Shown here piece after piece: positions 1-37,729 of a stretch of DNA of 37,729 bases; the stretch's first letter is position 1, and each line of letters opens with the position of its first letter. The translations under genes and the position numbers were made by a program. The stretch spans positions 1 through 37,729 of the forward strand of contig DATEAH010000003.1 of NCBI GenBank assembly GCA_035288465.1, in the 5' to 3' direction. The notes below the pieces were generated by a model. That model ran no database searches. It saw nothing but the letters and a program-made list of their open reading frames with translations, and was not told the origin of the DNA. The stretch is from Patescibacteria group bacterium. GTDB lineage: Bacteria; Patescibacteriota; UBA1384; DATEAH01.

Positions 1-735
1 GCCAAGTTCTATTTCATCCAAGGTTATGAAACCTGGGCAATGCCAGCTGCCAAAGTCCATGCTACCTACAAACTGCCCATGACTAAAATTGTGATTGCTT
101 CTTGGTTAAAAAGACTGATTTTAAAGAAAACCGGTGAAAGAGTTGAAGGTCCCATTACCAATGGTATTAATCTCAAACAATTCAAAAACCCCAAAAAGAT
201 CTATCATCAACCCCGCCGTCTCTTAATGGTCTATTCTCCCCTTAAAATCAAAGGTTTCAAAGATGGCCTCAAAGCCTACCACTTAGCCAAACAACAATAT
301 CCAGACCTTAAACTGATGATTCTTTCCGCTTATCCCAAAAACTCCCAAGTCCCCAATGAAGCGACTTTCTACCATAACCCTCCCCAATCCCAACTCAAAA
401 GAATCTATTCAAACGCCGACATCTTTGTGTCTCCTTCCCATTCCGAAGGTTGCCAACTCCCGCCCATGGAAGCTGCGGCTTGTCAAACTGCCGTTGTCGC
501 CACCCGCGTGGGTGGTATCCCAGACTACACCCTTCCCAATCAAACCGCCTTAGTGGTTCCTCCCAAGAATCCCAAAGCCTTAGCCCGTGCCATCCTCAAA
601 CTCCTCAAAGATGAACCACTCTTAAAAGACATCTCTAAAGCTGGCTACCAACACATCAAACAATACAGTTGGGGTAAAGCAACCAGGAAGTTAGAAAAGG
701 TATTTAAGGAAAATTTATCAAATGGCAAAATTTAA
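1..735 (+). CDS. Glycosyltransferase family 4 (GT-B), 5' end cut by window
   Basis: The reading frame is open from base 1, so the protein starts upstream; an internal ATG at 40 is not the natural start. About 244 residues are visible. They begin inside the N-terminal half and run through the C-terminal nucleotide-sugar binding domain of a GT4 enzyme: the stretch SPSHSEGCQLPPMEAAACQT is the classic E-x7-E donor-binding region, followed by VVATRVGGIPDYT. The role is retaining transfer of a sugar from an NDP donor, presumably for surface glycan assembly given the neighbours. The next gene overlaps by 14 bases. Codon and base use are odd: to about position 660 the coding strand is rich in C and poor in G (many CCC, CTC, GCC codons), unlike all downstream genes, which suggests transfer or a mosaic. 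The family call is solid; the sugar is unknown. Confidence 0.9.
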   Translation, partial: AKFYFIQGYETWAMPAAKVHATYKLPMTKIVIASWLKRLILKKTGERVEGPITNGINLKQFKNPKKIYHQPRRLLMVYSPLKIKGFKDGLKAYHLAKQQYPDLKLMILSAYPKNSQVPNEATFYHNPPQSQLKRIYSNADIFVSPSHSEGCQLPPMEAAACQTAVVATRVGGIPDYTLPNQTALVVPPKNPKALARAILKLLKDEPLLKDISKAGYQHIKQYSWGKATRKLEKVFKENLSNGKI

Positions 736-2158
736 AAATAAAGAACAAATTATTAATCTCACAATTGCGGTTTTAGCAACCTCGGCAATACTAATTAGTT
801 ATTGGTTTTGCCAATCAGTTTTGAAACTTTCCAGTTCTCAAACCTTGATTATTTTAGTGATTGAATATTTTATTTTAATGCTGGGATTGCTTTTTGCCCA
901 AAAACCAAGTTTGGGGGTTTTAGTGTTGATAGCGGTGCTGCCATTTGAGCGTTTACCTTCTCTGGAAATTGCCGGCTATACGGTTAAAATTAATCAACTA
1001 ATTATTGCGGCGACGGGCTTGGCGTATTTGATTTTTATCATTAGAAATAAATCTTTTAAACTCAGAGCGCCTGAGATTTTTTGGTGGCTGATGCTTTTTT
1101 TAGTCAGCTTGATGGTGTCAGCCGTTGGCGCAGAAAATTTAACTCGAACGGCGCTCGTTTTTGGTTTTACGCTTTTGGCGATTTCGGGATATTTTTTAAT
1201 TGTACAATTAATCGATAACATCAAAAAACTAAAACTTGCCCTCAATATCATTTTCGGCGTTATCGTGGTAATTTCACTTTTTGGCTTATACCAATATTTG
1301 GGCGATAAATATGGGCTATCTACCAGCTGGACTGGTTTGCGCCTTGAATATACTCATTTAGTCTTAAGTTTCCCCAGAATTCAGGCGACATTTATTGAAC
1401 CTTTATTTTTTGCAAATTATTTAATCTTTTCCTTGAGTATTACCGCAGTTTTGTTTGTGTCTGATCAAATTAAAATGAAATGGTATTTTTTAGCGATTTT
1501 TTTTGTGATTCTGTTAACTGATTTTTTGCTCACTTCAAGCCGAGGCGCCGCGATCGGTTTGGCAGCGAGTTTTTTGCTAATTTTAATCTTTAAGCTAAAA
1601 TCTTTTTGGTCAATTAAAAAACTCATTTTTATTATTTCAGTTTTTGCCATCACCTCAGGCTCGGTCTTAATTTTATTAGGACCAGCCGCCAAGCAATTTT
1701 TTGTCCATAGCCAAGCGCCGATTAAAAGCACAAATGAACCATCTTCGCAAGAAAGACTTTCTAATTATCAGCTCGCCCGTAAAGCTTTCCTGGAACATCC
1801 AATTATTGGTCTTGGTCTGGGAAATTTCGGGACTTATTATAATCAACAAACTAAAACTACGGCTCCGACCTGGCGGATAGTCAATAATCAATATCTGGAA
1901 ATATTAGCTGAAACCGGGACAATTGGTTTTTTGGCATTTGCAGGTTTGCTTGTGGTGATATTTATTAAATCTTTTCAGGCATATTTTATCAGCAAAGATA
2001 AATGGCTTAAAGCGGTTATTTTAGGTGCTATTTGTGGTTTTATGGGCATTTTGGTGCAATTTAATTTCTTTTCGACTTTATATATAATTTATATTTGGGC
2101 TTTTCTCGGTTTTTTAGTGGCGGCCCAAAAAATTGCCAACCTGCAAAAATCATCTTGA
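722..2158 (+). CDS. O-antigen ligase/polymerase-like membrane protein (Wzy/WaaL superfamily)
   Basis: The protein has 478 residues, almost entirely hydrophobic, with roughly a dozen membrane segments. A large extracytoplasmic loop lies near residues 325-390, and the segment FLEHPIIGLGLGNFGTYYNQ is characteristic of the Wzy_C/O-antigen ligase domain. Family members polymerise or ligate lipid-linked oligosaccharides on the outer face of the membrane. The start at 722 overlaps the end of the upstream GT4 by 14 bases, which suggests translational coupling. It sits in a run of glycan genes. Whether it is a polymerase or a ligase (for example to protein) cannot be told from sequence; the fold class is clear. 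Confidence 0.85.
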   Translation: MAKFKNKEQIINLTIAVLATSAILISYWFCQSVLKLSSSQTLIILVIEYFILMLGLLFAQKPSLGVLVLIAVLPFERLPSLEIAGYTVKINQLIIAATGLAYLIFIIRNKSFKLRAPEIFWWLMLFLVSLMVSAVGAENLTRTALVFGFTLLAISGYFLIVQLIDNIKKLKLALNIIFGVIVVISLFGLYQYLGDKYGLSTSWTGLRLEYTHLVLSFPRIQATFIEPLFFANYLIFSLSITAVLFVSDQIKMKWYFLAIFFVILLTDFLLTSSRGAAIGLAASFLLILIFKLKSFWSIKKLIFIISVFAITSGSVLILLGPAAKQFFVHSQAPIKSTNEPSSQERLSNYQLARKAFLEHPIIGLGLGNFGTYYNQQTKTTAPTWRIVNNQYLEILAETGTIGFLAFAGLLVVIFIKSFQAYFISKDKWLKAVILGAICGFMGILVQFNFFSTLYIIYIWAFLGFLVAAQKIANLQKSS

Positions 2159-2171
2159 TTATTGAGGATTA

Positions 2172-3183
2172 ATGAAATTAAAAACCGCTAAACGCTTAAT
2201 TTGTCCAGCCTGTGGCTTAGATAAATTAAAAGTTTTAATTCAAAAACAAGATTTAAGAGAAATTAGAATCGCAAAAATTGTTTGTCCAAAATGCGGTAAA
2301 AGTTATCATATTAATCAAGGGATTGCTGATTTTTTGATCAAACCCAGTCAGGGGATTGTTAAAGAAAAAAAGGGCTTAAAAAAGATTGCTGCAGTAATCA
2401 AAGCTAAAAAATGGCTCGCAGATCCTGAATTTATTAAATTGCCAAAGATTAAAAAAAGGAAAAATATTGGCAAGATACGGCGGCAAATTACGATCAGGTG
2501 ATTGGACCAATCAAATTTACAGCCCACGACCAAATTTTAGAATTAGGCGCGGGAATTTGTTGGTTGTCGGCGCTTTTGGCCCAAAAAAGCCAGCAGGTGA
2601 TAGCTTTTGATATTTCGAGGGTTAAATATCAAGGCTTGGAAACAGCAGAAATAATTTTTAAATACTTGCCAAAAATTTTCTTTGAGCGAATTTTGGGCAA
2701 TATGCAAGCTTTGCCATTTAAAAATAACTCTTTTGATTATGTTATCGTCTCAGCTTCTTTGCACCACGCTGATGATTTAGCGACAACATTTGCAAGAAAT
2801 TAGTCGGGTTTTAAGAAAAAATGGCCAGCTGATGGTGATTAATGAACCGGTGCGTGGCTGGTTAAGATGGCGGCAAAACTTTGGCGCTAAAGAGAAAAAA
2901 TTATATGGTGTCAATGAACATCTTTATTCCTAATTATATATGGGATAATGTTTTGTGGGAAAACGGCTTTGTTCCAAAAATATTTTTTCCAGATTCAACA
3001 AGACTAAAATTAAACCAGCTCCGAAATAGTCAAAAACTAATTCACAAAATCATTTCTTATTTTTGGCAAAATAAATTCATTCAAAAATTAATTAGCCGAA
3101 CTGGCCTGGCAATAACGATGACTTTGCTTGGCTTGCCATTAAATTTAATCGCCCGCAAAAAATCAACCATGCGACATTTTTGA
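2172..3183 (+). pseudogene. SAM methyltransferase with N-terminal zinc ribbon, broken by three frameshifts
   Basis: A GAGG Shine-Dalgarno at about 2164 precedes ATG 2172. Residues 1-55 form a Trm112-like zinc ribbon (CPACG and CPKCG), typical of the N terminus of some class I methyltransferases. The frame then moves. Adding one A to the A7 run at 2451-2457 joins it to EKYWQDTAANYDQV and the SAM motif LELGAGIC (frame starting about 2459). A second shift near 2789-2792 (an extra T) restores LQEISRVLRKNGQLMVINEP. A third near 2931 joins NEHLYS to NYIWDNVLWENGF and runs to the stop at 3183. All three pieces are collinear parts of one protein of about 335 residues, so this is a decayed gene or a locus with base-calling indels. 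It probably modified a sugar or lipid of the surface glycan. Confidence 0.85.
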
Positions 3184-3205
3184 TATGGGCACGGCATGAT
3201 ATAAT
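3180..3205 (+). promoter_or_regulatory. Possible promoter for the 3283 methyltransferase
   Basis: A perfect TATAAT lies at 3200-3205, just after the end of the broken methyltransferase. The best -35 match, TTGATA at 3180-3185, leaves a short 14-base spacer, so support for the -35 is weak. The predicted leader (about 70 bases) contains a small GTCCC/GGGAC hairpin and ends in TAAGGAG. Confidence 0.4.
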
Positions 3206-3282
3206 AAAAAGCAGTCCCTGAACCTATTCTATCTTTTTGGGACATGATTGTGCGTATCATATTATAAGGAGAAAAAATAACC

Positions 3283-3930
3283 ATTGGACAAATTGCACGA
3301 AAATTATTTGGGAAATATTTCCATATCTTTGGACGAATTTATCGATCAATTTTTGTTGATTTAAATGCCGTGGCGTATTCAATTTCGCCTCATATCCACC
3401 AAAAAGCAACAATTGTTGATGTGGGAGGAGGTGATGGCGAACCGCTGAATTATTTGTTATCGCTAAGACCTGATATTAAAGTGATCTTGATTGATCCAAG
3501 CCCAGGTATCGGTAATCTGGTCAAGAAAGAATATTTGCCCAGAGTCGAACTGTACCCCAAAACTTACATGGCTGAGTTTAAAATTAAAGATAAACTCAAA
3601 CCTTATGTTATCTTGATTAGCGATGTAATTCACCATATTCCCCAAAAAGCGCGAAAAGAATTTTTTTCCGAACTAAAAACGATGGTTGGTGACCAAAATG
3701 AGGTGAGAATAATTATCAAGGATATTGAACCAGGTTTTTTCAGATCGTCCTTGAGTCGCCTCGCCGACCGGTATATTAGCGGGGATAAGAAAATGTCACT
3801 TATCGGACGTCGAAATATTTCCAAAATAATGTTGAAAACTTTTGGGAAGAATATCACGATGAAAGAAACAACCCTTTTTAAAATAGACAAGCCGAATTAT
3901 GCCTTAGTATTTATCTGCAAACGAATCTAG
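3283..3930 (+). CDS. SAM-dependent methyltransferase; non-canonical ATT start or lost ATG
   Basis: This is a class I methyltransferase: motif I is VDVGGGDGE, followed by an acidic strand end (VILIDPS) and a DVIHHI motif IV-like segment. The conventional start would be GTG 3370, but that is only about 13 residues before motif I. It would also drop a well-formed amphipathic N terminus (KLFGKYFHIFGRIYRSIF) encoded from 3283. The Shine-Dalgarno TAAGGAG at 3265-3271 sits 11 bases before ATT 3283 (and 5 before ATA 3277), and the frame has no ATG, GTG or TTG between it and 3370. Either ATT/ATA initiates, as in infC, or an ATG has mutated to ATT. From 3283 the protein is 215 residues. Its substrate is unknown; its context is glycan modification. 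Confidence 0.75.
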   Translation: MGQIARKLFGKYFHIFGRIYRSIFVDLNAVAYSISPHIHQKATIVDVGGGDGEPLNYLLSLRPDIKVILIDPSPGIGNLVKKEYLPRVELYPKTYMAEFKIKDKLKPYVILISDVIHHIPQKARKEFFSELKTMVGDQNEVRIIIKDIEPGFFRSSLSRLADRYISGDKKMSLIGRRNISKIMLKTFGKNITMKETTLFKIDKPNYALVFICKRI

Positions 3931-3949
3931 AGTATTTTATGATATGTTA

Positions 3950-3978
3950 TTGATTTTAACAAGATAATCAGCTATAAT
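3950..3978 (+). promoter_or_regulatory. Sigma70-type promoter, near-leaderless
   Basis: TTGATT (3950-3955), a 17-base spacer, and TATAAT (3973-3978). The ATG of the next gene is at 3988, so the predicted transcript start (about 3985) leaves a leader of roughly three bases and no room for a Shine-Dalgarno. Confidence 0.75.
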
Positions 3979-3987
3979 GCAGGCACC

Positions 3988-5829
3988 ATGTTTATCATTT
4001 ATAATTTATATAATTTAGGTCTCAGCCTATTATTTTTTTTGATCAGTTTTGGGGTAGGCAAAAAAATTCTCAACCGGTTTAAATTTAGTTTTAAATCGCT
4101 TTTGGAAAATTGGTTGTTTTCAACCGGATTAGGTTTAGGGTTGATCGGGATTCTAATTTTTGTTATTGGCTCAGTTTCTCTATTATATAAACCGGTGATT
4201 TGGGGGTTGACCGCGGTTTTGCTAATTTGGACATTTGGGGAAATCTGGACCTTTTTAAAATCGATCCCTTATCGAAAAATTAAGTTGCCAAAAAATGTCT
4301 TTGGTTTGTTTATTGCTCTTGGCTTTGTTTTTTTGGTTTTTTATTATTTAATGGGCGCTTTGGGCCCGGAAAAAAATTTTGATGCTTTATGGTATCATTT
4401 AACTGAGCCTAAGTTATATTTGCAAAATCATCAAATTAGATTTATTAATTGGGGTTGGTTTAATTTAACCTCGGCTTTTCCACGCTTAGTGGAATCATTA
4501 TATGTTTGGGGAATGGCTTTTACCAAGACTGAAACTATTGCCAAGTTAATTCATTTTAGTTTTGGAATTATGGCCACGCTGACAATTTATGCAATTGGCA
4601 AAAGATTTTTCCAGCCTAAAATTGGTTTGTTGGCAAGCTTGATGTTTTATTCTTTGGCAGGAGTTGGTTTTGCTTCGCAAACTGCTTATGTTGATTTAGC
4701 AGCGGCCTTTTTCGGTTTAATGACTTTTCTGGCTTTTTATTGCTGGCTGGAAAAATCCAAAGATAAAAAATGGTTAATAATTTCGGCAGTATTTTTAGGA
4801 TTTTGGTATGGCGTAAAAATATACGGCGTGATCACTTTGTCAATTTTAAGTTTCTTGATCTTGTGGCAAAAAGAACCACGTTTGAAAAATTTCTTGATTT
4901 TTGCTGGGACTTTTTTAATTATTTCTTCGCCTTGGTGGTTAGCCGCTTTAATTCAAACCGGCAACCCGATTTATCCAATTTTATCAGTTTCGCCGGATTG
5001 GGAACATGCCGAAGCTGGGACAAGCATGGTGAATTGGTTTTTGAGCGGGGCGGTTAAAACTTTGCCAGCTTTAATTTGGCGGACTCTAACCCAAGAAATC
5101 GCTTTTTTGGCTTTGATAATTCCGGCGTTATTTTATTGGAAAAAAATGCCAGCTTTGGTTAAAACGACCTTAATTGTAACCGTGCTTTGGTTCTGGGGCT
5201 GGTCCTTTATTCCAGTTCGCGATCCGCGCTATTTTATGGCCGCCGCAGGCTTGGGCTTGTTGGTAGTAGCTTGGTTCGTCTTTGAGATTAAAAATGGTTA
5301 TTTAAAATGGACAGCCTGGATTGTCTTGATTTTAATTTTATATAGCAATCTTCTTTTGCAAAAACAAAATTCACTATTATTTTGGCCGGTCTTTTTTGGC
5401 CAAGAAAAAAGAGCCGATTTTATCGCCCGGGTAGTAGAACCGGATCCATGGCAATTTTACGATTCCAAACATTTTGTCCGCCAAAATTTACCGACCGGTC
5501 AAAAAGCTTTGGTTTTTAATGTTTTTTGTCCATTTTATATTGATTTTCCTTATTTTGACGCTTTTCAGCTCAAAAACCAAATTGGGGCGGTTAATTCTCA
5601 AGAGCTGAAAAAAGAATTAAAAAAGCAAAACATCAATTTTGTGGTGATGAAAACTACGGCGACTTTTATCACCAATGAGCCAAATTTTCATGGCTTATTA
5701 AAAATGATTTTGAAAAATGAAAATAACCGGGATAAAATATTAGCAGATCCAAATTTCAGCCAAGATTTTACTAAAGTTTATGAACAAACTTTTTCTGCCG
5801 GCGGTTGGCAGGTTTATAAAATTAATTAA
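3988..5829 (+). CDS. GT-C membrane glycosyltransferase (ArnT/PMT-like, GT39/GT83-type)
   Basis: The protein has 613 residues with a dozen or so membrane segments and a soluble C-terminal part from about residue 470. The first large extracytoplasmic loop carries Asp132 in NFDALWYHL, the position of the catalytic acidic residue in PMT/ArnT enzymes, and a later loop reads PRDPRYFMAA-like (VRDPRYFM). Such enzymes take a sugar from a polyprenyl-phosphate donor and attach it to lipid or protein outside the membrane. The donor could be made by the GT2 enzymes at 16005 or 18312. It is the first gene after its own promoter, and the GT2 at 5856 follows 26 bases later. The acceptor is unknown. Confidence 0.82.
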   Translation: MFIIYNLYNLGLSLLFFLISFGVGKKILNRFKFSFKSLLENWLFSTGLGLGLIGILIFVIGSVSLLYKPVIWGLTAVLLIWTFGEIWTFLKSIPYRKIKLPKNVFGLFIALGFVFLVFYYLMGALGPEKNFDALWYHLTEPKLYLQNHQIRFINWGWFNLTSAFPRLVESLYVWGMAFTKTETIAKLIHFSFGIMATLTIYAIGKRFFQPKIGLLASLMFYSLAGVGFASQTAYVDLAAAFFGLMTFLAFYCWLEKSKDKKWLIISAVFLGFWYGVKIYGVITLSILSFLILWQKEPRLKNFLIFAGTFLIISSPWWLAALIQTGNPIYPILSVSPDWEHAEAGTSMVNWFLSGAVKTLPALIWRTLTQEIAFLALIIPALFYWKKMPALVKTTLIVTVLWFWGWSFIPVRDPRYFMAAAGLGLLVVAWFVFEIKNGYLKWTAWIVLILILYSNLLLQKQNSLLFWPVFFGQEKRADFIARVVEPDPWQFYDSKHFVRQNLPTGQKALVFNVFCPFYIDFPYFDAFQLKNQIGAVNSQELKKELKKQNINFVVMKTTATFITNEPNFHGLLKMILKNENNRDKILADPNFSQDFTKVYEQTFSAGGWQVYKIN

Positions 5830-5855
5830 TAATATTGTGAGACGTAAGTTATAAA

Positions 5856-6824
5856 ATGAAGACGTTGAGAGCAAGTATCATTATTGTCAGTTACAACGCC
5901 AAAAATGACTTAGCAGTATGTCTGAGAACGATTTTTGAATTTACAAAAACTAATTTTGAAATTATCGTGGTTGACAATGCTTCGACGGATGGCAGTGGCG
6001 AAATGGTGGCGAAAAAATTTCCCAAAGTTAAATTAATCGAAAACCGCCAAAATCTCGGATTTGCTCAGGCAAATAATCTGGGGGCTAAAATTGCTCAGAG
6101 CGATTATTTGGTTTTGTTAAATCAGGATACTTTAGTGAGCCGGGACTGGCTTTTAGAATTATTGGCGCCATTTTGCCAGGATAAAAAAATTGGAATTGTT
6201 CAGCCAAAAATTAAAATCTATCGAAAAAATCAAATTAATTCAACTGGTTCCCTGACCCATTTTCTGGGTTTTACTTGGGCGGGAAATTGTTTTGAGCCTG
6301 ATTGTGGCTTTGAAAAAAATGCCGAAATCTTTAGCGCCTCTGGCTGTGTTTTGGCAATTAGGCGAAAGTTGTGGCAAAAATTAGGCGGTTTCGATCAAGA
6401 TTATTTTATGTATTTAGAGGATGTGGATTTAGGCTGGCGGACGAGATTATTAGGCTATAAAATTATTTTTGCGCCAAAATCGATAATATATCATAAATAT
6501 CATTTTTCAAAAGGCGACTATAAGTATTTTTATTTGGAAAAAAATCGATTGGCGACCTTATTTAAAAATTACTCAAGTGTGAGTTTGTTAATATTTTCGC
6601 CAGCAATCATTTTGAGCGAATTTATACTCCTATTATACTTTATTCCTAAAGGAAAATTAAAAATCAAACTTCGCGGCTTGGCGGCCTTTTTTGCGAGTTT
6701 GCCAAAAATTTGGCAGAAAAGAAAGAAGATTCAAAAAACGAGAAAAATTTCTGACCAAAAAATATTTTCGCAATTTTCCACCACCCGCCAACTTTTTCGG
6801 GCCGTAAAAAAAACTGGACTTTAG
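5856..6824 (+). CDS. Glycosyltransferase family 2 (rhamnosyltransferase-like)
   Basis: 322 residues of GT-A fold. The opening IIIVSYNAKNDL and VVDNASTDGS bind the nucleotide sugar. LLNQDT (Asp91) takes the place of the DxD metal motif, as is usual in the WcaE/rhamnosyltransferase branch. YLEDVDLGWR is the acceptor/catalytic ED motif. A C-terminal hydrophobic segment (about residues 240-260) and a basic tail suggest membrane association. No strong Shine-Dalgarno is seen before ATG 5856. The stop codon overlaps the stop of the converging minus-strand operon by four bases (6821-6824). The enzyme probably adds a sugar during assembly of the lipid-linked glycan. Confidence 0.88.
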   Translation: MKTLRASIIIVSYNAKNDLAVCLRTIFEFTKTNFEIIVVDNASTDGSGEMVAKKFPKVKLIENRQNLGFAQANNLGAKIAQSDYLVLLNQDTLVSRDWLLELLAPFCQDKKIGIVQPKIKIYRKNQINSTGSLTHFLGFTWAGNCFEPDCGFEKNAEIFSASGCVLAIRRKLWQKLGGFDQDYFMYLEDVDLGWRTRLLGYKIIFAPKSIIYHKYHFSKGDYKYFYLEKNRLATLFKNYSSVSLLIFSPAIILSEFILLLYFIPKGKLKIKLRGLAAFFASLPKIWQKRKKIQKTRKISDQKIFSQFSTTRQLFRAVKKTGL

Positions 6825-7666
6825 TGTAAGTTAACAACCCTAAGGTTCATGAGCTCAATATTATAATAGACCAAAAAAGCTGCACTAATCATAATTACCA
6901 AAATTGTACTTAATTTAATTAGGGCTTGGAACCAATTTTTTTGTTGCCGGGCAAATTTCCAAGTTAGGGCAAAAATAAAGGCTAAGGTGGCGAGAAAATA
7001 TAAGGGCAATAAAATTAGCCAAGAAATTTTTTTGAAAAAGAAAGGTTTGAGTTGGCTGAAGCGGTTTAAAAGGGTGTTGGTGAATTGGCCATAATTTTCT
7101 TTATAGTAAATTTTAAAAACCATATCAAGATTAGTTTTTTTGCCCTTTAAAATCAAATTGCCGTTTTCATAATTTGCATCAAGCTTTAAGGTTGAAACGG
7201 CGTTGCCGGGAAATGAAGTTGGTGATTCTAAATAAAAATAATAATCTTTGTTGGCGGAATCTAAAATTGGCTTAAAACGGAAGTTGATAAAGGCCATGTC
7301 ATGGATATTTTGGGCGTTAAAATTGCCTGACCTTAAATCGATTTTTGAGCTGGTACTTTCGCGCAAATGAAAAATAATTTCCTGATTATTAAGACGAGGG
7401 TAGGTAGCAAATAAAACTGAGATTTGAGCCAAATTATTATTATCAGCGTGAAAGGTTTGGCCAAAAGTATTAAGGCCCCTAATTTCTCCCAGGGCTGGTT
7501 TTTTTCTCTCGACTGATCTTGAAAAGCCATTAATTTGGTTGAATTGTAAATAGTCATTATTAAATAAAAAACCGAGAGAAATAATTAACAAAAAAATTGA
7601 AAAAAGAGTCCCAAAAATTATGGCAATAATTTTTTTAGAAAATTGTGAATCGATTTTTTTTATCAT
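6821..7666 (-). CDS. Membrane protein of unknown function, last gene of glycan operon
   Basis: The start is ATG 7666, whose ATGA overlaps the stop of the upstream gene (7663-7665); a longer frame from 7702 would read further into that gene without reason. The protein is 281 residues: one membrane segment near residues 12-37, an extracytoplasmic domain of about 150 residues rich in short beta-type stretches, then two C-terminal membrane segments with a basic loop between them. I do not recognise the family. The layout (one helix, beta domain, two helices) and the translational coupling to a GT-C enzyme suggest an accessory or glycan-sensing partner of that enzyme, but this is inference. Confidence 0.75.
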   Translation of the reverse strand: MIKKIDSQFSKKIIAIIFGTLFSIFLLIISLGFLFNNDYLQFNQINGFSRSVERKKPALGEIRGLNTFGQTFHADNNNLAQISVLFATYPRLNNQEIIFHLRESTSSKIDLRSGNFNAQNIHDMAFINFRFKPILDSANKDYYFYLESPTSFPGNAVSTLKLDANYENGNLILKGKKTNLDMVFKIYYKENYGQFTNTLLNRFSQLKPFFFKKISWLILLPLYFLATLAFIFALTWKFARQQKNWFQALIKLSTILVIMISAAFLVYYNIELMNLRVVNLH

Positions 7667-9129
7667 AAATAATACCTGGGAATTATATATTGGAATAGAC
7701 AAATAAAGTTATAAAAAATTATGCCTAAGCTTAAAAATAGATATAAAGATGGGTGATATTTTTTGGGCAGCCATGTTTGGATCCCAATGATAAAAAAAAT
7801 GGCTAAAATTCCCAAAACCGGAAAATAATATCGGCCCTGTGCTGGAAAAATATATTTAGCAGTTGTAACTAAACGATTGTAAAATAAATAAACATAAAAT
7901 AAATCTAAAATAATTAAATTTGCTGCTAAAAAAATATATAAATAGAGATTTTTGATAAACGGATTGTTGGTTTTAATTTTTTTAACACACTTTTTATAAA
8001 GGCTGGTGACAAAATAAATAATTGTACCCACAAAACTTAATTTAACCAACCAGTTCAAGCTATTTTGATAAATATTATCAACAACATTATTCGTCCAAGC
8101 AAATTGTGCCCAAAAATAACCCAGCACAAATCTTAGTCTGGTGCCATAAATAAATTTAAGATATTCCCAAATTGATAAATGAGCAAATTGTGTATCAGTT
8201 GTTCCAGAAGCTTGATATCCAAACCAGCCATGGTAAATAATTTTATTTCGAATAAGCCACCAGCCAGTAGTCAAAAAAATAATTCCCAAAGCAATGGCTA
8301 AATATTTGAGGGAATTTTTAAAATTATTTCTTTTTCTGACAAAATTTATTAAATAAATAAAAATTAAAATTGGAATCATAATAGCGGCTTGTGGTTTTGC
8401 CAAAATTCCGAGCGAAGTAGCGATCCCAATCCATAACGCGGACTTAGTCGAACTCTGGGATTTTAGTTCACGAATTCCTAAATAGGTTAACCAAACAAAG
8501 GCAAGATTTAATAAGTTATCATTATTAATAGTTGAGGACATTAAGGTAAAAAGTGGCTGAAATGAAACTAAAGTCGCAACTGTAAATGAAAATAATTTAT
8601 TTTCAGAAACTTCAAAAGCAATTTTATAACTTAACCAAACCGTTAGAATGCCCAGAAAGATTAATAATATCCGAATTGCGAAAAATCTCACCAAAAAATT
8701 GGTAGAATAAAATATCTTATAGATTCCCGCCCCCATTAAATAATAAAGTGGAGGATATGATTGGGCAGAAAAAGCTGTGATTGGTGAGGCGGGAGCGCGG
8801 TTTATATTTTGATTTAGAAGATTTTCTCCAATTCCAGTTTGAGTTTGTGAAAATTTCGGAGTTTGTCTTATCGGCGCGTTTGAAATAAGCTTATTGACAA
8901 TTTGATCTTCTTGAGAAGTAAAAAGTTTATCTTGCGGTGGGAGTGTGTTTTTTTCGGCAATATATTCAATATATTTATAATGATAATTTTCATCCCAACC
9001 TTGCCAAACTGGAACCAAACCAGCCCAAACAACACCCTTGATAATTATTAAAAACAATAATATCGACAATAGTTTATTGCTGGTTATTTTTTGCCAAATT
9101 AATATTAAAATTTTTCTAATTATTTTCAT
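7663..9129 (-). CDS. GT-C superfamily membrane glycosyltransferase (PMT/ArnT-like)
   Basis: 488 residues with about eleven membrane segments. After the first helix comes the loop PVWQGWDENYHYKY, with Asp46-Glu47 in the position of the catalytic acidic pair of GT-C enzymes. A long extracytoplasmic loop follows (residues 50-125, ending YPPLYYLMG). This arrangement fits enzymes that use polyprenyl-phosphate sugars outside the cell membrane. The start overlaps the stop of the 9126 gene by four bases (ATGA), and its own stop overlaps the next gene in the same way, so three genes are translationally coupled. A DUF2142-type relative is an alternative label. Confidence 0.78.
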   Translation of the reverse strand: MKIIRKILILIWQKITSNKLLSILLFLIIIKGVVWAGLVPVWQGWDENYHYKYIEYIAEKNTLPPQDKLFTSQEDQIVNKLISNAPIRQTPKFSQTQTGIGENLLNQNINRAPASPITAFSAQSYPPLYYLMGAGIYKIFYSTNFLVRFFAIRILLIFLGILTVWLSYKIAFEVSENKLFSFTVATLVSFQPLFTLMSSTINNDNLLNLAFVWLTYLGIRELKSQSSTKSALWIGIATSLGILAKPQAAIMIPILIFIYLINFVRKRNNFKNSLKYLAIALGIIFLTTGWWLIRNKIIYHGWFGYQASGTTDTQFAHLSIWEYLKFIYGTRLRFVLGYFWAQFAWTNNVVDNIYQNSLNWLVKLSFVGTIIYFVTSLYKKCVKKIKTNNPFIKNLYLYIFLAANLIILDLFYVYLFYNRLVTTAKYIFPAQGRYYFPVLGILAIFFIIGIQTWLPKKYHPSLYLFLSLGIIFYNFICLFQYIIPRYYL

Positions 9130-10058
9130 GTCTTTTTGGGTTTGTAGTTGGAATTTAACAAAAGATGACTAAATATTGGTCCCAAGGTAAATAGAATTAT
9201 CATCGCAATGGCACGTTCAGCCACGGCTACTATTATTGCTTCGGCTGAGGTGACGTTGATAATTCGAGCTGATATTATCACCAAAGCTTCTTTGATGCCT
9301 AAGGCGCCAGGAGTCAGATTAATCAAAACCGAAAGTGCGGCCACGGTGCTAATGAAAATAGCTTTAAAATAAGTGATGTCAATATGAAAGACACGAAAAC
9401 CAAGATAGTAAATCATTGAACTTAAAAACATATTGAGCAAGGAAAAACCTGAAAGTAATAAAACTAATTTATAATTTTTTCTAATTTTGTGCCAGCAATT
9501 TATGGCTAAAATAAATTTTTGAAGCCAGCGATTTTTGGAGGGTTTGAAGTTTGGTGAAAGAATGATTATCGCGGTACAAAAAACAAAAATTCCACCGAAA
9601 AGTAAGCTAATAGGTAAATTAAAGATACGATCAGACAAATAAAATTTCAGTAAGATTAAACCGGTGACAAGGGAATTTACGAAAAAGACAATAATATAAT
9701 TTGCCGCCAAGGTACCGACAAACTCGGAATAGCTAAATTGATAATGCTTTTTTAAATAAAGAGCCCGGATAGCCATGCCACCGTATAAAAAAGTTAGATA
9801 ATTAGTCATGCTGCTTATGATTGCGAGACCAAAATGTTCGAGAAAGCTTAATTTAATTTTGAATTCAAGCATCGTAAAATATAGAAAAAAGCCGATCGAA
9901 ACAAAGACCATTAAATACATGATGATTAAAATAGCCAAATATGGCCAAGAGATAGACAAGAGAGGCGTAAAATCTGCCCGATGCTTAAAAACATAATAAG
10001 CCAACCAGGTGATTAAACCTGCCAAAACCATAAACGATAAAATTTTTTTATTTTTCAT
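9126..10058 (-). CDS. LPG synthase TM / flippase-like family membrane protein (UPF0104, AglD-like)
   Basis: 310 residues with about eight membrane helices. The pattern is that of the lysylphosphatidylglycerol synthase transmembrane family without the catalytic C-terminal domain. The conserved elements are a YGGMAIRALYLKK-like segment near residue 95 and LTPGALGIKEALVI near residue 250, with ERAIAMIILF near the end. Stand-alone members are common in glycan clusters and are often annotated as flippase-like; a role in lipid-linked sugar handling is plausible but unproven. AGGA upstream supports ATG 10058. The gap to the previous gene (33 bases) is the widest in this operon. Confidence 0.83.
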   Translation of the reverse strand: MKNKKILSFMVLAGLITWLAYYVFKHRADFTPLLSISWPYLAILIIMYLMVFVSIGFFLYFTMLEFKIKLSFLEHFGLAIISSMTNYLTFLYGGMAIRALYLKKHYQFSYSEFVGTLAANYIIVFFVNSLVTGLILLKFYLSDRIFNLPISLLFGGIFVFCTAIIILSPNFKPSKNRWLQKFILAINCWHKIRKNYKLVLLLSGFSLLNMFLSSMIYYLGFRVFHIDITYFKAIFISTVAALSVLINLTPGALGIKEALVIISARIINVTSAEAIIVAVAERAIAMIILFTLGPIFSHLLLNSNYKPKKT

Positions 10059-10091
10059 TTAGTTTCCTAAATATTAAACCATTTTTGTGGT

Positions 10092-10826
10092 TTATTTTTT
10101 GGTTGCTTGGCAAAATAGGATAGCCCCTTTTTCATTTTTGGTGGCTTTTTTTCTGGCAATCAAGTATAAAAATGGGAAAATTATCAATCTTTTCAGTTGG
10201 CTTCGGGTGGTATAGAAAGAATGAATTTTGTCTTGGGTGTCTACATAAAATAAATCATTAATTTTAAAACCCAAAGGGGTAAGAAGCTTCGTCATTTGAG
10301 ATTTTGAATAACCTGTTCTGACATGACCAATTTCTTTTTCCCTTTTTTCAACAATTTCTCGATAAATACTTGGAACACTTAAAATCAAAAATCCTGACTG
10401 TCGCAACATTGAATTAAGTTTTTTAATAAATTTAGAATCATTTTGAATGTGTTCGATGATGTCTAAAGCAATAATACCGTCAAAATAATAATGATATTCT
10501 AATTTATTAACATCACTGGCGATAAACTTTGCTTTTAGTTGATGGATTTTGGCTATTTTTTGCGCTTGCCTCATCCTATTTTTTAAATCGACGCCAACCA
10601 CATTTGCACCTTTTTCGGCTAAGATTAAGGCAAAATCTCCGATGGTGCAACCAACATCTAAAATTCTTTTACCTCGAATTTTATTCGGCAATAATTCCTT
10701 CGTGAATTTATATCTCAGTCTTTTGGCGAGCAAGGGTAATCCGAAAAGCCATAAATATAGAATAATCAACCATTTATTTTTCGGTTTTTTGATGATTTGC
10801 AAATATAATTTATTAATAATCTTCAT
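10092..10826 (-). CDS. Class I SAM-dependent methyltransferase
   Basis: 244 residues from ATG 10826, which overlaps the upstream stop as ATGA; four codons further upstream there is another ATG that lies inside the previous gene. Motif I is ILDVGCTIGDFA, motif II VVGVDL, motif IV IIALDIIEHI, and post-IV LILSVPSIYRE. This is the layout of Methyltransf_11/23 enzymes that methylate small molecules or sugars. A basic, aromatic N terminus (first 40 residues) may contact the membrane. It lies directly after another methyltransferase in the operon, so the pair may modify different positions of the same glycan. Confidence 0.87.
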   Translation of the reverse strand: MKIINKLYLQIIKKPKNKWLIILYLWLFGLPLLAKRLRYKFTKELLPNKIRGKRILDVGCTIGDFALILAEKGANVVGVDLKNRMRQAQKIAKIHQLKAKFIASDVNKLEYHYYFDGIIALDIIEHIQNDSKFIKKLNSMLRQSGFLILSVPSIYREIVEKREKEIGHVRTGYSKSQMTKLLTPLGFKINDLFYVDTQDKIHSFYTTRSQLKRLIIFPFLYLIARKKATKNEKGAILFCQATKK

Positions 10827-11524
10827 CTTGTTTTCCAAGCCTTAATCGCCAGAAAAGCGGCATGTCTAGGATTGATTTTACCAAAGCTCGTCGGAAATGG
10901 ATAGTAGCCAGAACCTAAAATTTTTTCAATTTTAAAACCTTTCTCTGTGCAAAATTCTTTTAAGCCCTGGTATGAAAAAACCCGTTGATGTTGCCATGAT
11001 TGAGGAAAGGGCATAATTTGATTTTTATGAGGGGCTAAGGGATTTCCTATCGAAAATTTATTTGAGCTGATATTGGTGAGGGAAAATGGCTGCCAACCAA
11101 ACATTAAAGCGAATATATTATGCCAACTTGCCAAATTTTCGGTACAAATGATGGCATATCCGCCCTTTTTTAAAATCCGGTGAATTTCTCCCAAAAAGGC
11201 GTCGGTGTTAGTTAGGTGCTCAATGACTTGATTTGCCAAAACGATATCAAAAGAATGCGCCGGAAAGGGGATTTTTGAATTCAAATCGCCCTTTTTGACG
11301 ATAATTTTTCTTTTCTCGGCTTTTTTGATTTGGGAATTGATAATTTCCACGCCCCAGTTTTTTTTCGTGCCAATTTTTTTAGCCACTAATTTGGTAAATT
11401 TACCATCATCGCAACCCAAGTCTAAAAATTTCGCTTGGGGATTTTTTTGGGCTAAACGCAAAATATCATTTTCGTAACTCTTTTTAGCTTTTCGCCGCAG
11501 GCTTAGAAACAATTTTTTAATCAT
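10823..11524 (-). CDS. Class I SAM-dependent methyltransferase
   Basis: 233 residues: motif I FLDLGCDDGKFT, motif II WGVEII, motif IV FDIVLANQVIEHL, post-IV GGYAIICTEN. The central W-rich loop (LASWHNIFALMFGWQPFSL) recurs in methyltransferases of polysaccharide clusters. The ATG directly follows the stop of the upstream GT2 (TAA then ATG, no gap). The substrate is unknown; a sugar O-methyltransferase role is inferred from context. Confidence 0.87.
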   Translation of the reverse strand: MIKKLFLSLRRKAKKSYENDILRLAQKNPQAKFLDLGCDDGKFTKLVAKKIGTKKNWGVEIINSQIKKAEKRKIIVKKGDLNSKIPFPAHSFDIVLANQVIEHLTNTDAFLGEIHRILKKGGYAIICTENLASWHNIFALMFGWQPFSLTNISSNKFSIGNPLAPHKNQIMPFPQSWQHQRVFSYQGLKEFCTEKGFKIEKILGSGYYPFPTSFGKINPRHAAFLAIKAWKTR

Positions 11525-12478
11525 TTAATATTTCCTAAATAATTTTAATAAGATGCCCTTTAAGACGCCGGCGCCAAAAACACTCGTGATAATTGGTAAA
11601 TAATACACTGAAAATATTAATTCTTTGGGATTATTTGAAATTAAGATGGCGATTAATAATAATATCATAAGCCACGAGGCAATTAAATATAAAAACCATA
11701 AAGGTTTAATCGCTAATATCAACAAAGCAGAAATTATTATAATAATAAAGAGCCAAAATAAATAATAAAATCTTCGGCTAGGCTGAAAATAATAATCCGT
11801 AAAACGGGGTGCGCGCTCAAAAAGGTGTTTAATTTGCTGTTTTACGTTTGACCTAAGATGATAAACTGGCTTAATCTTTGAGGTTTTTAATATTTTTTTC
11901 TTTTTAATAATATTCCAGAATAGCCTAACGTCGTCGGAACTGAATTTTGATAATTTTTTAGGTTGAGAGTCTATGAATAATTTTCTATTACAAAAAAAAA
12001 TGGCGGTACCTTTGGGAACTTGATCGAAATTTTTCTTGCCAATTATTTCAGATTTAAGATTTTTTTTAAAATATTTCTTACCAAAAATTTTTTGGCGAAT
12101 TAAGATCAAAACTTGATTATACGGATCAATTTTTCCTTTAATGGTGACATGGCCAATTAAGGGTTGATAATTAATTTGGCCAAGGGTTATTAAGGTATTT
12201 TTGTCTAAAATTCGGCGCACATCGACAAATAAAAGATTTCTAAAATTTGCAGCCTCAGCGCCTTTTAGCCGAGTTTTAAGTCGGCCTTGGTTTTTTCTGA
12301 GATTTATAATTTTGACCGGAAATTTTTTTATCACCTTTAGGGTATTATCTTTCGAGCCATCGTTGACGACAATGATCTCAAAATTTTTTTTAGGATAATT
12401 TTGTTTTAAAATTGCTTTCAGGCACCTAGCAATGACTTTTTCTTCATTGTAAACCGGGACAATGACAGAAATTTTCAT
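11525..12478 (-). CDS. Glycosyltransferase family 2 with membrane tail; altered DxD motif
   Basis: 317 residues. The GT-A start is unmistakable (VIVPVYNEEKVIARCL, VVNDGSKDNT, then the NQG segment). Where the metal-binding DxD is expected the protein reads FVDVRRI (Asp86, Arg88), so one acidic residue is replaced by a basic one. Further on, SSDDVRLFW is a candidate for the catalytic ED/DD motif. Residues 230-310 hold two to three membrane helices. ATG 12478 overlaps the upstream stop (ATGA). Either this branch uses the first Asp only or activity is changed; it is otherwise intact and not decayed. Confidence 0.83.
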   Translation of the reverse strand: MKISVIVPVYNEEKVIARCLKAILKQNYPKKNFEIIVVNDGSKDNTLKVIKKFPVKIINLRKNQGRLKTRLKGAEAANFRNLLFVDVRRILDKNTLITLGQINYQPLIGHVTIKGKIDPYNQVLILIRQKIFGKKYFKKNLKSEIIGKKNFDQVPKGTAIFFCNRKLFIDSQPKKLSKFSSDDVRLFWNIIKKKKILKTSKIKPVYHLRSNVKQQIKHLFERAPRFTDYYFQPSRRFYYLFWLFIIIIISALLILAIKPLWFLYLIASWLMILLLIAILISNNPKELIFSVYYLPIITSVFGAGVLKGILLKLFRKY

Positions 12479-14223
12479 TTGGCCGCCTTTTTCATCGTCA
12501 CCACAAAATAACTGCCAAAATATTTTAATAGTGAATCAGCCAGTTTTTTTTCTAGAAATCGGTAAATTGGCGCTAAGACTGGGACGCGGAAGAAAAAATT
12601 AAAAGGCGTGATAATTCTAATGCCGCGAACCTTTTCTATTTTAACATTTTTGGGCAAATATGATTTGATTTTTTTCAAGCTGTCGTAGCGAATGTAAACA
12701 TTGTCGCGAACCATAAAATGTTGAATAAAATTAGTCACAAATTTAAGACTATAAGGATTATAAAATTCTAAAACCACATAACCGCCATTTTTAGTGACTC
12801 GGCTGATTTCCAAGATCGCTTTTTTTATTTCTGGAACATGGGCTAAAACCTTAAAAGAATAGCTGATATCAAATGTTTGGTTAGGAAATGGAATTTGGGT
12901 GGCTGAACCTGTTTGAGCTTTGAGTTTTTTGCGTTTAGAAACAGCCACCATGCCAGGTGATAAATCGATGCCAAAAGCCTGTTTGGTTTTTTGATCCGCC
13001 ATTTTGAGGATAATCCCGGTCCCACAGCCGATTTCTAAACTCTTTTTAGCTTTTAGAAAAGGCTGGATGGTTTCAAATTCTAAATCATTAATCACGGAAT
13101 AATATTTACCGGTTCGTTCTTGGTCATAGCTGTGAGAATAATCATCGTAATAATTTTGGATTTTTTGCTTTTTTTGTAGATTATTTTCAACGGCTGTTAA
13201 ATATCCTAAAATTAGCTTTTTCATATCAAAATTATCTTGAATCGTTTTTCGAGCCGCGATTCCTAGTTTTTTGATTTGGCTGGGATTTTTAGCTAAAAAT
13301 TGAATCTGTCTTTTTAGGCCTTTTTCGTCTTTATAGAGTAAACCATTTTTTTGATTTTTGATAAGGCTGGAAAAAGCGGCGGTATTTGAGGCGATTACCG
13401 GGATGGCATTAGCCATGGCTTCTAAGGCAATATTGGAAAAACCGAGCACGGTTTTGGCAGATTTATAAGGCAGAACCACAAAATGACATTTTTTTAATTC
13501 CTCGAGTAGTTTTTCTTTTTTTAAATAGCCTAAAAATTTAATATTTTTATTTGATTTTACCGCAGATTTTACCTCGTCTTTTAAGGGACCATCTCCGGCT
13601 ATAATGAGTTGAACTTTGGGCATATTTAATTCTTTAAAGGTTTGAATCAGCAAACCTATGCCTTTGAGCGGAGTAAGGTGGGAAAAGTAGCCGATTTTAA
13701 TTTGCGAAAAATCTAGCTCTTTTTGTCCTGGGGGGTGATTTAAATTTAATCCTGGGGTCAGAGTTTGAGCTTTTAAGCCTTTATTGTTTAAAGTTTTAGT
13801 AATTTGTGGGTGAGTCGCATATATGGCGTCGTATTGTTGCCAAACCTTTTTGGTTAAAGGTAAAAGCCGATGAGTAAAATGAGTTCCTTGTTGAATAATA
13901 ACTGGGGCCTTAGTTTTTAATTTAATGGGCAAAAAATACCAAGGAGTAATATTTGGATTGTGAACGCCGGATAAAATCCAGACCAAATCTGGATTAATTT
14001 TATTAATAATTTTGGCAGAAGATCTCGGGAAATTACCAGTAGTTTTAAAGATTTTAAAACCAGATTTCAAAATCTGGTTTGGTTCATGCTCGGTTTTTTT
14101 GGCGGAAATGACAGAAATTTCCGCTTTTTTAGCCAAGGATTCAGCTAAAGTGTAGGCAAAATCTGAGAGCCCGGAAACTCTTTTTGAAGGATAAAAATAT
14201 TTACAAACAAGAGTAATTTTCAT
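12475..14223 (-). CDS. Fusion: GT4 glycosyltransferase + SAM methyltransferase
   Basis: 582 residues in one frame. Residues 1-370 are a GT-B glycosyltransferase 4: N-terminal GLSDFAYTLAESL, then IIAGDGPLKDEV, FLGYLKKEKL and the donor site GFSNIALEAMANAIPVIAS. Residues about 375-582 are a class I methyltransferase opening with YYDDYSHSYDQERTGKYY, motif I LEIGCGTG, motif II FGIDLS, motif IV FDISYSFKVLAHV and post-IV GGYVVLEFYNP. Fusing the two implies sequential action: a sugar is transferred and then methylated, or the methyl group caps the chain. It directly follows (TAA/ATG junction) a second enzyme-methyltransferase fusion in the operon. Both halves look complete. Confidence 0.9.
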   Translation of the reverse strand: MKITLVCKYFYPSKRVSGLSDFAYTLAESLAKKAEISVISAKKTEHEPNQILKSGFKIFKTTGNFPRSSAKIINKINPDLVWILSGVHNPNITPWYFLPIKLKTKAPVIIQQGTHFTHRLLPLTKKVWQQYDAIYATHPQITKTLNNKGLKAQTLTPGLNLNHPPGQKELDFSQIKIGYFSHLTPLKGIGLLIQTFKELNMPKVQLIIAGDGPLKDEVKSAVKSNKNIKFLGYLKKEKLLEELKKCHFVVLPYKSAKTVLGFSNIALEAMANAIPVIASNTAAFSSLIKNQKNGLLYKDEKGLKRQIQFLAKNPSQIKKLGIAARKTIQDNFDMKKLILGYLTAVENNLQKKQKIQNYYDDYSHSYDQERTGKYYSVINDLEFETIQPFLKAKKSLEIGCGTGIILKMADQKTKQAFGIDLSPGMVAVSKRKKLKAQTGSATQIPFPNQTFDISYSFKVLAHVPEIKKAILEISRVTKNGGYVVLEFYNPYSLKFVTNFIQHFMVRDNVYIRYDSLKKIKSYLPKNVKIEKVRGIRIITPFNFFFRVPVLAPIYRFLEKKLADSLLKYFGSYFVVTMKKAAK

Positions 14224-16005
14224 TTAACTCTTTTCTGCAATCAAACAAATTCTTCTTTGAAAAAATGGTTTAAAATATGGAATTTTCATCATCAGTTTTT
14301 CAAGTGTCGAAAAAACCGGAAAATGAGATGACTTGTAGAATAATTTATTAATTATAAAATTTAATTTTAATAATTCTTTTTTCAAGTCACCGGGACTCAT
14401 TACGTTTACGTGGGTTGGATCTTCTTTTAAAAGAAGATTTTTTTTTCTCATCTTTTCAAATAAATGGTTTTTATTGGGAGTATAAATTATTAATTTACCG
14501 TCTTTTTTCAATAAACGCCCGCATTCTTTAAGGGTTTGTCTAAAAGTATGTTTGGTAAGATGTTCGACTAAATCGGCTAAAATTATTTTATCAAATTTTT
14601 GATCTGCAAAGGGTTGTTTATGAGCCGGGCATTGAATAAATTTAATATTACTAATTTTTCGTTTTTTTGCCTCATTAATACAGTTGTAAATAGCTATTTT
14701 AGATAAATCGGTGCCAATTACTTTTGCACTATAACGGGCGCATTCAAAAGCAAAGGTGCCATTTGCGGTTCCGATGTCTAAAATTTTTTCATCAGTCGAA
14801 ATCGGCAGAATCATTTCCATAACATTTTTAATTTTATTGAGATAATGTTTTGCACTTTTATTTTTTTTGTTAAGGGCATTATTAAAATATTGTTGGCTGT
14901 ATTCTCGACCCGAAATTTTTTCGATCAAAAAATTATTTTTTAAATAGTCAACAATGATTTGACTAGGATTGGCGGGAATATTTTTAGGTTTGAATTTTAA
15001 TTGCTGATAATTATCTAAAAAATAATTTATAAGCCGGATTTTATATTTGGATAAAACGACATTTTTCCCTAAGCCTTCTTTACGTTCAGTGGCCTTTCTA
15101 AGTAACAAACAGGGTTTGCCCAAATAATAACACTCCTCTTGATTCGAGCCGCCGTCAGTCATAATAAATTCAGCATGATCTAACAATTTGATGAATTGAA
15201 AGTAATCATAGCGGGGGCGAAGCTCAATATTTTCGTTTTTCGCTAAGCGCGACCAAAAACCAAATTTTTTTAAATTTTTTTTGGTGGGCGGATGTAAAAT
15301 TACTAAGACTTTAATTTTTAGAGAAGCTTTTTCAATAATTTCGATGACTTTTTCGAAGCTATTTCTATTAAAAATATTTTCAAAACGATGCGTTGAAACG
15401 ATCGCAAATTTTTCCTTAGGAATATCAACCTTAATGTGATGTTCGTTTTTCAACGCTAATCTTAAAGCATCTAATAAGGTATTGCCATGGGTATTAATTT
15501 TGATGCCTCGATATTTTTTAAGATTTTTATAAGACCAGTTATCCGGACAAAAAAAGACATTTGACATCCGAAATACGAGCAAGCGGGTCAATTCCTCGGG
15601 AAAAGGATGCCAAAGATTAAAAGACCGCAAGCCAGATTCTAAATGCCCAACTTTTAATTTGGCAATTTTAGCCATGGCTGCGCCCAAAAAAGTGGAGAAG
15701 GTATCACCATGCACCAAAACAATTCCAGACCGATCGTTTCGAAAAATTTGTTTTTTATGGAGAATGGTTTTGGCTAAAATTTTTATCGACCAGGTAATCA
15801 TTTTGGGAATCGAGGTAATATCCGGTCCGTGGTATAAAACTACATCAGGATTTTTTAGGTTAAAAATTTTTCTTAAATTTGAGATTGTTTCTTGATGTTG
15901 ACCGGTAAAAATAAAATTAAAAGGAATTTTCCTTTTTTTTAGCTCCACCATCACCGGAGCAGTTTTAATCAATTGTGCTTTGGTACCAACCACAAAATGA
16001 ATCAT
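14224..16005 (-). CDS. Fusion: UDP-GlcNAc 2-epimerase (WecB-like) + SAM methyltransferase
   Basis: 593 residues. Residues 1-365 match non-hydrolysing UDP-GlcNAc 2-epimerases: the opening GTKAQLIKTAPVM, LVHGDT (Asp101), HLESGLRS (Glu123), PFPEELTR, STHRFEN (His206), TDGGSNQEE, and a C-terminal TERKEG. Residues about 375-593 are a methyltransferase with YSQQYFNNAL, motif I LDIGTANGTFAFE, motif II VIGTDLS, motif IV IILADLVEHL. The epimerase would give UDP-ManNAc, the substrate for the dehydrogenase at 16958. The start overlaps the upstream stop by one base (TAATG). Such fusions are unusual: epimerases act on free nucleotide sugars, so the methyltransferase may act on the same sugar, or be fused only for co-expression. 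Confidence 0.88.
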   Translation of the reverse strand: MIHFVVGTKAQLIKTAPVMVELKKRKIPFNFIFTGQHQETISNLRKIFNLKNPDVVLYHGPDITSIPKMITWSIKILAKTILHKKQIFRNDRSGIVLVHGDTFSTFLGAAMAKIAKLKVGHLESGLRSFNLWHPFPEELTRLLVFRMSNVFFCPDNWSYKNLKKYRGIKINTHGNTLLDALRLALKNEHHIKVDIPKEKFAIVSTHRFENIFNRNSFEKVIEIIEKASLKIKVLVILHPPTKKNLKKFGFWSRLAKNENIELRPRYDYFQFIKLLDHAEFIMTDGGSNQEECYYLGKPCLLLRKATERKEGLGKNVVLSKYKIRLINYFLDNYQQLKFKPKNIPANPSQIIVDYLKNNFLIEKISGREYSQQYFNNALNKKNKSAKHYLNKIKNVMEMILPISTDEKILDIGTANGTFAFECARYSAKVIGTDLSKIAIYNCINEAKKRKISNIKFIQCPAHKQPFADQKFDKIILADLVEHLTKHTFRQTLKECGRLLKKDGKLIIYTPNKNHLFEKMRKKNLLLKEDPTHVNVMSPGDLKKELLKLNFIINKLFYKSSHFPVFSTLEKLMMKIPYFKPFFQRRICLIAEKS

Positions 16006-16955
16006 TATTTAAAATATCTTTTTTTCTCAAAATATAGTATTTTTTCTTGGTTTAATCTTAATCTAAACAGCATTTCCGCTATTAGGGCTAAAACAATTAA
16101 TAGAAAGCCGACGATCATTAATAACATTGAAACATAGACATAACTAACATAAGGTGAAACATGATGAGTAATGAGCCAGCGAATAAAAATAGACAAACCG
16201 CCCAAAAATCCAGGTAAAAATAAAACCATACCTACACAACCAAAGAATTTTAAGGGTTGGTAGTCTCGAAAGCTTCTGAGAATGATTTTAAAAACTTGCC
16301 AGCCGTAGTTAAAAAGATTTTTGGCAATTCGAGATTTACGGTTTTTAAAATATTTAACCGCGATTAGGACTTCGCCAATTTCTAAATCTTTAGCGGCCAA
16401 ATCTAAAAACATTTCTTGGGTGTAAGTAAATTTACCAAATAAATTTAAATTTAACAAGGCTTCGCGAGAAAAGGCGCGAAAACCGCAAGAAACATCATAG
16501 ACTCGTTTTTTGATTGCCCAACTAATAAATTTAGCTAAAATTTTATTGCCGAGCAATTTTGCGCCTGATAAATTTTTAATTTTGCGATTGTCAATAAATC
16601 TCGAACCAGTCACGAAATCTGCTTGGCGGTCTAAAATTGGCTGGATTAGCCGGGGGATATCTGAGGTGGAAAACTGGCCATCCGCATCAATATTCACCAT
16701 AATATCCGCTTTTAATTTTAAGGCTTGATTGATGGCGGTACGCATTGCTTTTCCGACACCAAGATTTTTAGGGTGAGAAACCACATAATCGGCGCCGGCT
16801 TTTTTAGCCACCTGAACCGTTTTGTCGGTTGAGCCGTCGTCAATAACCATCACTTGAACCTGATTAATGCCTTTAATTTTTCTGGGAATTTGGGAAATGA
16901 CTTTGGCAATATTTTCCGCTTCGTTTAAAGCGGGAATATTTACAATTAATTTCAT
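16005..16955 (-). CDS. GT2 polyprenyl-phosphate sugar synthase-like (DPM1/GtrB-type) with C-terminal helices
   Basis: 316 residues. The catalytic domain is of the dolichol/undecaprenyl-phosphate glycosyltransferase type: IPALNEAENIAKVI, VIDDGSTDKT, NLGVGKAMRTAI, metal motif NIDADGQF (Asp90, Asp92), TGSRF and CGFRAFSREAL. Residues 235-310 form two membrane helices, as in GtrB-like enzymes. It would make the lipid-linked sugar donors that the GT-C enzymes of this window (3988, 7663, 19369) use. The gap to the upstream dehydrogenase gene is two bases. Confidence 0.88.
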   Translation of the reverse strand: MKLIVNIPALNEAENIAKVISQIPRKIKGINQVQVMVIDDGSTDKTVQVAKKAGADYVVSHPKNLGVGKAMRTAINQALKLKADIMVNIDADGQFSTSDIPRLIQPILDRQADFVTGSRFIDNRKIKNLSGAKLLGNKILAKFISWAIKKRVYDVSCGFRAFSREALLNLNLFGKFTYTQEMFLDLAAKDLEIGEVLIAVKYFKNRKSRIAKNLFNYGWQVFKIILRSFRDYQPLKFFGCVGMVLFLPGFLGGLSIFIRWLITHHVSPYVSYVYVSMLLMIVGFLLIVLALIAEMLFRLRLNQEKILYFEKKRYFK

Positions 16956-16957
16956 AA

Positions 16958-18214
16958 TTATCGTCCAATTCCTTTATATGGAATACCTAATTGTTGAATT
17001 TTGTTTTTGCCTAAACTGTTTTTGCCATCAACGATCGCAATAATTTTGTTTCTTTGCCAGGTTTCAGGTTTAATGTTGATAAATTCATCGTGATCAGTGG
17101 CTAAAATTACAGCTTGGCTTTTTTTTAAAATTTCTGCCAAACTTTTGCAGGTGGAAATTTCCGGCACATATGGATCAAAAGTTTCAAAACGAATCTTTTT
17201 TTGTTTTAAAATTTGGACAATTTTTAACGCCGGGCTTTGTCTTAAATCACCGACACCTTTTTTATAAGATAAGCCTAAAACGCCGACTTTTACTTGATTT
17301 AATTTTTTATTTTGTTTTTTGAGTAAAATTGAAAGTTGTTGAACTGTGTAACTAGGCATAGAATTGTTAATTTTTCGAGCCAGTTTCAAAAAGCGATGGT
17401 TAAAGCCGACTTTAGCCGCTTTTTGAATTAAATAATATGGGTCAACGCCAATGCAATGGCCACCTACTCCACAAGAGGGATAATGAGGCAAGAAAGCAAA
17501 GGGTTTGGTTGAGGCGCCTTTAATAACTTCTAAGACATCAATGCCCAAAGTGTCAAAAGAACGCGCCAATTCATTGACATAAGCGATATTGATATCACGA
17601 AAAGTATTTTCAACGATTTTGGTCGCTTCAGCTTCTTTAATGCCCTTGGTTTTATAAATTTGGGCGGAAATAATATTGGAATAAAATTTATAGGCTAAGT
17701 CGCGGCTTTTGGTGTTAATGCCACCAACAACTCGGGGGATATTATGAATCGTCCATTTGGTATTGCCCGGATCAATTCTTTCTGGACAATGGGCATAATA
17801 AAAATCTTCGCCAACTTTATATCCAGAACTCTCTATTATAGGAATGATAACTTCTTCGGAGGCGCCAGGGTTGACGGTTGATTCCAAGATTATTAATTGT
17901 TTTGGCTGGAGGTGTTTGGCGATACTTTTAGAAACGTTTTTAAGCGGGGTGAGGTTTGGGGTGTAATCTATATAAACTGGAGTCGGCACAGAAATGATAA
18001 TAATATTGGCTTTTTCCAAAACCTCGTCATCGGTGGTGGTTTCGAAATTTTGGTTTTTAAATTTTTTTTCAAGATTTTGGGTTTTTTCGGGATCAATATC
18101 AAAACCGATCAGGTGATACTTCTTATTTTTAATGATAGCTTCGGTTAATGCAGAACCGACATAACCTAAGCCCATAATGACGACATTTTGTCGTTTTTTG
18201 GAAATTTGCTTCAT
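16958..18214 (-). CDS. UDP-sugar 6-dehydrogenase (WecC/WbpA-type, UDP-HexNAc dehydrogenase)
   Basis: 418 residues, the usual length for the UDP-GlcDH/MDH family. The Rossmann motif is GLGYVG (residues 15-20); ESTVNPGA and CPERIDPG are family signatures; the catalytic cysteine is Cys254 in GVGGHCIGVDPYYL; the C-terminal domain has GLSYKKGVGDLRQSP. The GVGGHC-x-VDPYYL form points to the UDP-N-acetylhexosamine branch (WecC, WbpA) more than to UDP-glucose dehydrogenase. With the WecB-like epimerase two genes on, UDP-ManNAcA is the likely product, though UDP-GlcNAcA is possible. It is the first gene of the operon, with Shine-Dalgarno AGGGG and promoter upstream. Confidence 0.9.
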   Translation of the reverse strand: MKQISKKRQNVVIMGLGYVGSALTEAIIKNKKYHLIGFDIDPEKTQNLEKKFKNQNFETTTDDEVLEKANIIIISVPTPVYIDYTPNLTPLKNVSKSIAKHLQPKQLIILESTVNPGASEEVIIPIIESSGYKVGEDFYYAHCPERIDPGNTKWTIHNIPRVVGGINTKSRDLAYKFYSNIISAQIYKTKGIKEAEATKIVENTFRDINIAYVNELARSFDTLGIDVLEVIKGASTKPFAFLPHYPSCGVGGHCIGVDPYYLIQKAAKVGFNHRFLKLARKINNSMPSYTVQQLSILLKKQNKKLNQVKVGVLGLSYKKGVGDLRQSPALKIVQILKQKKIRFETFDPYVPEISTCKSLAEILKKSQAVILATDHDEFINIKPETWQRNKIIAIVDGKNSLGKNKIQQLGIPYKGIGR

Positions 18215-18231
18215 TCTACCCCTAAAAGATT

Positions 18232-18259
18232 ATTATATATCAAATTCAGAATATTTCAA
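18232..18259 (-). promoter_or_regulatory. Promoter of the minus-strand glycan operon
   Basis: On the minus strand: TTGAAA (18259-18254), a 16-base spacer, TATAAT (18237-18232), then AGGGG five bases before the ATG at 18214. Its -35 box coincides with the -35 region of the opposite promoter. Confidence 0.75.
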
Positions 18260-18282
18260 CTTTTTAAAATTTATGCTATAAT
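18254..18282 (+). promoter_or_regulatory. Divergent promoter of the plus-strand glycan genes (extended -10)
   Basis: TATAAT at 18277-18282 is preceded by TGC (extended -10). Seventeen bases upstream is TTTCAA (18254-18259), a weak -35 that is the reverse complement of the -35 of the minus-strand operon. The extended -10 would compensate for the poor -35. Confidence 0.65.
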
Positions 18283-18311
18283 GTGAGGACTTGTTGAGTG
18301 GATGGGAAAAA

Positions 18312-19025
18312 ATGAAGAATGAAAAAATATTAGTCTTGGTGCCAGCCTATAATGAGGCAGAAAATATCAGGGGCGTGATTTTGGATGTGCAAAAAAATTT
18401 GGGGCGAGTCGATATTTTAGTGGTGAATGATGGTTCAACCGATAATACTTTAACGCAAGTTCGAAAAACAAAAGCCATTGTTTTGAACTTGAGCCAAAAT
18501 TTAGGCATTGGCGGTTCGGTCCAAGCTGGATTATTGTATGCCGTAGAAAATGATTATGATTTAGTTTTACGTTTAGACGGCGACGGCCAACACCGAGCTG
18601 AAGATTTGCGAAAACTTAAAGAAAAACTGCAAAAAAGCAAATTAGATGTTTTGATTGGTTCCAGATTCCGCTCGCATCATAACTTTAAATTCGGCTTTTT
18701 TCGAAAAATCGGCATTCGGTATTTTTCCTGGTTAGTCAGCGCTTTGACCCATCATCAAATTTTAGACCCGACTTCTGGTTTGCAGGCGATTAATCGGCCG
18801 GCACTGCAATTTTTAGCGAAAAATTATCCGCAAGATTATCCCGAAGTGGAAGCAGTTTTGATTTTGTCTTTGGCGGGATTTAAAATTGGGGAGATGGCGG
18901 CAAAAATGAAAGAACGTTCTGGCGGCACCTCGAGTATTTCTTGGCGAAAATCAATTTATTATATGCTTAAAGTAACTTTGGCAATTTTGGTAAATTTAAT
19001 TAGAAATAAACCGAAAAGGTCGTAA
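18312..19025 (+). CDS. Glycosyltransferase family 2, DPM1-like
   Basis: 237 residues from ATG 18312; a TTG at 18291 in frame would add seven residues, but the family start (VLVPAYNEAENI) fits the ATG. Motifs are VVNDGSTDNT, NLGIGGSVQAGL, metal site LRLDGDGQH (Asp89, Asp91), IGSRF and DPTSGLQAINRPAL. There are no C-terminal membrane helices beyond one weak hydrophobic stretch. The next gene, a DUF2304 protein, overlaps by one base (TAATG). GT2-DUF2304 pairs are frequent in bacterial and archaeal glycan clusters, and the small protein probably supplies the membrane anchor. Probable role: synthesis of a polyprenyl-phosphate sugar. Confidence 0.87.
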   Translation: MKNEKILVLVPAYNEAENIRGVILDVQKNLGRVDILVVNDGSTDNTLTQVRKTKAIVLNLSQNLGIGGSVQAGLLYAVENDYDLVLRLDGDGQHRAEDLRKLKEKLQKSKLDVLIGSRFRSHHNFKFGFFRKIGIRYFSWLVSALTHHQILDPTSGLQAINRPALQFLAKNYPQDYPEVEAVLILSLAGFKIGEMAAKMKERSGGTSSISWRKSIYYMLKVTLAILVNLIRNKPKRS

Positions 19026-19402
19026 TGTTTTTAATTTTTAAAACTCATCAAATTTTTGGCTTTGTCGTGAGCTTATTATTTTTAATTTTAATTATTGAAA
19101 TGGTGAGACGCCGCAAACTGCTTGAAGGTTATTCTTTGCTCTGGATTTTTACCGGTTTAATTTTAGTGGTGATTTCTTTATGGGAAAAATTATGGATTAA
19201 AATCGCCAGTTTACTGGGGATTGTTTACGCTCCCTTTAGTTTGTTGATTTTCTTTTCATTATTTTTAATTATTGTTTGTTTAGATTTTTCGATGAAAATC
19301 TCCAAATCGAGCCAGCAGATTAAAGGCTTGATTCAAAAAGTAGCGCTTTTAGAAAATAAGGTTGAAAAATGCCAAAAAAAATCTTCAAAATCGAAAAAAT
19401 AA
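19025..19402 (+). CDS. DUF2304 family small membrane protein
   Basis: 125 residues with three membrane helices (about 7-25, 38-55 and 68-88) and a charged coiled-coil-like tail (residues 92-125). The MVRRRKLLEGYSLLWIFTG segment, with basic residues after the first helix, is typical of DUF2304. It is coupled to the GT2 by a one-base stop/start overlap. Proteins of this family accompany GT2 enzymes, probably as a membrane partner. The molecular function is not established. Confidence 0.82.
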   Translation: MFLIFKTHQIFGFVVSLLFLILIIEMVRRRKLLEGYSLLWIFTGLILVVISLWEKLWIKIASLLGIVYAPFSLLIFFSLFLIIVCLDFSMKISKSSQQIKGLIQKVALLENKVEKCQKKSSKSKK

Positions 19403-21288
19403 AAACTAAAATTTGGCTGGGCGTGGTTTTTGCTTTGCTTTTGTCGGTAATGATGTTTTTTGCACCCACTTTTCGCCAAAAACAAATTACGACAGGTGAT
19501 GAGCCTCATTATTTACTAATCACTCAAAGTTTAATTTTTGACCATGATTTGGATTTGAAAAATAATTATGACCAAAGAGATTATTTAAAATTTCATCCTC
19601 AGGATTTGCCTGATCGTCATACGGTTTTGGTGCGAGGCCATGAATTTCCGGTGGCGGGAATTGGTTTCCCGATGTTATTGATGCCATTTTATTTGGTTGG
19701 GCCAAGAATTGCAGTGATGGTGTTATTTAATTTGGTGGCAGCTTTGCTGGCAGTGAATTTATTTTTGGCGGCTTTTGAAATTACCAAGCGTAAATTATTA
19801 TCTTTTTTCTTGGCGTTAATTTTTATTAGCACTTTGCCGTTATCAATATATGCTTTTCAAATCTATCCGGAATTAATTGTTGGATTAATTATTCTTTATG
19901 CTTTTCGGAAAAAATTTTCACCCTTAGCGATTTTGGGGATAGCTTTTTTGCCTTGGCTTCACGCAAAGTTTTATTTGGTGAGCTTGTTCTTTTTGGGCTA
20001 TTATTTATGGAAAAAGAAATTTATCCCAGCTCTAGGCATTTTGGTTTCTTTGGTGGGTTTGGCGATTTATTTTAAATTTTTATATGGCAGTTTTTTGACG
20101 ACGGCTCAAGTTTCAGAAGCTGGAGTTTGGCCAAGTTATTCAGGAATTTTAGGTTTATTTTTGGACCGCCAGTTTGGGCTAATCGCCTGGAATTGGTGGT
20201 ATTTGTTGGTGCCTTTTGGTTTAATTTTATGGTTTAAATTGGCTAAAACTAAACTAGAAAAAGAAAATTGGTATTTATGGTTGGGTTTGTTTTTGGTGCT
20301 ATTTTTACCGCATGCGCTTTTTAAATATTGGACCGGGGGTTGGTCGCCAGCCGCTCGATATTTGGTGCCAATTATACCCTTGTTTATTTATCCCATCGCT
20401 TTTTTATATCAAAAATTCCACGGTCGGATTTTTAATTTTCTGTCAGATTTTTTGGTCACAATTTCTTTAGCTTTAAGTGCAATTGCACTGTCTGTGCCAG
20501 CGATACTTTTTAGTTCGCCACAAACTGGAACACAAAACCAGCTCTTGGTGAAAATCGGCTTGCCAGAAATTTTACCCTCTTTTATAAGATTGAATCATAC
20601 AGATTGGTGGTTGATAATAATTTGGTTTGCGGGATTTATTTTGGCAATAATAATTTTTGCCTATAAAATCGACCCGAAGTTTTTCTCAAGGTTTTTAAAA
20701 TTAGCCTTAGTATTATGGCTAATTGTGGCAATTTTGGCCTTTTTCAATTTATCATTAGCCGGCAAAACCGCGCTCTCAACACCCATAAACTGGACGCGCG
20801 CCTTGGTTTTGAATAATTGGTCTTATCAAGCTGAGGATTTGGCCAGACTTGCCGGAGAAGTCAAGCCAGATTCAAAAGCTCAGGGCGGACAATATTTAAC
20901 AACCACCCCCACGCAAGCCAAAAATATTTATTTTATTTTTGGGCCATTGGCAACTTTAATCCCCGGAGAATATCAAGCGACTTTTCGTCTTAAAACCGAC
21001 AAAACTGAACTGGGACATTTGGCAGATATTGAAGTCGCCACCAAACAAGGCGCTAACAAACCAGCGATGAAAAAAATTAATGGCGCAGATTTTGTCAAGA
21101 CAAACGAATTTCAAGATTTTACTCTAAATTTTAGCACCTCGGGTAGCCGCTCTTTTGAGTTTCGGGTATATTATCTTGTAGGCGATTTAGGGGTTGATGA
21201 TATTAAAATAAAAGTGCAAAAAAGAAATTGGCAGGAATTATTTCGAATGGTACCGGAAAAATTAATCAATAAATTTTCTAAAAAGTAG
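19369..21288 (+). CDS. GT-C membrane glycosyltransferase with C-terminal beta-sandwich-like domain
   Basis: 639 residues. After the first helix the loop reads QITTGDEPHYLL with Asp44-Glu45 in the GT-C catalytic position. About eleven further helices follow to residue 470. Residues about 480-639 are soluble and beta-rich (GEYQATFRLKTDK, DFTLNFSTSGSRSFEFRVYY, DLGVDDIKIKVQ), ending in the VDDIKI strand seen in jelly-roll carbohydrate-binding folds. A glycan-binding role is inferred. The start overlaps the DUF2304 gene by 34 bases; AAGG lies eight bases before the ATG and no later Met is plausible. Probably transfers a lipid-linked sugar outside the membrane. Confidence 0.78.
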   Translation: MPKKIFKIEKIKTKIWLGVVFALLLSVMMFFAPTFRQKQITTGDEPHYLLITQSLIFDHDLDLKNNYDQRDYLKFHPQDLPDRHTVLVRGHEFPVAGIGFPMLLMPFYLVGPRIAVMVLFNLVAALLAVNLFLAAFEITKRKLLSFFLALIFISTLPLSIYAFQIYPELIVGLIILYAFRKKFSPLAILGIAFLPWLHAKFYLVSLFFLGYYLWKKKFIPALGILVSLVGLAIYFKFLYGSFLTTAQVSEAGVWPSYSGILGLFLDRQFGLIAWNWWYLLVPFGLILWFKLAKTKLEKENWYLWLGLFLVLFLPHALFKYWTGGWSPAARYLVPIIPLFIYPIAFLYQKFHGRIFNFLSDFLVTISLALSAIALSVPAILFSSPQTGTQNQLLVKIGLPEILPSFIRLNHTDWWLIIIWFAGFILAIIIFAYKIDPKFFSRFLKLALVLWLIVAILAFFNLSLAGKTALSTPINWTRALVLNNWSYQAEDLARLAGEVKPDSKAQGGQYLTTTPTQAKNIYFIFGPLATLIPGEYQATFRLKTDKTELGHLADIEVATKQGANKPAMKKINGADFVKTNEFQDFTLNFSTSGSRSFEFRVYYLVGDLGVDDIKIKVQKRNWQELFRMVPEKLINKFSKK

Positions 21289-21293
21289 GTAAA

Positions 21294-22406
21294 ATGAGGA
21301 TTGGTTTAGATGCTAGATTTTGGGATTTAAAAAATGCCGGTTTAGGTAGATATACCCAAGAATTGGTGAAAAATTTGCTTAAACTTGACCATAAAAATGA
21401 ATATTTTTTACTTTTAAATCCAAAAGATGCTGAAAGTTTTGATTTAGAAGCAGATAACTTGCAGGTGGTCAAAATCGACTCGCCGCATTATTCGGTGATG
21501 GAACAAGTGAGAATGCCGTTTGAAATTGCCCGGTTAAAATTAGATTTTGTTCATTTTTTAAGTTTTAACCATCCGATTTTGTGGCCTGGAAAATTTTTAG
21601 TTTCAATTCATGATTTAACCCTTTATTTATATCCGGCCAGATCCAGAAAATCGATTTTGCACCGCTGGGCAATGTCGGTAGTGGTGGCTGATGCGGCCGG
21701 TCGCGCCAATCATATTTTTGCTTTATCGGAAAACACCAAAAAAGATATTGTGAAAAAATTTTCCATTAATCCTGATAAAATCACGATTACGTATTTAGGG
21801 GTGCCTTCAAATTTAAAGATGCTTCCCAAAAGTCGAGTCCAAGCTTTTATTAAAAAGAAAAAAATCGCTACCCCATTTTTATTTTATGTGGGGCAATGGC
21901 GGGCTCATAAAAATTTGATCCGATTAGTGCGGGCTTTTGAACTGGCGAAAAAAACCGCCAAGACTGATTTTAAATTAGTCATTGGCGGCAAACCAGACCC
22001 AGATTATAGTCAACTTTTAATCGCCATTGCCAAATCACCAGTTAAAAAAGATATTATTATTCCAGGTTTTATTTCCGATGAAGAATTGCCTTATTGGTAT
22101 AACGCCGCCACGGCTTTTATTTTTCCTTCGTTGTATGAAGGATTTGGTTTGCCGGTTTTGGAAGCGGCAAAGTGTGGGACGCCAGTTTTGTCATCAAACT
22201 CCTCATCATTACCCGAAGTTTTAGGTGAGGCAGCGCTTTATTTTGATCCCAAAAGTATTAAGCAGATGGCAAAGCTGATGAACAAAATTGTTGATGATCC
22301 TAAATTAAGAGAGGAATTAAAAGCTAAGGGTTTGAAAAAAGCCGAAGAATTTAGTTATCAAAACGTGGCGAAAAAAATTCTAAATGTATATAATAAGATT
22401 AAGTAA
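21294..22406 (+). CDS. Glycosyltransferase family 4 (mannosyltransferase-like)
   Basis: 370 residues, complete GT-B enzyme. N-terminal GLDARFWDLKNAGLGRYTQEL is the acceptor-side signature of WbaZ/MtfB-like mannosyltransferases. Further motifs are FVHFLSF, VSIHDLT, ITYLGV, FLFYVGQWRAHKN (donor phosphate site), and FPSLYEGFGLPVLEAAKCG (E-x7-E). Five bases separate it from the previous stop; the Shine-Dalgarno (GTAGG) overlaps that stop. It is the last gene of this rightward glycan set. The donor is likely GDP-mannose or a related sugar, consistent with the phosphomannomutase at 26661. Confidence 0.92.
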   Translation: MRIGLDARFWDLKNAGLGRYTQELVKNLLKLDHKNEYFLLLNPKDAESFDLEADNLQVVKIDSPHYSVMEQVRMPFEIARLKLDFVHFLSFNHPILWPGKFLVSIHDLTLYLYPARSRKSILHRWAMSVVVADAAGRANHIFALSENTKKDIVKKFSINPDKITITYLGVPSNLKMLPKSRVQAFIKKKKIATPFLFYVGQWRAHKNLIRLVRAFELAKKTAKTDFKLVIGGKPDPDYSQLLIAIAKSPVKKDIIIPGFISDEELPYWYNAATAFIFPSLYEGFGLPVLEAAKCGTPVLSSNSSSLPEVLGEAALYFDPKSIKQMAKLMNKIVDDPKLREELKAKGLKKAEEFSYQNVAKKILNVYNKIK

Positions 22407-22440
22407 ATTTATTAAATTTAATATTTAAAATTTCAATTTC

Positions 22441-22523
22441 CAAATTCTAATAACCATTCAATATCCAATAACCAAATTCCAAGCAATTCTTTCTTCTTTT
22501 TGATTATTGGTAATTAGAATTTG
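22441..22523. repeat. Imperfect inverted repeat in the 22407-22571 gap
   Basis: The arms at 22441-22456 and 22508-22523 match at 15 of 16 positions when folded back. The surrounding gap is almost all A, T and short CCAA/TTGG words (CCAATAACC, TTGATAATTGG), with no open frame. It resembles the other AT-rich palindromic gaps of this window. It could be a transcript-end hairpin for the glycan unit, although no clean T-run follows. Confidence 0.6.
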
Positions 22524-22574
22524 ATTGATAATTGGTCATTGATAATTAAAATTCAATAATTTTAGGGAGGCATG

Positions 22575-24566
22575 ATGTCTTTGGAAAACAAATTTATCCT
22601 TTGGGGATTAATCGGAGCGGGAATTGGTTTGGTTTTTGGTCTTTATCTAATTTTTTGGGTTCTGGCAAAACCGGCGGGCAATGAAAAGATGCAAGAAATC
22701 GCGCGGGCGATTCAAGAAGGCGCGGTGGCATATTTGAAGAGACAGTATTTAATTATTGCCGTGATTGCAGTGGTTTTAGCAGTTATTTTGGGATTAAAGT
22801 TAGCTTGGTTAACGGCTTTAGGATTTTTATTGGGAGCAGTTTTTTCCGCTTTGTCTGGGGCAGTGGGAATGATGATTGCCACCCGAGCCAACGTGCGATG
22901 TGCGGAAGCGGCGCGAACTGGTCAAAAAGCAGCTTTTGCGGTGGCAGCCAAATCTGGTCAAGTGACCGGTTTTTTGGTGGCAGGTCTGGCATTACTGTCA
23001 GTGACAGGATTTTATGCCTTAACTCATAATTTATCAGCTTTAATCGGTTTGGGATTTGGCGGTTCTTTAATTTCAATTTTTGCCAGATTGGGTGGCGGAA
23101 TTTTCACCAAAGCGGCGGATGTTGGCGCAGATTTAGTGGGTAAAGTGGAAGCTGGAATTCCTGAAGACGATCCTCGAAACCCGGCCGTGATTGCTGATAA
23201 TGTTGGTGATAATGTGGGTGATGACGCGGGGATGGCCGCAGATTTATTTGAAACTTATGTGGTTACGACCGTGGCGGCGATGCTTTTGGCAAAAATTATC
23301 TTTAATTCCCAAATTATGATTACTTTACCTTTAGCTTTGGGTGCGGTGGCGATGATAGCTTCAATTTTGGGTTCATTTTTCATTAGAATTTCAAATCAAA
23401 CTAAAAGCCCAATGACCGGTTTTTATTGGGGTTTGATTGTCGCAGGGATTCTGGCAATTTTGGGTTTTTGGTGGTTATTGGCAAATCCACAAATTACAAA
23501 TGGGATGAGACTTTTTTATACTGCTTTGGTTGGTTTGGGGGTAACTGGTTTGTTGGTTTTTGTAACTGATTATTTTACCTCAAAATCATTTCGTCCAGTG
23601 CAAGCGATTGCTGAGGCTTCTGAATCTGGTCACGGCACAAATGTAATTGCCGGTTTAGCAATTTCGATGTCTTCAACCGCCTGGCCGGTTTTAATCATTT
23701 CCGCCGGGATTTTAAGCTCGTATTTGATTTCGGGAATTTTTGGCGTGGCCACGGCCGCGGTGTCGATGTTGTCGATTATGGGGATTATTATTTCAGTAGA
23801 TGCATATGGTCCAGTTTCTGATAATGCGGCCGGGATTTCGGAAATGAGCGAATTACCATCTAAAGTTAGAGAAACCTTAGATCCTTTGGACGCAGTTGGC
23901 AACACCACCAAAGCAGTCACTAAAGGTTATGCGATTGGATCGGCGGGTTTAGCCGCCTTGGTTTTGTTTTCTGCTTATACTCAGGAATTGGTTAATGTTG
24001 GTGTTAAGGCTTCGGATTTCGTTTTGAGTGATCCGTATGTTTTGGTGGGTTTGTTTATTGGTGGCATTTTGCCTTATTATTTTGCTTCCAAGGCAATGTC
24101 AGCCGTTGGCCGAGCTGCTGGCGCGGTGGTTTTTGAAGTGCGACGCCAATTTAAAGAAATTAAAGGGATTATGTCTCGCAAGACCAAACCTAATTACGGT
24201 CGATGTGTTGAAATTGTGACTAAAGCGGCTCAAAGGGAAATGATTTTGCCAGCTTTGCTCCCAGTGGTGACGCCGATCTTAGTGGGTTGGCTATTGGGGC
24301 CTAAGGCTTTGGGTGGTTTATTGGTCGGTTCGATTGTAACCGGTTTGTTTGTGGCAATTTCGATGACTTCTGGCGGTGGCGCTTGGGATAATGCCAAAAA
24401 ATATATTGAAGAAGGTAAATATGGCGGTAAAGGTTCCCCTGCTCATGCGGCGGCCGTGACCGGCGATACTGTTGGCGATCCCTACAAAGATACGGCTGGG
24501 CCGGCGATTAATCCGATGATTAAAATTTTAAATATTGTCGCCTTATTGATAGTTGGATTATTATAA
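22575..24566 (+). CDS. hppA: Membrane-bound proton-pumping pyrophosphatase, K+-independent type
   Basis: 663 residues from the second of two adjacent ATGs; the Shine-Dalgarno AGGGAGG (22564-22570) is only one base from ATG 22572 and four from 22575. About sixteen membrane helices. The pyrophosphate site is visible as [13 protein letters not shown], the [19 protein letters not shown] repeat, and a C-terminal [19 protein letters not shown]. The segment [10 protein letters not shown] has Lys and Thr where K+-dependent enzymes have Ala and Gly/Ala, so this is the K+-independent class. It hydrolyses PPi and exports H+ to energise the membrane, a common energy strategy in reduced genomes. It stands alone as a transcription unit. 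Confidence 0.96.
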
Positions 24567-24597
24567 AAAAAGTAATAGCTGTTAGGTATTAGTTTAT

Positions 24598-24635
24598 AGC
24601 TTCTAGGTTCCAGCTTCTAGTTTTTCTAGAACCTA
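24598..24635. repeat. Palindromic intergenic repeat, copy 1 (TTCTAG-TTTTT-CTAGAA)
   Basis: 38 bases nearly identical to 30559-30596 (35 of 38). The core is a perfect six-base stem TTCTAG/CTAGAA around TTTTT, with further TAGGTTC/GAACCTA words outside. It lies in the gap between hppA and the VanW gene (24567-24744); the rest of that gap is AT-rich with no gene. Confidence 0.75.
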
Positions 24636-24744
24636 ATTATTTTTTGAATTTTGAACTTTTTTATGATACTTTTGGATTGGGACAATTGAAGTTCTAAAAT
24701 TTTTGATACCAGGATTTAATTAATTTTTCGCTTAGGATTTATTT

Positions 24745-26643
24745 ATGAAAAAATCAATTGATAGCTTAAAGGGAAAAACTGCCACAAAAACTACTCCAAA
24801 AAATAACAATAAAAAACCTAAATCTAAATCGCAAATCCTGACGAAAATAAAAAAGCAATCTGATCGGAAATTCAAGCTAAGTAAAAAACAGCTCTTGATG
24901 ATAGGAATTATCACGACGGCGATTGCGGTTTTTTTGGTATATTGTTTAGTGCAGAGAATTGTGTTGGCTGATAAAATTTATCCTAATGTGTGGTTGGCTT
25001 CGAATAATGTTGGCGGGATGATTCTTAATGATGCTGAAAAAAATTTAGAAAATCAGTCTAACCAATATTTAAAAACCGCTAATTTAGAATTGAGAACCGA
25101 TACGAAAACTTATCAATTAAAACCAAATGATTTGGGGGTAAAATATAATGCGGGTGCCATTCTTGATAAATTAATGTCAATTGGCCATAAACAAAATTTT
25201 ATCGTTTCCGGCATCACGAGATTAGGATTGATTTTTAAACCTAAAAAAATGGCCGCAGATTTTTCTTGGGACCAAGAAACTTGGAAAAACAACTTAAATG
25301 AAATTGCCAAAGAAGTTGATATTCCATTTCAAAATGCGACTTTGAAATTTGAAGATGGCCAAATTGTCGAGGTGCCATCTTCAGCGGGCAAAAAAGTAGA
25401 TCAGGTTAAATCTGAAAAAGATGTTAAAATTGCGATTGCAAATTTTAAAACTAATCCAATCCAATTTGATCAAGTTGTTTCTCTGCCCGAAATTGAAATT
25501 GGCGATACTGATTTCGCTAAGAAAGAAGCCCTTAGTATGATCGCTTCGGGCTTGTTGGTTATTTACAAAGATCAAGAATTTCAATTAGAAACGGATAAAA
25601 TTGCGTCTTGGATTAATTTTAAAGTTATCCCTTCATCTAAGGTTTTAGGGGAGAGTACAGGTACTGCTAATGCCAATAGCGATCAAAATAAAATTAGCGA
25701 GGAATCCAAAAAGATTCTTCAAGCGCAATTAGACGAAACAAAAATTAATGATTATATTGCCCAATTAGCTTTAAAAATTGATGTTGCCGCGCAAGACGCA
25801 GGCGTGTCTTTCGCAAATGGTCGGCCAACTGTGACCAAGCCATCCGTGGTTGGCAGGGCAATTGATCGAAAACAACTTTATACTGATTTGGTTGATGCGA
25901 TTAAAAATGATGATTATAAAAAAGTTAAGATTAAAATTGTCACTACTTTGCCCAAGGTTCGAGAAGATAATTTATTGGGTTTGGGTTTGGTGGAGTTGAT
26001 AGCAGAGGGCATTTCTTCGTTTGGCGGGTCGCCGCGGAATCGAATTCATAATATTAAAACTGGGGCGGCAAAATTTAACGGTGTTTTAATCTCACCCGGC
26101 GAAGAATTTTCTTTTAACGAGCATTTAGGGTCAGTTAATGCTTCAACTGGTTTTTTGCCGGAATTAGTCATCAAGGAAAATAAAACTATTCCGGAGTATG
26201 GTGGTGGTTTATGTCAAGTTTCAACGACGGCTTTTCGAGCCGCACTCTTGGCTGGTTTTACAATTTTGGAGCGCAAAGAGCATGCTTATCGGGTTAAATA
26301 TTACGAGTGGCCATACGGGCCAGGCGTTGATGCGACGATTTACCCGCCCCATCCTGATTTAAAATTTAAAAACGATACTGATTATTATGTTTTAATCCAA
26401 ACCAAAACCGTAGGTACGAAAATAATTTTTGATTTTTACAGCACTAAAGCTGGCCGTTTCGCGGTGATTAACAAACCAAAGGTGTTATGGTCAAAGCCGG
26501 ACGGATCAATGGGAGCGCTTTTTACTCGTGATGTTTTTCAAAATGGTAAATTAGTCAGATCCGATGTTTTTAAAACTTTATATAAATCACCATCCCTATA
26601 TCCTCGTCCCGTGGTTGAAACCGGTGCCCCAGTCCAACAGTAA
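24745..26643 (+). CDS. VanW-family protein with peptidoglycan-binding-like domains
   Basis: 632 residues. A Lys/Thr-rich cytoplasmic start (about 1-48) precedes one membrane helix (QLLMIGIITTAIAVFLVYCL). Two PG_binding_4-type segments follow outside the cell (about 110-240 and 250-410). The VanW domain occupies about 435-590: GAAKFNGVLISPGEEFSFNE, EYGGGLCQVSTTAFRAAL, HPDLKFKNDT. The family is linked to wall peptidoglycan (YoaR/VanW) but its biochemistry is not settled; despite the name there is no reason to infer vancomycin resistance. No strong Shine-Dalgarno lies before ATG 24745. The gene precedes the phosphosugar mutase by 17 bases, so the two may be co-transcribed. Confidence 0.9.
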   Translation: MKKSIDSLKGKTATKTTPKNNNKKPKSKSQILTKIKKQSDRKFKLSKKQLLMIGIITTAIAVFLVYCLVQRIVLADKIYPNVWLASNNVGGMILNDAEKNLENQSNQYLKTANLELRTDTKTYQLKPNDLGVKYNAGAILDKLMSIGHKQNFIVSGITRLGLIFKPKKMAADFSWDQETWKNNLNEIAKEVDIPFQNATLKFEDGQIVEVPSSAGKKVDQVKSEKDVKIAIANFKTNPIQFDQVVSLPEIEIGDTDFAKKEALSMIASGLLVIYKDQEFQLETDKIASWINFKVIPSSKVLGESTGTANANSDQNKISEESKKILQAQLDETKINDYIAQLALKIDVAAQDAGVSFANGRPTVTKPSVVGRAIDRKQLYTDLVDAIKNDDYKKVKIKIVTTLPKVREDNLLGLGLVELIAEGISSFGGSPRNRIHNIKTGAAKFNGVLISPGEEFSFNEHLGSVNASTGFLPELVIKENKTIPEYGGGLCQVSTTAFRAALLAGFTILERKEHAYRVKYYEWPYGPGVDATIYPPHPDLKFKNDTDYYVLIQTKTVGTKIIFDFYSTKAGRFAVINKPKVLWSKPDGSMGALFTRDVFQNGKLVRSDVFKTLYKSPSLYPRPVVETGAPVQQ

Positions 26644-26660
26644 TATTTACAAGGACACAT

Positions 26661-28031
26661 ATGTCGAAAATTAATCCGGAAATTTTTAAAGCCTATGATA
26701 TTCGTGGCACTTATCCAGATCAAGTTAATGAAGAAACCGCGTATGCGATAGGTTTTGCTTTGGGGCAAAAAAACAAAAAAGAGATCGTGGTTGGCCGTGA
26801 TATGCGTGCTTCGTCTGAACCATTATTTCAATCTTTAGCGCAAGGAGTGACTAAAGCCGGCGGTTCGGTGATTTTTTTAGGCGCAGTAACGACGCCGATG
26901 TTAAATTTTGCCGTAGCTAAGAAAAATTATCGATTGGGAGTGATGATTACTGCCAGCCATAATCCCGGCCATTATAACGGTTTTAAAATTATTGGGCCTA
27001 GGGCGGTTCAATTTAGCAATCTGAGCGGTTTGGCTGAAATCAAAAATCAGGTTCAGATAATTCAAAATCAAGCCGATTTTTCAGCATCACCAAACATAAA
27101 GGCACAAATTACTAATTTTGATATTTTACCTGAATATTTGGAGCATTTGGAAAAAATTATTGGCACCATCAAGCCTTTAAAAATCGTCGCCGATGCCGGC
27201 AATGGCATGGCTAAAATTTCCGCTGAGCCATTATTTGAAAAGTTAAGCTTAAAAGTTATCAAATTATATTTTGAACCTGATGCAAATTTTCCGCACCATG
27301 ACCCAAATCCGGTCGTTGAAGAAAATTTAACTGATTTAAAGGCTAAGGTTTTAGAAAATAAGGCTGATTTGGGAGTTGCTTTTGACGGCGATGCGGATCG
27401 GGCGATTTTGATTGATGAAAAAGGACAAGTCGTCCCGGCAGCATTATTGCTTTGCGCAATTGCAACTCAGGAATTAAAAAATAAACACGGTCAAAAAGTG
27501 TATTATGATTTGCGTTTTTCCAAAGCGGTGCCAAAAATGATCAAAAAAGCGGGCGGTGAGCCAGTTCGGATGCGAATTGGCAACCCTTTTTATAAGGAAA
27601 AAATAATTTTAGAAGGCGGTTTGATGGGTGCGGAATATTCTGGGCATTTTATGTATTCGGAAAATTTTGGGCTTGATGATGGTTTGTTTTCTATCGTCAA
27701 AATAATATATTGGCTTTCTGAAACTGGAAAATCTTTATCAGAATTTGTCGCACCATTTGTAAGTCCATATTTTCAAACCGGGGAAATCAATTTAGAAGTG
27801 GCGGAGGCTGGCGAGATTATGAATAAACTTGAGAAAAAATATACTGATCTTGGCGCGAAAATTGATAAATTGGATGGCTTAACTTGCGATATGGGCGATT
27901 GGTGGTTTAATTTAAGGGCTTCAAACACTGAACCGGTGGTAAGATTAAATATTGAAGCTGGTTCTGAAAAAATATTAAATGAAAAAAAGACGGAGTTAAT
28001 CAAAGAAATTTCCCCAAAGGAAAATTTTTAA
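26661..28031 (+). CDS. manB: Phosphomannomutase/phosphoglucomutase
   Basis: 456 residues, the normal length for the alpha-D-phosphohexomutase family. The phosphoserine loop is TASHNP (Ser99), the Mg site DGDADR (Asp242, 244, 246), the sugar loop GAEYSGH, and the phosphate-binding loop RASNTEPVVRL. It interconverts mannose-6-P/mannose-1-P or the glucose equivalents, feeding GDP-mannose or UDP-glucose to the glycan enzymes in the first 22 kb. AAGGA precedes ATG 26661. Which hexose it prefers cannot be read from sequence. Confidence 0.93.
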   Translation: MSKINPEIFKAYDIRGTYPDQVNEETAYAIGFALGQKNKKEIVVGRDMRASSEPLFQSLAQGVTKAGGSVIFLGAVTTPMLNFAVAKKNYRLGVMITASHNPGHYNGFKIIGPRAVQFSNLSGLAEIKNQVQIIQNQADFSASPNIKAQITNFDILPEYLEHLEKIIGTIKPLKIVADAGNGMAKISAEPLFEKLSLKVIKLYFEPDANFPHHDPNPVVEENLTDLKAKVLENKADLGVAFDGDADRAILIDEKGQVVPAALLLCAIATQELKNKHGQKVYYDLRFSKAVPKMIKKAGGEPVRMRIGNPFYKEKIILEGGLMGAEYSGHFMYSENFGLDDGLFSIVKIIYWLSETGKSLSEFVAPFVSPYFQTGEINLEVAEAGEIMNKLEKKYTDLGAKIDKLDGLTCDMGDWWFNLRASNTEPVVRLNIEAGSEKILNEKKTELIKEISPKENF

Positions 28032-28084
28032 TTCTAATTTAAAAAAGTTTTTCATTTATTGCCCAATAATATTAGTTATTGATC

Positions 28085-28103
28085 CGCCTTGGCTCGCAAG
28101 GCG
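28085..28103. terminator. GC-rich hairpin between convergent genes
   Basis: A perfect 7-bp stem CGCCTTG/CAAGGCG around GCTCG, the only GC-rich spot in the gap between the convergent mutase and trpS genes. No T-run follows on either strand, so it is at best a weak or factor-dependent bidirectional terminator. Flanking AATTCTAATT and AATTAGAAATT words are inverted relative to each other. Confidence 0.45.
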
Positions 28104-28142
28104 AGATAGGTTAGGTCAATTAGAGCAATTAGAAATTAATAA

Positions 28143-29135
28143 TTAGTACTTCAGGCCCATTTTCTCTTTAACTTCTTCGAGAGTGGCTTGAGCTTGAGGT
28201 TTTAATTTTTCTGCGCCTTCGGTTAATATCTTCTTAATCGCGTCTGGATTTTTGGCTAATTCAGCGCGCTTTTTTTGTATTGGTTCAAGCTCGCGAATAA
28301 TTGCTTCGGCTAAGACGGGTTTCAATTCTGAATATTTGATCGTGCCATCTTGGCGTTGTTTTCGAAATTTATCAGCTGTTTCTGGTCCGGCAAAAACCTC
28401 TAACAAATTAAATAAATTTTGCGACGCAGATGAAACTTCTTTTTCTGTTCCTGTATCTGTGACCGCAGCACCAACCTTGTCCTGAATTGTCTTGGGTGAA
28501 TCTGACAGGGCAATAAAAGTCTCGGGCGAATTAGATTTTGACATTTTGCTATTGCCATCAAGTCCTAAGATTCGCGGAGCCTTAGATAAAATTGGTTTAG
28601 GCTCAGGAAAGGTCTCACCCTCGCCGTTAGCGGGGCAAGCAAATTTTTTATTAAATTGTCTCGCAATTTCTCTGGTTAATTCTAAGTGTTGGACCTGGTC
28701 TTCGCCCACTGGCACTTCCTCAGCTTTATAAATTAAGATATCAGCAGCCATTAAAATCGGATAGTTTAAAAGTCCAGCATCAATTTCGTGGCTTTTGGCA
28801 GATTTTTCTTTAAATTGGGTCATCCGTTGTAATTCGCCCAAAGGCGTAATTGTGCCCAATAACCAAGCTAATTCGGTGTGTTCAGGCCGGTCTGACTGGA
28901 CAAAGAGGGTGGATTTTTCTGGATCAATGCCACAAGCCAAAAAATCTAAAGCCGCCTCAAAAATTCTTTGCGGCATAATATCTACTGGATATTCTTGAGT
29001 GATGGCATGCAAATCAACAATCGAAAAAATACACTCATGATCTGCTTGGAGTTGAGCGAATTGTTTTAAGGCACCAATGTAATTTCCGATCGTGAGGGTG
29101 CCTGAAGGTTGGATGCCAGAAAAAACTTTTTTCAT
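28143..29135 (-). CDS. trpS: Tryptophanyl-tRNA synthetase
   Basis: 330 residues, class I aminoacyl-tRNA synthetase. The HIGH-type motif is GTLTIGNYIGAL near residues 12-23 with the leading FSGIQPSG; the KMSKS loop is SKMSKSNSPE; LLNYPILMAADIL and VGEDQVQHLELTREIA are the tryptophan-pocket segments. It charges tRNA-Trp in the cytosol. No Shine-Dalgarno is visible before ATG 29135. A GATAAT box at 29148-29153 on the minus strand, twelve bases upstream of the ATG, suggests a very short leader. Confidence 0.97.
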   Translation of the reverse strand: MKKVFSGIQPSGTLTIGNYIGALKQFAQLQADHECIFSIVDLHAITQEYPVDIMPQRIFEAALDFLACGIDPEKSTLFVQSDRPEHTELAWLLGTITPLGELQRMTQFKEKSAKSHEIDAGLLNYPILMAADILIYKAEEVPVGEDQVQHLELTREIARQFNKKFACPANGEGETFPEPKPILSKAPRILGLDGNSKMSKSNSPETFIALSDSPKTIQDKVGAAVTDTGTEKEVSSASQNLFNLLEVFAGPETADKFRKQRQDGTIKYSELKPVLAEAIIRELEPIQKKRAELAKNPDAIKKILTEGAEKLKPQAQATLEEVKEKMGLKY

Positions 29136-29229
29136 AATTATTTTTACATTATCAAATTCTTTTCATTTTCGCAAATTTTTTCCTTGATCATAATTCATAA
29201 TTCTTAATTCGTGCTTCGTAATTCAAGTC

Positions 29230-29238
29230 TGTTATAAT
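29230..29238 (+). promoter_or_regulatory. Extended -10 promoter, near-leaderless
   Basis: TGT followed by TATAAT (29233-29238). The ATG at 29246 is seven bases after the -10, so transcription would start at or next to the A of the ATG. No recognisable -35 is at the right distance, and no Shine-Dalgarno is possible. Confidence 0.6.
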
Positions 29239-29245
29239 ATAGCCA

Positions 29246-30178
29246 ATGAAAAATAAATTCACGCCAGCACAAATTGAAAAGGCAATTTTTGCCACCCTGG
29301 CTTATTTTGATTTGTTAAACCGACCTTTAACATCGGGTGAAATTTGGCAATTTTTATATCAGACTGAAGCTACCAAAGCAGAAGTTGAAAAAACTCTTCA
29401 AAATAGCCTTAAATTACAGAAAATAATTGCTGAAAAAAATGGCTATTATTATTTCAAAAATCGCGTTAATCTAATTCCTCAAATGAAAAAGAAACAAGAA
29501 ATTTCCAAGCAGCTTAGGCAAAAAGCGAAAAGGGTAGCGAAAAGGATATTTCAGATCCCTTTTGTCAAAATGGTGGCAGTTTATGGTTCTCTTTCCTATA
29601 TGAATGCCAAAGATGATTCTGATATTGATTTAATTATTATTACCCAGCCCGGCCGGATTTGGACGGTGCGGGCTTTGGTAAATTTATATTTAGATTTTAA
29701 CCGACTTAGAAAAGACGATCACCCAATTTGCCCAAACTTGTTTGTAAGCGAAGAAGCGATGGATTTATCCAAAATTGTCTTTTCTCCACCCGACCTTCAC
29801 TTGGCGCAATTAGCGGCTTCTTCTATTCCTATCATATATGTTCAAGAAATCGCCCAAAAGTACCAACGGGAAAATTCAAATTGGTTAAAAAAATATTTTC
29901 CAAATTTTCAAATAAATTTAGATCAAGTCGAAAATGGACGTGAAGGATCAGTCAAAAAATTATTAGAAAAATTACTAGCAGGAATGTTTGGCCGACAGCT
30001 GGAGAAACAATTGCAAAAAACACAAACGCGCCTTATCATCCGAAACACGCAAAAAATGGGCGATGAAAATGCGAGTGTGATGGCGACAGATCAAGTCGTC
30101 AAAACCCATTATCGTCAAGATAAACATTTAAGATATCTGGCGGAGTTTTCAAAACGCACTAAAAATTTCAGTTCTTGA
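29246..30178 (+). CDS. Nucleotidyltransferase-domain protein with N-terminal winged helix
   Basis: 310 residues. Residues about 8-75 resemble a winged helix-turn-helix (AIFATLAYFDLLNRPLTSGEIWQFL and a following wing). Residues about 105-135 carry the pol-beta nucleotidyltransferase signature AVYGSLSYMNAKDDSDIDLI, GS then DxD with the expected spacing. The remaining C-terminal part is helical and basic. Proteins with this layout are common in Patescibacteria but their substrate is unknown; they could be AMP- or CMP-transferring enzymes, or toxin-antitoxin-like MNT proteins, though no HEPN partner is adjacent. It stands alone with its own promoter. Confidence 0.75.
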   Translation: MKNKFTPAQIEKAIFATLAYFDLLNRPLTSGEIWQFLYQTEATKAEVEKTLQNSLKLQKIIAEKNGYYYFKNRVNLIPQMKKKQEISKQLRQKAKRVAKRIFQIPFVKMVAVYGSLSYMNAKDDSDIDLIIITQPGRIWTVRALVNLYLDFNRLRKDDHPICPNLFVSEEAMDLSKIVFSPPDLHLAQLAASSIPIIYVQEIAQKYQRENSNWLKKYFPNFQINLDQVENGREGSVKKLLEKLLAGMFGRQLEKQLQKTQTRLIIRNTQKMGDENASVMATDQVVKTHYRQDKHLRYLAEFSKRTKNFSS

Positions 30179-30204
30179 CATGATCTGGGATAATATGCTA
30201 TCCT
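30175..30204 (+). promoter_or_regulatory. groESL promoter
   Basis: TTGACA (30175-30180), an 18-base spacer, TATCCT (30199-30204) with an upstream TG (extended -10). The -35 overlaps the stop codon of the previous gene. The 42-base leader has a GCGGG/CCCGC hairpin (30212-30227). No CIRCE operator is seen, so HrcA control is not indicated. Confidence 0.72.
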
Positions 30205-30252
30205 GTTATCTGCGGGGTGAAGCCCGCCAAATTTTATTAAAAAGGAGTTTAA

Positions 30253-30552
30253 ATGTCAAAAAATCTAAATCTTAAGCCTTTGTTAGACCGAGTCATTTTA
30301 GAGCCAGTTTTAATCTCGGAAAAAACTAAAGGTGGCGTGATTTTACCAGATTCAGTCGAAAAAGAAAAGCCACAAGAAGCCAAAGTAATCGCGGTTGGTC
30401 GAGGGAAAGAAGTGGCGGGTAAATTTGTTCGTCCAGAAGTTAAAATTGGCGATCGAGTTTTATACAAGAAATACTCTGGCGACGAAATTGAAATTAATAG
30501 CAAAAAAGTCATTATTATCGAGGCTGGTGATATTTTAGCAATTATTAAATAG
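30253..30552 (+). CDS. groES: Co-chaperonin GroES
   Basis: 99 residues, normal length. PLLDRVILEP opens the fold, the mobile loop is SEKTKGGVILPDS (GroEL-binding), and KIGDRVLYKKYSGDEI and the closing DILAIIK are diagnostic. It caps the GroEL ring during ATP-driven protein folding. AAAGGAG precedes the ATG with a short spacer. groEL follows after 81 bases that contain a palindromic repeat. Confidence 0.98.
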   Translation: MSKNLNLKPLLDRVILEPVLISEKTKGGVILPDSVEKEKPQEAKVIAVGRGKEVAGKFVRPEVKIGDRVLYKKYSGDEIEINSKKVIIIEAGDILAIIK

Positions 30553-30558
30553 GTAATT

Positions 30559-30603
30559 AGCTTCTAGGTGCTAGCTTCTAGTTTTTCTAGAACCTAGAAC
30601 CTG
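30559..30603. repeat. Palindromic intergenic repeat, copy 2, between groES and groEL
   Basis: 30559-30596 matches 24598-24635 at 35 of 38 bases. Here the arms 30565-30581 and 30587-30603 fold with 14 of 17 pairs around TTTTT. Further CCTA words (30604-30618) extend the pattern. A transcript hairpin here could attenuate or protect the groES-groEL message. Confidence 0.75.
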
Positions 30604-30618
30604 AAACCTATAACCTAG

Positions 30619-32322
<1,704 letters not shown>

Positions 32323-32336
32323 GCGAAGCGCAACCC

Positions 32337-32367
32337 CGCACCGTCTCGTCGAAGTCGAACTGGTGCG
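32337..32367 (+). other. Hairpin downstream of groEL
   Basis: CGCACC (32337-32342) pairs with GGTGCG (32362-32367) around a 19-base loop that itself contains the direct repeat GTCGAAGTCGAA. Its GC content stands out from the surroundings. There is no T-run, so it may protect the mRNA 3' region rather than terminate. Confidence 0.5.
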
Positions 32368-32414
32368 TGGGTAAAATAGATTAAAGATTAAAAATCAAAG
32401 AGCAAAAATAAAAA

Positions 32415-32438
32415 CCCGCGTTCTCTCGCGGGTTTTTT
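32415..32438 (+). terminator. Rho-independent terminator of groESL
   Basis: CCCGCG, loop TTCTCT, CGCGGG, then TTTTTT. Preceding AAAA can pair with the T-run, giving a compact stem of up to ten pairs. It separates groESL from the next promoter. Confidence 0.92.
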
Positions 32439-32450
32439 GATGTGTCAAGA

Positions 32451-32479
32451 TTGATTTTCGGAAATTATTATTATATAGT
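32451..32479 (+). promoter_or_regulatory. Promoter of the unknown gene at 32521
   Basis: TTGATT (32451-32456), 17-base spacer, TATAGT (32474-32479). It gives a leader of about 35 bases that ends in the strong Shine-Dalgarno AAGGAGG (32506-32512). Confidence 0.75.
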
Positions 32480-32520
32480 AAACCCAGTCCAGAATCACGA
32501 GGCGCAAGGAGGAAACGCTG

Positions 32521-33178
32521 ATGCCTAATGAGGTTTCGGTCCCTATTCAGACACCGATCGTTGTTTCTCGAGTCGAATTGCTTCTTCTTAACGGCAAGAT
32601 TGTTTGTACGACCAGACCAAAATATTTAGCCGAACAGCTTATTTGATGTTTTTGAACATCCGGTTGAAAATGAAGAAATTCCATCAGATACACAAAGAAT
32701 TAGAGCGGGCTATCGGCAAATCACTTTTATACTTAAACTTGCTGATGGTCAAAGCTTTTTGTTGCCTTTCGATTGGTATGGAAACTTGGGCGATTATTGG
32801 AATCAACGCACAAATCTGAGAGTTGTTGGTGATCCATATCACGTGTACCGAGATTCAAAACATCCGCGTCCATACTTAATTCTACCACGATCTGGCGATG
32901 AAATGGGCCACGTTTTGCAACAATTGGAAACTACCGAAATAGAACTTTTAGTTCACCATCGTAGCCTCAGTGCTGGCACAAGTTCATATGATGATTATGT
33001 AGTTTTGAGCTTAAGGTCCGATGAAAAAGTTTTTGGTCGCGGCATTATTTGGTTGATAAGAGACCATAGTGATGGAGATTTACAGCGAGAACTTTATGAA
33101 TTGGAAGGCGGGGATTCTGATGAAGGTCGCGGCGACCATGTCGGTGGTTATGGAGCTGAAATATCAAATGGACCATAG
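32521..33178 (+). pseudogene. Unknown protein gene with one frameshift
   Basis: A promoter, an AAGGAGG site and ATG 32521 start a frame that stops at TGA 32644-32646 after 41 residues (ending PKYLAEQLI). The next frame is open from 32630 and continues as FDVFEHPVENEEIPSDTQRI and KLADGQSFLLPFDWYGNLGD to the stop at 33178. Removing one base near 32639-32642 fuses the halves into a protein of about 218 residues, soluble, with an acidic Gly-rich tail (ELEGGDSDEGRGDH). I do not recognise the family. Base use is less AT-rich than that of its neighbours. It could be a true pseudogene, an assembly indel, or a frameshifted product. The intact promoter and terminator argue that the unit is recent or functional. 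Confidence 0.7.
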
Positions 33179-33225
33179 AAGGTTATTTTTCGAGCCGTTG
33201 CTTGAAATTAAATTCAATTTTTTCC

Positions 33226-33241
33226 AAGCTTCGGCTTTTTT
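33226..33241 (+). terminator. Terminator with TTCG tetraloop
   Basis: AAGC, loop TTCG, GCTT, then a T-run. The stem is short, but a C(TTCG)G tetraloop is exceptionally stable. It closes the unit begun at 32451, just before the convergent PRC-barrel gene. Confidence 0.65.
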
Positions 33242-33244
33242 ATT

Positions 33245-33790
33245 TCACGCTAATTCGGGGGCGGTGGCTTTTTTAACTTTTTCTGTACCTTGAATCTGGT
33301 TTTTAAAAATTACCGCTTCAAGAGTAATTTTAATTAAATCTTCGGCGGGAATAATCGAATTTTGTTTCAGGCTGATGACGGGTTTATCGCTAAATCCAAT
33401 CGTGGCGCCGCGTAAATAAAATTTAATAATTGATAAAGTCTGGCTATCGATTAAGAGATCATCTATGCGACCGAGCCATTCACCTTTTTTGTTTTTTGCT
33501 AAGGCATCGAGGACTTTAATTCCTGAATCAACAATCTTTTTTAAGGCTAATACATCCTCAGCTTTAATGCGACAGCTTTCTTTGGCGACAATTAAATAAT
33601 TCGGATTTGTTTCAAGCACGTCTCGGGTACTAATAAATCTGCGGCCAGACAAAGGCAGGGTGAAGATTTCAAAAGCTAAAATTTGACCATTTTTCGGGTC
33701 GCAAATAAGATCTTTAATTTTACCGAGCACGGTTTTTGTTTCAAGGCAATAGAAGGGCTTGGATTGTAAACGGCTAAATTGAATTAGCAC
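33245..33790 (-). CDS. PRC-barrel domain protein (two repeats)
   Basis: 181 residues from GTG 33790; the TTG twelve bases upstream lies within the GGGAGG Shine-Dalgarno (33795-33800), so it is not the start. Two PRC-barrel-like modules are visible: residues about 10-80 (TVLGKIKDLICDPKNGQILAF) and about 95-165 (GEWLGRIDDLLIDSQTLSII). PRC barrels bind RNA, proteins or membranes in RimM, photosynthetic and stress proteins. No further domain indicates which. It is downstream of rpsR on the same strand, separated by about 125 AT-rich bases. Confidence 0.82.
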   Translation of the reverse strand: MLIQFSRLQSKPFYCLETKTVLGKIKDLICDPKNGQILAFEIFTLPLSGRRFISTRDVLETNPNYLIVAKESCRIKAEDVLALKKIVDSGIKVLDALAKNKKGEWLGRIDDLLIDSQTLSIIKFYLRGATIGFSDKPVISLKQNSIIPAEDLIKITLEAVIFKNQIQGTEKVKKATAPELA

Positions 33791-33916
33791 GACCCCTCCC
33801 AAAAGATTAAAAATTAAGAAGCAAAGAGCAAAAATTCAAAGTAAAAATTAAAATTTAGATAATTTTTTATTATTAATCTTCATCTTTAATCTTTTCTTTT
33901 TAATATTTAATTTTAA

Positions 33917-34132
33917 TTAGGCTTTGGTGTAATTTAAAATATCAAGCTGTCGAGCTCTTTTGATAGCCTTGGTAAGTTTTTTTTGGTGTTTAGAACAGGT
34001 GCCGGTTCTGGTTCGAGGTTGAATGCGACCGCTAAAATTCAAATATTTGCGTAAAATTTGCGCATCGGTAAAGTCGATTTCATCGATTTTATTTTTACAA
34101 AAAAAACAATATTTTTTGGTTTCTCTAGGCAT
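33917..34132 (-). CDS. rpsR: Ribosomal protein S18 (zinc-type)
   Basis: 71 residues from ATG 34132 with Shine-Dalgarno AAGGAG four bases upstream; a longer frame to 34153 would read through that site. The core KIDEIDFTDAQILRKYLNFSGRI and the tail KAIKRARQLDIL are diagnostic. Cys9, Cys12, Cys46 and His49 form a CxxC...CxxH zinc site, so this is the C+ version of S18. It is part of the 30S platform and binds S6. Order rpsF-ssb-rpsR is conserved in bacteria. Confidence 0.97.
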   Translation of the reverse strand: MPRETKKYCFFCKNKIDEIDFTDAQILRKYLNFSGRIQPRTRTGTCSKHQKKLTKAIKRARQLDILNYTKA

Positions 34133-34147
34133 AAAACTCCTTCGAAG

Positions 34148-34276
34148 CTTCAAATCCTAATTTCTAATATCTAAACAATTTCTAAATTCCAATTTTCTAA
34201 TTTTCCAAATGTATGTGTGGTTTGAGATTTTGAATTTATGATTTGTTTAGGATTTAGTGCTTAGGATTTAGAATTT
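34148..34276. repeat. Long imperfect inverted repeat, copy A, between ssb and rpsR
   Basis: 129 bases. Arms 34153-34189 and 34232-34268 are 37 bases each; the inner 19 pair at 16 positions (CTAAACAA/TTGTTTAG core) and the outer ends (AATCCTAA/TTAGGATT) pair perfectly. It is a direct copy of 34801-34936 at about 90% identity, lacking a 7-base TAATTTC-type insertion. It contains no gene. Confidence 0.85.
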
Positions 34277-34280
34277 ATTA

Positions 34281-34784
34281 TTAAAACGGGATATCGTCTA
34301 AATTAATTTCTTCATCAGGGTTGCTTTTGGTTTTGTTAGGTTTTTCAGCTTTTTCTGGTTTATCTTTGGAAGATGATTTCTTTTCGGTTTTTTCTTCGGT
34401 TTCGGGGCTTTGATCGGCGGCTCCGGCTTCAGCATCGGGGACATTTCTTTCGCCAGCTGCACCTAAAGCGGAGATATTTTCGGCGACGATTTCGGTTTTG
34501 GTTCTTTTCACACCGTCTTGACCTTCCCAGCTGCGGGTTTGCAATCTGCCTTCAACTAAGGTTTTACGGCCTTTGTTTAAGATTTGGTTGCAAATTTCGG
34601 CTAACTTGCCCCAAGCCACGACATTATGAAATTCTACCGCTTCTTGGGTATTGCCCGAAGCATCATTCCAGCGTCGGTTGGTGGCAACGCCAAAGGAGCA
34701 AACTGGCTGGCCATTGGGAGTATAACGCATTTCTGGATCGCGGGTTAAATTCCCTAAAATGATCACCTTGTTAAAATCACGCAT
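34281..34784 (-). CDS. ssb: Single-stranded DNA-binding protein
   Basis: 167 residues. The OB-fold reads VIILGNLTRDPEMRYTPNGQ, CSFGVATNR, EFHNVVAWGKLAEI and GRKTLVEGRLQTRSWE. An acidic, Lys-rich linker (about 115-155) follows. The tip EINLDDIPF is the conserved acidic peptide that recruits replication and repair partners. The Shine-Dalgarno sits in a GCTCC-GAA-GGAGC hairpin (34790-34802), which could mask it. Located between rpsF and rpsR as in many bacteria. Confidence 0.97.
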   Translation of the reverse strand: MRDFNKVIILGNLTRDPEMRYTPNGQPVCSFGVATNRRWNDASGNTQEAVEFHNVVAWGKLAEICNQILNKGRKTLVEGRLQTRSWEGQDGVKRTKTEIVAENISALGAAGERNVPDAEAGAADQSPETEEKTEKKSSSKDKPEKAEKPNKTKSNPDEEINLDDIPF

Positions 34785-34789
34785 AATCG

Positions 34790-34802
34790 CTCCTTCGGAG
34801 CT
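34790..34802 (-). promoter_or_regulatory. ssb: Hairpin over the ssb ribosome-binding site
   Basis: On the mRNA: GCTCC, loop GAA, GGAGC; the 3' arm is the Shine-Dalgarno of ssb, ending five bases before the ATG. The equivalent site of rpsR has a related CTTCGAAG palindrome. It may tune translation, but the stem is short. Confidence 0.5.
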
Positions 34803-34936
34803 TCAAACCCTAATTTCTAATATCTAATTTCTAAACAATTTGTAAATTCCAATTTTCTAATTTTCCAAATTTATATGTAGTTTAAAATTTTGAATTTGTG
34901 ATTTGTTTAGGATTTAATGCTTAGGATTTAGAATTT
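34801..34936. repeat. Long imperfect inverted repeat, copy B, between rpsF and ssb
   Basis: 136 bases, about 90% identical to 34148-34276 apart from one 7-base insertion. It keeps the same internal palindrome (CTAAACAA/TTGTTTAG) and the doubled TTAGGATTTA word at its right end. It contains no gene. Confidence 0.85.
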
Positions 34937-34942
34937 TCAGCT

Positions 34943-35530
34943 CTATTCTTCTAAAATTTTATCTAATTCTTGTTCTAATTTTTTCATTCGTTCATCTTCT
35001 GATTCAATTTCTTGGGCAATTTCGGGTTTTTCAACTTTTTTCTCTGGTTTGGCTTTTTTGATAACTTTAATTTTAGCAGATTCAAGATCTTTTTCGGTTT
35101 TGACAGTTTCTAAAACTTCAGCAATTTCAGTTTTGGCAGGGGTTTTAGCGGCGGTAAGGGCTGGTTTTTCTTCTTTAATCTTGGCGATAACTGCTAGAGG
35201 GGCGGTTTTTTCGGCTTTAGTTTTGGCTGATTTTTCAGATTTTTTCATCTCTAGATTTAAAATCATAATCCTAATAATCGCTGAGATTGATTTTAATTCT
35301 GATTGGAGTTTTTTAATTTTATCTGGTTCTAAATCAAAACTAAATGAAAAATAAGTTGCCGATTGATTTTTTTTGATTGGATAAGCTAGCTTTTTGTAGC
35401 CTAAATTCTTAATTTCTTGAATTTTGCCTTCAAGAGTTTTGATGTTTTCTTCGATTTCCTGGCTGACTTTTTGAACTTCTTTTTCATCAACCTGATCAGA
35501 AATGGCAATGACTAATTGATATGATTTCAT
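34943..35530 (-). CDS. rpsF: Ribosomal protein S6 with long charged tail
   Basis: 195 residues. Residues 1-95 are S6: SYQLVIAISDQVDEKEV, GKIQEIKNLGYKKLAYPIKKNQ, and YFSFSFDLEPDKIKKLQSEL. Ordinary S6 ends near residue 95-130; here a Lys/Glu/Ala-rich tail of about 95 residues follows, probably disordered then helical (DERMKKLEQELDKILEE). S6 binds S18 on the 30S subunit, and S18 is encoded two genes on. GAGG lies before ATG 35530. It is the first gene of a three-gene unit. Confidence 0.95.
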   Translation of the reverse strand: MKSYQLVIAISDQVDEKEVQKVSQEIEENIKTLEGKIQEIKNLGYKKLAYPIKKNQSATYFSFSFDLEPDKIKKLQSELKSISAIIRIMILNLEMKKSEKSAKTKAEKTAPLAVIAKIKEEKPALTAAKTPAKTEIAEVLETVKTEKDLESAKIKVIKKAKPEKKVEKPEIAQEIESEDERMKKLEQELDKILEE

Positions 35531-35560
35531 TTTTCCTCTAATTAATAGTAGGTATTAATT

Positions 35561-35589
35561 ACTATAACAAAAGTTTGACTGAAATGCAA
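35561..35589 (-). promoter_or_regulatory. rpsF-ssb-rpsR promoter
   Basis: On the minus strand: TTGCAT (35589-35584), a 17-base spacer ending TGT, and TATAGT (35566-35561): an extended -10. It lies between ychF and rpsF. Confidence 0.75.
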
Positions 35590-35601
35590 CTCCCAGATAC
35601 A

Positions 35602-36699
35602 TTAAATTATAAACTTGATGATGTCGGCATCGCAAACTTGATAATTTTTACCTTCAAGGCGAATTTGGCCTTTGGATTTGGATCTTTCCAGGGAACCTGA
35701 TTTTTTTAAATCGTCAAATGATAAAATTTCGGCTTTGATAAATTTTTGGGCAAAATCTGAATGTACTTGTCCAGCCGCGGAAACGGCGGTGGAATTTTTA
35801 GGAATTGGCCAAGATTGAACTAAACCTTTGGTCTCGGCTCGCGTAAAGCGAGACGGATCGGTGTATGTGTAAAAAACAATTAGATTTAATAAATGAAAAC
35901 TGGCGCGAATTAAGCGAGTCAAACCTGTTTCTGCCAAGCCTAAATCTTTTAAATATTCGAGGCGTTCTTGATCGGAAAATTCAGACAATTCTGCTTCGGT
36001 AATGGCGGCAATTTCAATCTGTCTTTCCTCGGGCAGTTGGCGAATAAAGGGTGGATTTTTTAAGTCTTTTTCATCACAATTCAAAACCACTAAAACTGGT
36101 TTTTGGGTAAGAAAATTTAAACTGGAAATAATCTCCAAGTCATCAGTTTCTAAACCGAGATCGGAAATTAATTTTTCTTCGTTTAGGCCGGCTTTAATTT
36201 TTCTCAAAATTTCCAATTCGATGCGAGCTAATTTTTCACCCGCCTTAATATCTTTTGCCACGCTGGCTAATCTTTTTTCACAAGTTTCTAAATCCTTTAA
36301 AATTAATTCAGTCTTGATGGTTTCGTATTCTTTTTCAGGATTGACCTCATTTTGCGTCGAGACAATTTTTGAATCGGTAAAAGCTCGCAAAACCATCATA
36401 ATTGCATCTGTTTCTCGAATATTGGCTAGAAATTTATTGCCCAAACCTTCGCCTTTAGCGGCGCCCTTGATCAAGCCAGCAATATCTATAAATTTGATTG
36501 GTGCGGGGATCTTTTTCGGCACCTTCAAAATTTTTTGCAACTCATCTAAGCGCTCATCCGGAACTTCCACAATCCCGACATTTGACTCAATTGTACAAAA
36601 AGGGTAATTAGAAACTTCCGCCTTGGCTTCTTTTTGCAAGGCGTTAAACAAGGTTGATTTTCCCACATTTGCCAAACCTAAAATTCCTATTTTTAGCAT
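35602..36699 (-). CDS. ychF: Ribosome-associated GTPase/ATPase YchF
   Basis: 365 residues, the usual length. G1 is GLANVGKST, the switch region ends FIDIAGLIKGAAKGEGLGN, and the base-recognition motif is NCDE in place of NKxD, which is the hallmark that lets YchF/OLA1 favour ATP. A helical insertion spans about 115-190, and the C-terminal TGS domain (residues about 275-360) starts IVFYTYTD. AAGGG lies nine bases before ATG 36699. It binds ribosomes and acts in stress response. Confidence 0.97.
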   Translation of the reverse strand: MLKIGILGLANVGKSTLFNALQKEAKAEVSNYPFCTIESNVGIVEVPDERLDELQKILKVPKKIPAPIKFIDIAGLIKGAAKGEGLGNKFLANIRETDAIMMVLRAFTDSKIVSTQNEVNPEKEYETIKTELILKDLETCEKRLASVAKDIKAGEKLARIELEILRKIKAGLNEEKLISDLGLETDDLEIISSLNFLTQKPVLVVLNCDEKDLKNPPFIRQLPEERQIEIAAITEAELSEFSDQERLEYLKDLGLAETGLTRLIRASFHLLNLIVFYTYTDPSRFTRAETKGLVQSWPIPKNSTAVSAAGQVHSDFAQKFIKAEILSFDDLKKSGSLERSKSKGQIRLEGKNYQVCDADIIKFII

Positions 36700-36747
36700 T
36701 AGTTTTACCCTTAATTCATTTTAACAAAATTATTCTTAATTTTCTAT

Positions 36748-36778
36748 TTGCAAGTTGCTATTTCTAGTTTTTTATAAT
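36748..36778 (+). promoter_or_regulatory. Promoter of the rightward unit after ychF
   Basis: TTGCAA (36748-36753) and TATAAT (36773-36778) with a long 19-base spacer. Together with the divergent ychF gene it marks the start of a new unit. Confidence 0.55.
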
Positions 36779-36784
36779 ATAATT

Positions 36785-36990
36785 TATCTAATTAAGGAGA
36801 TGTCGTACTTTAATATTTTGTTTTGAAATTGGTACGCTTGGACTGCTGAAAACCGGGGGCGACTGTCAGTGTGTCTTGAATGGTACGTTAAGATTTTAGC
36901 AGCATTGGCAATTTCGTCAGTCTTATTAACTACGATTTGCCATTGCCTACATTGGCCAAAATAGCCCAACCGAGAAAGGGGCGAATCCCA
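36785..36990 (+). other. Leader region with possible small membrane peptide
   Basis: About 205 bases of unusual sequence before the 36991 gene, richer in G+C than other gaps. One frame opens at ATG 36800 (directly abutting AAGGAG), stops at TGA after eight codons, and then stays open to TAG 36962. From GTG 36869, with GGGGG eight to nine bases upstream, it would encode a 31-residue peptide with one membrane helix (VKILAALAISSVLLTTI). It could also be a structured RNA leader: GGTACG occurs twice. I recognise no known riboswitch. Confidence 0.35.
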
Positions 36991-37356
36991 ATGGCAACCG
37001 GACTGTTTCCGAATCTTGGCGCAATTAGGGCTCATTTGGGACGTCCCGCCTTTGGCGCAATCGGACTGGAACCAATTGAACCCTCGGCAGTCGAAGAAAT
37101 TCTTAACTCACCTGGTTTTTATTCGCTGCCCCTGCCTCCAGAAAAGGAGAGAGCTAGACTTTTGGAGGAATTGGGCAAGAAGGGAGAAGTTTATAAAGCC
37201 GTGATGGCGCATAACAAAATCATTCTGGTCCAAGTTATGGAGGCAGAGGAAGGTTTAGAGTGTCGAGTGCTGACGCCAGGAACGATCAATTTAGTCAGAG
37301 AATGGTGCCTTCCTAACGGATCGACGATAGAATTGCACCACCTGGCTGTTGACTAA
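36991..37356 (+). CDS. Unknown soluble protein, upstream of a prepilin gene
   Basis: 121 residues from ATG 36991, chosen because AAAGGGG (36975-36981) lies nine bases upstream; the same frame is open further upstream to 36937 but without a good start. The protein is soluble, with a Pro-rich middle (SLPLPPEKERARLLEELGKK) and a C-terminal beta-rich part (KIILVQVMEAEEGLECRVL). I do not recognise the family. It lies 32 bases before a prepilin-like gene on the same strand. Base use is higher in G+C than in the housekeeping genes nearby, like the unknown gene at 32521. Confidence 0.65.
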   Translation: MATGLFPNLGAIRAHLGRPAFGAIGLEPIEPSAVEEILNSPGFYSLPLPPEKERARLLEELGKKGEVYKAVMAHNKIILVQVMEAEEGLECRVLTPGTINLVREWCLPNGSTIELHHLAVD

Positions 37357-37388
37357 AGCCCAAACCACAACCTCGGGAGTGATGAGTC

Positions 37389-37729
37389 ATGTCGATCAGG
37401 CAGTCGGGAACCAGGCAGGGATTTACCGTATTTGAACTTCTAGTGGTGATTTGGATTATTATAACTCTCATCGCAATCTTGTTGCCAGTTTTTACTAAAG
37501 CTAAACATACAGCGCAGATTAGAAAATGGCAAGCTGCCCTTGAAGATTCTGGACCAAAACATCAGGAAGCGGTAAACAACTTAGTGGAAATTATACACTC
37601 TGAAGAGTTTCAAACAAAGAAACCTTATTGGATAATTAAAGGTAGCAATCGCGAAGTTTTAGAAAAAGCTGGCTTTAAGGAGTACAGGACTTTTGAAGGT
37701 CCGGATGGGAAAATGACAATGTTTGTCGA
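37389..37729 (+). CDS. Type IV prepilin-like protein, 3' end cut by window
   Basis: ATG 37389 has GGGAG nine bases upstream (37375-37379). The 113 residues visible begin with a short basic leader (MSIRQSGTRQG), then FTVFELLVVIWIIITLIAIL: Gly before Phe, Glu at +5 and a hydrophobic helix, the prepilin peptidase/N-methylation signature. The globular part follows (from about residue 35) with a helix ARKWQ-like region and charged segments. Pilins and pseudopilins build type IV pili or secretion pseudopili on the cell surface, and are common in Patescibacteria for attachment. No stop codon is reached. Confidence 0.88.
   Translation, partial: MSIRQSGTRQGFTVFELLVVIWIIITLIAILLPVFTKAKHTAQIRKWQAALEDSGPKHQEAVNNLVEIIHSEEFQTKKPYWIIKGSNREVLEKAGFKEYRTFEGPDGKMTMFV

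Follow-up and report, generated by a model that had tools for sequence, protein, structure and literature searches.

Why should a nucleotide-sugar epimerase and a glycosyltransferase, encoded side by side, each carry a methyltransferase (MT) at the C terminus? This question is raised by a locus in a Patescibacteria group bacterium (assembly GCA_035288465.1; genome 0.75 Mb, 97% complete). The window that we analysed is one complete contig of 37,729 nucleotides (37.7 kb; DATEAH010000003.1), in which ten co-directional minus-strand genes run from 18214 to 6821 with successive spacings of 2, -1, 0, -4, 0, -16, 33, -4 and -40 nt. The third and fourth of these genes are the fusion ORFs, 14224-16005(-) (fusion 1) and 12475-14223(-) (fusion 2), which abut with 0 nt between them and have reading frames open throughout. 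A first-pass annotation had described two adjacent sugar-enzyme/MT fusions in one operon with dissimilar MT halves, and this description was confirmed: Pfam located all four domains where they had been described, the genes are tightly spaced, and the two MTs are distant kin with 19% identity when aligned.

The fusions belong to a ten-gene glycan operon

A consensus scan alone placed a putative sigma-70-like promoter (18232..18259, minus strand; 11/12 matches, the strongest match) upstream of the first operon gene. This gene (16958..18214, -) encodes a nucleotide-sugar dehydrogenase (TIGR03026, 362.8 bits), for which the archaeal UDP-ManNAc dehydrogenase model NF040825 is the best-scoring equivalog at 275.3 bits, below its cut-off of 750. 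The second gene (16005..16955, -) encodes an AglJ-like polyprenyl-phosphate glycosyltransferase of family GT2, which at 155.6 bits falls short of the 325-bit AglJ cut-off (TIGR04182) and is hence related to AglJ rather than an equivalog.

Fusion 1 (593 aa) joins a 2-epimerase domain (residues 1-358; 14932..16005, -; Epimerase_2, PF02350, at residues 22-315, E=1e-54) to the MT mtE (14224..14928, -; Methyltransf_31/25/11 at residues 404-528, E=8e-22). Fusion 2 (582 aa) joins a GT4 domain (residues 1-345; 13189..14223, -; Glycos_transf_1 at residues 174-326, E=5e-24) to the MT mtG (12475..13188, -; Methyltransf_11 at residues 396-485, E=7e-22). The GT4 half was identified as a retaining GT4 glycosyltransferase by PF00534 and PF13692 (85.1 and 83.3 bits). 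Both MTs were assigned to the class I S-adenosylmethionine (SAM)-dependent enzymes by profile score (PF13847, 77.9 bits for mtE; PF08241, 78.3 bits for mtG) and by motif I with an acidic post-I loop (LDIGTANG...GTDLS and LEIGCGTG...GIDLS, respectively).

Downstream lie a GT2 glycosyltransferase (11525..12478, -; PF00535), conserved in the cassette at 43% in genome G111 and 37% in genome G098, and two free-standing class I MTs identified with Pfam, mt3 (10823..11524, -) and mt4 (10092..10838, -). Orthologues of mt3 occur near the epimerase in Shapirobacteria and Levybacteria (55% and 51%). The run continues with an LPG_synthase_TM flippase-like membrane protein (9126..10058, -; PF03706, 2e-19), which is a recurrent neighbour, and a GT-C-like membrane protein of the DUF2142/PMT_2 type (7663..9129, -; PF09913, 8.5e-17; PF13231, 2.4e-14), and ends with an ORF of 293 aa (6821..7702, -) that matched nothing in Pfam or NCBIfam. 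A 639-aa ORF within the same glycan island (19369-21288) also had no Pfam match.

The epimerase defines a separate 2-epimerase subfamily

The epimerase had been called WecB-like. It does have the Epimerase_2 domain and the catalytic residues of that family, but against the wecB equivalog (TIGR00236, cut-off 210.15) it scores 190.8 bits as a whole protein and 192.5 bits for the epimerase part, and it falls outside the canonical enzymes in a clade of its own. This clade is set apart from canonical WecB relatives with 100/100 support on a long branch, although the bootstrap was not fully settled. An epimerase profile scan gave more than 500 relatives, of which the best 80 loci were read, and the subfamily ranges over many bacterial phyla and some archaea. 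Where WecB/MnaA enzymes have GTRPE and DSGGxQEE, the subfamily has GT[KR]AQ and DGG[SG]NQEE (GTKAQ and DGGSNQEE in the window). Of 89 subfamily ORFs, 86 have GT[KR]AQ and 88 a DGG variant.

The structure predictions suggested for both fusions succeeded in part. The epimerase half of fusion 1 was modelled at ~95 pLDDT and the chain past residue 360 mostly at 35-85, while the predictions for the MT half and for the GT4-MT fusion were poor; since the MT domain is placed without confidence, the model gives no basis for judging domain contact or a channel. In a fold search with the epimerase model the top matches were all 2-epimerases, and the closest solved structure was the Methanocaldococcus jannaschii UDP-GlcNAc 2-epimerase (4neq). 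The likeness to this enzyme and to WecB/MnaA extends to the fold, the length of ~360 aa, the catalytic Asp/Glu/Glu/His and the allosteric-site Gln-His/Arg/His. The roles of the catalytic residues are described for E. coli D95, E117, E131 and H213 (PMC10622841); their counterparts D101, E123 and E137 are invariant in two alignments, and H206 in one of them. By motif spacing, the published active-site residues correspond to K9, K14, D101, E123, E137, H206, E291, R303 and E307, and the allosteric-site residues to Q36, H37, R207 and H238 (PMC10622841, PMC11464976).

Substrate-contacting positions were less uniform. H99 and R308 are counterparts of residues that recognise the 6-OH and 3-OH of UDP-GlcNAc, and these residues have been tied to the use of UDP-GlcNAc, and not UDP-GlcNAc3NAcA, as substrate (PMC10622841). 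Q11, a Glu in the canonical enzyme, matches Gln14 in the enzyme for UDP-GlcNAc3NAcA, and a phosphate-contacting Ser has given way to G285. As Q11 and G285 stand at sugar- and phosphate-contacting positions, the epimerase substrate may differ from UDP-GlcNAc.

The subfamily also differs in its neighbours. An AglJ-like GT2 was the most frequent conserved neighbour, lying at most four genes away at 48 of 88 subfamily loci compared with 1 of 15 canonical-epimerase loci; within the same distance, LPG_synthase_TM proteins were found at 23/88 versus 2/15 loci and a second GT2 at 17/88 versus 0/15, the 15 control loci all being from one phylum. A coherent, uncharacterised 2-epimerase subfamily is thereby defined, often accompanied by a polyprenyl-phosphate glycosyltransferase, which makes a shared surface-glycan pathway testable.

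Fusion 1 recurs in a second phylum

Across genomes, the search for the two architectures was half successful: fusion 1 recurred once, and fusion 2 was seen in the window alone. The second fusion 1 is a 596-aa protein of Nitrospirae bacterium RBG_16_43_11 (locus L092), with 56% identity to the window protein in the epimerase half, 45% in the MT half and an alignment that continues through the linker. Genes for a free GT4 and an LPG_synthase_TM protein come next, so the gene order epimerase-MT, GT4 is common to two phyla. Among the 89 subfamily ORFs from other genomes (88 distinct), a long C-terminal extension was present in this one only; a C-terminal MT, which sets the window and L092 proteins apart from WecB/MnaA, was found in 1 of 88 and absent from 87. 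No further members were found in 380 genomes of the window's phylum, 197 other Nitrospirota or 16 genomes of the class of G111, with few candidates scored per genome, and a genome-collection scan with the fused sequence as query gave no matches. We accordingly discarded the idea of a common architecture. Spread by viruses or plasmids was likewise discarded, as the searches gave just two distant viral matches (30%) and none to plasmids at E<=1e-40.

In G111, which belongs to the same phylum as the window, the epimerase is a free gene (57% to the window) and the next gene encodes a double MT, the second of which is the mtE orthologue (54%). Wherever mtE was found, in three genomes, it thus forms the C-terminal end of a longer chain: it follows the epimerase in two of them and another MT in the third. 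An orthologue of mtE as a free gene did not turn up in the genomes compared. We infer that a G111-like arrangement minus the first MT would yield that of the window. A grouping of the window and L092 as sisters, as expected from a single origin of fusion 1, was neither supported nor ruled out (p-AU 0.31). The presence of the epimerase-mtE pair in two phyla could reflect a tighter functional link than mere neighbourhood. The G+C content of the MT part is ~5 points below that of the epimerase part in each copy (28.7% at 14224-14928 versus 33.4% in the window; 33.8% at L092:11075-11791 versus 38.6% in the Nitrospirae copy).

The GT4 and MT of fusion 2 are separate genes elsewhere

In Candidatus Halobeggiatoa HSG11, GT4 and mtG are separate neighbouring genes with a 4-bp ATGA overlap, beside the same epimerase. 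The free MT shares 46-47% identity with fusion 2 and the free GT4 26-27%, and the fusion point in the window coincides with the Halobeggiatoa gene boundary. Between codons 334 and 377 of fusion 2 there is no in-frame start codon for the MT. A search of 380 phylum genomes and 18 further genomes gave no second GT4-mtG fusion. MT1 of G111 was considered as an mtG orthologue and rejected at 25% identity, its best match being another MT, encoded next to the epimerase of genome G365. Separate genes in relatives, which had been named as a sign of an assembly-caused fusion, do therefore exist (G111 and Halobeggiatoa), but the recurrence of fusion 1 in another phylum speaks against an assembly cause for that fusion. 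The MT, GT4 and flippase genes near the Halobeggiatoa epimerase adjoin an S-adenosylmethionine synthetase ORF with central and C-terminal domains only (L105:5111-5902).

The cassette is prone to fusion

Other enzymes are joined at loci of this type. Candidatus Dojkabacteria UBA3081 has an LPG_synthase_TM-epimerase fusion of 684 aa (L046:2553-4607, on the same contig as L159:1243-3297), and genome G393 has a GT2-LPG_synthase_TM fusion at an epimerase-type locus; both genomes are of the window's phylum. At loci of subfamily epimerases, a Silvanigrellales genome encodes an LPG_synthase_TM-MT fusion (L107:11101-12873) and two Oligoflexia genomes encode MT-GT2 fusions (L140:11896-13380; L152:13304-14803). 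MTs are thus joined to whatever assembly enzyme adjoins them, which weakens the case for a substrate shared by epimerase and MT. A GT2-LPG_synthase_TM fusion (639 aa) near the epimerase at L051:11709-13628 has the domain order expected of AglD-like proteins.

A proposed O-methylated surface glycan

We propose that both proteins are probably multidomain enzymes working in a single glycan assembly line at the membrane, with MTs that O-methylate the sugars of a lipid-linked glycan. The epimerase would supply a UDP-sugar epimerised at C2, in the simplest case UDP-ManNAc made from UDP-GlcNAc, which the adjacent dehydrogenase could oxidise to UDP-ManNAcA; judged by its sequence, the dehydrogenase fits this route, being nearest the UDP-ManNAc dehydrogenase model. 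The AglJ-like GT2 would then prime the polyprenyl-phosphate carrier, and GT4 and the second GT2 may extend the carrier-linked chain. Each MT domain would O-methylate a putative acceptor of its own among the sugars of the lipid-linked glycan as it grows, and the flippase-like and GT-C-like proteins may carry out the last steps of export and transfer. The fusions would chiefly hold neighbouring steps together. Because the MT modules sit on different partners across lineages, a common substrate for epimerase and mtE is not required. The locus has the look of a glycan assembly line built from modules that fuse readily, and not of new chemistry, and the fusions act as pointers that tie methylation to an assembly step.

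The first-pass annotation had instead read the epimerase fusion as a possible sign that the activated sugar is methylated or passed along a channel, i.e. that mtE acts on the UDP-sugar made by the epimerase prior to its transfer, through a channel or by proximity. Fusion 1 has both halves co-conserved in two phyla, and Mimivirus R132 has been proposed to act at the level of the sugar nucleotide (PMC10117803). Yet 87 of 88 other subfamily epimerases manage with no C-terminal MT, mtE is joined to another MT in G111, other MTs are joined to GT2s or to flippase-like proteins, and a channel is beyond judgement from the low-scoring MT model. Moreover, fusion 2 pairs its MT with a GT4 whose Halobeggiatoa counterpart is a separate gene, and known GT-MT fusions act on the sugar just transferred. 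Nucleotide-sugar methylation is possible but we do not favour it, its one argument being the fusion itself, and we regard it as unlikely. The comparison likewise lends no support to a dependence of the epimerase on its MT.

We also find it improbable that the fusions are incidental, that is, pairs of independent enzymes joined neutrally in a compact operon with no functional gain. The zero or negative gene spacings, the split counterparts in relatives and the many different fusion pairs in the same type of cassette are what such joining would leave behind, but the same epimerase-mtE joint in two phyla, together with the failure to find a free mtE orthologue, suggests that some joined state has been kept. 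Also unlikely is the specific proposal that a bifunctional fusion 1 makes an undescribed O-methylated UDP-sugar (e.g. methylated UDP-ManNAc or UDP-ManNAcA) for the AglJ-like primer of an unrecognised bacterial polyprenyl-phosphate glycosylation pathway.

The epimerase/MT boundary of the window lies in a TTTTTT run (14927..14932, -; codons 358-360), and with five Ts codon 360 would be a TGA that ends the epimerase, leaving an overlapping TTG, the sole start codon nearby, as a possible start for the MT. That an extra T joined two overlapping genes, as an artefact or very recent slip, is nevertheless highly unlikely, because the Nitrospirae fusion has different junction DNA, an ATG close to the N terminus of mtE is missing from the window, L092 and G111 alike, stretches of at least six A/T are frequent here (6.5 per kb) so that the coincidence is weak, and fusion 2 has no MT start around its joint. 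A plain assembly artefact was rejected for fusion 1 overall in view of the Nitrospirae copy, with a small risk remaining for the window copy owing to the T-run.

Comparison with known systems

Fusion 2 has glycosyltransferase and MT in one chain, which is the architecture of WsaE and A064R, and may likewise act on one glycan. WsaE of Geobacillus stearothermophilus combines an MT with two rhamnosyltransferases in S-layer glycan assembly, where the methyl group caps the chain (PMC2943079); it differs in its N-terminal MT, its two GT domains, its rhamnan product and the lack of an epimerase fusion. PBCV-1 A064R (GT, GT and C-terminal MT) has been shown to 2-O-methylate the rhamnose just added (PMC9614988). 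Its class I MT is likewise C-terminal to GT domains, but the protein is viral, uses other GT families and has no polyprenyl-phosphate cassette. The Agl pathway of Haloferax volcanii (AglJ, AglM, AglP) resembles the window in having an AglJ-like GT2, a nucleotide-sugar dehydrogenase and an MT in one cluster; AglP is the pathway's MT, and the glycan has a hexuronic acid methyl ester (PMC3871713). The text consulted describes neither a 2-epimerase of the window clade nor an MT fusion, and the GT2 and dehydrogenase of the window are below the equivalog cut-offs. By analogy with WsaE and A064R, and in line with AglP, a polyprenyl-phosphate-linked surface glycan that is O-methylated by MT modules is the best-supported reading. 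Each domain falls in a known family, and GT-MT fusions have been described before; what is new is the architecture of known enzyme families. Neither the epimerase-MT architecture nor the epimerase clade with its cassette was found in the open-access literature searched.

Other arrangements around 2-epimerases

In Pseudomonas, two ORFs that have no Pfam match (L154:7183-9123 and L154:11065-11910; 646 and 281 aa) flank a GT2-epimerase pair, and other gammaproteobacteria have ORFs of ~640-660 aa at the corresponding position. A 658-aa protein of a same-class genome (L015:643-2619) couples an SDR-like stretch at its N terminus to a canonical 2-epimerase at its C terminus and may make a 6-deoxy amino sugar. 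At an archaeal locus (L090:10001-12311), a B12-binding radical SAM protein comes after the epimerase and may serve a further methyl- or deoxy-sugar modification.
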